Below are positions 1-64,000 of a stretch of DNA of 64,000 bases, piece after piece. The number at the start of each line of letters is the position of its first letter. The first letter of the stretch is position 1. The stretch is from Flavobacteriales bacterium. Lineage in GTDB: Bacteria > Bacteroidota > Bacteroidia > UBA10329. A program made the position numbers and the translations under genes. The notes beneath the pieces were generated by a model, which did not search any database, was not told the origin of the DNA, and saw nothing but the letters and a program-made list of their open reading frames with translations. The stretch lies in contig JAIOYP010000008.1 in NCBI GenBank assembly GCA_021741155.1, forward strand, positions 42,571-106,570. The letters are read 5' to 3'.

Positions 1-480
1 GTGAGCGAAATGATGCAACGTGACCATCGGCTGAATTCCAGCGGCCAAAAGGCTGTCCACCACATCAGAATAATGCTGCAAAGCAGCTGTGTCAATCACG
101 CCTTCCTGCGGCATAATTTTACTCCACGAAACGGAAAAGCGATAGCTCGAAACACCCAATTCTTGCATCAACGTGATGTCTTCGGGATAGCGGTTCCAAT
201 GGTCGCAAGCGATGCCGCATTTCTCGCCTCGGGCAATGCGCGGGTTACCTTCTGCATCCACCTGATTTTCCCAATCTGCCCAATTGTTAGTGGTGTGATT
301 TCCTTCTACCTGATGCGCTGCCGAAGCAACTCCCCAAATGAAATTTTCGGGAAAGGAAATGTCGTTCAGATCAATCTCGTCCCAGTCCCAATGCTCTACG
401 GGTTCGGTGTAATTGAGATAGGCGGTTGGAATGAGGTAAATGAGGGCAAGAATGGCGAAGATGCGGAGGGTGGTTTTCAT
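1..480 (-). CDS. Glycoside hydrolase family 1 (beta-glucosidase-like), N-terminal part, truncated by window edge
   Basis: Reverse strand from ATG at 480 reads MKTTLRIFAILALIYLIPTAYLNYTEPVEHWDWDEIDLNDISFPENFIWGVASAAHQVEGN..NNWADWE..CDHWNRYPEDITLMQELGVSSYRFSVSWSKIMPQEG..YSDVVDSLLAAGIQPMVTLHHFAH; classic GH1 N-terminal motifs. Not in the ORF track because it runs off the edge. Confidence 0.9.
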   Translation of the reverse strand, partial: MKTTLRIFAILALIYLIPTAYLNYTEPVEHWDWDEIDLNDISFPENFIWGVASAAHQVEGNHTTNNWADWENQVDAEGNPRIARGEKCGIACDHWNRYPEDITLMQELGVSSYRFSVSWSKIMPQEGVIDTAALQHYSDVVDSLLAAGIQPMVTLHHFAH

Positions 481-540
481 GGTTTGAATGTAATTTCTTT
501 CCACTAAGTAGCTATATTCGGGAACGAAAAGAAAACAACA

Positions 541-753
541 ATGCTGAAAATTCTGAAACAACTGGCCAAAGGAGTTTGGAAGGAGGATAAAACAGTCTCA
601 AAAACTGTCAAGAAAAAGCCGCGAAAGAAGAAATCATCTACAAAATCGAGAGAAGAACTTATCGAGGTTTTTTTAGGTCAATTAAAAAAGAGGTTGCGGA
701 CTATGGTTCGAAAAACATCCCACTATCACGAATTTTTAACAGGATTGGCGTGA
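541..753 (+). CDS. Small lysine-rich hypothetical protein
   Basis: 70 aa ORF with ATG, no recognised family. Confidence 0.35.
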   Translation: MLKILKQLAKGVWKEDKTVSKTVKKKPRKKKSSTKSREELIEVFLGQLKKRLRTMVRKTSHYHEFLTGLA

Positions 754-814
754 AGAAGCGTTCATCATCGTCTGTTGAAGCATTCAATCAGGCGATGATG
801 AACGCTTCTTCACG
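749..814. repeat. 22-bp perfect inverted repeat with 22-nt loop
   Basis: CGTGAAGAAGCGTTCATCATCG (749-770) / CGATGATGAACGCTTCTTCACG (793-814); loop contains a nested TTGAA-GCA-TTCAA. Confidence 0.9.
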
Positions 815-831
815 TTTCGCCCGCGATTTCG

Positions 832-1347
832 ATGACTACGGATTGGCGAACATCCATACAGATATCAGGATATCCTTACATACGGATGGGACATTTATTT
901 GAGAAGGAGAGGTATTTAGAAGATTACATAGCTAAGCACGGACTTTATTCCAAAATTGGAATTGAAACTGTCCACCGTCAATACAGTCCAAAAGGAACTA
1001 GAGATAAATTAGACTTTTTAGGAAAAATGGGCGAGCAAAAAATCGTGTTAGAATTAAAACATCAGGACGGGGGGAAGTCAGCGGTTGAACAAGTGTTGAG
1101 ATATGCTGGCTATTTGATGGGAGATAATGCCAAAGATTCGACAGGAATATCTATGAACATTCGGAAAATTCTGGTTACGGGAATTCAGAACAGAGAAACG
1201 GCTTTTGCCATTAAAGCTCTTACTACTGAAGAACGAGAAAATTTTGAATGGTATCTCTACAATTACAACTCAAAAACGGGAGACTTGGATTTTGTTCGAA
1301 TAACAGAAAAGGACATTGAAAATCAATTGAGCGCTCAATTCAACTGA
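832..1347 (+). CDS. Hypothetical protein, possibly PD-(D/E)XK nuclease-like
   Basis: 171 aa ORF; DKLDFLGKMGEQKIVLELKHQDGGKSAVEQVLRYAGYL resembles a D...ExK core; family not certain. Confidence 0.55.
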   Translation: MTTDWRTSIQISGYPYIRMGHLFEKERYLEDYIAKHGLYSKIGIETVHRQYSPKGTRDKLDFLGKMGEQKIVLELKHQDGGKSAVEQVLRYAGYLMGDNAKDSTGISMNIRKILVTGIQNRETAFAIKALTTEERENFEWYLYNYNSKTGDLDFVRITEKDIENQLSAQFN

Positions 1348-1358
1348 TTCGCCAACTG

Positions 1359-2519
1359 TCATTCGCCAAACTCAACATCCCTCCAATTCTGCACCCTCAC
1401 CCCAGACTGTTCACGGTTTTCAATTCCTGTATGAATAAGATGAAGATTGCAGTGTAGCGGCTCTGCCATTTTTTGGAAACGCTTCATCGGAACAAACATC
1501 TTTTCCCTTACGGTCTGACCAGATTTTATCTCCATCAGGCTGACCGAATTGGCATGTTCGAGCAGCAGATCGATCTCATTTCCTGAACTATCGCGCCAAA
1601 AGAATGCTGGAAACAGCTTTCCTGCATTCCAATGCTGTTTCTGCAATTCGGAAATGACGAAATTCTCAAACAGATGTCCGTAAGCAAAATGCCCGTTTAA
1701 CTGATCGGGAGTGGTTATTCCCAACAGATGACATAGTAATCCTGTATCGTGAAAATAGATCTTTGGCGAACGCACCGTGCGCTTATTGAAATTGCGGTAC
1801 CAGGGCTGTAGTCGGAACAAGATGAAACTGGTTTCGAGGATGGAAAGCCACCGCTGCACCGTTTTGTAACTCACGCCAAGTTCATTTGCCAAGGCCGATG
1901 CGTTAAAAAGCTGCCCGACCCGTGCCGCACAAAGTTTTAGGAATGCGCTGAAAAGTTGCAGGTCTGACACGTTGACCAACAGACGCACATCGCGTTCCAC
2001 ATAAGATTGCACGTAGGACGGAAAAAAATCGGAAGGTTCAATTTGTTGCTGATAAATGCGTGGATAACCGCCTGTGTGCATCAGCACATTCAATTCGTGG
2101 TTCTTGTCCGCATCAGAAAGTTCGGAAAAACTGAACGGCAGCAGGTTATAAATGTAAACACGTCCTGCCAGACTTTGCGTCACCTTTTCCATCAGCAGGA
2201 AATTCTGCGACCCTGTAAGAACGAATTTTCCAAGCTCTCCAGATTCATCCACAATTCCTTGAATGTAGGAGAAGAGTTGAGGAACATTCTGCACCTCGTC
2301 TATTATAACGCCATCCGAGAATTGATTTAAAAACCCTTTGGGATCGTTGGTTGCAAATTCCTTGGTATCGGGGTTTTCGAGGGTTGTGTAAGCAAGGTCT
2401 GCAAACAACTTTTTGGCCAAGGTGGTTTTGCCAGATTGCCGTGGCCCAGTAATTGCAATGACGGGAAATTTCCTAGCCATTTCCATCAACTTTGCTTCTA
2501 TTTTACGATTGTTGTACAT
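1359..2519 (-). CDS. AAA ATPase, AAA_14/DUF4143 type
   Basis: Walker A GPRQSGKTT, Walker B DGVIIDEVQ, C-terminal NEIDLLLE..IKSG typical of DUF4143; ATG at 2519 preferred over the track's TTG at 2534. Confidence 0.85.
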   Translation of the reverse strand: MYNNRKIEAKLMEMARKFPVIAITGPRQSGKTTLAKKLFADLAYTTLENPDTKEFATNDPKGFLNQFSDGVIIDEVQNVPQLFSYIQGIVDESGELGKFVLTGSQNFLLMEKVTQSLAGRVYIYNLLPFSFSELSDADKNHELNVLMHTGGYPRIYQQQIEPSDFFPSYVQSYVERDVRLLVNVSDLQLFSAFLKLCAARVGQLFNASALANELGVSYKTVQRWLSILETSFILFRLQPWYRNFNKRTVRSPKIYFHDTGLLCHLLGITTPDQLNGHFAYGHLFENFVISELQKQHWNAGKLFPAFFWRDSSGNEIDLLLEHANSVSLMEIKSGQTVREKMFVPMKRFQKMAEPLHCNLHLIHTGIENREQSGVRVQNWRDVEFGE

Positions 2520-2529
2520 GAAAAAGTTA

Positions 2530-2560
2530 TGCAAATTAGATATTCAATGTCTAATTTGCA
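2530..2560. promoter_or_regulatory. 11-bp perfect inverted repeat just upstream of the AAA ATPase start
   Basis: TGCAAATTAGA (2530-2540) - TATTCAATG - TCTAATTTGCA (2550-2560). Confidence 0.55.
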
Positions 2561-2598
2561 AGAAAAACATCTTCAGTAAAAACTTAATACATCAAGCC

Positions 2599-3954
2599 TT
2601 AACCGCCCACAGACTCCAACATCGCCAAAAATTCCCTTTCGCCACTTTCCAGCGCGCCCTGAACCGTTTGAAAATGACCGTTTGTAGCGGTGGCCTCACC
2701 AGCAAAATGAACTTTATTCCCGATGCTTTCGGCCAAGATGGAGCGTTGATCTCCAATACCAAGCGAACTATAAGAATACGCGCCACGGATGTAGGGTTGA
2801 TGTCCCCAATCCATTATCACTCCATTAAGGAAAGATGCCGTGGCTTGACCGTTGTAAACAGCATCTAACTCGTTGAGCAAAGTGGGGATAATCCCTTCCT
2901 CTGCTACACTCAGTTGTTCGGCTTTAGTTCCCATTACGAATGCTGAAAGAACATAATCCGAACCACCTTTCCCCCAAGAAGCATTCCAATAGACAGGTGC
3001 ATTTTCTGCACCGATTAAACTTGTTGCGCTCCAAAAATCTTGACTGAATTTGAGTAAGACTTTCATTCCCGTATCCATTCCAATGCTGTTGATAGCCTGT
3101 TGTTTGGCCGTTGAAAGCGCAGGAGAGAAGGAGATGATACCGCTTTTCAATACTGCCACCGAGGCGGTGATGAGTACGCGATCGGCTTCAAAAGTGTCAC
3201 CATTTTCAATCGTCACCACTACTTTTTCTGCGGAATAATTTATAGACGTTACAGGAGAAAACAAATGGATATTTTCCAGAACAGAAGGTACAACCACCTC
3301 ATTTATAAGGTCGAAATACGTTCGTTTAAACCTGAAATCTTTGTTGCCCGATGACCAAGCTTCTTCTTCACGCTGGGTGTAAAGTAGGCTCAAGCGTTCT
3401 GCTGATGTGCCGAATTCGCCTGCAATGTATTCCAGAATGCCAAAGTCCTGCGAGCCCATTCCCTGTTGCTGGGCGTATTGCAAAATGCTGATGTCGGGTC
3501 CGCTGTACGAAACATCACCATCTAAAATTCCCATGATGTTTTCGAGAATAGAAGAGCTATAGTTGTTCTGGATTTGACCATTCACCAGAAAAGCTTCTTC
3601 ACCTTGGTCTTCAAAGAAATCGAACCCAGCATCCTGTGCCAACTGATGGCTCAATGATTTTTTTCCGTGTATCCATTCCGCACCCAAATCAATTGGGAAA
3701 TCAGCAAAATCGTCATTCTTCCAAATACGCCCACCAATGCGGTCTGACGCTTCCAAAATGTCGACCTGTGCGCCATGCTCCTTCATCTTTTTGGCAGCAT
3801 AAAGTCCGGCCGCACCAGCTCCAACCACTATAATTTTAAAACCTTCGGGAAAATTACCAAGCTGATCTTTTTTGCATCCCGAAAGCCAGTACGGAAGCAC
3901 CGAAACTGCAGAAACACCCAAGGTCGATTTTTTGATGAAGGAGCGTCTTTTCAT
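2599..3954 (-). CDS. FAD-dependent flavin amine oxidase family protein
   Basis: MKRRSFIKKSTLGVSAVSVLPYWLSGC signal; IIVVGAGAAGLYAAKKM dinucleotide-binding motif, IGGRIW, and C-terminal VHFAGEATATNGHFQTVQGALESG. Confidence 0.9.
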   Translation of the reverse strand: MKRRSFIKKSTLGVSAVSVLPYWLSGCKKDQLGNFPEGFKIIVVGAGAAGLYAAKKMKEHGAQVDILEASDRIGGRIWKNDDFADFPIDLGAEWIHGKKSLSHQLAQDAGFDFFEDQGEEAFLVNGQIQNNYSSSILENIMGILDGDVSYSGPDISILQYAQQQGMGSQDFGILEYIAGEFGTSAERLSLLYTQREEEAWSSGNKDFRFKRTYFDLINEVVVPSVLENIHLFSPVTSINYSAEKVVVTIENGDTFEADRVLITASVAVLKSGIISFSPALSTAKQQAINSIGMDTGMKVLLKFSQDFWSATSLIGAENAPVYWNASWGKGGSDYVLSAFVMGTKAEQLSVAEEGIIPTLLNELDAVYNGQATASFLNGVIMDWGHQPYIRGAYSYSSLGIGDQRSILAESIGNKVHFAGEATATNGHFQTVQGALESGEREFLAMLESVGG

Positions 3955-3998
3955 AGCAACGAATTTAGCAGATTGCAGCTGTATTTTAAGGATTCACC

Positions 3999-4871
3999 AT
4001 GAAGGTCGAGGTCATTGACGTATTACCACTCGTGGCTGTGCCCAGCGCATCGGGGATTGCCATATGTGGGAATCTAATCTTTGCAATTGGTGACGATTCG
4101 CCATTTCTGCATCAGCTTGATCGAAAGTTAAAACCCATCTCGAATTGGCCGCTATTCACTTCAGAACAGATGGAGACCGGTCGTATCCCCAAATCTGAAA
4201 AGCCCGATCTGGAGGCCATGGAACTGGTGAATGGCGAAGAACTTGTCATTTTCGGTTCGGGTTCAAAATCGCCCGAACGCGATGTGTTCATTCGTGTCAA
4301 AGTGAATGAACCCCCGAGAACTGAAACCTATTACATTTCCGAATTCTACTCGCATTTGAAGGAATTGCCAGTCATGGAGGGTAGTGAATTGAACATTGAA
4401 GCAGCGGCCTTCCACAACGGAAAAATGTTGCTTTTCAACAGGCGAAGTCCAGTTCTATTTGAATTCAATTATGAAGGATTTATCAAGCATTTGATTCAGA
4501 ATGGCCCCATTCCGCCCGTGAATGCATATAAAATCCAATTACCTTGTATCGATGGAGTTGATTCTGGTTTCTCTGGCGCAACGGTGAGCATGCAAACAGG
4601 GCGATTGATTGTGACGGCCTCAGTGGAGGACACCAGCAACGCTTATGATGATGGCCGAGTACTGGGTAGTTTTGTCGGGTGGGTTCCATTGGATGAGTAC
4701 GAACGGTCAGAGAATTACGAGTTTGTTCGGCTACAAAACGAGAACCACGTGTTCAAGGTCGAGTCGGTGGCACTTGAACACGAGAATTCTGACACTGAAT
4801 TGATCGTGCTCATGACCACCGATAACGATGGTGGCATTTCTCAACTCATCAGGGCTCGGTTGAATTGGTGA
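3999..4871 (+). CDS. Conserved hypothetical protein (possibly DUF6929 family)
   Basis: 290 aa ORF, strong coding appearance; family from memory. Confidence 0.6.
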   Translation: MKVEVIDVLPLVAVPSASGIAICGNLIFAIGDDSPFLHQLDRKLKPISNWPLFTSEQMETGRIPKSEKPDLEAMELVNGEELVIFGSGSKSPERDVFIRVKVNEPPRTETYYISEFYSHLKELPVMEGSELNIEAAAFHNGKMLLFNRRSPVLFEFNYEGFIKHLIQNGPIPPVNAYKIQLPCIDGVDSGFSGATVSMQTGRLIVTASVEDTSNAYDDGRVLGSFVGWVPLDEYERSENYEFVRLQNENHVFKVESVALEHENSDTELIVLMTTDNDGGISQLIRARLNW

Positions 4872-4920
4872 TTACCATGTATTGTTAAAATCAAACTAAA
4901 TTCGACCAGACAAATTCACC

Positions 4921-5901
4921 ATGAAACAAATTCTACTCTCCTTTTCAGCACTCATTCTATGTTCCAATGTTCTCGCGCAGCAAACAGGCGATTACACCCT
5001 CACCATTGCAACCACGGAATCGACCCTAAACGGGGATAGCTTGGACATTTATTTCCACGTTCCAAGCACGTACAATTCATCGTTACCATCCAAAATGATA
5101 CTCGGTTTTCATGGCCTCGGAAATCCTGATAACAGCAACGACATCCGAAATTATCTCTCTCCGCTGGGAGACAGTTTGAATGCTGTAATTGTTTGCCCGA
5201 ACCCATATCTGCAAGATCAGCCAAGAAGTGAAGTTGTTCTCAATTTGGCCTATGATAGCGTGATGACATGGTTCAATATCGATACGAATCAAGTGTATAT
5301 CACAGGATATTCTGCCGGAAGCGATGTGGCGGCACAATACTTTTTTGGAGAACCATCGCACAAAATGAAAGGTCTCATTTGGCATTCGCCCGGATTTTTC
5401 TTTAACCCAGACCTGAGCAATCCGCAGGATATTCCGCCTGTTTGTTTGTGTACGGGAACGGCAGATTTTACCTCGATCATTCAGACCAATCTGCTCAACA
5501 ATAGTTTGAACGGTGCTGGTTTTCCATATCTCTACAACCAAATTCCGGGAGTTGACCACACGATGGAGTATCCCACTCTGACACAGGAAATGTTGGAATG
5601 CATCCATTTCATTGATGCGAATACTCCTAATGTTGGAATTGATGAATGGAGCAAAAACCCGGTTTCAATTTATCCAAATCCATTGACTGAAGGATTGAAT
5701 TTGACATTGTCGGGATTGGAAGGAAATGTGAGCATTTCTATTTTTGATGTTAGCGGAAAGGCGGTTTGGAGCGAACAGCTTTATCATGTTTCGGACAAGG
5801 TTGAATTGGCTGATTTCCGAAGGGGAATTTCAGCTGGACTGTACACTTTCATCCTTCATTCTGAGAATGGAATATTGGCAAAAAAGCTGGTTGTCCGTTA
5901 G
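4921..5901 (+). CDS. Secreted esterase/alpha-beta hydrolase with C-terminal T9SS sorting domain
   Basis: Signal peptide, GYSAGSDVAAQYF nucleophile elbow, C-terminal VSIYPNPLTEGLNLTLSG..FDVSGKAVW..GLYTFILHSENGILAKKLVVR. Confidence 0.8.
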   Translation: MKQILLSFSALILCSNVLAQQTGDYTLTIATTESTLNGDSLDIYFHVPSTYNSSLPSKMILGFHGLGNPDNSNDIRNYLSPLGDSLNAVIVCPNPYLQDQPRSEVVLNLAYDSVMTWFNIDTNQVYITGYSAGSDVAAQYFFGEPSHKMKGLIWHSPGFFFNPDLSNPQDIPPVCLCTGTADFTSIIQTNLLNNSLNGAGFPYLYNQIPGVDHTMEYPTLTQEMLECIHFIDANTPNVGIDEWSKNPVSIYPNPLTEGLNLTLSGLEGNVSISIFDVSGKAVWSEQLYHVSDKVELADFRRGISAGLYTFILHSENGILAKKLVVR

Positions 5902-5920
5902 GGCTTGATGCATCAAGCCC
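5901..5920. terminator. 20-bp perfect palindrome overlapping both convergent stop codons; possible bidirectional terminator
   Basis: GGGCTTGATG|CATCAAGCCC; esterase TAG at 5899-5901, reverse GH3 TGA at 5915-5913. Confidence 0.5.
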
Positions 5921-7406
5921 CTAAACCAAGCAAATCCGCCACCTTTCTATCATTTGCCAAACGCGGCAATTTGAACTGTCCGCCTAATTTTCCTTGCGAG
6001 CGAGCATAGTTGATGAAAGCGTCTTCAGCGACTTCGGTAATCACGGCTGGACGAAGAATGTTTCCTGTAATCAGATCCTTGTAATAGATGTTCTGTTCCT
6101 GCATTTCGCGGTCAATGGTGGCTGCAAACGCTTCCATGTTTTCTGGTCGCTTCGCGAAGCTGATGAACCATTCGTGGTAAGGCAACCCGCCTGAGGCGGG
6201 ATTGACCTGTGGCGCCACATGAAAATCGATGACCTCGCCTCCGTGTGTAGCGAGAGACGCATTCAATGCGTGCTCAACTTCTTTGGCAATCACGTGTTCG
6301 CCAAAGGCAGAAGTAAAATGCTTTACGCGACCTGAAACGATGACACGGAACGGCTTTTTGCTCACGAATTGGACCATATCGCCAATGCTGTAGCCCCAAA
6401 GTCCCGCGTTGTTGCTGATGATAAGTGCGTAATTCTTGCCGAGTTCTACTTCACCGATTGTCAGTCGGGTTGGTTTTTCGTTGTGAATTTCATCGGCTGG
6501 AACGAACTCGTAGAAAATACCGGCATTCAGAATGAGCAACATGCCTTTTTCGGTCTGTGTATCCTGATAAGCGAAGAAGCCTTCCGAAGCAGGAAATAAC
6601 TCAATGCTGTCAATTTTCTTCCCGATAGTGGCTTCCATTTTGGCTCGATAAGGCTCAAAATTCACACCTCCATAAACGAAGAGCGAGAAATCGGGAAAGA
6701 CATCTTTAACTGGTTTCCCTGTCCGTTCGTTGATCTTATCAAAATACATCTGTACCCAACTTGGTATGCCCGAAATGAGTGTCATGCGTTGGTTCAACGT
6801 TTCATCAACCACCGTCTCCACCTTGGTTTCCCAATCGTCAATGCAATTGGTTTCGTAGCTCGGCATTTGGTTGGTGCGCAAATAACCAGGCACAAAATGA
6901 TTGCTGATGCCAGACAAACGCCCTACGAAAATGCCATTCTTCTTATCCAATTCGGGAGAGCCAGAAAGGAAAATCAGTTTACCATCCACAAACGAAGCAT
7001 TTCCCGTTTCGTGGATGTAACTCAGTAGCGCGTTCTTCGCTCCATTGATGTGATTTGGAATGCTGTCGCGAGTAATCGGAATGTATTTCGCCCCAGAAGT
7101 GGTGCCACTGGTTTTTGCGAGATAAAGTGGTTTCCCAGGCCAAAGCACGTTTTCTTCTCCGCTTGCGGTGCGCTCGAAATACGATTTCAATTCTTCGTAA
7201 TCACGAATCGGAACGTTTTTCACGAAATCAGCATGAGATTTTACTGTTCCGAAATTGTGGTCTTTTCCGAAGGTGGTGTTTTCTCCTTTAGAAATGAGGT
7301 CAGTGAAAACCTGTTGCTGTGTTTCCGCAGGACGGCTGCTCCAAGCTTTGGTTTGTCGGTCGGTGTACCAAGCAAGTGGTTTGGCAAAAAAGGAGCGGAT
7401 TCCCAT
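5913..7406 (-). CDS. GH3 auxin-responsive promoter family (acyl-adenylating) protein
   Basis: KTSGTTSGAKYIPIT, GIPSWVQMYFDK, IELFPASEGFFAYQDT; ATG for MGIRSFFAKPLAWYT at 7406. Confidence 0.85.
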   Translation of the reverse strand: MGIRSFFAKPLAWYTDRQTKAWSSRPAETQQQVFTDLISKGENTTFGKDHNFGTVKSHADFVKNVPIRDYEELKSYFERTASGEENVLWPGKPLYLAKTSGTTSGAKYIPITRDSIPNHINGAKNALLSYIHETGNASFVDGKLIFLSGSPELDKKNGIFVGRLSGISNHFVPGYLRTNQMPSYETNCIDDWETKVETVVDETLNQRMTLISGIPSWVQMYFDKINERTGKPVKDVFPDFSLFVYGGVNFEPYRAKMEATIGKKIDSIELFPASEGFFAYQDTQTEKGMLLILNAGIFYEFVPADEIHNEKPTRLTIGEVELGKNYALIISNNAGLWGYSIGDMVQFVSKKPFRVIVSGRVKHFTSAFGEHVIAKEVEHALNASLATHGGEVIDFHVAPQVNPASGGLPYHEWFISFAKRPENMEAFAATIDREMQEQNIYYKDLITGNILRPAVITEVAEDAFINYARSQGKLGGQFKLPRLANDRKVADLLGLGA

Positions 7407-7479
7407 TTTGTAAAGGAAAAAGGAAAAACGGGAAAATGAAAAAGCGAATCGTTTGATTTCGAGTAAGCATCTTTGCACC

Positions 7480-8334
7480 ATGTACCGCATTCTCAAACTC
7501 GTATTGGGTGCAATTGCCAGTCTGCCGTGGTGGGCGTTGTATGTGCTTGCAGACCTTTTTCATTTCCTCATCTATCATGTGATTTGGTATCGAAGAAAAA
7601 TGGTTTGGCGCAATCTTTCGGCTGCCTTTCCAGAAAAGAGCGTAGAGGAAATCAACGAAATCAATATTCAGTTTTACAAGAATTTCTGTGATCAGGTGGT
7701 GGAAACCATCAAGCTTTTCAGATCCACACCGGAGGAGATCTCTGAACGATTTGAGGTTGACACGACCGTTTACGACAAGCTTTTTTCGGAAGGAAGACAC
7801 GTGCTCCAAGCTACTTCCCATCAGTTTAATTGGGAATGGGGAAACTGGATTTTGAACCATCACACGCAGTTCCATCTTCGCATCATTTATATGATTCAGA
7901 AGAACAAAAGCATGGAACGTTTGGTGAATGAATACCGAGTTCGGTACGGAACAGAACTCATTCCTGCTAACGATCTGAAAGCGATGATGACCGACCCAGC
8001 GCAACCGACCATGACAGTTTTTCTTGCCGACCAAAATCCTTCGGATAGAAAACGGGCGGCTTGGGTCAGCTTTTTCGGGAGAGAAATTCCTTTTCATCGC
8101 GGTTTGGAAATTCTAGCCAGAAGAAAAGGCCACGCAGTGGTTTTTGATGAGATGATTCGCGTGAAGCGTGGTCATTACAAAAGCGTTTCGAAGCTCGCTT
8201 TTACGGATGGAAGCAAAACTTCAGAGGGTGAAATCACCGAGGCATACGTTCAATTTCTAGAAGAAAGCATCAAGCGGCAGCCAGAAAATTGGCTTTGGAG
8301 CCACAACCGGTGGAAGCACGCGCGTCAATCCTAA
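7480..8334 (+). CDS. LpxL/HtrB-like lipid A acyltransferase
   Basis: ATSHQFNWEWGNWIL, FLADQNPSDRKRAAWVSFFGREIPFHRG, PENWLWSHNRWK. Confidence 0.88.
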   Translation: MYRILKLVLGAIASLPWWALYVLADLFHFLIYHVIWYRRKMVWRNLSAAFPEKSVEEINEINIQFYKNFCDQVVETIKLFRSTPEEISERFEVDTTVYDKLFSEGRHVLQATSHQFNWEWGNWILNHHTQFHLRIIYMIQKNKSMERLVNEYRVRYGTELIPANDLKAMMTDPAQPTMTVFLADQNPSDRKRAAWVSFFGREIPFHRGLEILARRKGHAVVFDEMIRVKRGHYKSVSKLAFTDGSKTSEGEITEAYVQFLEESIKRQPENWLWSHNRWKHARQS

Positions 8335-8337
8335 ATA

Positions 8338-8345
8338 TATCTTTG
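8338..8345 (+). promoter_or_regulatory. Bacteroidota -7 element TATCTTTG (TTTG at 8314-8317, 19-21 nt spacing)
   Basis: TTTG-N20-TATCTTTG, ends 4 nt before ATG at 8350. Confidence 0.6.
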
Positions 8346-8349
8346 CCGC

Positions 8350-9309
8350 ATGCTTGTTTACTTCCTGTTTGCCGTTGGTTTTGTGCTGTTGATTAAAGGA
8401 GCTGATTGGCTCATTGATGGTGCTTCGGGTTTGGCTCGTCAATTCCGCATTCCCGAGATTGTAATTGGCCTCACGGTGGTTGCATTCGGAACGTCTGCGC
8501 CCGAATTGGCCGTGAATATTATAGCATCTGTAAATGGAAATAACGGCCTTGCCATTGGCAACATCGTTGGAAGCAACATCGCCAATATCCTGCTCATTCT
8601 TGGCATTGCTGCAATGATTCGGAATCTTACCGTCCAAAGCAATACGGTTTGGAAAGAGATTCCGTTCAGTCTGTTTGCCGCGCTGATTCTGGGTTATATG
8701 GTGAATGACCGATTATCAGGCAACGCAGACGTAGACATCATAACGCGCGCGGATGGTTTGGTGCTCATCGCCTTGTTCTTTCTGTTTTTATTTTACACCA
8801 TTCGATTGGGAAAGAACAATCTGATGGACGAAATTCCAGAAGATGAAGGTCGTCCGCTTTGGAAATCTGGCTTGTTGATGTTAGTCGGACTAACTGGATT
8901 AGTCGTAGGTGGTCAGTGGATTGTTGATGGCGCAGTCTCTCTGGCCTATCTTTTTGGGTATTCAGAATCATTCGTGGGGCTGACCGTAGTTGCTGTTGGA
9001 ACCTCTCTTCCAGAATTGGCAACTAGCGTGGTAGCTGTGCGAAAAGGCAATACCGATTTGGCCATTGGCAACGTCATTGGCTCCAATATTTTCAACACAT
9101 TTTGGGTGCTTGGACTTTCGGCTGTTATTAGCCCAATGGATTTTAATGCTGACGACAACTTCAGCATCATGATGAATATAGCCTGTAGTTCGGTGCTATT
9201 TGCGCTACTTTTTATCGGAAGACGCCACACCATTCAGAAATGGCAAGGTGCTTTTCTGCTTCTAGGCTACATGGCCTACATCACTTTTCTGACGATGAGT
9301 GGGAAGTAA
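8350..9309 (+). CDS. Calcium/sodium antiporter (CaCA family, YrbG-like)
   Basis: Two GTSxPELA(V/T) repeats: VVAFGTSAPELAVNI and VVAVGTSLPELATSV; GNIVGSNIANI / GNVIGSNIFNT. Confidence 0.93.
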   Translation: MLVYFLFAVGFVLLIKGADWLIDGASGLARQFRIPEIVIGLTVVAFGTSAPELAVNIIASVNGNNGLAIGNIVGSNIANILLILGIAAMIRNLTVQSNTVWKEIPFSLFAALILGYMVNDRLSGNADVDIITRADGLVLIALFFLFLFYTIRLGKNNLMDEIPEDEGRPLWKSGLLMLVGLTGLVVGGQWIVDGAVSLAYLFGYSESFVGLTVVAVGTSLPELATSVVAVRKGNTDLAIGNVIGSNIFNTFWVLGLSAVISPMDFNADDNFSIMMNIACSSVLFALLFIGRRHTIQKWQGAFLLLGYMAYITFLTMSGK

Positions 9310-9310
9310 C

Positions 9311-9706
9311 TTACGAAGCTTTGGAAAACAAATTGATCTCCGAAAGTTCTTGTCCAATTTGATGAATTCCATTCAGAATCTTCTCCGTTTGTTTTGCCGA
9401 AGGCTTCTTGTGTCCTTGAACATATTGCGAAAGCAGCGTTGCATTCATGCCTATTTTTTCTGCTAAGAATTTTGCGTTCAGCACCTTGTAATACTGGAAG
9501 AACTGCTGAAAATCAAACTCGAATCGAAGGTCTTCGTGTTTAATCTCAACCGTCTCTTCCTCAAAAAAGAGTTGTGCCGCCTCCAAAGCATTGTTCATGA
9601 GTTCGGGAATGGTTCGACCTGTTGTGAAAACGGAGGATTCGTCCGCGTAAGCAGAAAAACCAGTGTCTGTTTTCTCAACGATGAATGTGATTTTCTTCTT
9701 TGCCAT
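9311..9706 (-). CDS. hicB: HicB-like antitoxin with HTH
   Basis: Partial HicB fold FIVEKTDTGFSAYADE..TGRTIPELMNNALEAAQLFFEE plus XRE-like HTH NAKFLAEKIGMNATLLSQYVQGHKKPS. Confidence 0.85.
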   Translation of the reverse strand: MAKKKITFIVEKTDTGFSAYADESSVFTTGRTIPELMNNALEAAQLFFEEETVEIKHEDLRFEFDFQQFFQYYKVLNAKFLAEKIGMNATLLSQYVQGHKKPSAKQTEKILNGIHQIGQELSEINLFSKAS

Positions 9707-9716
9707 TTTCTACGCG

Positions 9717-9905
9717 TTAAAGGTCAATTCCTGCATCTTTCAGAATCTTCTTTTCCAATCCTCGACCCATTTCCTGACTGCCGTGATTGGGAAAGATGAT
9801 AATTCCACTTTTTGTGTCGTGTTTCAACTTTACATGTGATCCCTTTTGAGAGACTGGATACCAGCCATCTTTTCTGAGTATACGTAAAAGCTGAGAACTT
9901 TTCAC
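9717..9905 (-). CDS. hicA: HicA-like mRNA interferase toxin
   Basis: MKSSQLLRILRKDGWYPVSQKGSHVKLKHDTKSGIIIFPNHGSQEMGRGLEKKILKDAGIDL; GSH catalytic motif, GTG start. Confidence 0.9.
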   Translation of the reverse strand: MKSSQLLRILRKDGWYPVSQKGSHVKLKHDTKSGIIIFPNHGSQEMGRGLEKKILKDAGIDL

Positions 9906-9915
9906 AATGGTAAAG

Positions 9916-9931
9916 GTAAATAAATATTTAC
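9916..9931. promoter_or_regulatory. Candidate HicAB operator palindrome
   Basis: GTAAATA-AA-TATTTAC, 11 nt upstream of hicA start. Confidence 0.5.
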
Positions 9932-10080
9932 TTTTTGGGTTGTCAGTAAATGGTTGTATTCCAACTCGGAATCAGTGAAAGAACATAATCACTGTTCCAA
10001 ATAAGGAGCAGAATTATTATGAGAACAAAAATCAGAAACACGGCCAAACTTACTTGCCCCAAGCATTTTGACCATTTCAT

Positions 10081-11127
10081 TTATCTATGCGCCCAATCAA
10101 ACCCATCCAACTCCTCCAAACATTTTTGAAGGAGAAGAATACTCTTTTCGATATCGCCTTTATCGGCCATTTCGATGACTTGATGAATGTGGCGCGTTGG
10201 AATAGAAATCGCTCCTGAAATAGAACCACCAGCACTGTAGCGTTGAATGGCGGCTGTGTCGGTTCCGCCAGCGGTGAGAACTTCTGGTTGCCATTGAATT
10301 TTGTGCTTGTCGGCTGTTTTTTTCATGTATTCTACCATGCGATAATCGCACACGGTTGAAGCGTCCATGATTTTGATGGCAGTGCCTTTTCCAAGCTCGG
10401 TAATTTTCTCGTGAGCCTGCGCTCCCGGAACGTCATAAGCAATAGTGGTGTCTAATCCGAAACCGAAATCGGGCTGATGTTGGATGGTGGCGACTTGAGC
10501 TCCACGAATGCCAATTTCCTCTTGAACGGTGAAAACTCCGTACACGTCATACGGCACATCGCCCAAGGTTCTCAATGCTTCAATGAGAATGAAAACCGAA
10601 ATGCGGTTATCAATGCTTTTGCAGTTGACGCAATTTCCCATTTCGATGAGTTTGCGCTCTCGTGTAATCACATCGCCAACAGAAATATACTTCACTACTT
10701 CTTCCTTCGACATTCCCATGTCGATGAAAAAATCGGTGGTTTTTGGAAGTTTGGCGCGTTCCTCGGCAGTCATTACGTGAATAGGTTTTGAACCCATTAC
10801 GCCAATCAAATCCTGCTTTCCGTGAACGATGACACGCTGGGCAGTCAGTGTTTTTGGGTCGAAACCACCCAATGTGTGGAAACGGAGAAATCCGCCTTCT
10901 TCGATGTGCGTGACCATGAAACTGATTTCGTCCATGTGCGCACCAATCATCACTTTTTTGCGCTCTTTACCGCGCTTGATGGCGGTTACGTTTCCGAGGT
11001 TGTCTATGGAAACTTCATCAACTAAAGGTGTGACTTCGCGGATGACAATGTCGCGGATTCGTTTTTCGTAACCTGGCGCACCTGCTACTTCGCAGATTTC
11101 GGCCATCAATTTTATATCTAAAGGCAT
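10081..11127 (-). CDS. M42 family metallopeptidase
   Basis: GAHMDEISFMVTHI, NCKSIDNRISVFILIEAL, VQEEIGIRGAQVAT, TAGGTDTAAIQ. Confidence 0.92.
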   Translation of the reverse strand: MPLDIKLMAEICEVAGAPGYEKRIRDIVIREVTPLVDEVSIDNLGNVTAIKRGKERKKVMIGAHMDEISFMVTHIEEGGFLRFHTLGGFDPKTLTAQRVIVHGKQDLIGVMGSKPIHVMTAEERAKLPKTTDFFIDMGMSKEEVVKYISVGDVITRERKLIEMGNCVNCKSIDNRISVFILIEALRTLGDVPYDVYGVFTVQEEIGIRGAQVATIQHQPDFGFGLDTTIAYDVPGAQAHEKITELGKGTAIKIMDASTVCDYRMVEYMKKTADKHKIQWQPEVLTAGGTDTAAIQRYSAGGSISGAISIPTRHIHQVIEMADKGDIEKSILLLQKCLEELDGFDWAHR

Positions 11128-11207
11128 GGTTTTGTTTTTTGGAAGATCAAAGCTATTAAAAGGCTAGAGTTGTGGGGGAATGTTCAGCACGCGTATCTGA
11201 CCAAAAA

Positions 11208-11269
11208 TGAAATGAGAAAGATGAAACTTGAAATACGGCACCATTTCAAGTTTCATCTTTCTCATTTCA
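11208..11269 (-). terminator. 27-bp perfect hairpin after pyk, followed by U-tract on reverse strand
   Basis: TGAAATGAGAAAGATGAAACTTGAAAT (11208-11234), 8-nt loop, perfect complement 11243-11269; reverse-strand transcript continues UUUUUGG. Confidence 0.8.
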
Positions 11270-11273
11270 AATT

Positions 11274-12698
11274 TTAGTTGACCATACTCAGCTTCATCAT
11301 GTTCGACTGGCCGCGTTCGGTAATTGGCATGCTGGCAATGTTGATAACGAGGTCGCCTTCTTTGACCATTCCTTCGTGTTTGAGGCGTAGTTTGAGGTCG
11401 GCTATCGTGTGGTCAGTGCTCACGTATTTGTCGTAGAAAAAGCCGCGGACGCCCCAAACCAGACTGAGCATATTGAGTAATTGACGGTTGTCCGTGAATA
11501 CGAAAACGTTGGCTTTTGGGCGGTAACTGGCAATCTTGAAAGCTGTATATCCCGAGTTGGTCATAGTGATGATTCCCTTGGCGTCTGATTGTTGAGCAAG
11601 CGTTACCGAGGTTTGACAGATGGAGTCGGTGATGGTGCGGTCGATGCTGGAAATTGGCTTTACCGTTCGGTGATAGATATCTCCTTTAATTTCTAGGTGG
11701 CGGATGATGCTATACATGGCTTTGACGACCAATGCAGGATGATCTCCAACGCTGGTTTCGCCACTAAGCATGAGTGCATCGGCTCCATCAAGTACGGCAT
11801 TTGCTACGTCATTCACCTCAGCACGTGTTGGTGCTGGATTGGTAATCATGCTTTCCATCATTTGAGTGGCAATGATGACGGGTTTTGATTCGTTGATGCA
11901 CTTTCTGACAATCATTTTCTGAACAACGGGAACTTCCTGCATCGGAATTTCCACACCGAGGTCACCACGGGCAACCATCACAGCGTCTGTTTCGCGAATG
12001 ATGTTGTTGAGGTCTTTAACCGCTTCTGGCTTCTCAATTTTAGCAACCACTTTGCTCTTTCCTCCTTGTTCGTTGATGAGTTTTTTGAGTTCGATTACGT
12101 CTTCTGCCCGTCTCACAAACGAAAGCCCAATCCATTCGACTTCGTGCTTCACTGCAAATTCCAAATCGGCTAAATCCTTTTCGGTAAGGCACGGCATGGA
12201 AATCTTTGTGTTCGGGAGGTTTACGCCTTTGCGAGATTCCATCAGGCCGCCATGTTCAACCGTAGTGGTAACCTCTGTTTTGCGGTCTGTTCCGGTTACT
12301 TGAAGCACCAATTTTCCATCGTTGATGAGAATCGTATCGCCTTCGGCAACGTCTTTTGGAAATTCTGGATAGCTGAGGTAAACCTTCTTCGAATCGCCCA
12401 CACATTTCTTAGTGGTGATGGTGAGTTGATGTCCGCTTTTAATCAAAACGCCACCATTTTCTACTTCTCCTAAACGGATTTTTGGTCCTTGAAGGTCGGC
12501 TAGTAATCCAACGTGCAGACCCTTCTCGTCATTGAGTTCTCTGACGTTCTTAATTATTTCAAAAACCTGCTCATGCCCACCATGCGAAAAGTTGAGTCGA
12601 GCGATATTCATTCCGCTTTCAATCAGACTTCGGAGCATTTCTTTTGAAGATGATGCGGGCCCGATTGTGGCGATAATTTTTGTTTTGTTGAAGCTCAT
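11274..12698 (-). CDS. pyk: Pyruvate kinase
   Basis: TKIIATIGPASSSKEML, VMVARGDLGVEIPMQEVP, IIATQMMESMI. Confidence 0.97.
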   Translation of the reverse strand: MSFNKTKIIATIGPASSSKEMLRSLIESGMNIARLNFSHGGHEQVFEIIKNVRELNDEKGLHVGLLADLQGPKIRLGEVENGGVLIKSGHQLTITTKKCVGDSKKVYLSYPEFPKDVAEGDTILINDGKLVLQVTGTDRKTEVTTTVEHGGLMESRKGVNLPNTKISMPCLTEKDLADLEFAVKHEVEWIGLSFVRRAEDVIELKKLINEQGGKSKVVAKIEKPEAVKDLNNIIRETDAVMVARGDLGVEIPMQEVPVVQKMIVRKCINESKPVIIATQMMESMITNPAPTRAEVNDVANAVLDGADALMLSGETSVGDHPALVVKAMYSIIRHLEIKGDIYHRTVKPISSIDRTITDSICQTSVTLAQQSDAKGIITMTNSGYTAFKIASYRPKANVFVFTDNRQLLNMLSLVWGVRGFFYDKYVSTDHTIADLKLRLKHEGMVKEGDLVINIASMPITERGQSNMMKLSMVN

Positions 12699-13166
12699 TT
12701 AGTGCATTAGGTTTAAGTATGAAGAAGACGAATTTGGGTCAACACGTTTAGCTGCATTTATTAGCGGAATTAGGTTCAATTGGTCTTCAATATCGTTTAA
12801 TTCTTCCTCGGTAAACTGGCCGTAAGCCATAAAGAAGAAATCAACTTTCGGTTGGTCGGCTATGAGTAATTCAGGTTGCTCAGTAGCAAAAAGGTCGCCT
12901 TCTCGAGCAACTAAGTCTTTTACCAGTGGCTGATTACTAATTAGGAAATATTCCTTGTGTGTGATTTCGTCTGAATAAGTGAACTGTGCGTAGGTTGGTA
13001 AATGAGGATTTTCCTCTTCTTCAAGAAAGTCCTTTATCCTTACAAAGCTCGAATGAAAATGTTCATTCAACGCAAAACACAATCTGTAATCCTTCTGGTG
13101 ACAATAAACTAAGAACAGTTCAAAGTCCGGTTCTGTAGGTAGCCAGTCGAGGGTATTCAGTTTCAT
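12699..13166 (-). CDS. IPExxxVDY family protein
   Basis: LLIADQPKVDFFFMAYG near C-terminus; position between pyk and rnc typical of Bacteroidota. Confidence 0.75.
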   Translation of the reverse strand: MKLNTLDWLPTEPDFELFLVYCHQKDYRLCFALNEHFHSSFVRIKDFLEEEENPHLPTYAQFTYSDEITHKEYFLISNQPLVKDLVAREGDLFATEQPELLIADQPKVDFFFMAYGQFTEEELNDIEDQLNLIPLINAAKRVDPNSSSSYLNLMH

Positions 13167-13232
13167 GTGTGTCGACCAAAGGTATTATTGATCGCATGCA
13201 AAGGCAATCAGAAGTTAAGAAATGATGGTTTC

Positions 13233-13952
13233 TTAAAAAGGAATGTTCAGGTTTACGCAAGCTTGTTTTGCAGCAGCCTGTTCAGCGTTCTTTTTGGTTC
13301 GGTCTGTACCCGTTCCGCTCGGTTTTCCATCAATCAAAACCTGAATGGTAAAGGATGGTTGGTGTCCGTCAATTGTTTGACTCACCACCTCAAACTCAAA
13401 TTTATGCTTGTCTTTTTGACACCATTCAATCAAGCGGCTTTTGAAGTTTGCGTCTTCGACAAGTAACTGCTCTAGGTCAACGAAATTGTCCATCATCCTA
13501 TCTAAGATGAATTTTTCTGCTGCCACAAACCCACGGTCGAGCAAAATTGCTCCGACCAATGCTTCCAGCGCGTCTCCGCCTAAGGAAGAACCTGTCCTGT
13601 TGTTTTCGTTATTCTTTGTCACCAATTCTGGTAAGCCGAGTTTGCGAGAAAGGGCATTCAGGTTTTTTCTGCTCACAACTTTCGACCGTGTCTCAGTCAG
13701 AAAACCTTCATTTTCGAACGGAAATCGTTGAAAAAGATATTTGGCCACAACTGCGCTGAGAACAGCGTCACCCAAAAACTCCAAACGTTCGTTGCTGATG
13801 AGTGTTCCGTCAGCCAGTTTTTCTCCCGCAGATCGGTGAATAAGTGCTAATCGATAAACAGAAATATTCCGTGGAGCGAATCCCAAAAGGTTTCGCATGG
13901 CTTGAGTCAGTTCCTTGTCCTTACTGAAAAAGCTGCGAAGCGAATTGAGCAA
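13233..13952 (-). CDS. rnc: Ribonuclease III
   Basis: NERLEFLGDAVLSAVVAKYLF, GGDALEALVGAILLDRG, C-terminal dsRBD. Confidence 0.96.
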   Translation of the reverse strand: MLNSLRSFFSKDKELTQAMRNLLGFAPRNISVYRLALIHRSAGEKLADGTLISNERLEFLGDAVLSAVVAKYLFQRFPFENEGFLTETRSKVVSRKNLNALSRKLGLPELVTKNNENNRTGSSLGGDALEALVGAILLDRGFVAAEKFILDRMMDNFVDLEQLLVEDANFKSRLIEWCQKDKHKFEFEVVSQTIDGHQPSFTIQVLIDGKPSGTGTDRTKKNAEQAAAKQACVNLNIPF

Positions 13953-13963
13953 CGGAATACGAT

Positions 13964-15217
13964 TTACTGAACGAATTTTTTGACGATAACCGAGGCATTG
14001 TGACCTCCAAATCCGAACGTGTTGCTGAGAGCAGCATTCACAGTTCGCTTTTGCGCCTTATTGAACGTGAAATTCAAATCAGGATGGAACTCTGGATCAT
14101 CATTAAAATGATTGATGGTTGGAGGAACGATGTCGTTTTTCACCGCCATTACGCATGCAATGGCTTCAATCGCACCAGCGGCACCCAGCAGGTGACCAGT
14201 CATTGATTTGGTAGAACTGATGTTCAATTTGAAGGCATCTTCCCCGAACACTTCACGGATTGCTTTTGATTCGGCAATATCGCCCAATGGTGTGCTCGTT
14301 CCGTGAACGTTGATGTAATCGATATCACTTGGTTGCATTCCTGCATCACGTAGCACATTTCGCATCACGTTTATGGCACCTAATCCTTCGGGATGCGGAG
14401 CTGTGATGTGATGCGCATCTGCGCTCATTCCGCCTCCAACGATTTCGGCATAAATCTTTGCGCCTCGCGCCAATGCGTGCTCCAATTCCTCAACAATTAA
14501 GCATCCCGAACCTTCTCCAAGCACAAAACCATCTCTATCTACATCAAACGGTCGAGAAGCCGTTTCTGGCGATTCATTCCGTTGCGAAAGCGCTTTCATG
14601 GCGTTAAATCCGCCAACTCCAGCTTCGTTCACGGCCGCTTCCGAACCTCCCGAAACAATAATGTCAGCATGGCCTAATCGAATATAATTGAATGAATCAA
14701 TCAACGAATTTGTGGAAGATGCACAGGCCGAAACCGTAGTAAAATTCGGACCGCGTAGATTCCATTTCATCGAAATATGACCGCCAGCGATGTCGGCAAT
14801 CATCTTCGGAATGAAAAACGGATTGAACCGTGGCGTTCCATCTCCAGCGGCAAACTCCGTGCATTCATCATAAAAGGTTTGCAATCCGCCAATTCCCGAT
14901 CCCCAAATAACGCCAGCACGATCTAAATTGATTTTCGTTTCATCCAAACCAGAATCAGTCCAAGCCTCTGTGGCCGTTACTAATGCATATTGTGCAAAAG
15001 GATCCAGTTTTCTGGCTTCCTTTCTGTCAAAATAATCTTCAGGATTGAAGTTCTTTACCTCACAGGCAAACTGTGTTTTGAACTTCGAAGCATCGAAATG
15101 CGTGATTGGAGCGGCACCACTTTTTCCAGCAACCAGATTTGCCCAATACTCATCTAGCGTATTGCCGATGGGTGTCAGGGCTCCGATACCTGTTATGACT
15201 GCGCGTTTTAGCTCCAT
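13964..15217 (-). CDS. fabF: Beta-ketoacyl-ACP synthase II
   Basis: VSACASSTNS, NVHGTSTPLGD, KSMTGHLLGAAGAIEA, NTFGFGGHNAS. Confidence 0.97.
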   Translation of the reverse strand: MELKRAVITGIGALTPIGNTLDEYWANLVAGKSGAAPITHFDASKFKTQFACEVKNFNPEDYFDRKEARKLDPFAQYALVTATEAWTDSGLDETKINLDRAGVIWGSGIGGLQTFYDECTEFAAGDGTPRFNPFFIPKMIADIAGGHISMKWNLRGPNFTTVSACASSTNSLIDSFNYIRLGHADIIVSGGSEAAVNEAGVGGFNAMKALSQRNESPETASRPFDVDRDGFVLGEGSGCLIVEELEHALARGAKIYAEIVGGGMSADAHHITAPHPEGLGAINVMRNVLRDAGMQPSDIDYINVHGTSTPLGDIAESKAIREVFGEDAFKLNISSTKSMTGHLLGAAGAIEAIACVMAVKNDIVPPTINHFNDDPEFHPDLNFTFNKAQKRTVNAALSNTFGFGGHNASVIVKKFVQ

Positions 15218-15226
15218 TTTTAACTT

Positions 15227-15275
15227 AAATACCCGCTTCCCGTGTCCGCCTCAGGCGGGTAGGAAGCGGGTATTT
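15227..15275. terminator. Nested hairpin between acpP and fabF
   Basis: AAATACCCGCTTCC (15227-15240)/GGAAGCGGGTATTT (15262-15275), inside it CCGCC-TCA-GGCGG (15246-15258). Confidence 0.6.
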
Positions 15276-15300
15276 TCTTTTCCCTAATGAAAGGGGAAGT

Positions 15301-15537
15301 TTACTTAGCGTTCTCTTCGATGTACTTGACGGCCTCGCCAACTGTACCGATGTTTTCAGCCTGATCGTCTGGAATAGCGATGTTGAATTCCTTCTCAAAT
15401 TCCATGATAAGCTCAACCGTGTCTAACGAATCCGCTCCCAAATCATTTGTGAAGCTAGCTTCTGGTGTCACTTCGTTCTCATCAACACCCAATTTATCAA
15501 CGATAATAGCTTTTACTCTTGATGCAATATCAGACAT
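15301..15537 (-). CDS. acpP: Acyl carrier protein
   Basis: [22 protein letters not shown]. Confidence 0.97.
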
Positions 15538-15663
15538 GATTATCTGTGTTTGGTAGGTTTTTAATTCGCGACAAACTTAAACAAATTTCAATTCTACAAG
15601 CCTTTGGTATGCGCACCGAGCAACGGTCTCAGGTTCAGCGCAATTCAGTTCAATAGTAGGATT

Positions 15664-15800
15664 AGGGCGTGCCCCCGATGAAAAATCGGGGTCGGGCCGT
15701 CCGCTATATCTTTTCTTTCCCTGCCGTTGCCTGAGCGAAGTCGAAGGCAGGCCAGAGGGAAAGAAAAGGATGCCGCTTCCACCCCTCACGCGGCCCCGTC
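15664..15800. repeat. Compound palindromic intergenic element
   Basis: CCCCGAT/ATCGGGG (15673-15691), CTTTTCTTTCCCT (15710-15722)/AGGGAAAGAAAAG (15756-15768) enclosing GCCTGAGCGAAGTCGAAGGC; resembles dispersed intergenic repeats of other Bacteroidota from memory. Confidence 0.6.
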
Positions 15801-15810
15801 TGCAAGCGTT

Positions 15811-16227
15811 TCAGATAGTAGCAATCACCTTCAATTCAATTGCAATAGGAGTAGGCAAGCAATTGATTTCAACGGTAGTTCTGCAAGGCAAATTATCCTT
15901 AAAATACTCAGCATAAACACGGTTGTAGGTTTTAAAATCATCCTTCATGTTCGTGAGGAAAACCGTTACATCCACAATCTTATCCCAGCCAGAACCCGAA
16001 TCCTCCAAAATCATCCTCACATTATTGAAAACCGAATGACACTGCTTCTCAATATCATACGACACGATATTTCCAGCCCCATCCAACTCAACTCCTGGAA
16101 TTTTCTTCGTTCCACGTTCTCTTGGGCCAACGCCAGAAAGAAACAGCAATTCGCCAACCTGTCTTGCGTGTGGATAAAGTCCAACCGGTTCAGGGGCACG
16201 GTTCGATTCAAATTTTGGAGCGCTCAT
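15811..16227 (-). CDS. RidA/YjgF family protein
   Basis: GELLFLSGVGP..VFNNVRMILEDSGSGWDKIVDVTVFLTNM..CRTTVEINCLP. Confidence 0.88.
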   Translation of the reverse strand: MSAPKFESNRAPEPVGLYPHARQVGELLFLSGVGPRERGTKKIPGVELDGAGNIVSYDIEKQCHSVFNNVRMILEDSGSGWDKIVDVTVFLTNMKDDFKTYNRVYAEYFKDNLPCRTTVEINCLPTPIAIELKVIATI

Positions 16228-16339
16228 GTTTCAGACAATTTTGGTCAAATATAAACAGCCTAAAGAACCTAACTGAAACACCAATTGTTCCGTTTACGGA
16301 AGCTAAAAGTGATACATTTGCCCACATACGCAGGTATAA

Positions 16340-17299
16340 TTGATGGCAGCAAAAACAGGCATATTAGTGATAGGCGCTTCGGGCCAGATTGGTACGGAAC
16401 TGGTGATGGGATTGCGTTCACGATACGGTACCGAAAACGTGGTCGCATCTGATCTTAAAACAGCCTCAACAGAGGTTTTGGAAAGCGGCCCGTTCGAACA
16501 ATTGGACGTTTTGGATCGCGAAAGGCTTCATCAGATTGTCGTTCATTATAATATTGGTCAAGTGTATTTGCTGGCTGCTTTGCTCTCAGCTACTGCCGAG
16601 CAAAAGGTAATGCCAGCTTGGAACCTCAATATGTATGGACTTTTCTATGTGCTCGAAATGGCCAAGGAAGGAATCGTTGATAAGATTTACTGGCCAAGTT
16701 CGATTGCGGTTTTCGGTCCAAACACTCCCAAATTAAACACACCGCAATCAACCATTGCAGAGCCGACCACTGTTTATGGCATCAGCAAATTGGCAGGTGA
16801 GCGTTGGTGCGAATACTATTTCAATCGCTACGGAGTAGACGTTCGCAGTTTGCGCTATCCAGGCCTCATTGGCTACAAAAGCAATCCAGGAGGTGGCACA
16901 ACAGATTACGCTGTGGACATTTTCCACAAAGCCGTTTCAGCACAACCTTTTGAATGTTTCCTTTCAGAGAACACCCGATTGCCAATGATGTATATGCCAG
17001 ATGCCATTCGGGCTACCATTGGTATTATGGAAGTGGAAAGCGAGAAGGTGAAAATCCGATCTAGCTACAACATTTCTGGCTTTGATTTCACGCCAGTTGA
17101 ATTGGCGGATGAAATAAAAAAGCACATCAGCGATTTCCAGATAACCTATAATCCAGATTTCAGACAGGCAATTGCCGATAGCTGGCCATCATCTTTAGAT
17201 GATTCTCGTGCACGTGAAGATTGGGGTTGGAAAAACGATTATTCGTTAGAAATGATGACAGCAGATATGCTAAGTCATCTGACGACAACGGTCAGTTAA
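16340..17299 (+). CDS. NAD-dependent epimerase/dehydratase (L-threonine dehydrogenase-like)
   Basis: VIGASGQIGTELV, WPSSIAVFGPNTPK, TVYGISKLAGE. Confidence 0.85.
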   Translation: MMAAKTGILVIGASGQIGTELVMGLRSRYGTENVVASDLKTASTEVLESGPFEQLDVLDRERLHQIVVHYNIGQVYLLAALLSATAEQKVMPAWNLNMYGLFYVLEMAKEGIVDKIYWPSSIAVFGPNTPKLNTPQSTIAEPTTVYGISKLAGERWCEYYFNRYGVDVRSLRYPGLIGYKSNPGGGTTDYAVDIFHKAVSAQPFECFLSENTRLPMMYMPDAIRATIGIMEVESEKVKIRSSYNISGFDFTPVELADEIKKHISDFQITYNPDFRQAIADSWPSSLDDSRAREDWGWKNDYSLEMMTADMLSHLTTTVS

Positions 17300-17675
17300 A
17301 CTCCGTGTAGCGAATATCAAAGGTCAAATCAAAGGCCTCAATAAACATGTCGATGTCTTCTTGGATTCCATCGTCATCTTCTTCAAATTCCCAAATAACC
17401 TTCGTTTCGTGACCTTGTTTTTTGGCCCGAATCATTGTAATGAACAACTCCGCAAGAGCCTTACTTGTGGCGGAATTGTAATACTCTAATCGTACGTGAA
17501 CGACTTTGATAGGATTGTCGGAATCCTGCAAGGTTTTAAACCTCACAAGGATTGGGTCAAAGAAATCCATTCCTTCTTCGGGATACGAGCGTCCTTCAAT
17601 CTTCAAGATTGACTCTTGGCGATCAAGTACTACATACGGAGAGCGATCAGTCGCTTCTATTGTCCACTTTTCCAT
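17292..17675 (-). CDS. SiaC-like/DUF1987 regulatory phosphoprotein
   Basis: SPYVVLDRQESILKIEGRSYPEEGMDFFDPIL..RLEYYNSATSKAL. Confidence 0.85.
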   Translation of the reverse strand: MEKWTIEATDRSPYVVLDRQESILKIEGRSYPEEGMDFFDPILVRFKTLQDSDNPIKVVHVRLEYYNSATSKALAELFITMIRAKKQGHETKVIWEFEEDDDGIQEDIDMFIEAFDLTFDIRYTEFN

Positions 17676-17791
17676 TGGTGAATCAAAGGTAAGGATTCAA
17701 TGGAAATTACGTCAAATCATTAGTTCGACCAACTGCATGGAACAATTTTTAGCAATTGCAGTATAAAAATCCAAAAACGTAGAAGATTGCG

Positions 17792-18631
17792 ATGCGAGGA
17801 AAGATACTTCTAACATTATTCATAGGATTTGCTGGGCGTACTGTTTCTGCTCAATCTTTCGAGATTGTGGGCAAGGACACTATAAATGTGCGTGACGCCA
17901 GTAATCAAAAACAAGGTTGGTGGAAAGTCTATAATTCTGATGGAAAATATCAGGGATATGAACCAACAGACCTTGTGGAAGAAGGCGAATACTTGAACAA
18001 CAAGAAGACAGATGTTTGGACCAAGTATTATCCGAATGGAAACAAGAAGCACGAACTGACTTTTGCCAATAATGTTGCAAACGGATATGCCAAAATCTAT
18101 TACCGAAACGGCCAACTTCAAGAAGAGGGAATTTGGAAAATGAATCAGTGGTCTGGCCAGTACAAGTATTATTTTGAGAACGGAAATCTCAAATACGATT
18201 GGAGCTACAACTCATCTGGAAAGCGAGATGGCGAACAGAAGTATTTTCATGAAAATGGAAATTTGATGTACCTCGGAGCTTGGCAGCAGGGTAAAGAGGC
18301 GGGCGAATTGGTTGAATACTACGAAGATGGTTCGGTGAAAGCCAAACGTTACTTCAATGACGGAAAGGTTATTCCAGAAAAAACCAAGAACCTAGACAGA
18401 GGAAAAGAGTTTGATGCAAACGTTAAGAAATACTCTGGAAAACCAGTTGCGAAACAGCTAGGGCGTGGCGAATTGGTTGATGGCTACAACAAGACAATGA
18501 ATGCTGATGGAACCGTCTCCAAAGAAGGAACCTTTAAAGATAAGCGCTTGATTGATGGTAAAGTTTACGTTTATGAGAATGGTAAAGTGATTCAAACCAT
18601 TGTTTACCAAGGCGGAAAAAGAAAGGAATAA
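17792..18631 (+). CDS. MORN-variant repeat protein (YwqK-like)
   Basis: Repeats such as YYPNGNKKHELTFANNVANGYAKIYYRNGQLQEEGIWKMNQWSGQYKYYFENGNLKYDWSY. Confidence 0.8.
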   Translation: MRGKILLTLFIGFAGRTVSAQSFEIVGKDTINVRDASNQKQGWWKVYNSDGKYQGYEPTDLVEEGEYLNNKKTDVWTKYYPNGNKKHELTFANNVANGYAKIYYRNGQLQEEGIWKMNQWSGQYKYYFENGNLKYDWSYNSSGKRDGEQKYFHENGNLMYLGAWQQGKEAGELVEYYEDGSVKAKRYFNDGKVIPEKTKNLDRGKEFDANVKKYSGKPVAKQLGRGELVDGYNKTMNADGTVSKEGTFKDKRLIDGKVYVYENGKVIQTIVYQGGKRKE

Positions 18632-18681
18632 GACATTCAGTAGTGGCGTAAGCCTATCTTTGCCGCTCAGCGAGAATAAGA

Positions 18682-20172
18682 ATGAGTAGCAAGCTTCACG
18701 TTTACAATACAATTACCCGAAAAAAAGAAGAGTTCGTTCCTGCAAACCCACCGTTTGTGGGAATGTACGTTTGTGGACCAACTGTTTATGGCGATGCTCA
18801 CTTGGGTCACGCGCGTTCGGCCATCACGTTCGATATTGTTTTTCGATACTTGAAACATCTTGGTTTCAAGGTGCGCTACGTTCGTAACATTACCGATGTT
18901 GGCCACTTAGAGAATGATGCTGACCACGGAGAAGACAAGATTGCCAAGAAAGCGCGGTTAGAGCAGTTGGAGCCAATGGAGGTTGTCCAATATTACAAGG
19001 ATCGTTACCACAAGGACATGGATGCGTTGAACAACAACCGCCCATCCATTGAGCCACAAGCTTCTGGTCATATTATCGAGCAAATTGCCATGACTGAGAA
19101 CCTTCTTGCAAACGGATTTGCGTACGTTTCAAACGGCTCGGTTTATTTTGATGTAGAGAAATATTCGGCTTCCCATCACTACGGAAAGCTTTCGGGGAGA
19201 AAGATTGAGGACTTGCAATCGAATAGCCGTGACCTTGAAGGTCAGGGCGAAAAACGCAGTCAGCTGGATTTTGCACTTTGGAAAAAAGCGTCTCCCGAAC
19301 ACATCATGCGTTGGCCTTCGCCTTGGAGCGATGGTTTTCCGGGATGGCATATCGAATGCTCGGTTATGAGTAGCAAATACCTTGGCAATTCCTTCGATAT
19401 TCATGGAGGAGGGCTGGACCTTTTGTTCCCGCATCACGAATGTGAAATTGCGCAATCGGTTGGGGCAAATGGTGTGGAGCCCGTTCGTTATTGGTTGCAC
19501 AATAACATGATTACTCTCAATGGTCAGAAAATGGCCAAGTCGTTGGGAAACACAATCATGTTGCACGAGTTCTTTTCTGGCAATAATACATTGCTTGAAC
19601 AGGCTTACGACCCGTTGACCATCCGCTTTTTCATCCTGCAAGCTCATTATAGAAGCACGCTTGATTTTAGCAATGAAGCGTTGATTGCGGCTCAAAAAGG
19701 CTACTCAAAATTGAAAACTGCTATTGCAGTAGCCAAGGAACTTTCGTTGAATTGGAATTCAGACAGCCTAGAGGTTGCGAATAAAATTGCAGCATGGTCG
19801 GATGAATTGGCGGATGCCATGAATGACGACATGAACACGGCTTTGACAATTGCCACGCTGTTTGAGATGTCATCGTACATAAATGGTTTGAAAAACGGAC
19901 AAGAAAAGTTGATTCCGAGCAAGAGTGAGTTTGAACAAATCACTCAGCTATTTGTGGCTTATTTTGAAGAGGTTCTTGGGTTAGGAAGTGAGGCAAACGG
20001 AAATCAATCGGCCGAAATTCTGAATGATGTGATGGATGTACTTCTCGAATTAAGAAGCAGCGCAAAACAGAACAAAGATTATAGCACGGCTGATGCCATT
20101 CGAGATAAACTGAAGGCAATTGGCGTAACAATAATGGACGGAAAAGATGGCGCTGACTGGCAGGTGGACTGA
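18682..20172 (+). CDS. cysS: Cysteinyl-tRNA synthetase
   Basis: [56 protein letters not shown]. Confidence 0.97.
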
Positions 20173-21127
20173 GGTTTCCGTTCTAGTCGGTTTGGCAATT
20201 TTGATAATTGCCTGCAATCCGAATCGGAATTCAGAGTCTGAACTTGTTCTGAAACCATCTCCTGTTTTTAATTCGGATTCCGCTCATGAATTTGTGGCCA
20301 AACAGGTCGCCTTTGGTCCGCGCGTTCCAGCTTCTGAACCACACCAATCTTGCGGAGATTACTTGGTTTCATCCCTAGAGCGATACGGTTTTGAGGTTAC
20401 TGAACAGGTTGACAGCGTTGCATCTTTTGGTGGTGTAATTCTTCCTTTAAGAAACATTATTGCCACGTATAATTTGACCAACCCAAAGCGGATTATTCTT
20501 GCGGCACATTGGGACACGCGTCCATACGCTGATCGAGATGACACATTGAAAACAATCCCGTTTGATGGCGCGAATGATGGCGCAAGCGGGGTTGGAGTCC
20601 TTCTTGAAATTGCTCGTACAATCGCAGCCAATCCGCTGAATATCGGAGTAGAGATTATGCTATTTGATATTGAAGATCAGGGGCGACCAGCCTACGATTC
20701 AGACACGGATGACCCCGAACACTACTACTGTTTGGGCTCACGTTATTGGGCAAATGTTTCCAAAGGCCACAAGGCCGAGTACGGAATCCTGTTGGACATG
20801 GTGGGTGCCGAAAACGCTCGGTTTACCATGGAAGGCGTATCAATGCAATATGCCGAACCAATTGTTCGCAAGGTTTGGGGCATTGGCAACCAGCTTGGTT
20901 ATTCTGACCAATTCCGCTATAACCGCACATCGCATATCGTTGACGACCATACCTACATCAACGAAATTGTAGGTATTCCCTTTATCGACATCATTCATTA
21001 TGACGCCAGTACCGAAACTCGTTTTTGGACTAAGTGGCACACACACGAGGACGACCTAAGCGTGATTGACAGAAAGACGTTGGAAGCGGTTGGGCAAACG
21101 GTGATTCAAACCCTTTACAATGAATAA
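20147..21127 (+). CDS. M28 family peptidase lipoprotein (glutaminyl cyclase-like)
   Basis: Lipobox-like [37 protein letters not shown](I)EDQG; overlaps cysS by 26 bp. Confidence 0.85.
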
Positions 21128-21130
21128 GGT

Positions 21131-22228
21131 TTGAGAATTCTGATTGTCTCAAATATTAAAGAAAACGGATACGGAGAAAGTACTCGTCCCTACTTTATTG
21201 GGAACGGACTTGCCGATTTGGGACACAAAATTTTGCACGTTTGTGAGAAATCTGGAAGAGAAGGTAATCGCGTGGCCTTCTTTCGAAGAGATTCACTTAA
21301 AACACCTTTTGCTTTTCTTGATAGAATCTTAAACCCTTTGTGGTTCTTAATTCGGGTGAATATCTTCAGGCCGGATGTTATTTATGTTCATCAACTTAAT
21401 AATTGGAATTGGGTGAGGCTTTCTAGGGCGTTGCCTAAATCGTTGAGAGTTTACGATTCTCACACCTCGGTTTACTTCGAACACGGCCATTTTGGTGCAA
21501 CTGGAGATCGACATGAGATCACATTTGTAAGAGAACAGAACGCTGTTTCGGAACCAGATCGTGTCATCACGGTATCCTCGGAAACGAAGAAAATCCTCTC
21601 GGAGCTCTATGCGGTTGCGGATGAAAAAATTTCAATTGTCAAGAACGCCACACAGATACGGCCAATTGGAGAACCAGTTTTCCCGACAAACGCTAAGTTT
21701 ATATGTACTTCCGTTCTGCCAATTGATGGATTTCCGAGCAACGACATGGCCTTGGAAATGCTGCTTGAGATTGCGGCACAAACTGAAGCGATAGATCCAA
21801 ATATCACGTTTGTGGTTATCGGTGGCGGGAAGAAACCCGAACCCCAAAGCAATAATGTTCTCTATACCGGATTTGTTGAAGATTTTGAGACTGAAATCCT
21901 AAAGTCGAACATTTGTTTGGCATCGTATCCCGAGAAAGCTGTTTGTGGTGGTGTTCGAAATAAAGTGTGTGATTTCATGGCACTAGCTCAGGCAATTGTC
22001 AGTACTACCGAAGGAATGCGCGGATTTGATGATGCAATTGCCGGAACCGATTATGTGCTTGCGAATACGCCCGAAGAATTTGTCAGTGAGATTTTGCGCT
22101 TGAAAAAGGACTCCGATAGGATTCAGCAATTGAAATTAAGGTCGCTAGTCCTTGGTAAAAAGTACCAGTGGTCGAATAGAGTAAAAGAGGTTGAAGCTAT
22201 ATTCGAATCACTTACCACGCGAAGTTGA
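21131..22228 (+). CDS. Glycosyltransferase (GT4-like)
   Basis: ILIVSNIKENGYGESTRPYFIGNGLADLGH, RVITVSSETKKIL, CLASYPEKAVCGGVRNKVCDFMALAQAIVST; TTG start as in track. Confidence 0.75.
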   Translation: MRILIVSNIKENGYGESTRPYFIGNGLADLGHKILHVCEKSGREGNRVAFFRRDSLKTPFAFLDRILNPLWFLIRVNIFRPDVIYVHQLNNWNWVRLSRALPKSLRVYDSHTSVYFEHGHFGATGDRHEITFVREQNAVSEPDRVITVSSETKKILSELYAVADEKISIVKNATQIRPIGEPVFPTNAKFICTSVLPIDGFPSNDMALEMLLEIAAQTEAIDPNITFVVIGGGKKPEPQSNNVLYTGFVEDFETEILKSNICLASYPEKAVCGGVRNKVCDFMALAQAIVSTTEGMRGFDDAIAGTDYVLANTPEEFVSEILRLKKDSDRIQQLKLRSLVLGKKYQWSNRVKEVEAIFESLTTRS

Positions 22229-22274
22229 CACTTCCTGTTTGAAACGATTTACCTTAGCAACGAATTTAAACGCA

Positions 22275-23006
22275 GTGCAAGACAGCCTAGTAATCATACC
22301 AACCTACAACGAGAAGGAGAACATCCAACAGATGATCCGCAAGGTGATGTCGTTGGATAAGAAGTTCGACTTACTCATTATTGACGATGGATCGCCAGAC
22401 GGAACGGCTGCCATGGTGAAGGCGTTGATGCCTGAATGCGAAGGTCGCCTGTTTATGGAAGAACGCTCAGGAAAACTTGGCCTCGGGACGGCTTACATCC
22501 ACGGATTTAAATGGGCATTGGCTCGCCATTATCAGTTCGTATTTGAGATGGATTGCGATTTTTCGCACAATCCGGAGGATTTGATAAGACTGTATGACGC
22601 TGCGGTGAACGAACCTGCAGACATGGTCATTGGTTCGCGCTACATCAAAGGAGTGAACGTGGTTAACTGGCCAATGGGTCGGGTGCTGATGTCGTATTAC
22701 GCTTCGGCCTACGTTCGTTTCGTTACCGGAATGAAGATTAGAGATACAACCGCGGGCTTCAAATGCTATCGCAGAATTGTGTTGGAAACCATTCCGCTCA
22801 ACAAAATCAAATTCTTCGGTTATGCATTTCAGATAGAGATGAAATTCATCACGTGGAAGTATGGATTCACCATCAAAGAAGTGCCCATCATCTTTACGGA
22901 TAGAACCGCAGGAGAGTCGAAAATGAGTGGAGGCATCTTTAAAGAAGCCATTTTCGGGGTGCTAGAAATGAAATGGAAAAGCTTTTTTAGAAGCTACAAA
23001 CGATAA
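22275..23006 (+). CDS. Polyprenol monophosphomannose synthase-like GT2
   Basis: DSLVIIPTYNEKENIQQMI, DDGSPDGTA, MDCDFSHNPEDL, GSRYIKG; GTG start at 22275. Confidence 0.88.
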   Translation: MQDSLVIIPTYNEKENIQQMIRKVMSLDKKFDLLIIDDGSPDGTAAMVKALMPECEGRLFMEERSGKLGLGTAYIHGFKWALARHYQFVFEMDCDFSHNPEDLIRLYDAAVNEPADMVIGSRYIKGVNVVNWPMGRVLMSYYASAYVRFVTGMKIRDTTAGFKCYRRIVLETIPLNKIKFFGYAFQIEMKFITWKYGFTIKEVPIIFTDRTAGESKMSGGIFKEAIFGVLEMKWKSFFRSYKR

Positions 23007-23010
23007 AACC

Positions 23011-24345
23011 ATGAGATACTTAATCAAAGGCGCAACCATTGTAAACGAAGGAAAACAAGAGGTGAAAGACCTTTTGATTGAGGACGGTTTGATTGCGAAA
23101 ATTGGCAGCAACATTAGCGTTGATGGAAGCGTGAACGAGATTAATGCCGATGGCTTGTTCCTCATTCCTGGCATTATAGACGACCAAGTACATTTTCGAG
23201 AGCCGGGACTAACCCACAAAGGCGAACTCTTTACCGAATCTCGCGCAGCGGTTGCTGGCGGAATTACCAGTTACATGGAAATGCCGAACACGGTTCCCAA
23301 TGCGCTTACGCAGGAACTGTTGCAGGATAAATACAATCGCGCAGCGGAGGTTTCTTTGGCCAATTACTCCTTCTTTATGGGCGCATCTAACGATAACATG
23401 GACGAGGTGCTGAAAACCGATGAGAAAAACGTCTGCGGCATCAAGATTTTTATGGGTTCATCAACCGGAAATATGTTGGTTGATAATGAGCTTACGCTTG
23501 ATGGCATCTTCTCTGAATGTCCCATGCTTATTGCTACCCATTGCGAGGATGAGGCTACAATCCGAGCCAATACGGCCCAAGCCATCGAGCAATTTGGTGG
23601 CGAAATCCCGATGGAGCAACACCCACTAATCAGAAGTGTGGAAGCCTGCTACAAGTCATCATCCAAGGCGATTGAACTAGCCAAAAAGCACAACACGCGC
23701 TTGCACATTTTGCACATATCCACAGAAAAGGAAACGCATTTGTTTGATAATTCTGTTCCGTTGGCGCAGAAACGAATCACGGCCGAGGCATGCATCCATC
23801 ACCTCACGTTCAACGATTCGATGTATGAAACCAAGGGAACGCTGCTGAAATGGAACCCTGCGGTGAAGACGGAAGCAGACCGAAAAGGCATTTTTCAAGC
23901 CTTGCTTGACGATAGAATTGACATCATTGCCACAGACCATGCACCACATACGTGGGATGAGAAGCAGAACACCTACCTGAAAGCACCTTCTGGCGGACCA
24001 TTGGTGCAACATGCACTACCAGCCATGATGGAGCACGTAAAGAATGGCGCCATCACCATAGAACGGATGGTGGAGAAAATGTGCCATGCACCAGCCATCT
24101 GCTTTCAAATGGAAAACCGCGGCTTTATCCGCGAAGGCTACGCAGCCGACCTTGTGCTCGTAAACCCGAAGAACAATTGGACGGTTTCTAAGGAGAATAT
24201 TCTCTACAAATGTGGCTGGTCAATCTTTGATGGAACAACCTTTTCATCGTCCATTACCCACACATTCGTGAACGGAAACTTGGCCTATGCGAACGGAAAA
24301 TTGAACGATTCTATTCTTGGTCAACGCCTCACCTTTAACCGATGA
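23011..24345 (+). CDS. pyrC: Dihydroorotase
   Basis: DDQVHFREPGLTHKGE, EMPNTVPNAL, IATDHAPHTWDEK. Confidence 0.93.
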   Translation: MRYLIKGATIVNEGKQEVKDLLIEDGLIAKIGSNISVDGSVNEINADGLFLIPGIIDDQVHFREPGLTHKGELFTESRAAVAGGITSYMEMPNTVPNALTQELLQDKYNRAAEVSLANYSFFMGASNDNMDEVLKTDEKNVCGIKIFMGSSTGNMLVDNELTLDGIFSECPMLIATHCEDEATIRANTAQAIEQFGGEIPMEQHPLIRSVEACYKSSSKAIELAKKHNTRLHILHISTEKETHLFDNSVPLAQKRITAEACIHHLTFNDSMYETKGTLLKWNPAVKTEADRKGIFQALLDDRIDIIATDHAPHTWDEKQNTYLKAPSGGPLVQHALPAMMEHVKNGAITIERMVEKMCHAPAICFQMENRGFIREGYAADLVLVNPKNNWTVSKENILYKCGWSIFDGTTFSSSITHTFVNGNLAYANGKLNDSILGQRLTFNR

Positions 24346-24698
24346 AAAAAGCCACTTTTTTCCTTTTCCCCTTTTTCCTTTTTCTCATTTCCTGCCAAGG
24401 AGAAAAAAAGGAAAAGAAGCCTGCTTATGTCATTGACGAAGACAAGATGGTAAACATCATGGTAGATATGCATATCGTAGAAACGGCTTCAAACCTCAAG
24501 GTTTTTCCGCCAGATTCTGCCCAGCAGCTCTATCAGAATGCGTTTGCATCCATCTACCTCACACATGAGGTTACAAAGGCCAATTTTGATAGCAGTCTCG
24601 CGTTTTACGCAACCCAAACCGATGAGATGAATGTGATCTACGACAAAGTCTTAGAGGAGCTTTCGCAACTAGAAAGCGAGGTCAATTCTGACCAGTAG
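24342..24698 (+). CDS. DUF4296 lipoprotein
   Basis: Lipoprotein signal LFLISCQG; MVNIMVDMHIVETASNLK pattern. Confidence 0.75.
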   Translation: MKKATFFLFPFFLFLISCQGEKKEKKPAYVIDEDKMVNIMVDMHIVETASNLKVFPPDSAQQLYQNAFASIYLTHEVTKANFDSSLAFYATQTDEMNVIYDKVLEELSQLESEVNSDQ

Positions 24699-24714
24699 CC
24701 CAACTCCGGACTTC

Positions 24715-24798
24715 AACTCATGGCATGTGAGTTCGAAATCATGTAGTATGAGTTTGAAATCGTGGCAAATGTGCATGAAATCGTGGCAAGTGTGTATT
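24715..24798. repeat. Degenerate 21-bp tandem repeat, four units
   Basis: AACTCATGGCATGTGAGTTCG / AAATCATGTAGTATGAGTTTG / AAATCGTGGCAAATGTGCATG / AAATCGTGGCAAGTGTGTATT. Confidence 0.8.
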
Positions 24799-24839
24799 AA
24801 ACCGTTACTCCTCGACCCATCATACCTTATGAAAAGCAG

Positions 24840-25868
24840 TTAACCAGTAGCAGCCCCCTCCTTATCCTTCACGTACTGCTCGCACACAAAGGCAAACGAG
24901 TCGTTCATATCCCTAAAAGCGAAATCGGGTAATTGAGCAAGTAGTTTAGCATTGTCGTAGCGGTTCAATTGCAAGGCATGGTGCGCCACTTCCTTCGTAA
25001 TAAAGGGCTTTGCGCCTGAGATTGCCGACCGCAGCTTTTCTACCCGCCAAACAATCTCAGTCATCCAAGGTTTTGCTTCAAATTGGGGTGGTTTCTTATT
25101 CATATTTGCCGCCAAGCGCTCAAATACTTCTCTGTGCAGTCGGTTCTCAGCACCCACAATAAAACGGTCGTTTCGCACATCAGAAGCCATCATCCTAACC
25201 ATCACCTCGGCCACATCGCGCGCATCCACAAAACAGTTTCCGCCACGTGTATAAAACGGCAATCCTTTCCATGTTTTCTGAAAAAGAACACCCGTGCTCT
25301 GCTCCCAATCGCCAGGACCAATAATCAGCGTAGGATTAACCATAAACGCATCCAAACCTTCAATAACGCCACGCCAAACCTCCAACTCCGCATTGTGCTT
25401 ACTTATGGCGTAAGCCGCGTTGTGCTTGCTGTCTTTCCACTCATTTTTCTCGCTAATAATCTGCTCCGAACCATCGCGCCCAATGGCAGCAACCGAACTC
25501 ACGTGGCATAGTCGAACACCGCCAACCTCCAAACAAATATTCACCACGTTGGCCGTGCCCTCCGTGTTCACCTTATGCATATACGGCTCCTCCTTAGGAA
25601 TAAACGTAACCGCAGCCGCGCAATGGTAAACCTGCCTAACGCCAACCATTGCATCCTCCAAACTCGGCACATCCAACACATCGCCCTGCACCCATTCAAT
25701 CTGCTGCCAAAGCTCGTCCGCGTTTGGATTATAGTAGGCAAAGAACCTCTTCACCGCATCCCGCTTTTTTTCCGTTCTGTAGATTGCTCGTACGTGTGCG
25801 CCATCTGCCAACAGCCGCATAAGCACATGCGAACCGAGCAAACCCGTACCTCCCGTCACCAAAATCAT
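24840..25868 (-). CDS. NAD-dependent epimerase/SDR family protein
   Basis: [41 protein letters not shown]. Confidence 0.88.
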
Positions 25869-25927
25869 GTTCCAAAAGTATCATTACCAAGATTGAATTT
25901 GATTGTCTTTAAGCAAGGGTTGATTTT

Positions 25928-25935
25928 TACTTTTG
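25928..25935 (+). promoter_or_regulatory. -7 element TACTTTTG upstream of pgk
   Basis: TTG (25903-25905)-N22-TACTTTTG, 5 nt before ATG 25941. Confidence 0.55.
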
Positions 25936-25940
25936 CGGCC

Positions 25941-27131
25941 ATGAAAACAATGGACACCTTCTCCTTCTCCGGCAAAAAAGCACTCATTCGTGTAGATTTT
26001 AATGTGCCGCTCAATGCCGATTTCAACATTACAGACGACACGCGTATTCGCGCAGCCTTGCCAACCATCCAAAAGATATTGAAAGACGGAGGGGCCGTTA
26101 TTCTCATGAGCCATTTGGGAAGACCTAAAAGCGGACCAGAAGATAAATTCTCGCTCAAACACCTCGTTAATCATCTTACAAAAGCCATTGGTGTAAACGT
26201 AAAATTTGCTTCCGATTGTGTTGGAAAAGTGGCTACAGATGCAGCCTCATCCTTACAAATGGGTGAGGTTCTGCTATTGGAAAACCTTCGTTTCCACAAA
26301 GAAGAAGAAGCCGGAGACCGTGCCTTCTCAGAGCAGCTTTCTCAGTTGGGAGATGTGTATGTAAACGATGCCTTCGGAACCGCTCACCGTGCCCATGCCT
26401 CCACCACCGTTGTGGCAGATTTCTTTCCGAACGACAAACTTTTCGGCTACCTGATGGCAGCAGAAATAGAAAGCGTTGATAAGGTGCTTAGCGATTCCCA
26501 ACGACCCGTTACCGCTGTGATGGGCGGAGCAAAGGTTTCCTCCAAAATCTCCATCATCACCAATCTGATTGATAGCGTAGATCACATCATTATTGGTGGC
26601 GGAATGAGCTACACCTTTGCCAAAGCCATGGGCGGAACGGTAGGAAAATCGTTGGTTGAAGACGATTACCTCGAAACAGCCAAGAAGATTTTGGTGGATG
26701 CCGAGGCAAAAGGCGTAAGGATTCATTTGCCAGAAGACACCATTGCTGGAGATGCTTTTGACAATGCAGCCAACAAACAAACCTGCGCTACCAATGCCAT
26801 TCCTGATGGTTGGATGGGATTAGATATTGGACCAAAAACCGAGGCTGCCTACGATGCAGTTCTCCAATCATCCAATACAATCCTTTGGAACGGACCGATG
26901 GGTGTTTTTGAAATGGAATCATTCCAACACGGAACCAAAACGGTTGCGCTATCCATTGCAAAGGCAACTAAAAACGGAGCATTCTCATTAGTTGGTGGTG
27001 GCGATTCTGTAGCTGCCATCAACAAGTTCAATCTTGCCGATGAGGTAAGCTATGTATCTACAGGCGGGGGTGCCCTTCTCGAATACATGGAAGGAACCGA
27101 GCTGCCAGGAATTAAAGCTATTCGGGGATAA
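25941..27131 (+). CDS. pgk: Phosphoglycerate kinase
   Basis: [28 protein letters not shown].., [28 protein letters not shown] 25941, not the long upstream ORF. Confidence 0.97.
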
Positions 27132-27678
27132 TTTCCCGAAACGCTTCTTCTACTTTCTCAAACTTTCTGCCCGATTTATCGAACAGATTGTCTCTGTTCA
27201 ATTCATCCAACACAGGAAGAATAAGAGGGGCAACTTTGCCAACTGGTTCATAGAGAAACGAGCCCGTGGCCGATTCTCCTTTGTTAAATCGCTCAAGCAA
27301 TTCGGCTCGGTTGAATAGCAAAATCACCGTGCTCATCAGAAATGCCATTCTCAGAATTCCGAATAAAGCACCGGCAATTTTATTCAACCAGCTCAGCGCC
27401 ATGGCATGTGCAAGCCCTTGTATGGCCTGTGCAAAAAAATGAACCAGAATGATTACAGCCAACAGGATAATTCCGAAAGCGATGATTGGGAGTAGGTCGT
27501 TTGTGATCTCGGTGTTCTTGTAAATGAAGTCGGCTAACTCATTTGCAAAACCAACCCCGATGGCGATGCCGGCAATTAGCCCCACAAGCCTCGCCATTTC
27601 CATAATGAACCCGCTTGTTATCCCTTTGTAAAGACCCCAGGCCATTGGGAGGGCGAGGAGGAGATCAAGCCAATTCAT
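27118..27678 (-). CDS. CvpA family protein
   Basis: [38 protein letters not shown] multi-TM pattern. Confidence 0.85.
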
Positions 27679-28874
27679 CAGTAATCCAGACTATAACCGT
27701 GCTTCTCGGCCGTTTCGACAATTGTTCGGTTCACCACTCCGAAAAACGTTTTTCCAAAGCGGTAGTTTTCTAGCTTTTCCCGTTTTTCTCGTAGGAATTG
27801 TTCTCGCTGCGTGCTGAGCATTTTAATAATTGAGATGTATTCTTTCCGTTCATATCCAACCTCCGCCAAATGCATGAGAAATTCGTCATTCGATAATTCA
27901 TTCAGTCTCGGATCCATAAATTTTGTGCTTTGTTTTAGCGCCTCTCCGCCTGTATTCTCAAGGTCAATCAAATCCCAAGAAGCGTTCAATCCCTGATATA
28001 GCCCCGTTACCTTAAAAAACGTTCTTGCTTCCACCTGATTTTCTCCTTGAAGTTCGGCTTCTTCGTCCAAATCAGCCTGCATTTCAAATCGGCTGATGCC
28101 TGAATTACCATAATAAACATAGGTGGTATTTATCATGTGGCTAGCTTCGCGAAGCATAGCTCCATCATACGATTTTTCAAGAACGATTGCTGGTTCTTTC
28201 AGTCCAATAATGTTGAATGAGCCTCCTGTTTGTGCGGCCATTTCATTCCAATCCTGCTGCTCTTTGTCGTTAGAATAGGTCATGAAGTAAAGTGAATGAA
28301 CCGTGATTCCTTTTTCCTGAGCATCACGAATTGGCTTGTTGAATCCGGGCCCTGCAGATGGTTTGCCGTTTCCTGCCACAAACATCATTCTAATGGCGTT
28401 GGGATCTTTAGACCAGTTGAGGCTATTGACCGCCACATCTAGCGCATGCCCCATGAAATAATTCCCTGGTGCACTTACATCCTTAATCTGATAAAAAGGA
28501 TAAGCCGCTGCATCAATATCGTTGGTTAGATCCGAAATGATTTGAACATAGTTGTTCTCACTCTTAAAACTAGGTCTGCCCATACATACAATTCCCAGCC
28601 TATAGTTCGGAGTTGGACTCAAACGCGCCATTTCATTCTGAATCTCCCAAAATTTACCTCTTACTGACGAAAGAATTCCTCCAGTACTTCCGCTTATGTC
28701 AATTACGAATACGATATCGATGGGAGAGCCATTGTTGGGAAGGGTAGGTAAGATTTCAGCCTTGACATCAACCTGAACAACCGACCAAAGGAGGCAGAAT
28801 GCTGTAAGTGAACGACCAAGTTGGCGTACTGTCAATCGGAAGGCGTTCTCGTAAGGGTGCATTTTCGGGCGCAA
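27678..28874 (-). CDS. von Willebrand factor A domain protein
   Basis: MIDAS IDIVFVIDISGSTGGI. Confidence 0.85.
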   Translation of the reverse strand: MRPKMHPYENAFRLTVRQLGRSLTAFCLLWSVVQVDVKAEILPTLPNNGSPIDIVFVIDISGSTGGILSSVRGKFWEIQNEMARLSPTPNYRLGIVCMGRPSFKSENNYVQIISDLTNDIDAAAYPFYQIKDVSAPGNYFMGHALDVAVNSLNWSKDPNAIRMMFVAGNGKPSAGPGFNKPIRDAQEKGITVHSLYFMTYSNDKEQQDWNEMAAQTGGSFNIIGLKEPAIVLEKSYDGAMLREASHMINTTYVYYGNSGISRFEMQADLDEEAELQGENQVEARTFFKVTGLYQGLNASWDLIDLENTGGEALKQSTKFMDPRLNELSNDEFLMHLAEVGYERKEYISIIKMLSTQREQFLREKREKLENYRFGKTFFGVVNRTIVETAEKHGYSLDY

Positions 28875-28908
28875 AAATAATGTTTTGAGATTGTCGGTTC
28901 AGGTACAC

Positions 28909-28916
28909 TAATTTTG
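28909..28916 (+). promoter_or_regulatory. -7 element TAATTTTG
   Basis: TTTG (28884-28887)-N21-TAATTTTG, 4 nt before ATG 28921. Confidence 0.55.
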
Positions 28917-28920
28917 TGCC

Positions 28921-29268
28921 ATGCTTGATCTTGACTTACAACGGGAGTGGAAAGAAGTTTTGACCAATTTGGAATCCAAGTTTGGCGAGGGAATGGATTT
29001 GGATGCCGTGCTTTTCCTTATCGGTGTTCAGGAACTTGGACAAGGATATCGCGAATTCAAAAAGCACGAGAAGACCGATTTGATGCACATTGCGATCTGT
29101 CGGCTTTTGAGCCAGTATGGTTATTATGAGTTAATTGGGGAAGACGAGGACGGCTGGCCACACTACAAGGAACTCGGCAAATTGCCACGTTTGAACCCAA
29201 ATCAGCAAAGCCTTTTAATGAAAGAGTCGATAATCGACTATTTTAAAGGAGCTGGGCTAACGACCTAA
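28921..29268 (+). CDS. Conserved hypothetical protein
   Basis: 115 aa ORF with promoter-like element. Confidence 0.7.
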   Translation: MLDLDLQREWKEVLTNLESKFGEGMDLDAVLFLIGVQELGQGYREFKKHEKTDLMHIAICRLLSQYGYYELIGEDEDGWPHYKELGKLPRLNPNQQSLLMKESIIDYFKGAGLTT

Positions 29269-29640
29269 TTACTCAACGATTACCGTTTTCTCTACGGTTT
29301 CGCCTTGTTCCAAAATGATGTAATTCTCTACATCAGTAAAGTTTCCCAACTGCACATCATATTGAATGATGGCATCCTCAAACCAAACAAACGTTGCTTT
29401 TCCGTCTGTACCGGTGAAAATATTGGTGTCGATGTGTTCAGCACCCACCTTGTCTAGATAAAACCGAACGGTTGCAAGAACAGCAGGAACTTGAACGGTA
29501 TCGCCCGTCACGAAATTCACAGAATCTTTAAGGACTTTAACCACTCCTGTGGCATCCTTGTTTTTCTTGCAAGACGAAGCCATTACCACAACCGCAAGCA
29601 GCAGTGCGGACACTCCCAAAATATTTCTAACGCTTTTCAT
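29269..29640 (-). CDS. Hypothetical lipoprotein
   Basis: MKSVRNILGVSALLLAVVVMASSCKKNK lipobox. Confidence 0.7.
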   Translation of the reverse strand: MKSVRNILGVSALLLAVVVMASSCKKNKDATGVVKVLKDSVNFVTGDTVQVPAVLATVRFYLDKVGAEHIDTNIFTGTDGKATFVWFEDAIIQYDVQLGNFTDVENYIILEQGETVEKTVIVE

Positions 29641-29737
29641 GTTCTATTTGCTTTTCAAAAAATGGAGGCCAAGGCTTAAATGGTATAAATGTTGCCATGC
29701 TTATATTCGCACGATCCAAAAATACAAATTAGACACT

Positions 29738-30373
29738 ATGAAAAAGACATTCTTACTCTTTGCTGCCGCGATGTTCCTTTCTACATCAATCACTTTAGCA
29801 CAATCAGAGCCCGTTGTGCTCATCAGTACTTCTTACGGAAACATCAAGGTTAAACTCTATAACGAAACACCACTGCACCGCGACAATTTCCTTGAATTGG
29901 CAAAATCTGGCAAGTTTGATGGCTCCGTTTTCCATCGCGTCATCAATAAGTTCATGATTCAAGGCGGAGGAAACGCAGCGTTGGGAACGATTGATGATCG
30001 ACCAAACATTCCTGCTGAGATTAACCCAAAATTCATTCACAAGAAAGGGGCGTTGGCAGCCGCAAGAATGGGCGATAACGTCAATCCGCAGCGTATGTCA
30101 AGCGGGTCTCAGTTTTACATCGTTCAAGGACAAACATATCCTGTTGAGAGAATGGATCAAATGAGCGAGCGTTCGGGCGTTTCGTACACGGATGAGCAGA
30201 AAAAGGCATACGCAGAAATTGGAGGAACTCCGCATTTGGACATGCAATACACCGTTTTTGGTGAAGTAATTGAAGGATTGGATGTGGTTGATAAGATTGC
30301 TGAGGTGAAAACACACCAAGCAGATGTTCCGGTTGATCCAATTCCGATGAAAGTGACCATTATCAGCAAATAA
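29738..30373 (+). CDS. Cyclophilin-type peptidylprolyl isomerase, secreted
   Basis: TSYGNIKVKLYNETPLHRDNFLELAKSGKFDGSVFHRVINKFMIQGG; ATG at 29738. Confidence 0.93.
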   Translation: MKKTFLLFAAAMFLSTSITLAQSEPVVLISTSYGNIKVKLYNETPLHRDNFLELAKSGKFDGSVFHRVINKFMIQGGGNAALGTIDDRPNIPAEINPKFIHKKGALAAARMGDNVNPQRMSSGSQFYIVQGQTYPVERMDQMSERSGVSYTDEQKKAYAEIGGTPHLDMQYTVFGEVIEGLDVVDKIAEVKTHQADVPVDPIPMKVTIISK

Positions 30374-30396
30374 TCCACGTATTACATCTTATTTGA

Positions 30397-30430
30397 ACAG
30401 GCCGCCAATTGCGCGGCCTGTTCTATTTTT
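30397..30430 (+). terminator. Rho-independent terminator after the PPIase gene
   Basis: ACAGGCCGC (30397-30405)/GCGGCCTGT (30413-30421), then TCTATTTTT. Confidence 0.8.
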
Positions 30431-30431
30431 G
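30424..30431 (+). promoter_or_regulatory. -7 element TATTTTTG for pheS, inside the terminator T-tract
   Basis: 4 nt before ATG 30436. Confidence 0.45.
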
Positions 30432-30435
30432 CCCC

Positions 30436-31458
30436 ATGCTAAAGAAACTCGAAGACTACGAGAAACAGATTCAGGAACTGGTAATTGCCAGCAAGGATGA
30501 TTTAGAGAATTTCCGTCTGCAATTCCTTTCCAAAAAGGGAATTATACCACAGCTTTTTACTGCGTTCCGCGATGTGCCGAATGAGCAGAAAAAAGAGTTT
30601 GGACAGAAACTGAACGAGTTGAAGGATTTGGCTGAAACCAAATTCAGCGAGCTTCAAACGGAGCTAAAATCCAGCACCAAAAAAGGTGCTGATGACATTG
30701 ACTTGACCGTTCCCCCGTTTCCAACAGAATTGGGAACGCGCCATCCAGTAAACATGGTTCGTAGAGAGGTGGTCGGGATCTTCGAAAGAATCGGATTCAC
30801 CGTTTCCGAAGGACCAGAAATTGAAGACGATTGGCACAACTTCTCTGCATTAAATTTTCCACCAGAGCATCCAGCTCGTGACATGCAAGACACGTTTTTC
30901 GTGGGAAAAGATCCTGATTTCGCATTGAGAACGCACACGTCTTCCGTTCAGGTTCGGGTGATGGAAAACCAGAAACCGCCTATCAGAACCATTTCTCCAG
31001 GTCGAGTTTTTCGTAATGAGGCGATTTCTGCAAGAGCCCATTGCATCTTCCATCAAATTGAAGGATTGTATATTGATAAGAACGTTTCGTTTGCTGATAT
31101 GAAAGACACGCTGCTCTACTTTGCACGTGAGTTTTACGGTCCAGAAACGAAGATTCGATTGCGGCCATCTTACTTCCCGTTTACCGAGCCAAGTGCCGAA
31201 ATGGATGTGTATTGGGGCTTAGAAACCGAAGCTGATTACCGCATCACTAAAGGAACTGGCTGGCTTGAAGTGTTGGGTTGCGGAATGGTTGATCCAAACG
31301 TGCTGAAATCATGTGGTATCGACCCAGAAATCTATTCTGGATTTGCCTTCGGAATGGGCATCGAGCGAACCGCCATGCTCAAATATCAAGTGAAAGACCT
31401 TCGCTTATTCTTCGAAAACGACAAACGTTTCTTAGATCAATTTAAAGCCGCTTACTAA
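30436..31458 (+). CDS. pheS: Phenylalanyl-tRNA synthetase alpha subunit
   Basis: [58 protein letters not shown]-like [16 protein letters not shown]. Confidence 0.97.
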
Positions 31459-31459
31459 G

Positions 31460-33001
31460 ATGAAAGACAAGATTAAAGAGCTGAAGGAAAAGCAGGAGCT
31501 GGCCATGTTGGGCGGTGGCGAAAACCGCATCGAATCGCAACACGCAAAGGGAAAATTAACTGCTCGTGAAAGGCTGGAATTATTGCTAGACGAAGGAAGT
31601 TTCGAGGAAATCGGAATGTTTATCACGCATCGTTCGGTTGAATTCGGTCTAGAAAGACAGAAGTTTTTAGGCGATGGCGTTGTAACTGGCTACGGAAATA
31701 TTCATGGTCGATTGGTGTATGTTTTTGCTCAGGATTTTACTGTTTTTGGCGGTTCGTTGGCCGAAATGCATGCCGAGAAGATTTGCCGAATTATGGACTT
31801 GGCTATGGAAAATGGTGCGCCTGTTATTGGACTGAACGATTCTGGCGGTGCCCGTATCCAAGAAGGCGTGGTTTCGCTTGGCGGCTATGCTGATATATTT
31901 TACAAAAACACACGGGCTTCGGGTGTCATTCCACAGATTTCGGCTATTATGGGACCATGCGCTGGCGGGGCTGTTTATTCTCCTGCACTCACCGATTTTG
32001 TGATGATGGTTCAGGATTCTAGCTACATGTTTGTTACTGGCCCTAACGTGGTGAAAACCGTAACGCACGAAGAAGTTACTTCTGAAGAATTAGGAGGCGC
32101 GAGTACACACTCAACAAAATCTGGCGTAACACACTTCTCGTTCGCCAATGATTTGGAGTGTATTGAGAATCTGAAAAAACTGTTGAGCTACGTTCCGCAG
32201 AACTGCGAAGAGGAAGCTCCATCCGTTCCTTACCATGCTTCGGATGAAACGCGTGTTGTGTTGGACGACATCATCCCAGAAAACCCGAATCAGCCTTACG
32301 ACATTAAAGAAGTGATTGAACAGGTTGCAGATGCGAGTTCATTTTTTGAAGTTCACAAGGATTTTGCAGAGAACATGGTTGTGGGCTTTGCACGATTGGG
32401 TGGAAAAAGCATTGGAATTGTAGCCAATCAACCAGCCATTCTTGCTGGAGTACTGGATATAGATGCATCCACAAAAGGAGCACGTTTTGTCCGTTTCTGC
32501 GATTGCTTCAATATCCCATTGCTTGTGTTTGAAGATGTACCAGGATTCCTTCCAGGAACAGACCAAGAATGGAATGGCATCATTTCTAATGGGGCGAAAT
32601 TGCTTTATGCATTCAGCGAAGCAACTGTTCCGCGTATTACGGTTATCACTCGTAAAGCTTACGGTGGTGCGTATGATGTGATGAACAGCAAGCACATTGG
32701 TGCCGATATGAATTACGCTTGGCCATCAGCAGAAATTGCCGTGATGGGCGCAAAAGGCGCAGCTGAAATCATCTTTCGAAACGAGATAAGTGCTGCTGCC
32801 GACCCAGAAGCTAAACTCAAGGAAAAAGAAGACGAATACGTGAAGCATTTTGCTAATCCTTATCGCGCAGCTGAGAAAGGATATGTTGACGAAGTGATTC
32901 TTCCATCGGATACTCGAAAAAAACTAATGCGTGCCTTTGACATGTTGAAAAACAAAGCAGCAACCTTGCCGAAAAAGAAGCACGGAAATATTCCGTTGTA
33001 A
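31460..33001 (+). CDS. Acyl-CoA carboxylase beta (carboxyltransferase) subunit
   Basis: [48 protein letters not shown]. Confidence 0.93.
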
Positions 33002-33058
33002 GTGCAATGTCCTGAGGAATCCTTTTCTTTACGGACAAGGTAAACCATAACCCACATT

Positions 33059-35017
33059 ATGATTCGCCAAACCCACATTAGGCACATTCTTGTGCTGTTT
33101 TTCGTGTTTATTGTAGGTCACTCCAGTGCTCAATCGAACGCGGATAGTCTGCTGCGTGTGCTTCATTCAGGCAAACCAGACGTAACCACTTACACTGCGC
33201 TTATTTGGGTGTATGTGTTCAATCAACCCGATTCGGCTATTTATTTCGGAAATCGTGCCCTTGCAGAAAGCAAAAGAACGGGAGTGGATTCGTTGCTTGG
33301 CGGCATCTACAACCGAATGGGTGTGGCATATGATATCAAGTCTATTCCAGACTCAGCACTCTATTTTTATGGTCTGGCCTTGGCCGATGCCAAAAAGACT
33401 GGAAGTTTGAAAACGGAAGGAGGCGCGCTCAACAACATCGGCCTTATTTATTGGAACATAGGCGAGCTTGAAAAAGCAATTGATTATTACATCCAAGCTG
33501 CCGAAAAGTTTGAGAAGATTGGTAATCGGCTTGGCCTTGGAAACACCTACAACAACATTGGACTCATCCTTTCTGAGGATGGTCAAATCGAAAAAAGCAG
33601 GCGATACTACAATCAAGCGTTGAAAATTCGACTAGAGATTGGCCACAAATCAGGTGTGGCAGCGACTTATCTCAATGTTTCTCATTTGTTCGCATTGGCC
33701 AAAAACAACAATGTTGATTCCGCAGTTTATTACGTCCAAAAGGCGATTCCTCTTTATCAAGAGGAAAATGATTTGTACGGATTGGCTCGGGCATACAGGC
33801 ATTTGGCAGACACGTACAAGGTGTCGAAAAGGTTCAATGAGTCTCTAGAATATTTGCAAAAGGCACTTTCTATTCAGCTTAAGCTCGGAAATTCTGAAGG
33901 CTACGCATCTACGTACTACAACATTTCTGATGTATACCACTATTTGGACGATTTTAAAAATGAGCTTTCTTATCTGGACACTGCCGAGATGTATGCGCTG
34001 CAAAACTCCGATTTGTCTCTTCTTTGGAAAGTGTATCGAACTAAAGCAAGAGCTTTTGGGCGCTCTGGCCGCCATTCAGAAGCCTATCCGTATTGGATTA
34101 AATACGACAACCTGAAAGATAGTTTGGTTAATGCCGAGCGCAGTTTTCAAGTAGAAGAATTAGAAACGCAGTACCGAACGGCACAAAAGGATGCCGAAAT
34201 TGCGGATAAGAAAGTGGCTTTGGCCGAGGCCAAATTAAAGCTGGGAAACCGCACCAAATGGATTGCAGGTCTTTTAGGTGGCTTGATTTCGTTCCTGCTT
34301 TTTGGATTTGCGCTATTTCAGGTTTACAGAAGAAAAGCCCAGGCAGAAAAGGATGCAGCTATCATTGTGGAACGCGAACGTGGGTTGGTGGCCATGATTG
34401 AAGCTACTGAAGAAGAAAGGAAGCGGATTGCCAAGGATCTTCACGATGGAATTGTGCAAACGCTTACAGGTTTGAGCTTGCGCTTGCAGAAAGGATTTTC
34501 GATGATTAAGGATGTTTCTGAAGAGCAAAAGGAACGATACAATGAATCGAAAGCAATGCTTGATGATTCGATTGCAGAGGTTAGAAACATCAGCCATCAA
34601 ATGATGCCACGTGCGTTGAGTGATCTGGGATTGATTCCAGCGTTGGACGATATGCTGAACAAAAGCCTTGGAAGCACCGAGATTGTCTATGAGTTTGAAC
34701 ACCACAGAATGGAAGGCGAACGTTTTCCTGAGAATGTGGAGATAAGCCTTTATCGCATTTGCCAAGAATTGGTGAACAACATTATCAAACATTCGCAGGC
34801 AAAAGCCGTTTCGGTTCAATTATTGAAAACGAAAAGCCATTTGGTATTGGTGGTAGAAGACAACGGAAAGGGCTTTAAATTTGATTCCGCAGAAAGTAGA
34901 AATGGAATTGGTTTGATGAACATTTCTAGCCGTGCTAAAGCCATAAATGGAGAAGTAAACTACCAACCTAGTCCAAAGCAAGGAACGGTTGCAACTATAA
35001 GAATCCCACTACCATGA
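33059..35017 (+). CDS. TPR sensor histidine kinase (HisKA_3)
   Basis: TPR repeats, one TM segment, RKRIAKDLHDGIVQTLTGLSLRLQ, VVEDNGKGF..RNGIGLMNISSRA. Confidence 0.92.
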   Translation: MIRQTHIRHILVLFFVFIVGHSSAQSNADSLLRVLHSGKPDVTTYTALIWVYVFNQPDSAIYFGNRALAESKRTGVDSLLGGIYNRMGVAYDIKSIPDSALYFYGLALADAKKTGSLKTEGGALNNIGLIYWNIGELEKAIDYYIQAAEKFEKIGNRLGLGNTYNNIGLILSEDGQIEKSRRYYNQALKIRLEIGHKSGVAATYLNVSHLFALAKNNNVDSAVYYVQKAIPLYQEENDLYGLARAYRHLADTYKVSKRFNESLEYLQKALSIQLKLGNSEGYASTYYNISDVYHYLDDFKNELSYLDTAEMYALQNSDLSLLWKVYRTKARAFGRSGRHSEAYPYWIKYDNLKDSLVNAERSFQVEELETQYRTAQKDAEIADKKVALAEAKLKLGNRTKWIAGLLGGLISFLLFGFALFQVYRRKAQAEKDAAIIVERERGLVAMIEATEEERKRIAKDLHDGIVQTLTGLSLRLQKGFSMIKDVSEEQKERYNESKAMLDDSIAEVRNISHQMMPRALSDLGLIPALDDMLNKSLGSTEIVYEFEHHRMEGERFPENVEISLYRICQELVNNIIKHSQAKAVSVQLLKTKSHLVLVVEDNGKGFKFDSAESRNGIGLMNISSRAKAINGEVNYQPSPKQGTVATIRIPLP

Positions 35018-35649
35018 GCGATATCCGATTGATACTTGTTGATGATCATCAGATTGTTTTGGATGGTCTTAAATCCTTGCTCGATGACTTGGAAGGCTTT
35101 GATTGTGTTGCAACAGCCGACAACGGTCAGAAAGCACTCGATTTACTGAAGATATTTGAGGTGGATGTGGTTTTGATGGACATCGACATGCCCGTTATGA
35201 ACGGAATAGAAGCAACGCGTAGAATCAAAAAGGAATATCCAAGAGTGAAGGTCATTTCCCTTACGCAGCACAGCGAGCGCGGCATGGTTCGGCAATTGCT
35301 CGATTGCGGTTCGGACGGATACTTGCTTAAAAATATCGCTCAAGACGAACTGGCTAGTGCCATTCGCAGGGTGAACAAGGGCGAAAATGTTTTTTCCAGC
35401 GAAGTGTCTATGAGCTTGGCTGGTAAAGCGGTGGAGAAGAACTCGAACGGAGTTGAAGTAGAAATCACCGAAAGGGAAATTGAGATTCTCTCTCTTATTT
35501 CAGAAGGATTGAGTAGCAAACAGGTGGGCGACAAACTATTTATCAGTCCGCGAACGGTTGACACGCACCGAACCAACCTGATGAATAAGCTCGATATTCA
35601 CAACATTGCTGGTCTTATCCGGTTTGCGCTCAAGAACGGCTACACGTAG
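35014..35649 (+). CDS. LuxR/NarL-family response regulator
   Basis: LILVDDHQIVLDGLKSLL, VVLMDIDMPVMNG, C-terminal LTEREIEILSLISEGLSSKQVGDKLFISPRTVDTHRTNL-like HTH. Confidence 0.93.
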   Translation: MSDIRLILVDDHQIVLDGLKSLLDDLEGFDCVATADNGQKALDLLKIFEVDVVLMDIDMPVMNGIEATRRIKKEYPRVKVISLTQHSERGMVRQLLDCGSDGYLLKNIAQDELASAIRRVNKGENVFSSEVSMSLAGKAVEKNSNGVEVEITEREIEILSLISEGLSSKQVGDKLFISPRTVDTHRTNLMNKLDIHNIAGLIRFALKNGYT

Positions 35650-35678
35650 GCTTATGAACGTAGGCGCGGGCTCTGAAT

Positions 35679-37082
35679 TCAACTTTTATCCGTTACCGCA
35701 ACAATCTTAGTTTCTAGCCAGCTCAAATCTGCCACATTTGGGTTTTTGGAAATCTGCTCTTTTATTGAATTGATTTTAACAGAATCGGCAGAAGCACGCG
35801 AAAGAGAAAGCGTATGCTTGATTAGGTTGAGATATAATTTCCGCTGTTGATCGGAGATTTTTCTGTTGCGATTGAGCATGGAACGGAACGCGGTTGCGTG
35901 ATAGAAAAGCGCATCCGAATCGTCCAGTTCGTAGTACGATTTCAATAAAATGGAACGTGCATCTAAGCGATAGAACACATCATCCAAATCCACTTTTTGG
36001 AGCTGACTAATGGCTGCGCGGTAGTTCTTTTCGGAAAAGTGAAGGTTTGCCAAATTATAGGCCAGTGCATTTGTGCGCTGCGAACTTGGCAAAAGCTGTT
36101 TGTGGCCATGAATGAACTCACGCGCATAATCCACATTTCCTGTTCGGAGAGCGATGGTTACCACGTTCTTAAAATCCCACTGCGAAATGTTGCCGTTTGT
36201 AAGCAGGCCGCCATGTTCCAACGCACTTTGATAAACGGCCAGAAGCTCATCCTGAAAAACGAGCCGACCTGCGTTAATTCTGCGAATGCAATAGTTAAGC
36301 AGGTATTGATAAAGATCGGAAAGCTCCGATTCGGACAAACGGCCAATCAGTTTTGGAACTTCATTTTTCAGCGATTCAAATACCGCTTCATTCTCGGGTT
36401 CAGTAAGGCTTTGAATGATAGACCGATAAAGTTTGATGTATGGACTATTGTTAAATAGACCCTTATCTATTTGTTCGAGGATGGTTTTAAGAAACGGGTC
36501 ATTCCATTCCTTCTTTAGAATAAAGTTGAGGTTGATTTTCTCCGCACTTATCTGAAGCTTTTTGGCCACGAAATAGAGATCGAGGAAGAGCGAACTTTCT
36601 TCAAAAATATCAGACGAACGTTTTCCTAAGCCCAGTTCTTCCTTTGCTTTAAGCGAGTGTAGTTCGTAGCGATAATGCAAGGCATCGGAGTCAATATGTC
36701 CCAGTTTTTCTGCACGATTCAATTCCTGATTGTACGTTTTCTCAAAAGCGTTCGAACACTTGCGCTCCGACAATTCCTGCAAAAGCAACGATTGTTGTTT
36801 CTGTGGTTGTTTGGTCAGTTGCTTAAAGCTGAAATACTCAAAAACAACCTTGTTTATGTCTGTAAGCAGATAGCGGATAACCTTGTCGTTGAAAGCTGAT
36901 TTGGGATAAAGCGCTCGATGAATTTCCTCTCGTGAAAGGGGTTTTGAGCCGCCTTTCTTTAGAACCTTTAACGCAGTGAAAATGTCTTCTCGCATGCGCG
37001 GAAAGCGAAATTGAATAAACCGCTTTAGTTCATCCCACTCACTGGTTTTTAGGGTTTCTATAAGTTCTGAGGTCAGCATCAA
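35679..37082 (-). CDS. Conserved hypothetical protein, helical repeat-like
   Basis: 467 aa ORF; no family recognised. Confidence 0.65.
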   Translation of the reverse strand: MMLTSELIETLKTSEWDELKRFIQFRFPRMREDIFTALKVLKKGGSKPLSREEIHRALYPKSAFNDKVIRYLLTDINKVVFEYFSFKQLTKQPQKQQSLLLQELSERKCSNAFEKTYNQELNRAEKLGHIDSDALHYRYELHSLKAKEELGLGKRSSDIFEESSLFLDLYFVAKKLQISAEKINLNFILKKEWNDPFLKTILEQIDKGLFNNSPYIKLYRSIIQSLTEPENEAVFESLKNEVPKLIGRLSESELSDLYQYLLNYCIRRINAGRLVFQDELLAVYQSALEHGGLLTNGNISQWDFKNVVTIALRTGNVDYAREFIHGHKQLLPSSQRTNALAYNLANLHFSEKNYRAAISQLQKVDLDDVFYRLDARSILLKSYYELDDSDALFYHATAFRSMLNRNRKISDQQRKLYLNLIKHTLSLSRASADSVKINSIKEQISKNPNVADLSWLETKIVAVTDKS

Positions 37083-37205
37083 GTTTATTTAGTCCGACAA
37101 ATATCGATTAAATTCAGCCTAAGAATTAGTTTATGGTGACTGAATGTGTCTGATGAATGCGATAAATGGATTACGGCAAAGCCCGACAAAATGGAATTAA
37201 TGTAA

Positions 37206-37236
37206 TTTGCTACTTGACATGGTGACGATACATTTG
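37206..37236 (+). promoter_or_regulatory. Bacteroidota promoter TTTG-N19-TACATTTG
   Basis: TTTG 37206-37209, TACATTTG 37229-37236, upstream of ATG 37266. Confidence 0.65.
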
Positions 37237-37265
37237 GAACGTGAAACCGTCTAAAGACCAAAGCA

Positions 37266-40200
37266 ATGAAAATGAATAAGCGAGTATTGAAGGGAATCAG
37301 TGGAATGATCCTGATGCTCGCCATCGGGTTAGGAACGTTGAACCAAGCTGCTGCTCAATGCACCGTAGAAGTGTTTGCAACGCAGAATCCGGGCAACTGC
37401 TTTTCGCAGGTAGGAATCGCATCAACAGCTTCAGAACCCGTGCAAAGCTGGACCTATTATATAGATGGAGAAATCGTTGGAACAACCAGCTCTGTATTTC
37501 TCAATCTCGAACCGGGAACCTACGTGGCGTCTGTTGTGGTTATAACGACTCAAAACTGTACGGCAGTTGATGATTTTTCCTTCACCGTTGCTGGAACGCA
37601 GGTAAGCGTAAATGCTGGAGCCGATTATGTGGCGTGTCAAGAAACTCCGTTGCTAAGCGTCAGTGTTAATTCTCCGAACCCGTATTCGCTTCAATGGACA
37701 CCTGCTTATTTGTTGAGCGATGCCACCAGTGCGAACCCACAAATCACTCAAAACGTAACCAATCAATGGTTTATCGTGGATGTGATTGACGATGTAACGG
37801 GCTGTATTCATTCGGATACGATTACCGTAACGCAGCAAAATCCGCTTATGGATTCTCTTGATTTGTGTTCTGGAAGTGCCGTTATAAATCTTGGACCAGG
37901 AGGGAACTATTATGATTGGCTAAGTTGGACCGATACCAACGGAGTCAATACTCAGCTCAATTATCCAACAAATCAACAGTCCATTACGGTTAACGACCCA
38001 GGGCAGTATTTTGCGGTTGCCAATTTCCCTCAATGCGGAGCACTTACAAGTCTTGTAACTGTAGAGGCTTGTCCTTCTCAGTGCTATAGTTTCTTTACCT
38101 ACATTAACTCTCCGCAGCAATGTTCTGAAGCGTTTCAGTTTGTTCCTGGATCATCTGCACAGGGGGTAACTTACTACTGGGATTTTGGGGATGGGTCGAC
38201 CAGTTCTGATATCAGCCCAACGCACGTGTATACCGCTGGCATCTACACCGTTTCGTTGGTTGTTGTTGATGAGAATCAATGCACAAGTGTTTCTGAGCAA
38301 ACCATCACCGTTGGAGGTCTTTCGGCACAGATTAACGAAGATGTGATTGCATGTCAGGGTCAATTGATGCTTTTTAGCAATGCTTCGGGAGGAAGCGGTA
38401 ACTATAGTTATTCGTGGACGCCAACACCCGGCATCACTAGTCCAACATCACAAAACACCATGCTGGTGGTTCAGACTGAAGGATGGATTTATGTCACCGT
38501 TTTCGACACACAAACTCAGTGCTCATCAAGCGACTCGGTCTACGTTTACGACAATCAACAAATTAATCTCACCATGGAGCTGTGTAACGGCACCGTTCCT
38601 CTTGTTGTGGACCCAGGCTCTTTAGTATATAATTGGACTTATACCGACTTGCAAGGAAATACATCCAATATCACCAATTCAGGCAATTCTTACATAGCAA
38701 GTCAGCTTGGAACCTATGCCGTAATGACCTACTATTCTGGTTGCCAACAGGTGTTCCACACGTTTGAGGTGCTTCCGTGCTCTTCCAATTGCACTTCTGC
38801 TATTACATCAACCCTCAATTATCAGAATTGCGGTGCGATGGTGAATTTCATTTCTAGCTACAGCTCGGCCATTGATAGTGCGGTATGGAATCTTGGAAAC
38901 GGGAACACATTTGTTCAATATGGTTCGCAACCTGCACCACAGGAGTTCTATGCTGGAGGAAACTATGTGGTATCGCTCACGGCTTATCACACGAGTGGTT
39001 GTGTAAGCACAACGGGCTACGGAATTACACTTTTAACAGACATTGTAGCAGAAATTAACGCGCCAGACACGATTGCTTGCGCTGGGCAAGTCTTTTTGAG
39101 CGCATCTGCCACGGGTGGAGGCGGCCAATACGCTTACTTCTGGCCGCTATCAGGAGGAACCACTCCTAGTGTTGTTTTGGTTGTGTCTCAGAATCAGTGG
39201 GTGGAGGTTGCGGTAACCGATACATATACCGGCTGTACTGCATACGATTCGGTTTACGTTTACGCCAATCAGGCAATAAATGAAACGGTTGAGATGTGCC
39301 AGTCTAGCGTTCCGCTGATGGTAGATCCAGGAAGCATGGTTTACAATTGGAGTTATACCGATCAATCGGGAAACACCACGCAATTGCCAATTCAAACCAA
39401 CGAATTGGAGGCGTTTAACTTGGGAACATACACCTGCATGACCTACTACTCAGGCTGTCAGCAGGTATTCCACACATTTGAAGTTGTCCTTTGCCCAACG
39501 GCTTGCTCAAGCGAATTTGAGGGGTATTCAAATCCTCAGCAATGCGGTTCGTTGTACGACATTGTAGGACAGAATTTCAGTTCGCCAACCGACAGTGTGG
39601 TTTGGGATTTTGGCGATGGAACTACGCAAACCGACAATGGAGGTGGCGACTTACATTTCTATTCGGCAGGCGTTTATACCGTAACCATGACTGCTTACCA
39701 CACAAGTGGTTGCATCAGCACTTCCTCACAAACTTGGACGGTTAGTTCTGGAGTAACCATTGAGTTGATTGAAGATACCATTGCATGCGCTGGTTCCCTC
39801 TTACTAGATTTTAATTTGGTAGGTGGTAGTGGAAATTACACCTACAACTGGACTCCTGCATCTATGATGAATAATTCAACCATTGCCAATCCAATAATGA
39901 TTGTGACCAGCGATACATGGGTCGAACTCATCATCACAGATACCCAGCAAGGTTGTACGGCATCCGACTCCATGTATGTTTATGCTAATACTGCTATCAT
40001 TCAAACACTAGAACTCTGCAACAATACCGTGCCGTTGATTGCTCCGCAAGGTTCAGATGTGTATCAATGGAGCTTCACTAATTCCGTGGGTTCAACCACT
40101 TTGCTCACGTTTTCTGGCAACCAAATCATTGGAACGGCTCTTGGGACATACGTATGCTTCAGCTATTACCAAGGCTGTAATGCTGTGACGCATACATTCA

Positions 40201-41225
40201 CGGTTGTTGCTTGCGGAACTGGAAATGATGACGTGTGGCCGGGAGATGCCAACAGCGATGGCGTTGTCACCAATTCTGATGCGCTTTACTTGGGATTGGC
40301 GTTCAATCAAAACGGCCCGAACCGCCCAGCGGCCACCTTGAATTGGTTGGGTCAGCCATGCTCAGATTGGACTTTCAACTTTGCGGTGAATAACGTGAAC
40401 CTCAAACATGCCGATTGTGATGGAAACGGCATCATCAACTTTGACGATACATTGGCGATTGACTTCAATTACCTCAACACGCACAACAAGTTTGAAGGGA
40501 TTTCTGCAGGAGGAAATCCACCAATTTGGATACAAGCATCGCCAGATACCGTTGGTTTGGAGCAAGCGATTGACATCATCGTTCATTTAGGAACGGCTGC
40601 GCAACCTGTTGACAGTCTTCACGGAGTTGCATTTAGCCTCACGTTTGATGAAACGTTGCTTACTCAGAACGGTCTGAGTGTTGATTTCGATAACTGCGCT
40701 CTCGGAACGGCAGGAACCGATGTCATCGCTTTCCAAAAGAACCTGTTCAATGATGGAATGATTGACTTTGCGGTAACGCGAAATACGCTGCAAGATTTCC
40801 AAGGCTATGGGCCCATTGCACACCTGCGAATTGTGACTACCGATAACCTTTCGGGCATTCATTATGTGGCACTTGGTATTGGTGGAGTAGTGGCACTCAC
40901 AGCATCCGAAACTACGGTTGAACTGACTGCTATTGGCGACACGGTTGTCATCGACCCAAGTAAAGTGGGTATTGATGAAGCTGCGCTAGCGAATGTCTCA
41001 ATCTATCCTAATCCAGCTACGGATGTGCTGAACATTGCAGGTTTGGAAGGCGCGGGAACAATCTCGATTTACAATGCGGTTGGTCAGGAAATGATGGCTG
41101 TTCCATTCAATAATTCTGACAGAATGAAACTAAACCTCTCCGATTGGGTATCAGGCGTGTACTTGGTACAAATAAGAACCGAGAAAGGAGTTGTAATGCA
41201 TAAATTAAGGTTGATTCAGTCGTAA
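37266..41225 (+). CDS. Large PKD-domain, dockerin-like, T9SS-secreted protein
   Basis: Signal peptide; PKD YYWDFGDGSTSSDISPTHVYTAGIYTVSLVV; DANSDGVVTNSDALYLGLAF and DCDGNGIINFDDTLAIDF; tail VSIYPNPATDVLNIAGLEG..GVYLVQIRTEKGVVMHKLRLIQS. Confidence 0.9.
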   Translation: MKMNKRVLKGISGMILMLAIGLGTLNQAAAQCTVEVFATQNPGNCFSQVGIASTASEPVQSWTYYIDGEIVGTTSSVFLNLEPGTYVASVVVITTQNCTAVDDFSFTVAGTQVSVNAGADYVACQETPLLSVSVNSPNPYSLQWTPAYLLSDATSANPQITQNVTNQWFIVDVIDDVTGCIHSDTITVTQQNPLMDSLDLCSGSAVINLGPGGNYYDWLSWTDTNGVNTQLNYPTNQQSITVNDPGQYFAVANFPQCGALTSLVTVEACPSQCYSFFTYINSPQQCSEAFQFVPGSSAQGVTYYWDFGDGSTSSDISPTHVYTAGIYTVSLVVVDENQCTSVSEQTITVGGLSAQINEDVIACQGQLMLFSNASGGSGNYSYSWTPTPGITSPTSQNTMLVVQTEGWIYVTVFDTQTQCSSSDSVYVYDNQQINLTMELCNGTVPLVVDPGSLVYNWTYTDLQGNTSNITNSGNSYIASQLGTYAVMTYYSGCQQVFHTFEVLPCSSNCTSAITSTLNYQNCGAMVNFISSYSSAIDSAVWNLGNGNTFVQYGSQPAPQEFYAGGNYVVSLTAYHTSGCVSTTGYGITLLTDIVAEINAPDTIACAGQVFLSASATGGGGQYAYFWPLSGGTTPSVVLVVSQNQWVEVAVTDTYTGCTAYDSVYVYANQAINETVEMCQSSVPLMVDPGSMVYNWSYTDQSGNTTQLPIQTNELEAFNLGTYTCMTYYSGCQQVFHTFEVVLCPTACSSEFEGYSNPQQCGSLYDIVGQNFSSPTDSVVWDFGDGTTQTDNGGGDLHFYSAGVYTVTMTAYHTSGCISTSSQTWTVSSGVTIELIEDTIACAGSLLLDFNLVGGSGNYTYNWTPASMMNNSTIANPIMIVTSDTWVELIITDTQQGCTASDSMYVYANTAIIQTLELCNNTVPLIAPQGSDVYQWSFTNSVGSTTLLTFSGNQIIGTALGTYVCFSYYQGCNAVTHTFTVVACGTGNDDVWPGDANSDGVVTNSDALYLGLAFNQNGPNRPAATLNWLGQPCSDWTFNFAVNNVNLKHADCDGNGIINFDDTLAIDFNYLNTHNKFEGISAGGNPPIWIQASPDTVGLEQAIDIIVHLGTAAQPVDSLHGVAFSLTFDETLLTQNGLSVDFDNCALGTAGTDVIAFQKNLFNDGMIDFAVTRNTLQDFQGYGPIAHLRIVTTDNLSGIHYVALGIGGVVALTASETTVELTAIGDTVVIDPSKVGIDEAALANVSIYPNPATDVLNIAGLEGAGTISIYNAVGQEMMAVPFNNSDRMKLNLSDWVSGVYLVQIRTEKGVVMHKLRLIQS

Positions 41226-41226
41226 A
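41183..41226. repeat. 44-bp direct repeat, copy 1 (3' end of the 1319-aa gene)
   Basis: GAAAGGAGTTGTAATGCATAAATTAAGGTTGATTCAGTCGTAAA; 43/44 identical to 43703-43746. Confidence 0.95.
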
Positions 41227-41291
41227 ATTTGAACTTGGGAAGAGCGTGATGTTGTATTAAGCCGCGCTACCGTATTTCTACCACCACCAGA

Positions 41292-41459
41292 TTATCTGAC
41301 AATTCTAAACGTCTTTATCTCGTTTTGCGGGAGATAGAGCAATAGCGGAAAAACACCTTGTGGAAAAAACGAGACATCCAATTGATGTACGTTCTGTGCC
41401 GAAAGAATGGTTTTGCCGCACATATCGGTTAGTTTAACGCGGTTCGTAGTTGTTACCTT
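41292..41459 (-). pseudogene. Orphan C-terminal T9SS sorting-domain fragment
   Basis: Reverse strand reads KVTTTNRVKLTDMCGKTILSAQNVHQLDVSFFPQGVFPLLLYLPQNEIKTFRIVR*, in-frame TAG immediately upstream; no start; absent from ORF track. Confidence 0.85.
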
Positions 41460-41809
41460 CTACATTAATCGCGACAATGTCTTATTCCAAGATGTTTGTT
41501 CTGTTTTCTGACAAGCCGATGCCATGTTTCTTAGTTTATTCATCAGGACTGCATTTTGTAATGAAGCCCCTCGGTACACGGCAGAACCCAAAGAAATTGG
41601 AGGAAGAGGTCAAAAAGAATTACAGGGGCTACTTGAAAACGAGTAGTCCGGAAGGATTTAGACTCTTGTTAGTGGTCATTTTGTCTTGAAAAAACAAAAC
41701 GATCAAATAAGTTACAGACCACGATGGGAATCATCCCTTAAATACATTTTCTGACAATACTGATTTGCCGTATCATATAGTTTGGCCCCGAAGTCAAATT
41801 CATTCTATA

Positions 41810-43605
41810 TGATCAAAAAACTAATCTCTCTATTTCTTACTGTTTGTTCCTTTTCATCCGCTTTTGCTCAAGCATCGGCCAATGATGACTGTTCAAAAGT
41901 TGCTGTGCTGCCGGTTGGAAGCAGTTATACCATGGTTGCTTATTCGGATTCGATGCCAATACAGGATCTCGGGATTGCAAGATCAACAGAAACGCTTCAT
42001 GACACGAAATCCTTAAATAGCTTATTCTCAATTGAAATTGAGATCTCAGATTCGTCAGAGGTCCCAGAAGGCATCCTCTCAATTGATGCTATTGATTATC
42101 TGTCGCCAGACACGGGTCATGTAATGATTCTCGGTCGTTTTGGAGAGCCTATCGTTCACATTTATGCCGAGGGAGATTTGGGCAATGTGGTACTGAACAG
42201 ATTTCGCCATGCTCAATGGTGGGAAAATCAGTCAATTTGGACTCTATCTAGTGCTGAGAATGACCCGACCCCAGTGATGTACGTTTTTTCGGAGGATCTG
42301 GAGAATTTTTACTCTTACGAACCCAAGGATACACTGGACGGACATGCTATTGAACTGACAGATGATGGCTTAATTGTGAATCTGATTATAGGTGTTGAGA
42401 ATGAAACATCTATGGGTCTTCCAACTATCTGGACAGAATGGAGCATAGATTATCAAAATAGTGAGTCTGAAACGATTCCCGTTAGGGATTACTATACGGC
42501 CCTAAGTACCGAGAACTACGTTGCTACTTCTGGTTTCGTAGGTAATCCTTCTCAATTTTATGACCCCCTGCATGGCAATAGTTTGGATTATGCAACGGCC
42601 AATGGACTAATCTATATTGGTGGCACAAATAGAACACCCGATGATCTATTGATCGTAAGAAAAGAGTTTGGCCTCTGGGTTCCTTATATTCATGGTGGGC
42701 CTCTGGGTCAATTTACCGGAGGGCTGGAAACAAAACCTTTCAAGGCTCACGATTTTAGATTCATTGAGGTAACAGATTCAACAGCTCTTGTTACTTTTTT
42801 CAGTAACGGAAATGGATGGTCTCCGGGAGGAGAACACGCTACAGGAAAGCTTGTGAAGCTGAACTTTACAGATATGACAGCCGAACTGATACATCAGTTC
42901 TCATTGCCCGGAGGTGTAAATTCCAATGCCATGGGTTCCTATGATGTACATACAAGGACCTTTAGCCCAGGATTGTGGAAGGAAGATGGCGAAACTTGGT
43001 CAAGGGCACTTGCCCTTACTTATGATTCCAGCGGGAATGAGGTACGTAGAATTTCAAGACCTCAAGGGTATGGTCATTCTTGTTATCAGGCAAACATATA
43101 TGGTCCAGAATCTGGAGCTCTAGAATCTTTACTTAGACCAACACTGGACGTTTCTTGCTCAACTGACGGGTCTCACATTCAGTTTCTTGCCGAAAAAAGT
43201 GGTCAATACAACAGCTTTACATTCTTCGTGAATGAAGAACAATGGCAAGGATCTGTTTCTGGCGGTAACATGATTGAGCTTCCAAGCTCTTTTATTGGGG
43301 AGGTAACGGTTATGAGCCATTTGGAGGTTCCTGCTTATGGTGCTTACGTGGATAAATATTCAGAATCTTTTCATGTAGATGAGAACCTATGCCCTGTTTT
43401 ACTTGGTGTTGATGAGGAACAAGAAAAGCCATTCAATTACTACGATGGCCTACTGATCTTCTCTGAAACAGCCAGTGGTGTAATACTCGATGAAAGTGGC
43501 AGAGTTGTTCTTCAATTTTCAGACAAAGAAATTACCATAGATAAGCTTCCTCGTGGAGTTTATACGGTTTATTCAGATGCCGGAAGCGGGATACTTGTTA
43601 GATAA
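41810..43605 (+). CDS. Arylsulfotransferase (ASST)-like secreted protein with T9SS-type tail
   Basis: MIKKLISLFLTVCSFSSAFAQ; DPLHGNSLDYATANGLIYIGG, KAHDFRFIEVTDSTALVTFFSNGNGWSPGGEHATGKLVKLNFTDMTAELIHQF..NAMGSYDVHTRTFSPGLW; tail LDESGRVVLQFSDKEITIDKLPRGVYTVYSDAGSGILVR; ATG at 41810. Confidence 0.6.
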
Positions 43606-43702
43606 GTGTGAACAATAGTTTAAGGAATTATCCAGGCCATTGATTTTTGGGGAATAAAACTCATTCCATATCAAACCTAATAGGAAGCGTAAATTGAACA
43701 GT

Positions 43703-43746
43703 GAAAGGAGTTGTAAGGCATAAATTAAGGTTGATTCAGTCGTAAA
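43703..43746. repeat. 44-bp direct repeat, copy 2
   Basis: Encodes (V)KGVVRHKLRLIQS* in frame, one mismatch to 41183-41226. Confidence 0.95.
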
Positions 43747-44012
43747 GTTCAGCTTTGGTATAGAAAGAAAATGGTCGCTAATTAGCCACCCTTTTTCGTT
43801 CGGTTTATATCAGAATCCTTAGCCGTTATCAACCGTCAGCTCGTAACTGCTCTTCATCATTGGGTTATCGTTCCTTGCCATGAGAAAGGGTTTCAGCGGA
43901 TTAATATCGGTATCCTCGGTGTTGGTCTCCTGTCCCGGATTCACCATGATTCCGGTGTTGCTGCCCCCATTCTCATTGTCGGACATAAATAGCATTAACC
44001 CAACCGTGCCCT

Positions 44013-44402
44013 TACTACGTCCAGTTTCTATGTGACGCCATACCACGTCCAGTGATCTTGTTTGCTGTGGTATGTCACGCCATACCACGTCCAGTGATCT
44101 TGTTTGCTGTGGTACGTCACGCCATACCACGTCCAGTGATCTTGTTTGCTGTGGTACGTCACGCCATACCACGTCCAGTGATCTTGTTTGCTGTGGTACG
44201 TCACGCCATACCACGTCCAGTGATCTTGTTTGCTGTGGTATGTCACGCCATACCACGTCCAGTGATCTTGTTTGCTGTGGTATGTCACGCCATACCACAT
44301 CCAGTGATCTTGTTTGCCGTAGTATGTCACGCCATACCAGATCCAGTAATCTTCTTTGCTGTAGTATGTCACGCCATACCACGACAAATGATCTTCTTGG
44401 GA
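44013..44402. repeat. 42-bp tandem array, eight full units (44047-44382) plus degenerate flanking part-units
   Basis: Unit GTCCAGTGATCTTGTTTGCTGTGGTATGTCACGCCATACCAC; each contains GTGGTAYG-TCACGC-CATACCAC hairpin. Confidence 0.97.
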
Positions 44403-44464
44403 GCAATGTGGCGTGACAGATGACAGCAAATAAACTTTTTAGGCACAGTTCGTCAAAAAACCCG

Positions 44465-44512
44465 TTAGCACGCCTTTAGCTTTTGCGTAACGCGTGCCCG
44501 TGATGCGACAAC
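44465..44512. repeat. ~48-bp dispersed repeat, copy 1
   Basis: TTAGCACGCCTTTAGCTTTTGCGTAACGCGTGCCCGTGATGCGACAAC. Confidence 0.85.
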
Positions 44513-44644
44513 GGCCTTTTCGTTATTTTCGTTAGGCAATGCAACAATCACAAACCGTCAGCTTACAATAAGTGTATTCGATTTTTGTTTTAAGGTCAAG
44601 GGGTCACAAACAAATTAATCTGGGTAATCATGTTAGTTCCAAAG

Positions 44645-45244
44645 ATGAATCTGGCAGAGATTCGCAAAGAGATAGACAAAGATTTTGAGATTGTGGTGCG
44701 CAAATCGCTCTTTGTGCTGAAGGATCTTAAAAAGAAGCATGCTCCCTTGCGCCAGAAACGGATCATAGAGGTGTACGACTACTTCTCAAAATTCAAGAAC
44801 AACTGGATATTCAAATGGGATGTAGATAAGAAGGTGACACTTCCCGTTTATCTGGTGTGGTATATTGGAGACCGCGGACTTACGGCCATTCAAGCATTTC
44901 CTAATGGCCCTAGCCTATTCTATTATACCTCCCATTATTTTAAGCGCTATAACGAGAGATTAAACCTAGAGATAAACGACCCGAAAAAGTTGCTCCACGT
45001 CTTTATGGAAAACCACTTGGCATATTCGTTTCAGTATCTCGAAGAAATTGCACCCGGAGTGTGGAAATTCTTTGCCTACACCAAAAACGGTGTGGCGCTG
45101 GGTACGTACATCCAAGCTCAGGACTGCTACAAAATGAACACGTTCATTACGCACGATATGCTGAAGGGCGATCAAAAGGAGATGGAGACATTTAAAAAGG
45201 CCGAGTTAGATAAATACCTCGCCACCTATCATAAACTGGATTAG
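44645..45244 (+). CDS. Hypothetical protein
   Basis: ~200 aa ORF from internal ATG (MNLAEIRKEIDKDFEIVVRKS); good coding composition. Confidence 0.7.
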   Translation: MNLAEIRKEIDKDFEIVVRKSLFVLKDLKKKHAPLRQKRIIEVYDYFSKFKNNWIFKWDVDKKVTLPVYLVWYIGDRGLTAIQAFPNGPSLFYYTSHYFKRYNERLNLEINDPKKLLHVFMENHLAYSFQYLEEIAPGVWKFFAYTKNGVALGTYIQAQDCYKMNTFITHDMLKGDQKEMETFKKAELDKYLATYHKLD

Positions 45245-45288
45245 TGCTCCTTTAGCTTTTGCCTAACGCGTGCCTGTGATGGGGCCGC
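45241..45288. repeat. ~48-bp dispersed repeat, copy 2
   Basis: TTAGTGCTCCTTTAGCTTTTGCCTAACGCGTGCCTGTGATGGGGCCGC. Confidence 0.8.
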
Positions 45289-45318
45289 GCAAGAGAACGT
45301 TCAAACCAATGATTGACT

Positions 45319-45326
45319 TATCTTTG
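45319..45326 (+). promoter_or_regulatory. -7 element TATCTTTG
   Basis: 5 nt before ATG 45332. Confidence 0.45.
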
Positions 45327-45331
45327 ATAAT

Positions 45332-45589
45332 ATGAAAGTCATACTCGATATCGATACCAACAGCAAGGACGCCATGGCCTTGCTTAACTATATCCGCTCG
45401 CTACAGTATGTGAGTATTCTGGAAGATGAACCAAACGAGTTGAGTTCAGAACAGAAAGCGGCCATAGAAAAGGGTTTGAAAAGTCTGGAAGATGGCCGTT
45501 TGACGCATGAGGAAGCAATGAGCTCTGCGCGATTACGCTTTCCCCATCTTTTTGAAAACCCCGATAGCCCGCGTTTAGCTTTTGCGTAA
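45332..45589 (+). CDS. Antitoxin-like small protein (RelB/VapB-like), no adjacent toxin
   Basis: LSSEQKAAIEKGLKSLEDGRLTHEEAMSSARLRFPHLF resembles antitoxin C-termini; tail SPRLAFA* comes from the repeat. Confidence 0.5.
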   Translation: MKVILDIDTNSKDAMALLNYIRSLQYVSILEDEPNELSSEQKAAIEKGLKSLEDGRLTHEEAMSSARLRFPHLFENPDSPRLAFA

Positions 45590-45611
45590 TGCGTGCCAAT
45601 GATGCGGCAAC
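45564..45611. repeat. ~48-bp dispersed repeat, copy 3
   Basis: ATAGCCCGCGTTTAGCTTTTGCGTAATGCGTGCCAATGATGCGGCAAC. Confidence 0.85.
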
Positions 45612-45669
45612 TTCCCCAGTTTCCCTGAATAACATCTCGCGATAACACCCTTATCCTATCTTAGCGCAT

Positions 45670-47439
45670 GTGTTAAAGAAGCTCATTCTTTCTAGTGCGG
45701 TGGTTATGCAATGCGTATTGGCTTCGGCTACTACCGCTACCGATAGTCTGCTGCAACTGATAGATAAGACTACGGGAGAAAAAGAACTGTCCATTCTGTA
45801 TTGCTCGCTGTCTAAGTCGTTGCAATATGCTAGTCCAGACAGCGCCATTGGCTACGCCAAGCGCGGGTTAGAAATAGCCAATGCGGCCAATTATAGTCTT
45901 GGAATAGCAGAAAGCGCTGCCACCTTGGGCGATATTTATGTGGTAAACAATCAGCTAGAAGAGGCGAAAAAGAGCTATTCAACGGCCGTTGAGTTTTTCG
46001 AGAAAACCGACCGCCTATTTGATGTGACTCAGATAAGTATGATCCTGGGCAACATTCATTTGGCTCAGAACGAATACTTGCCTGCGCTCAAACTCTATCA
46101 GCAATGCTTGGCCATATCAAAGGAGAATGATTTCTCCAAGCTCACGCCTCATCTCTACAACAACATTGGCGAACTGTATTTAGAAATTGAAGACAACGAA
46201 GCAGCAAAGGAGAATTTTGATCGTGCCTTTCGTCTATTTGAAGAGCAGGATGATCAGTATAATTTGGCGGTGTGCATGCTCAATCTGGCACGTATAGCCG
46301 ACATAAACGGCAACCGCCTAGAGGCGATAAAGGGATATTTAGATGCTATTCGCATTCTGTCTGCCATGAATAGTTGGCCCAATATTGCAAGCGCCTACAA
46401 TTCAATTGCCGACCTGTTTATAGCCGATGGCGATTGGAACAATGCCGACCAATACCTTACGCAGGCGCTGAATATTATTGAAAACAACAACAGCACGTTT
46501 GCGGGGCCATCGTCCATTTACAGCACCAAAATATTTAGCAATGTGGCCAAGTTGGCGCTGGAAAGGAAGGATGAGAAACGTGCCCTCTCCTTTGCCAAAC
46601 GCTCGCTGAGCTTATCAACCAGCAACCTCTATAAGGAGAGCATTCTAGAAAACTCGAAGCTGCTTATCCAAATTTATGAGCAAACAGGACAGCCCGATTC
46701 TGCACTGGTTCACTACAAAACAGCACTTAAATATGCCGAGGAAATTCAGAAGGAAGACAACATTAAAAAGATTACCCAGCTGCGAATGCAATATGAGTTT
46801 GATGCCATGTTGCAGCAGAAAAAGTTAGACGACATCAAGCGGGAGTCGTCACTCCGACAGCGCGAAATGCTGTACATCGGTATTCTGGTGGTGGTGATTT
46901 TCACCGTGCTACTGCTCATACTTCTTTATCGAAATCAGAAGACCAAAGCAGATCGGGCCATCCTCAAAAAAGAGAACTTGGAGTTGGAACGAAACAAGCT
47001 TAATCAGGCGCTCACGTACAAGAACAAGGAGCTGGCAACGAATATGATGTATCTGCTAGAAAAGAACGAGTTCATAACCACCATTGCGCGGAAATTGAGC
47101 GAGGCGAAGGATGCTTTTAACAAGAGCAATCAAGATGTTGTGCAGCGCATCATCAACGAGTTAAAACAGAACTCATCCAAAGGCATTTGGGAAGAGTTTG
47201 AGATGCGTTTTAAAGAAGTTCATTCGGATTTCTATGCTGCGCTCAACGAGAAATTCCCCGATCTAACTCCCAACGAGATTCGGATTTGCGCCTTCCTACG
47301 GTTGAATATGTCCACCAAGGAAATCTCAGCCATCACCCATCAATCGGTGAAGAGTATTGATATGGCGCGCTTCCGTTTACGTAAGAAAATGGACATCGAT
47401 AAAGATGAGAATCTCATCATTTTCTTAACTCAATTGTAG
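45670..47439 (+). CDS. TPR transcriptional regulator with TM segment and C-terminal LuxR-like HTH
   Basis: Signal, TPR repeats, TM MLYIGILVVVIFTVLLLILLY, LTPNEIRICAFLRLNMSTKEISAITHQSVKSIDMARFRLRKK; GTG start. Confidence 0.85.
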   Translation: MLKKLILSSAVVMQCVLASATTATDSLLQLIDKTTGEKELSILYCSLSKSLQYASPDSAIGYAKRGLEIANAANYSLGIAESAATLGDIYVVNNQLEEAKKSYSTAVEFFEKTDRLFDVTQISMILGNIHLAQNEYLPALKLYQQCLAISKENDFSKLTPHLYNNIGELYLEIEDNEAAKENFDRAFRLFEEQDDQYNLAVCMLNLARIADINGNRLEAIKGYLDAIRILSAMNSWPNIASAYNSIADLFIADGDWNNADQYLTQALNIIENNNSTFAGPSSIYSTKIFSNVAKLALERKDEKRALSFAKRSLSLSTSNLYKESILENSKLLIQIYEQTGQPDSALVHYKTALKYAEEIQKEDNIKKITQLRMQYEFDAMLQQKKLDDIKRESSLRQREMLYIGILVVVIFTVLLLILLYRNQKTKADRAILKKENLELERNKLNQALTYKNKELATNMMYLLEKNEFITTIARKLSEAKDAFNKSNQDVVQRIINELKQNSSKGIWEEFEMRFKEVHSDFYAALNEKFPDLTPNEIRICAFLRLNMSTKEISAITHQSVKSIDMARFRLRKKMDIDKDENLIIFLTQL

Positions 47440-47663
47440 TTTCTTCCTCGTTTTTTGCTGCAAATGGCATTATTCCTAATGCCAAATAAGGTCCGCGTAA
47501 ACGTACTGTAATCAGCAGCTTAGTTGTTTCTGTAGTAATCTTGTGACACCTGTTTCGGCCACTGTAGGGTTATAGTGACCCCAAAATTTTCTTCACCCCA
47601 AAAATTGCGCATACACTTGCTTAACGAAAACATCAGAAACCTGATTTTCGGAATAGTTAGACC

Positions 47664-47849
47664 ATGAAAGAGGTGAGTAAGAATAGTGGGAATGCCAACG
47701 AGCCAAATCCGGAGGATGTAATGGATCCGCAGGAAAAGGAGTTGCTAGAAAAGGAGCTTCAAGAGTTAATAGAGGAGGGGCAAACGAGAACGGAAGCCTA
47801 CATGAAACTCATTAAGGAAATTGAAAAACGAATTGAAAAACGAGATTAA
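47664..47849 (+). CDS. Small acidic hypothetical protein
   Basis: 61 aa ORF directly upstream of the repeat-rich T9SS gene. Confidence 0.45.
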   Translation: MKEVSKNSGNANEPNPEDVMDPQEKELLEKELQELIEEGQTRTEAYMKLIKEIEKRIEKRD

Positions 47850-47866
47850 CCAACCACAATAAAACA

Positions 47867-50623
47867 ATGAAAATGAATAGATTATTTACCTTTTGTTTAG
47901 CATCGCTTGTGGCGGTGACTACTGCCTTTGGGCAATCTACCGTGACGGTGAATGTGACGGATGGCGCAACGGCCATTGAGGGAGCTTCGGTTACCTTAAA
48001 TGCTACAATGGATGTCACCAATGCCAACGGAGACGTTGATTTTGCTGGCCTTGTTGATGGTTCGTATCCGTACACGGTTACAGCCAATTGTTTTGCGGAA
48101 GGCTCAGGAACGGTGGTTGTTTCTGGTGGTAATGTGACGGAAAACGTAACGTTGACGGCTTTAACCTCAGCAACGGTATTCTGGAATGTTGCTGAGACTT
48201 CTTCACCAAACTCATTCCCAGTAGCAGCAGCTTCTATCAGCATGACCGATGGAACGGATACTTACACATTGGCTTACGGAGGTTTCGACAACTTCATGTT
48301 TGATGTTCCTTTTGGAACGTACGATTACACCATCTCAACGGATTGTCATTCGGATGTAACCGGAACATTCACGGTTGATTGCGCGAACATCGATCCAAAT
48401 AACCCAGATCCAACAGTTGCCGTTTGGGAAGTGCAAGGTGCTGAACTTACTACAGCAATCGTATTCTGGAATGTTGCCGAGACGTCTTCACCTAACTCAT
48501 TTCCAGTAGCATCAGCTTCTATCAGCATGACTGATGGAACCGGCACATACACATTGGCTTACGGAGGTTTCGACAACTTCATGTTTGATGTTCCTTTCGG
48601 AACGTATGACTACACGATTTCAACGGATTGCCATTCGGATGTAACAGGAACATTCACGGTAGATTGCGCGAACATCGACCCAAACAACCCAGATCCAACA
48701 GTTGCCGTTTGGGAAGTGCAAGGAGAAGAACTCACTACAGCAATTGTATTCTGGAACGTGGCTGAAACTAGCAGTCCAAATTCATTCCCAGTAGCATCAG
48801 CTTCTATCAGCATGACCGATGGAACGGATACTTACACATTGGCTTACGGTGGATTCGACAACTTCATGTTTGATGTTCCTTTTGGAACGTACGATTACAC
48901 CATCTCAACGGATTGTCATTCAGATGTAACCGGAACCTTCACGGTTGATTGTGCGAACATCGACCCAAACAACCCAGATCCAACGGTTGCAGTTTGGGAA
49001 GTTCAAGGAGACGAACTTACTACAGCAACCGTATTCTGGAATGTGGCTGAAACTAGCAGTCCAAACTCATTCCCAGTATCAGCAGCCTCTATCAGTATGA
49101 CCGATGGAACGGACACCTACACATTGGCTTACAGTGGTTTCGACAACTTCATGTTTGAGGTGCCTTTCGGAACGTACGATTACACGATCTCAACCGATTG
49201 TCATTCTGATGTAACAGGAACATTCACGGTTGATTGTGCGAACATCGATCCAAACAATCCTGATCCAACAGTTGCAGTTTGGGAAGTGCAAGGAGATGAA
49301 CTTACTATGGCAACGGTATTCTGGAATGTGGCTGAAACTAGCAGTCCGAATTCATTTCCAGTATCAGCTGCTTCTATCAGCATGACTGACGGAACGGACA
49401 CCTACACACTGGCTTACAGCGGATTCGACAACTTCATGTTTGATGTTCCATTTGGAACGTACGATTACACGATTTCAACCGATTGTCATTCGGATGTAAC
49501 AGGAACATTCACGGTTGATTGTGCGAACATCGACCCAAACAACCCAGATCCAACGGTAGCAGTTTGGGAAGTTCAAGGAGACGAACTTACTACAGCAACT
49601 GTATTTTGGAATGTGGCTGAAACTAGCAGTCCGAATTCATTCCCAGTATCAGCTGCTTCTATCAGCATGACTGACGGAACGGACACCTACACACTGGCTT
49701 ACAGCGGATTCGACAACTTCATGTTTGAAGTTCCTTTCGGAACGTACGATTACACGATTTCAACCGATTGTCATTCGGATGTAACAGGAACATTCACGGT
49801 AGATTGTGCGAACATCGATCCAAACAACCCAGATCCAACAGTTGCCGTTTGGGAAGTTCAAGGAGATGAACTTACTATGGCAACTGTATTCTGGAATGTG
49901 GCCGAGACAGCTTCGCCAAACTCATTCCCAGTATCAGCAGCTTCTATCAGCATGACTGACGGAACGGACACTTACACATTGGCTTACGGTGGATTCGACA
50001 ACTTCATGTTTGAGGTGCCTTTCGGAACGTACGATTACACGATTTCTACCGATTGTCATTCGGATGTAACAGGAACATTCACGGTAGATTGCGCGAACAT
50101 CGACCCAAACAATCCAGACCCAACAGTTGCCGTTTGGGAAGTGCAAGGAGATGAGATTGTGATTGACGCTACTGTTTCTCAAGTAGATAACGTGTTAACT
50201 GCAAGTGTTTCTGGTCTTACCTACCAATGGGTTGATTGCGATAACTCAAACGAACCAATTTCAGGAGAAACCGGACAGAGCTACACTGCAGCTGTAAACG
50301 GAAACTATGCTGTCATCATTACAGATGGTAATTGTTCTGCAACGTCAGATTGTATCGGTGTTTCGGTTGGAATTAATGAGTTGCTGTCAGCTGAAGTTTC
50401 ATTGTTTCCAAATCCTGTACAAGAGGTGATGAACATTGGTCTAAGCGAAACATTGGAGAACGCTCAAATTGAAGTGGTAACCTTAACTGGAAAAGTGGTT
50501 TACAGCAACAATCACAGCGGAGATCAGATCAGAATTAATCTAGCTAAGCTTAGCGCTGGATTGTACATCCTTAACATTCGTTCGGATAAGGGCTATTTTA
50601 CTAAGCCAATTATCAAGCAATAA
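47867..50623 (+). CDS. T9SS-secreted protein with seven near-identical 95-aa repeats
   Basis: Signal peptide, N-terminal carboxypeptidase-regulatory-like module, seven repeats, tail VSLFPNPVQEVMNIGLSETLENAQIEVVTLTGKVVYSN..GLYILNIRSDKGYFTKPIIKQ. Confidence 0.92.
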   Translation: MKMNRLFTFCLASLVAVTTAFGQSTVTVNVTDGATAIEGASVTLNATMDVTNANGDVDFAGLVDGSYPYTVTANCFAEGSGTVVVSGGNVTENVTLTALTSATVFWNVAETSSPNSFPVAAASISMTDGTDTYTLAYGGFDNFMFDVPFGTYDYTISTDCHSDVTGTFTVDCANIDPNNPDPTVAVWEVQGAELTTAIVFWNVAETSSPNSFPVASASISMTDGTGTYTLAYGGFDNFMFDVPFGTYDYTISTDCHSDVTGTFTVDCANIDPNNPDPTVAVWEVQGEELTTAIVFWNVAETSSPNSFPVASASISMTDGTDTYTLAYGGFDNFMFDVPFGTYDYTISTDCHSDVTGTFTVDCANIDPNNPDPTVAVWEVQGDELTTATVFWNVAETSSPNSFPVSAASISMTDGTDTYTLAYSGFDNFMFEVPFGTYDYTISTDCHSDVTGTFTVDCANIDPNNPDPTVAVWEVQGDELTMATVFWNVAETSSPNSFPVSAASISMTDGTDTYTLAYSGFDNFMFDVPFGTYDYTISTDCHSDVTGTFTVDCANIDPNNPDPTVAVWEVQGDELTTATVFWNVAETSSPNSFPVSAASISMTDGTDTYTLAYSGFDNFMFEVPFGTYDYTISTDCHSDVTGTFTVDCANIDPNNPDPTVAVWEVQGDELTMATVFWNVAETASPNSFPVSAASISMTDGTDTYTLAYGGFDNFMFEVPFGTYDYTISTDCHSDVTGTFTVDCANIDPNNPDPTVAVWEVQGDEIVIDATVSQVDNVLTASVSGLTYQWVDCDNSNEPISGETGQSYTAAVNGNYAVIITDGNCSATSDCIGVSVGINELLSAEVSLFPNPVQEVMNIGLSETLENAQIEVVTLTGKVVYSNNHSGDQIRINLAKLSAGLYILNIRSDKGYFTKPIIKQ
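48173..50167. repeat. Seven tandem 285-bp coding repeats
   Basis: GTATTYTGG marker at 48176, 48461, 48746, 49031, 49316, 49601, 49886: exact 285-bp spacing. Confidence 0.97.
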
Positions 50624-50633
50624 ATTGACATAA

Positions 50634-50664
50634 AACGTGTGCTGCCTTTTCGGCAGCACACGTT
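50634..50664 (+). terminator. 13-bp perfect hairpin after the repeat protein gene
   Basis: AACGTGTGCTGCC-TTTTC-GGCAGCACACGTT. Confidence 0.75.
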
Positions 50665-50693
50665 ATTAATTTGAACTTTAAGCTTTCCTCATC

Positions 50694-52289
50694 ATGAAAA
50701 AAGGTTTTTACTCTCTACTGTTATGCACCGCCATTGGTGCTCAGGTCAACGCACAATTTTCACCAACGCTCGACCTTTCGTTTGATAGCGATGGAATCGT
50801 TGTAAAGGATTTCGGTTCTCATGATAACCTTCAAGCGGTAGCTGTTCAGTCATCAGACAACAGCATTGTGTCGGTGGGTACAGCTATAGACAATGCCACA
50901 TTTGGTGGACGCTTGCTGGTTCAGCGAAATCTGGCTTCAGGAGCACTAGACCAGAGCTTTAATACTACTGGGTATCTGATTATCGAAGATTATCAAGAGT
51001 CGTATGCGTACGATGTAGAGATTCTTTCGTCAGGAAAAATTCTAGTTGCAGGTGCTGCGGCAAATGCTCAATACGAATTCTTTGCCCTTGTATTGAGACT
51101 TAACAGTGATGGAACGTTAGACCAAACCTTTGGCACTAACGGGACTACCCTTATTAACCTGGCTCCACGTAATGAGTTTGCGTATGCAATGGATATTCAG
51201 TCTGATGGAAAGATTGTTGTTGCTGGTTCGGCAGGAGATGCCATCGGTAAGGATATGCCTGCTGTTTATAGGTTGAATGAGGATGGCTCTATTGATGCTG
51301 GATTCGGAACAAATGGAATGAACGCCCTTCCAGTGCCTGAAATTGACAATGATTTTTCAAACGTTTCGGTTGATTCAGATGGAACAATTATAGCCAGTGG
51401 CCATTACTCTCAAGCCCTTACCTCGCAAGGCCAACAGAACTTTGATGTGTTGGTTGCAAAGTTTCTTTCTAACGGACAATTGGATGTCAATTTTGGAGGA
51501 ACGGGTCTTGTGACCACTCCGATTTCACCAGACCTTGCCGAAGAAGCATACGGAATGATTTTAACTGGTGGAGAGATTATAGTATGTGGTTATTCGCTTA
51601 GTGCCACTTATTTGTATCAATATTTTCTGATTCGATACAAAGGAAACGGAGACCTTGTAACCACATTTGGTAATAATGGAATTGTTCTTTCTGAGTTAAC
51701 AGACGGAAGCGTGGCGTATGATATGGCACTTGATGCTGATGGTCGTATTTTAATTACTGGGAATGTTGGTACGGGGTGGGAAGATTTGGATTTCTTCCTT
51801 GCTGCTTTTAACGAAACGGGTTCTTTGGATCTTACATTCGGAGATCAAGGCATCGTAAGAACAGACGTTATGGGTGATTTTGATGAAGCGTACGGGATAT
51901 TCGTTCAACCAGATAATACGATTGTGCTTGCGGGCAAAGGCGCCAATGGATCGAACAACGATGCAGTGGTTATGAGGTTTACCAGCGACATGGCAACAAG
52001 TATTGCTCAGGCAACGGAAGAGAATGAAGTGTCTGTTTATCCTAATCCTATACTGTCTGGTAACATGCTTAATCTTCAGTTAGCTAATCAGGCAGCAAAC
52101 CAAGTAAACCTCGATTTGATTGACAGTAACGGAAGAAGCGTGTATTCTTTGGTGCTTCAAAAAGCCCAGATTTCAACGCAGAGTATCGGAATCAATTTGC
52201 CAACTAATCTTGCCGCAGGCCTTTATGTGTTGAAAGTTGCTGTGGATAACGAACAGCCAACCGCCATCCGACTTACGGTTTCGCAGTAG
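50694..52289 (+). CDS. Delta-60 repeat protein with T9SS sorting domain
   Basis: Repeats LDQTFGTNGTTLINLAPRNEFAYAMDIQSDGKIVVAGSAG; tail VSVYPNPILSGNMLNLQL..GLYVLKVAVDNEQPTAIRLTVSQ. Confidence 0.88.
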   Translation: MKKGFYSLLLCTAIGAQVNAQFSPTLDLSFDSDGIVVKDFGSHDNLQAVAVQSSDNSIVSVGTAIDNATFGGRLLVQRNLASGALDQSFNTTGYLIIEDYQESYAYDVEILSSGKILVAGAAANAQYEFFALVLRLNSDGTLDQTFGTNGTTLINLAPRNEFAYAMDIQSDGKIVVAGSAGDAIGKDMPAVYRLNEDGSIDAGFGTNGMNALPVPEIDNDFSNVSVDSDGTIIASGHYSQALTSQGQQNFDVLVAKFLSNGQLDVNFGGTGLVTTPISPDLAEEAYGMILTGGEIIVCGYSLSATYLYQYFLIRYKGNGDLVTTFGNNGIVLSELTDGSVAYDMALDADGRILITGNVGTGWEDLDFFLAAFNETGSLDLTFGDQGIVRTDVMGDFDEAYGIFVQPDNTIVLAGKGANGSNNDAVVMRFTSDMATSIAQATEENEVSVYPNPILSGNMLNLQLANQAANQVNLDLIDSNGRSVYSLVLQKAQISTQSIGINLPTNLAAGLYVLKVAVDNEQPTAIRLTVSQ

Positions 52290-52322
52290 CGAGAAGAACG
52301 AATTAGAGGCTGTGGCTTGTGT

Positions 52323-52362
52323 ATGAATTCCGACAGGAATTCAATAAACAACCACGCTATCC
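52323..52362. repeat. 40-bp direct repeat, copy A
   Basis: ATGAATTCCGACAGGAATTCAATAAACAACCACGCTATCC; 39/40 identical to 53119-53158; contains TGAATTCC-GACA-GGAATTCA hairpin. Confidence 0.95.
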
Positions 52363-52407
52363 GTGATGTGGCAACCTTTACCGTGACATCAGCACTTCGC
52401 ATTCGCT

Positions 52408-52415
52408 TATATTTG
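52408..52415 (+). promoter_or_regulatory. -7 element TATATTTG
   Basis: 4 nt before GTG at 52420. Confidence 0.45.
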
Positions 52416-52419
52416 TGTT

Positions 52420-52725
52420 GTGCAAACGTTCAAAGACATCAGCACCAAACTAGCAGAAGCGCTACCAGCTCTGAAAAAGCGTTATTCCATTACATATTTG
52501 GCTTTGTTTGGGTCGGTGGTTCGGTCTGATTTTAATGCACAGACCAGCGATGTAGACATTCTCATCGATTTTGATGGCGAGATGGGATGGGAATTCTTCG
52601 ACCTTCAAAAAGAGCTAAAGGAACTGCTGGGTCATGAAGTGGACCTGGTATGCAGACAGGCACTAAAGCCACACTATTGGGAGGTTATTAAAAACGAGTT
52701 GGTCCATGTCGGTACGGCTGCCTAA
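52420..52725 (+). CDS. MNT-type nucleotidyltransferase (MntA-like antitoxin)
   Basis: YLALFGSVVRSDFNAQTSDVDILIDFDG, GHEVDLVCRQALKPHYWEVIKNELVHV. Confidence 0.88.
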   Translation: MQTFKDISTKLAEALPALKKRYSITYLALFGSVVRSDFNAQTSDVDILIDFDGEMGWEFFDLQKELKELLGHEVDLVCRQALKPHYWEVIKNELVHVGTAA

Positions 52726-53043
52726 GATTATTCTGCAAGACATGGTGGAGGCGGCCCAGAAAGTGCTGCTTTATACGGATGGTCTGAACTTTGAAAGTTT
52801 CGTTAGTGATGGCAGAACGCGCGATGCCGTATACCACAATCTGATTGTTCTTGGCGAAGCGGCAGGACGAATGCCAGAGGCATATGTTCATGTCCACGAT
52901 GAAATACCATGGCAGAAGATGGTCTCAACCAGGAACGCCTGGTACATGGGTATGATGTGATTGATAATCGAATAGTTTGGAAGATTGTGACGGACATATT
53001 GCCCGATTTGCTTGTGCAGTTGAAGCTTCTATCGAAGCCATAG
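52706..53043 (+). pseudogene. HepT-like (HEPN) toxin, frameshifted at RX4H
   Basis: Frame 1 ends ..IPWQKMVSTRNAWYMGMM*; the other frame continues LVHGYDVIDNRIVWKIVTDILPDLLVQLKLLSKP*. Confidence 0.82.
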
Positions 53044-53118
53044 ACCAATGGTCTCACATTTTTTAGTGAACAATAATCTTGAGGCGGATTGCCATTTGCT
53101 AGGCAATTACCTCAATGC

Positions 53119-53158
53119 ATGAATTCCGACAGGAATTCAATAAACCACCACGCTATCC
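53119..53158. repeat. 40-bp direct repeat, copy B (3' end of the lipoprotein gene)
   Basis: ATGAATTCCGACAGGAATTCAATAAACCACCACGCTATCC. Confidence 0.95.
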
Positions 53159-53901
53159 AAATAAGCGGAATCGCTAGTGAGCTGAACAAGTCCAAGCCCT
53201 TGCATATAATACGAGCTTGAGCCTGTCCCACTTGTGTAGGAGACAACTTTGAGGAGGTCTGAATAGGAGCAGCCATTTTGGGAGCTCAAACTAGCTGAAA
53301 CACTTTCAATGACGATTGAATCTGTTCCAGCCGTTGTCCATTGCATTCCAACCGTTGGGTTTGAAGGCAGATAAACCTCTTCAGAGCTCAGCGTGTTGTT
53401 CCATTTGAAGGTCTGTCCGCTTTCTTCTCGATAGTAATCGTGAATGGTTCCGAAAGCGCCCGTGGTAATCATGTGAGAATAGAACTCCCCATTGCCCATC
53501 TGCGTTTCTTCCGTTATTTCTAGCTGAAACCACTGGCTGGCAGGCATTCTATAAATCCAATAACTGTTAATGGAGAGCGGAAAATACGAGCTTCCTCCAG
53601 TTCCGGTGCAAATGAAATTCGGGTTGAGAACCGTGGTATCCGTTATGCACGCATTGCACGGCCCGCCACAGTCAATACCTGTTTCTCCCTGATTTTGCAA
53701 ACCATCAAAACAAGTTCCGTTGGTGGTGTCGCATGGCACGCATGGTCCACCGCAGTCTTCTTGCTCCTCGTTCTGATTTTTCTTGCCATCGTAGCAGGTT
53801 TCTTCGCAGGAAGAAAGCCCCGAAATCACGAAGATGGAAACCACCATCAGGCTCACTAAATCAATAATTCTATGCGGCCTAGCGGTTTTTTCGTTTTTCA
53901 T
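53137..53901 (-). CDS. Cys-rich hypothetical lipoprotein
   Basis: MKNEKTARPHRIIDLVSLMVVSIFVISGLSSCEETCYDGKKNQNEEQEDCGGPCVPC..CFDGLQNQGETGIDCGGPCNAC; start overlaps upstream stop as TAATG. Confidence 0.75.
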   Translation of the reverse strand: MKNEKTARPHRIIDLVSLMVVSIFVISGLSSCEETCYDGKKNQNEEQEDCGGPCVPCDTTNGTCFDGLQNQGETGIDCGGPCNACITDTTVLNPNFICTGTGGSSYFPLSINSYWIYRMPASQWFQLEITEETQMGNGEFYSHMITTGAFGTIHDYYREESGQTFKWNNTLSSEEVYLPSNPTVGMQWTTAGTDSIVIESVSASLSSQNGCSYSDLLKVVSYTSGTGSSSYYMQGLGLVQLTSDSAYLDSVVVY

Positions 53902-54767
53902 TACATAAATAGGACGTTTCCTATCGTGTAAAGGTTGGCTACAGGATTTACACACATCGTTGCAATCTGAGCATCGTTGTTAATCACCTTTTCGTGGTCT
54001 GCACCCAACACAAAACCAGATACGCTTATTTCGCTGTCATCCGTAAGAATCACAATCAAATCTGCATTAACCTGAGAAGCATATTTGATGCAATTTTTGG
54101 CAAGACCACCGCTTTTTCCAGAGTGTTCTATAGAGAATTTCACCCCATTTTTCTTGAACATGTTTTCTGCCCAAGCGATGTTTGCATTGCGTGCATTGAT
54201 TAGAAATTCATCATCCTCGTAGCTTGCAAATAGCTTCACTTCAGAGTCGAAGTGCTTCGCCATTGAGATGGAATGAATAACCTTTTGTTTGGTTTCTCGG
54301 CTCGAATCAATTGGAAAAACCATGGTCTTGTAACCGTGTTTTGCAAGATTTTTCTTCTGAACAATAATGACCGGAACAGGAGAAGAAGTTATAACCTTCA
54401 CCGCCCAGGCTCCTGTAATGTGTTGCATTCCGATTACACCATGCGTTCCCATCACTAACAGGCGAGCTCCAATCTCTTCTGCTACTTCGCCAATAGTTGA
54501 GAAAATAGACCCTTCACGCAGATGCGAAGCAGCCTTCACTCCATATTTAGCTTTAATGTCGGCTACCTGAGCATCCATTTTGGCGTTCAAGTCATCTAAA
54601 GATTCACCCGCTTTTTTCAGCTTCGTTTTCGTATCGCTATTTACAATGTGTAACAGGCGAATTTCATCTCCAGAAACAGCAGCCAACGTTGCTGCGTGAT
54701 TGATAGCAGTATCTGCCGCTTTAGAAAAGTCGGTTGGTACAAGAATGATTGGTTTTTTCTCAGCCAT
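53901..54767 (-). CDS. Universal stress protein (tandem UspA)
   Basis: ILVPTDFSKAADTAINHAATLA, LLVMGTHGVIGMQHITGAWAVKVI..PVPVIIV. Confidence 0.93.
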   Translation of the reverse strand: MAEKKPIILVPTDFSKAADTAINHAATLAAVSGDEIRLLHIVNSDTKTKLKKAGESLDDLNAKMDAQVADIKAKYGVKAASHLREGSIFSTIGEVAEEIGARLLVMGTHGVIGMQHITGAWAVKVITSSPVPVIIVQKKNLAKHGYKTMVFPIDSSRETKQKVIHSISMAKHFDSEVKLFASYEDDEFLINARNANIAWAENMFKKNGVKFSIEHSGKSGGLAKNCIKYASQVNADLIVILTDDSEISVSGFVLGADHEKVINNDAQIATMCVNPVANLYTIGNVLFM

Positions 54768-54827
54768 TTTGGTTCAATTGTTTTTAGGGGTGCTAAAATA
54801 GATTATTTGAGTTCGCGGAAGGATAAA

Positions 54828-55418
54828 CTAGCCATCATAGCCGCTTACAATTTTCCTTATTTCGTCAAGATGCTTTTGTTTTTCGGGTTGGCGGAAGGTT
54901 TTTCCGTAAGCCGTGTGGTATACGTGTTGCGAGAGAAAGCTTAACTGAATTCTATTCCAAGCCTCAATTTCTGCAAGGATTCCAAGATGTTTCAATTCCT
55001 TAAAAAGATTGGACCCGATAGGTTCAAAATCATCTCTTCCGAGGTAATCAAGATCGGCATCGCAAAGAATTTCTTCCAAATGATTTTTTGGCGATTGCGG
55101 AACCTTGGTTGCCATAATCATCTCACAAACATGATTGATAGCGTTAGTGTCAAATCCAAAACCAGGAAGAATGTCTTTAGCAAACTCACATCCTTGATTC
55201 TCATGGTCTTGGTGTCCGTTCAGAAAACCGCAATCATGAAAAGCGGCAGCAACCAGTAACAGATTCTGCTCATCTTCAGAAACATTTTCCGATTTGCCAA
55301 TTCGCTCCACGGCCTCCAACACATCTAACGTGTGGTGATGCCCGTGATAGTAAAGGTGTGCTGGAAGGTCAGCTTCCATCTGTTTTAAAATGTGTTCAAT
55401 CGCGCCTGCGTAATCCAT
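54828..55418 (-). CDS. HD-domain phosphohydrolase
   Basis: HLYYHGHHHTLDVLEAVERIG, AAAFHDCGFL, ILCDADLDYLG. Confidence 0.85.
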   Translation of the reverse strand: MDYAGAIEHILKQMEADLPAHLYYHGHHHTLDVLEAVERIGKSENVSEDEQNLLLVAAAFHDCGFLNGHQDHENQGCEFAKDILPGFGFDTNAINHVCEMIMATKVPQSPKNHLEEILCDADLDYLGRDDFEPIGSNLFKELKHLGILAEIEAWNRIQLSFLSQHVYHTAYGKTFRQPEKQKHLDEIRKIVSGYDG

Positions 55419-55504
55419 TCCACGTTTCTAGCTAGCAAATAAGCATTTTTTGATGGAACTTCCATAAAATGGAGTCATCAATCCATCAACTTTAGACATA
55501 ATTA

Positions 55505-56350
55505 TCATTGATTGAGATGAAGTTGCAACCAGTCTAAGACTTCATTATCAATCTGGTTCTTGTAAATGTTGTTCGGTCCGTAAACGTTATGAGTCCCTTG
55601 CGCTGGTATTGTGGTATCTGCCACAACGCCATTGGCAATTAATGTGTCAAACATGGCAATTCCCTGCTCTTTTGGAACCAAATCATCCATTCCGCCATAC
55701 AAGAAAAGCGTTGGGCAGTTTGACGAATGGAACAGCGGACTAGCCTCAGCATAAAGTGCAGAATCTTCTTCAAACGTGGCTCCCAAGAGTTGCTCTATCG
55801 AGTACATCAGGTTGTAATGGTTGATGTATTGATGGAAAAGAGAATTGGTCAAATCGGTTGGGCCAACGTTTGAGATGACTGTTTTCACTCGGTTATTCGA
55901 ATCAAAGGCGTGGCCATAAAGCAACGCAAGATGACCTCCAGCGCTAAATCCCATCAGCGCATATCGTTCTGAATTTACATTCCATTCGGTAGCATGAGAC
56001 GAAAGGTGATTCAGCGCATTATCCACATCTTCCATTTGCTTGTGATAATCGCCACAGGCATAACGGTAATTCATACTTGCAACAGCATAACCAGCTTCGA
56101 GCAACGAGTTACGAATGTCTTTCAATTCCGCACCGCCTTTGTCTCCAGCAACCCACGCACCACCATGAATTAGAAGAATTATTTCAGTTGAGGTGTCGCG
56201 TTCTTCAGGAAGAAAAACATCAATCTTATTGCGCTGGTGCGAGCCATAACTTTGATTCTGAAGAGCCTCAGTTCCTTTCGGAAACGGAAGAATGCATCCT
56301 GTAAACAGAAGAACCACTAGTAGAGGAACGGCAATTTTCGAAGTAAACAT
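55505..56350 (-). CDS. Alpha/beta hydrolase lipoprotein
   Basis: LLFTGCILPFPKG; IILLIHGGAWVAGDKGG, ALMGFSAGGHLALLYGH. Confidence 0.88.
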   Translation of the reverse strand: MFTSKIAVPLLVVLLFTGCILPFPKGTEALQNQSYGSHQRNKIDVFLPEERDTSTEIILLIHGGAWVAGDKGGAELKDIRNSLLEAGYAVASMNYRYACGDYHKQMEDVDNALNHLSSHATEWNVNSERYALMGFSAGGHLALLYGHAFDSNNRVKTVISNVGPTDLTNSLFHQYINHYNLMYSIEQLLGATFEEDSALYAEASPLFHSSNCPTLFLYGGMDDLVPKEQGIAMFDTLIANGVVADTTIPAQGTHNVYGPNNIYKNQIDNEVLDWLQLHLNQ

Positions 56351-56358
56351 CCTTAAAA

Positions 56359-57126
56359 TTAGAAAGGAGTAACACCAATTCCAACTGAGATTGGAGTGGC
56401 TTCGGTTCCTCTTCCATTCTGGAAAAGTGGAGTTAACGAGTAGAAGAAATTCAAGTAGTAGTTGGCATAGCCGACCCGTGCCGTTAGCCCATATCTGAAC
56501 TTGGTGAGATTGGGAATGTCGTAGGTTTTAATCTTATCTCGGAAGTTGATTCCCTGGTAGAAAAGGTCTTCGTCTGTCTTTGTTTTGGTATGACTTTGAA
56601 CCAGCCAGCCCAGTTTAAACCCAACGGAAGCAGCAATTCGCTTCCCGTTTTTGTGCGGTTTTGAACGGAACCGAAGTTCAAAAGGAAGATCAATGAAATT
56701 GGTTGAGATTTTATTGACGTTGATCTTCTTTCCGTCAAAAAAGTCTGTGTCCAATTTGGTGTATGTCGAACCAGATGTGAGCGGGTATTCAATTGGAAAA
56801 CCTTCCATGTGAATATTGTGCGAGTTGAACCCAACACCACCCGCAATGCTGAACAGACTTTTCGCAATTACGTAATCGTAAACCACGGCAACATCCACAC
56901 CTCTTGAGGAAAACCATTTTGAGCTGATGGTTGATGGCGTTCCAATCCAACCATCAAAATTGAGGTTGATGAGAACCATTTCCTTACGAGGCGGCTTGCG
57001 CTTTTTCTTGGGCTTTGTATCAGCCACGGTTTCGGTAGAAACCTCTTGCGCAAGGCAAAACCCAGACATCAGCACCAAAAGAAAAATCGTGTAAAACCTA
57101 CGCATCAATCGTAAATGAAGGGGCAA
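56359..57126 (-). CDS. Outer-membrane beta-barrel-like protein
   Basis: Signal peptide, aromatic alternating strands, C-terminal phenylalanine. Confidence 0.65.
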   Translation of the reverse strand: MPLHLRLMRRFYTIFLLVLMSGFCLAQEVSTETVADTKPKKKRKPPRKEMVLINLNFDGWIGTPSTISSKWFSSRGVDVAVVYDYVIAKSLFSIAGGVGFNSHNIHMEGFPIEYPLTSGSTYTKLDTDFFDGKKINVNKISTNFIDLPFELRFRSKPHKNGKRIAASVGFKLGWLVQSHTKTKTDEDLFYQGINFRDKIKTYDIPNLTKFRYGLTARVGYANYYLNFFYSLTPLFQNGRGTEATPISVGIGVTPF

Positions 57127-57220
57127 ATATAGGTGAAGGGTTATTGGGTTATTTGTTATTAGGTCAGATATCTAGGGCAACCAAGTCTTATTACTAAATA
57201 TATCGAAAAACATACTTTTT

Positions 57221-57298
57221 GCCACAGATACACTGATTTTCACGGATTTTTTCACAGACAATCAGTGTTCTTTCTGTGAAAATCAGTGTATCTGTGGC
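57221..57298. repeat. 23-bp perfect inverted repeat
   Basis: GCCACAGATACACTGATTTTCAC (57221-57243)/GTGAAAATCAGTGTATCTGTGGC (57276-57298). Confidence 0.92.
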
Positions 57299-57351
57299 TA
57301 TTTCATGTCAATTATTTAAGACCCGATTACCCTAGCCAGATAACCAATAAC

Positions 57352-59118
57352 TCAATAACCTAATAATTCAGACTCATTAGGATTCCACTCCAACTCCATG
57401 TTCCAGTTGGCGCGCACTTCAGAATCTTTCTGAATAATCTTGATGGGTTCGGGCTGACGTTTTTGCAAATAGCGGCCGCTGTCCCACGTTCCGTTTCCGT
57501 TCAAATCTCTAACCACTTGAACGTGGTATTTTCCTGGATCAAGCCGACCGAAAAGAACGACTCCTTTATCCGTAACTGATTTTCGCTCCAGAACCACATT
57601 CGAAAAGTTCAAAAGCTCAACCACAACCTGCGTTTTTGGAGCTTCGGTAATCTTCAAACTCAGCTCGCCAAAAGCTTCTTTGTCAATTCCAACAAACGAA
57701 GTTTCTAGTGTATCATTCCATAATTGATAGAGATCGGTGAAGGCACTGTCAAGCACCAACAGCCGATAGTTCTTGCCTTTTTTCCAAGCGTAAGTGATGT
57801 CGAATGTGCGAAGCGCGGGATCGGTAGAATTGATGTCATACTTCACCCGAACCGAATCTTCGTAGAGCTTAATTCTAGACAAATCCATTCCTGTAACCGG
57901 ATGATTCCATATCAAAGAAAGTGGCGTTTCAGGCTTTGGAGAACGACCTTTTGGCGGATTGAATGTTCCTTTAAGTGTAAACTTCTCCTTGGTTTTTTTC
58001 ATACTTCGCTTTCCTCCCGAACCAGACGAAACCTCCAGTTCACCCGTTCGTTCTTTCATGGTCAGTTCAACCGTGTCTTTCTCCGCTTTTCCCACATCAA
58101 GAAGCAGCCTCAACGTATCCGGAACTTCATCAGTAGTCCAAACGGTGATGGTGTCTCCGGTGCTGCTGTAATCTTTCAGCATCCATTCCTTCTTGTAGTA
58201 GCCGCCTTTCATCTGAATGTTGAGGTTCTCTACGGGACGATTATACACGAACACCAGCTTTCCGAAATATTCGCAATAGCTTTTCTTCAAAAACTGAGAC
58301 GTGTCGGCTTCCACAAAAAGCTGCATTTCATAGCTTGGAATTGGTGTGCCACCCATTCGTTTTAGTGGACTGTCTGTTTCCGTAGCAAGCGAATCAACTG
58401 CGGTGGAGTCTGAAGCTGTTGTATCAGGAATAACTGCCACCAATGGTGCATAAGGCAGAATAAGCGAATCGAGAAACCCAATCTTCTCTTCTCGCACATC
58501 GAATCTGTAATTGGCATTTTCATCCTTCAGCGCAAAAATCTTGTACGGTTGATTTCCCACGTGTTTGATGAGGAAGGAGCCGTCTTCCAATGAGCGTGTG
58601 AAATAATCGGGAATCGTATCAATTGGCAACGAATCACTATCGTTTTTGTAAAGCATTACAAGTGCATCCTTCTCGGCTTCGCCCGTGATGGCATCCACTA
58701 ATTTCCCTTTCACTTGCATGCTGTCCAAGTGTGCGCCCGTGCTGAAAACATAGGTGTAATTCTCCAGCACATTCGCTTCATTGTTGTCGGCAATGGCTTT
58801 TCCAAAATTGATGGTGTAGGTTGTATTCGGAGAAAGTGCCTGCTCAAATTTCACCACCAACGATTTCTGTTTCAACTGATACGAAGGCGACTTCATCATC
58901 GGTGGCGAAATGACTACTTGTTCAGCTGGCGATTTCAATTGAATGAACTCATCAAACGAAATGACGATTTGCTTTGAATCGAAATCTGTGGAAAGATTGG
59001 CTGGCGTTTCTGAGAGGATTTTCGGAGGCGTTTCATCCTTCGGGCCGCCAGTTGGAGCCACTTGTTGGGCACAGCCGAAAAATATGAGGATTGAAACGTA
59101 AAGCAGCGCCTTTCTCAT
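57352..59118 (-). CDS. Ig-like (Big_5) domain lipoprotein
   Basis: LIFFGCAQQVAPTGGPKDETPPKILSETPANLSTDFDSKQIVISFDEFIQL. Confidence 0.85.
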   Translation of the reverse strand: MRKALLYVSILIFFGCAQQVAPTGGPKDETPPKILSETPANLSTDFDSKQIVISFDEFIQLKSPAEQVVISPPMMKSPSYQLKQKSLVVKFEQALSPNTTYTINFGKAIADNNEANVLENYTYVFSTGAHLDSMQVKGKLVDAITGEAEKDALVMLYKNDSDSLPIDTIPDYFTRSLEDGSFLIKHVGNQPYKIFALKDENANYRFDVREEKIGFLDSLILPYAPLVAVIPDTTASDSTAVDSLATETDSPLKRMGGTPIPSYEMQLFVEADTSQFLKKSYCEYFGKLVFVYNRPVENLNIQMKGGYYKKEWMLKDYSSTGDTITVWTTDEVPDTLRLLLDVGKAEKDTVELTMKERTGELEVSSGSGGKRSMKKTKEKFTLKGTFNPPKGRSPKPETPLSLIWNHPVTGMDLSRIKLYEDSVRVKYDINSTDPALRTFDITYAWKKGKNYRLLVLDSAFTDLYQLWNDTLETSFVGIDKEAFGELSLKITEAPKTQVVVELLNFSNVVLERKSVTDKGVVLFGRLDPGKYHVQVVRDLNGNGTWDSGRYLQKRQPEPIKIIQKDSEVRANWNMELEWNPNESELLGY

Positions 59119-59603
59119 CCGAAACAGGGCGTTAGTAGCGTTGCAATTTTCTCCAAACCGTCTTTGTCATCTGCATCAAAATCATTCAAAACGTGACTAT
59201 CTACATCCAAAATTGCAATCACTTTTTCATTTGAAATAAATGGAATCACAATTTCAGAACGTGATGCCGAACTGCATGCAATGTGTCCGGGAAACGCATC
59301 CACATTTGGGACAATGATGGTCTGTTTTTCTTTCCAAGAAGTGCCGCAAACGCCTTTCCCGAAACCGATTCGTGTGCAAGCAACATCGCCTTGAAATGGT
59401 CCAAGAACCAATTCATCGCCATCAACCAAATAGAACCCAACCCAGAAAAACCCAAAGGTTTGTCGCAACGCTGCAGCCACATTGGCCAAGTTGGCAATCA
59501 ATGACGGTTCGCCCTCGATTAACGCACCAATCTGCGGAAGCAGCAGTTCGTACTTCTCTTTTTTGGAGATGTTGGTTTGTATGTTGAGTTCTTCTGCCAT
59601 CAA
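59115..59603 (-). CDS. GAF-domain free methionine-(R)-sulfoxide reductase
   Basis: FGFFWVGFYLVDGDELVLGPFQGDVACTRIGFGKGVCGTSW, FPGHIACSSASRSEIVIPF. Confidence 0.9.
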   Translation of the reverse strand: MMAEELNIQTNISKKEKYELLLPQIGALIEGEPSLIANLANVAAALRQTFGFFWVGFYLVDGDELVLGPFQGDVACTRIGFGKGVCGTSWKEKQTIIVPNVDAFPGHIACSSASRSEIVIPFISNEKVIAILDVDSHVLNDFDADDKDGLEKIATLLTPCFG

Positions 59604-60388
59604 TTTCTACAGAAATCAGCAATTAGTTCAAAGCATTCTTCTGGTGCTTCCAAATGCCCCATGTGACCGATATTTGGAACAATCTCAAGCCTAATATCAT
59701 CGCTGAGTGCCGCAATCTTCTTCACATCATCGGTAGAGATCACAGAGTCCAATTCGCCATGAATGATGAGCTTTCGGAACTTACCATTTTTCAGAATCTT
59801 CGTTCTGTCTTTGCGGTCTTTCATCCCACGGATGTTGGCAATGATGCCTTGGTCTGAGAAGTCATTGGCTATGTCGATCAGTGCCTGAATTTCATCGTTC
59901 AGATTCTTACGCGAATGTTCGGCAAACAGCGAAGGAATGGCGGCATTCACATAAACACCTTTATTCCGTTGCACAAGCCCGATCACGCGCTCGCGGTCTT
60001 TCTTCTTATCCTCCGAATCAGGATAGGTTGAAGAATGAAAGAGCGCCAATCCAGCAATCAGATCGGGCTGTTTTTCGGCCAATGCCAATGCCACATAACC
60101 GCCCATCGAATGTCCGATGACCGTGCATTTATCAACATTCTCGGTGAATAGGACGGTTGCCACCGCTGCCGCGTGCTCTTCCATGGAATGGGCATAACCT
60201 ACGTTTCCTGATTCGCCCTGTCCGAGCAAATCAATGGAAATAACCTCAAATGCTGAACTTAGCTTTTGGGCATAATCACTCCACATGCCGCGCTCCTCCA
60301 AAAACCCATGAAGCAGCACAACGGGTTGTCCAACACCGATGTGTGAATAAACCACCTCAACACCTTTATATTCTATGGTCTTTCGCAA
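59600..60388 (-). CDS. Alpha/beta hydrolase
   Basis: PVVLLHGFLEERGMW, VIGHSMGGYVALALAE, IGHMGHLEAPEEC. Confidence 0.9.
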   Translation of the reverse strand: MRKTIEYKGVEVVYSHIGVGQPVVLLHGFLEERGMWSDYAQKLSSAFEVISIDLLGQGESGNVGYAHSMEEHAAAVATVLFTENVDKCTVIGHSMGGYVALALAEKQPDLIAGLALFHSSTYPDSEDKKKDRERVIGLVQRNKGVYVNAAIPSLFAEHSRKNLNDEIQALIDIANDFSDQGIIANIRGMKDRKDRTKILKNGKFRKLIIHGELDSVISTDDVKKIAALSDDIRLEIVPNIGHMGHLEAPEECFELIADFCRN

Positions 60389-60460
60389 GCTAATTTTGTG
60401 AAGCGGTCAAAAGTACATACTAAGCCTAACACCAATCCGTTCATACTGCAGCTCTTTCCG

Positions 60461-61285
60461 ATGAAACGATACATTCCGATTTTTCTTGCCCTTCTATTCT
60501 CCATTTCTTGGTTTCGGTCAAGCGCGCAAGGCAAGTTGGGCGTTTTTGTCGGTGCAGGAATGATGACTTACACAGGCGATTTGCAGGAAAATCCGTGGCC
60601 GCATGGCAAAACCTTGTGCTGGACTGCGAACGCAGGTTTACATTGGCAAATCACACGCAGATGGGGATTGCAAATCAATTATACGATTGGGAAAGTTCAG
60701 GCAAGCGACCAATTTGCCAAGGCTGCAGATAGAATTGCCCGCGATTTGCGGTTCAGTTCCTTGCTGCATGAAATTGGAATTAGAGGAACGTTTGACATTC
60801 TTCCCAACGATTCTTGGAAGGTTTTGCCGTACATAACTGCTGGCGTTGCCGCGCTCAACTTTGAACCAAAACGTGATGGCGTTGCGCTTCGCGGAATGCA
60901 GAATGAAGGTGTGGCCTATTCAAATTGGAGCGTTAGCATCCCCACAGGATTAGGCGTGAAATGGCAAATAAACTGCCGCTGGGCTCTCAAAGGCGAATTC
61001 GTTTACCATTGGACTATTACCGATTATTTGGATGATGTGAGCGGAGATTATTTAACTCCAACTGGAGACCCCGACATTGACTTTTACCGCGATCCCGGAA
61101 ATGTGGCGTTAACGCGAGATTCGCGAGGAACATCCAAATGGAAAGACGGTTTTTGGGATTTGAATGTGGGCGTTATTTACTTCTTCCACGGATGTGGAAG
61201 CTCCAAAAAAGGCGGTCTTATTGAAGACTGCGAGGAGCTTTACAAGGATGTGGATTTGAAAGAACTACAGGAGCAGTATAAATAA
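60461..61285 (+). CDS. DUF6089-like outer-membrane beta-barrel protein
   Basis: Signal peptide; GVFVGAGMMTYTGDLQENPWPHGKT..GLHWQITRRWGLQINYTIGKVQ. Confidence 0.75.
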   Translation: MKRYIPIFLALLFSISWFRSSAQGKLGVFVGAGMMTYTGDLQENPWPHGKTLCWTANAGLHWQITRRWGLQINYTIGKVQASDQFAKAADRIARDLRFSSLLHEIGIRGTFDILPNDSWKVLPYITAGVAALNFEPKRDGVALRGMQNEGVAYSNWSVSIPTGLGVKWQINCRWALKGEFVYHWTITDYLDDVSGDYLTPTGDPDIDFYRDPGNVALTRDSRGTSKWKDGFWDLNVGVIYFFHGCGSSKKGGLIEDCEELYKDVDLKELQEQYK

Positions 61286-61294
61286 GAGCTGAGC

Positions 61295-62398
61295 TTAGTT
61301 CAACGCTTTCTTTATTGCGTCAACCGTCCGGTCAATGTGTTCTTCGCTCACAATTCCCATGTGGCCAACGCGGAAATATTGCGTTTTGTGTGAAGGCAGC
61401 AGGCCGCCAGCAATCACAACTCCGTTCTGACCAACTTTCCCTAGAAATTCGCCACCGTTTACGCCCTCAGGATAATACGGAGCGGTAAGCGTGTTTGCCT
61501 GAACTGTTTCCGACTTAGGAATGAATATCATTCCAAGTGAACGCATTTCATCTCTAAACTTGTTTGCGAGTCGTTTATGTCGGGCAAAGCGTGCGTCCAT
61601 TCCTTCAGCAAGAATGAGTTCTAAACTTCTTTCTAGTGCTTGAATCAAGTTGACTGGTGGCGTAGCGAAATAAGAAGGATTGCGTCCTTCATAGGCTTGC
61701 ATAATTGGAAGCCACAGACTCCAATCACAGAAATAATTACCAACGGCAGTTTTGCGGTTCCTCCAAGCGCTCATGGCTTTTTCGGAAGCAACTAAAAGTG
61801 CCAATCCTGGAGGAACGCCAACGGCTTTTTGAGAAGCCGTGACAACCACATCAATTCCCCATTCTTCTTGTCTGATTTCTTCTCCAGCAACAGAACAAAC
61901 GCCATCCAAAATGCTGAGGACGTTGTATTTCTGAGCCAATGCACCCATTGCTTTTGCATCAACCAAAACACTGGTGGAGGTATCGACATGCGTGAAAGTC
62001 ATTAGCTTGTAATTGCCAGAAGCAAGTTCAGCTTCTACTGTTTCTAATGGAACAACATCACCAACTTCCGATTGAAGGAACGTGACATTGGCACCATAGC
62101 GCTTTAGTAACTCAGCATAACGCTCTCCGAAATAACCTGTTGAAACGACCAACACATTATCGCCAGTTTCAATCAAATTGGCGCCAGCCATATCCATGGC
62201 AAGAGTTCCCGAACCAGCAACAATAAACGGTTGTCCGCTTGGAGCAAGCCAAACCTTACGCATCAATTCTAATGCACGGCCAAAAGATTCCATAAACGCG
62301 GGTGCCACGTGGCTTACGGTCGGTTGACCCAGTTTCTCCATCACCTCAGGCGCGAACTCAATCGGTCCCGGAATCATCAATAGTTTTCTTTCGCTCAT
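61295..62398 (-). CDS. Class V aminotransferase (alanine-glyoxylate aminotransferase-like)
   Basis: MIPGPIEFAPEVMEKLGQPTVSHVAPAF, VVTASQKAVGVPPGLALL, FRVGHMGIVSEEHI. Confidence 0.92.
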   Translation of the reverse strand: MSERKLLMIPGPIEFAPEVMEKLGQPTVSHVAPAFMESFGRALELMRKVWLAPSGQPFIVAGSGTLAMDMAGANLIETGDNVLVVSTGYFGERYAELLKRYGANVTFLQSEVGDVVPLETVEAELASGNYKLMTFTHVDTSTSVLVDAKAMGALAQKYNVLSILDGVCSVAGEEIRQEEWGIDVVVTASQKAVGVPPGLALLVASEKAMSAWRNRKTAVGNYFCDWSLWLPIMQAYEGRNPSYFATPPVNLIQALERSLELILAEGMDARFARHKRLANKFRDEMRSLGMIFIPKSETVQANTLTAPYYPEGVNGGEFLGKVGQNGVVIAGGLLPSHKTQYFRVGHMGIVSEEHIDRTVDAIKKALN

Positions 62399-62443
62399 GG
62401 TTTATCAGCGTTGCTTTAATAGGCGTAAATGTTTGTTTGTGTT

Positions 62444-63733
62444 TTAGGAGTTCATCAACTCCTCAATCTCCTCCACTTCCTTCGGGATGTTCTTCATCAG
62501 GTTGGTATTCCCCTTTTTCGTCACGAGAATATCATCTTCAATTCGAACTCCAATTCCTTCTTCCAGAATGTAGATCCCGGGTTCGCAGGTGAACACGTTT
62601 CCGTCTTCCATCGGAAGATTCCAATTACCTACATCATGCGTATCCAACCCAAGAAAATGGCTGGTGCCGTGCATGAAATACTTCTTGTACGCAGGCCATT
62701 TAGGGTCTTGGTTTTTGATGTCTGCTTTGTCAATCAGTTTTAAGGTTAGCAACTCATCTTGCATCAATAAACCAACCTCGGTGTGATATTCTTTAAGGAT
62801 TGTTCCCGGACGAATCATTTCAATCGCGGCCTTTTGAACACGCAGCACCGCGTTGTAAACGTCTTTTTGTCGCTTGCTGTATTTGCCACTCACTGGAATG
62901 GTGCGGGACAAATCAGCATCGTAATTCGCGTATTCCGCTCCAATATCCAACAGCAAAATATCTCCCTTTTTACATTGCTGATTGTTCTGAATGTAATGCA
63001 ACACGCACGAATTTCTACCCGAAGCTATGATTGGCTCGTAAGCAAAACCTTGCGCACGATTTCGAGTGAATTCATGGATTAGTTCTGCTTCTAATTCGTA
63101 CTCCCAAACGCCAGGTTTAACGGCTTTCAGAAGTCTGCGGAATCCTTTTTCGGTGATGTTGCAAGCTTCTTGAAGCAGAAGCGTTTCAAACTTCGATTTA
63201 ACGGCACGAATACGTTCCATCACAGGTGCGCATCTTCGGAATTTGTGTAGTGGATATTTCTCCATACACCATTTTACAAATCGCGCATCGCGGCTTTCCA
63301 CTTCAATCGTAGCTCTTCCGTGCTCGTTTGAGTTGAGGTAGATGTGTGAAGCTTCATTCACAATAGAATTAAAAACCCGATTGAAATCCTTCAACCAATA
63401 AACGGTTTGAACGCCTGATACTTGTTGCGCCTGTTCTACCGTCAATTTTGCGCCTTCCCAAATGGCAATGGTTTCGTTCGTTTCCTTCAAGAAAAGAACC
63501 TCACGATGATTTTCATCTCGTGCATTTGGCGCAAGAACCAAAATAGACTCTTCTTGATCAACCCCAGAGAGGTAAAACAAATCGCTATTCTGCTTGAATT
63601 TCATGTGGCCATCCGCGTTGGTGGGCATCACATCGTTGCTGTTGAAAACCGCCACACTTTGCGGAACGATGCCATCAATGAACCGCTTACGGTTGCTGAT
63701 GAATAATTCGTTGTCTATTCTGTCGTATCTCAT
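62444..63733 (-). CDS. Aminopeptidase P family metallopeptidase
   Basis: FYLSGVDQEESILVLAP, LLDIGAEYANYDADLSRTIPVSG, HGTSHFLGLDTHDVG, EPGIYI. Confidence 0.93.
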   Translation of the reverse strand: MRYDRIDNELFISNRKRFIDGIVPQSVAVFNSNDVMPTNADGHMKFKQNSDLFYLSGVDQEESILVLAPNARDENHREVLFLKETNETIAIWEGAKLTVEQAQQVSGVQTVYWLKDFNRVFNSIVNEASHIYLNSNEHGRATIEVESRDARFVKWCMEKYPLHKFRRCAPVMERIRAVKSKFETLLLQEACNITEKGFRRLLKAVKPGVWEYELEAELIHEFTRNRAQGFAYEPIIASGRNSCVLHYIQNNQQCKKGDILLLDIGAEYANYDADLSRTIPVSGKYSKRQKDVYNAVLRVQKAAIEMIRPGTILKEYHTEVGLLMQDELLTLKLIDKADIKNQDPKWPAYKKYFMHGTSHFLGLDTHDVGNWNLPMEDGNVFTCEPGIYILEEGIGVRIEDDILVTKKGNTNLMKNIPKEVEEIEELMNS

Positions 63734-63796
63734 GTTGCCAAAAGTAATAAAAGCCGTTACAGACCCTCATTACAGGCACGCGCCATTGGAGTACTC

Positions 63797-63829
63797 AGAG
63801 TCGTCAACTTTTAGAAAGTTGACGACTCT
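63797..63829. terminator. 15-bp perfect hairpin with 3-nt loop
   Basis: AGAGTCGTCAACTTT-TAG-AAAGTTGACGACTCT; upstream of the right-edge element. Confidence 0.6.
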
Positions 63830-63913
63830 ATGGACGAGTCTTACATCGGCATAATTGCATCTTGTCTACTCCTGAAATAGCCTGACACATTTTGAGGATA
63901 AAAACTCAAGAGA

Positions 63914-64000
63914 ATGGAAAGGAAAAAAGAATTCAGTACTACAGAAAAGCGCTGGATAATCAGAGAGCTAGAGGCTGGTCGGATGACCATGTCGGAGTCT
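63914..64000 (+). mobile_element. Start of a transposase-like ORF (IS3 OrfA-like HTH), truncated by window edge
   Basis: MERKKEFSTTEKRWIIRELEAGRMTMSES, HTH-like start as in IS3-family OrfA; only 29 codons visible. Confidence 0.5.

Follow-up and report, generated by a model that had tools for sequence, protein, structure and literature searches.

An mntA-hepT-like gene pair in a Flavobacteriales genome probably entered the chromosome as a linear DNA fragment that was joined at the 3' end of a lipoprotein gene independently of any recombinase, with duplication of 43 bp of the target. The pair lies in a 64,000-nucleotide stretch of DNA (hereafter the window) on contig C33 of a 3.76-Mb draft genome (G000). 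The putative lipoprotein gene (53137-53898, minus strand), for which no Pfam family was found, is intact and carries its own 3' end, stop codon and 21 nt of downstream sequence (Copy B, 53116-53158, minus strand). An orphan duplicate of this gene end (Copy A, 52320-52362, minus strand) is located on the far side of a 753-bp inserted cargo fragment (52363-53115, plus strand).

A sequence-only reading had reported direct repeats that matched at 39 of 40 bp and lay 796 bp apart. This was borne out, as the start-to-start distance was 796 bp and 39 of 40 positions agreed over 52323-52362. Sequence comparison within the window extended both copies to a full length of 43 nt, with 41 of 43 positions identical. 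Read on the minus strand, Copy B (GGATAGCGTGGTGGTTTATTGA...) encodes D-S-V-V-V-Y-stop of the 53137-53898 reading frame, which confirmed that it is the end of the lipoprotein gene. Copy A retains seven codons including the stop and 21 nt beyond. It differs from Copy B by the single synonymous change that had been proposed (GTG to GTT) and by one further change beyond the stop. The flanks of the two copies are unrelated: Copy A ends abruptly, and the gene-side part of Copy B runs on into DNA conserved in four congeners.

The stop region of the 43-mer contains an 8-bp perfect inverted repeat (TGAATTCC-gaca-GGAATTCA). This 20-nt palindromic core occurred exactly twice in the 3.76-Mb draft genome, and the next-best matches had three mismatches; the 43-mer is therefore not a dispersed repeat. 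A dispersed repeat was accordingly rejected as its source, as was the suspicion that the 40-mer might be a high-copy element unrelated to the cassette. In Markov-1 controls of the same composition (40 x 64 kb), one pair of at least 30 nt was obtained, the longest being 34 nt, so a 40-nt repeat at 97% identity is not explained by chance. A known RNA element was dismissed after no Rfam match was found, and a tRNA attachment site was dismissed because the window contains no tRNA.

Between the two copies, an mntA-like antitoxin gene of the NTP_transf_2 family with a GTG start (52420-52725, plus strand; PF01909, E = 4.6e-13) adjoins a hepT-like toxin gene (52706-52960, plus strand; PF01934, E = 9.3e-12). 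The earlier placement of a toxin-antitoxin pair exactly between the repeats thus held for the position of the two genes but not for their integrity, since hepT is frameshifted. The shift falls within the RX4HXY motif, after RN and before HGY. The open reading frame stops at 52960, and the remaining HepT residues (HGYDVIDNRIVWK...) are encoded in another frame up to about 53043. This frameshift could reflect decay or an assembly error. The arrangement of adjacent PF01909 and PF01934 genes is the same as in the HepT/MntA system (PMC7641770). That system needs the RX4HXY motif of HepT in one open frame, whereas the window gene is broken within the motif; a HepT homologue in the congener G004 keeps it. 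Furthermore, the published MntA motif is GSX10DXD (PMC7641770), whereas MntA of both the window and G004 reads GS-VVRSDFNAQTS-DVD, corresponding to GSX11DXD. Because the PF01909 match is strong despite this X11, the window MntA was regarded as a relative with a one-residue longer spacing. The NCBIfam scores for the pair were below cut-off, with 39.4 bits for the MntA profile against a cut-off of 60. By family membership the two genes are a predicted toxin-antitoxin pair, in which toxicity and its neutralisation by polyadenylylation are putative.

The right end of the cargo is a truncated copy of a dispersed intergenic repeat (53044-53111, plus strand; 68 nt), separated from Copy B by a spacer of 4 nt and matched at 78-86% on contigs C57, C33 and C1. 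Since this end is derived from a repeat resident in the genome, the cargo fragment probably originated in this genome or in one like it. The dispersed repeat is about 200 bp long, carries the motif GAGGAACGAAGGGTCTCAC and was observed at L002 1310-1580 and at L051 7569-7750 and 12246-12420 (G000 contigs C57 and C1). No recombinase or transposase was found in the mntA-hepT cassette, whose contents are mntA, hepT and the repeat fragment only.

Relatives that possess the lipoprotein gene and lack the gene pair had been proposed as a check, and they were found. The lipoprotein-Usp-HD cluster is present in G001, G004, G006 and G008 at 69-75% DNA identity (lipoprotein orthologues, 69-78%), with a single gene end and no mntA-hepT beside it. 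The possibility that all relatives share both copies and the cargo was likewise not supported, as no relative has them. A homologous, intact mntA-hepT pair occurs in G004 at an unrelated place, with 80.5% identity over window positions 52400-53044 (hepT homologue, L033 1784-2122). In the congeners compared, no empty site shared this left flank, because the flank is extra DNA in this genome, and the joint itself was never seen empty. In G001 (L028 3069-4053), the lipoprotein gene lies beside the orthologue of the window gene at 4921-5901, with about 47 kb rearranged between the genomes.

The window also contains a companion cassette. The 3' end of a gene at 37266-41225 (gene X) is present as a gene-attached copy (41176-41229, plus strand; 54 nt) and as an orphan copy (43696-43749, plus strand; 54 nt), which are 93% identical and 2520 bp apart. 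The cargo between them (41230-43695, plus strand) includes an ORF at 41782-43605 with a weak arylsulfotransferase match and was not found in congeners at the DNA level. The sequence at 43722-43799 is similar to the one that follows gene X in G004 (76% over 79 nt; L031 4481-4558). Because the distal copy keeps this G004-like downstream sequence, the companion cargo separates gene X from its own downstream sequence. The sequence-only reading had recognised the same architecture, with unrelated repeats and cargo, in the cassette at 41-43.7 kb. The comparison itself held, but its limitation to two cases did not, as the pattern is genome-wide.

Gene X adjoins the lipoprotein gene in G004 at a distance of about 100 bp, and the window interval 41225-53137 (about 12 kb) therefore represents extra DNA at one convergent junction relative to G004. 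This interval resembles an insertion hotspot in which several inserts have accumulated. A tandem array of a 42-bp unit is located at 43987-44490, with about nine to eleven copies that degrade rightward. A 57-nt repeat occurs three times (44456-44512, 45232-45288 and 45555-45611; 74-86% alike) around a small ORF at 44630-45244, possibly as another insertion scar or as a dispersed repeat. The window gene at 47867-50623 has 918 codons and seven internal repeats of 285 bp that are 79-90% alike.

Across 845,738 bp sampled from G000, which is under a quarter of the genome, nine inserts were found between copies of a duplicated gene end whose flanks differ, an approximate count obtained by manual reading of a mechanical list of repeat pairs. 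The target genes are intact in all of them. The duplications range from 31 to 146 nt, and the repeat sequences are unrelated among the sites compared. Target genes were named from reading the sequences, and the cargo was named by protein family. The leuS site has a 143-nt repeat and a SLFN_AlbA_2 protein as cargo, the uvrA site a 143-nt repeat with DUF4258 and DUF2283 genes, and the queG site a 146-nt repeat with genes for an MBOAT protein and, below cut-off, an AlgX-like protein. Repeats of 50 nt were found at murB and at the gene at C67:36037, the cargo of which encodes a GDSL-like protein (below cut-off), and one of 31 nt at a gene end on C14. At fadB, a 42-nt repeat corresponds to the 5' end of the gene (L049 16161-16202 and 16975-17016, on contig C1). 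The orphan fadB-like 5' end now provides the start of an inserted 270-codon gene and represents a 5'-end version of the architecture. The cargo includes toxin-antitoxin pairs and a Schlafen-AlbA protein as well as ordinary genes. Two pairs in G000 (C18:11254 and C4:1302) and two in G004 were left out of the count for their ambiguous context. The latter were the yield of a 400-kb sample of G004; the clear case at leuS of that genome lies outside the sample. No gene-end duplication was found in a 400-kb control sample of G047, which belongs to another family of the class; its pairs were palindromic or dispersed repeats.

The same gene ends were occupied in different species. The uvrA gene is directly followed by an ABC-F gene in G004, G002 and G006, which represent the empty state. 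In G008 it is followed by a Fic gene and then an orphan uvrA end, and in G003 and G000 by homologous inserts of DUF4258/DUF2283 type with an orphan end, beyond which G003 has a ParE-family toxin. At leuS, a DUF433/DUF5615 pair with an orphan end is present in G004, and a Schlafen-AlbA gene with an orphan end in G000. In a wider set of 149 genomes from the class, only G000 and G004 showed an orphan leuS end nearby; G049 has a short second match on another contig. In G008, G005 and G007, queG lies directly beside one conserved convergent gene; in G000 the insert occupies this place. Empty, occupied and differently occupied states were thus observed at uvrA and leuS, and empty and occupied states at queG.

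The orphan ends were closest to the gene of their own genome in every case measured (leuS in G000 and G004; uvrA in G008, G003 and G000). Identity of the leuS orphan to its own gene was 93% in G000 and 91% in G004, compared with at most 78% to the others in each case. For uvrA, the values were 90% in G008, 86% in G003 and 82% in G000, compared with at most 80% to the others. This closeness is consistent with duplication in place, although weakly so for uvrA in G000. The import of a gene end from another sampled species was considered and is unsupported, as the orphans are nearest their own gene; gene conversion could mimic this pattern. In G003 the two uvrA ends (L161, on G003:C210, 572-741 and 1310-1476) share an identical tract of about 70 nt, beyond which they diverge. 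The uvrA inserts of G000 and G003 seem to go back to a single insertion. Gene conversion has therefore probably kept the copies alike.

These identities also bear on an unlikely alternative, homology-facilitated illegitimate recombination. In this scheme, a linear fragment came from a close relative that already had the pair behind the same gene, and a homologous crossover in the gene end was combined with an illegitimate joint on the opposite side, leaving Copy B as donor and Copy A as resident sequence. One conserved and one abrupt joint would thereby be accounted for. Homologues of ComEC and DprA are present, making DNA uptake possible as judged from gene content; both families also occur in most control genomes. 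Such recombination has been documented in other bacteria (PMC3240628). However, it leaves unexplained how the cargo first reached a gene end, and the orphan and gene-attached copies are nearest to each other rather than to those of another sampled species. The donor would consequently need to be of the same or an unsampled near species, and a same-species donor would give the same closeness of the copies.

A site-specific mobile cassette of integron-like, Xer-type or integrase-dependent kind, using gene 3' ends as attachment sites and able to excise, is highly improbable. Gene 3' ends are common attachment sites, the bracketing is precise, and the palindrome within the 43-mer is reminiscent of a recombinase core. 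Nevertheless, the repeats vary from site to site both in sequence and in length (31-146 nt), and no palindrome was seen by eye at the repeats of other loci. Moreover, no recombinase was found in the mntA-hepT cassette or among the identified cargo genes, and no tRNA in the window. With no recombinase genes in the cassette and unrelated repeats at the different sites, there is no sign of a site-specific or self-excising element. Equally improbable is the remnant of a tandem lipoprotein gene duplication whose second copy was mostly deleted and replaced: gene-end fragments can be left when tandem duplicates are partly deleted, but leuS, uvrA, murB and queG would each need a near-complete deletion stopping in the last 31-146 nt, and no second full-length lipoprotein, leuS or queG gene was found in congeners.

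According to the preferred reading, capture of a linear fragment with target duplication, a fragment of about 750 bp carrying mntA-hepT and part of a resident intergenic repeat would have been joined at the 3' end of the lipoprotein gene. The 43-bp target would have been copied in the process, so that the gene retained a complete end in Copy B, with Copy A stranded on the far side as an orphan. We infer that the joining proceeded without a site-specific recombinase and without Ku. No Ku gene (PF02735) was found in nine genomes of the genus, six of which are at least 90% complete, although drafts may miss a gene. Classical non-homologous end joining is therefore argued against, and Ku-dependent end joining of a staggered break was discarded on this ground. 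The likeliest step would be a template switch during replication or repair, resuming 31-146 bp behind the point of departure, or the fill-in of long staggered ends. Insertions at gene ends would persist because the duplication restores the gene, and probably for this reason gene ends stand out, although detection also favours them. Once inserted, the cargo may decay, of which the broken hepT is suggestive, and gene conversion can transfer sequence between the repeats.

A wider reading is offered tentatively and is somewhat doubtful. The genus may run frequent, recombinase-free capture of gene-sized linear fragments, often of toxin-antitoxin or defence-like content, which are added at conserved gene ends with a restoring duplication of 31-146 bp. 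The ends of uvrA and leuS would then serve as reusable docking sites with cargo varying by species.

How genes that lack a transposase enter chromosomes is an old open question, and insertion with long target duplication is a mode of entry reportedly described by Nobusato et al. in 2000 (Gene) and Furuta et al. in 2010 (NAR). As far as the literature was examined, no demonstrated mechanism was found for these insertions, described in 2000. The nine cases, together with species in empty, occupied and differently occupied states, form a set large enough for testing template switch, staggered break and transformation. The insertion site is thus a good place for studying an old and unexplained mode of gene gain.

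Of the known systems compared, homology-facilitated illegitimate recombination also adds linear foreign DNA, through a homologous joint on one side and an illegitimate joint on the other, and a duplicated gene end could result, but it requires that the incoming fragment already carry the gene end. Integrative elements in gene 3' ends likewise leave the gene whole and the insert flanked by direct repeats of the 3' end. Unlike these elements, the cassette has no integrase, and the repeat differs in sequence and length at every site. A site-specific element is recognised by a shared site and a cognate recombinase, whereas the repeats here are unrelated and no recombinase is present in the cassette.

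The present case fits insertion with long target duplication. In the published cases, restriction-modification genes were inserted with target duplications that were long, varied in length and measured on the order of 100 bp (PMC3874152, PMC3031569), and such an insertion was first seen between two Helicobacter pylori strains (PMC1643837). There too the cargo was gene-sized, the target duplication was long and variable, no transposase was involved, and the insertions were found by comparing related genomes. The flanking repeats of the published kind measure tens to about 150 bp, and those found here measure 43 nt at the lipoprotein gene and 31-146 nt at eight other sites. A single target copy without the insert was present at the lipoprotein gene in four congeners, in which the left flank is unshared, and at uvrA and queG, where the empty site has a conserved neighbour. 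As in the published insertions, the insert contains no transposase or recombinase. The cargo differs, being restriction-modification genes in the published cases, a toxin-antitoxin pair here and other genes elsewhere in the genome; restriction-modification cargo reflects how the published cases were found and is no mechanistic requirement. The host also differs, as the published cases were first seen in Helicobacter pylori and the present ones occur in a Flavobacteriales genus in which the same gene ends are used in several species. To the known kind the present case therefore adds a cargo of toxin-antitoxin pairs and other genes, a further host group, and repeated insertion at the ends of uvrA and leuS.
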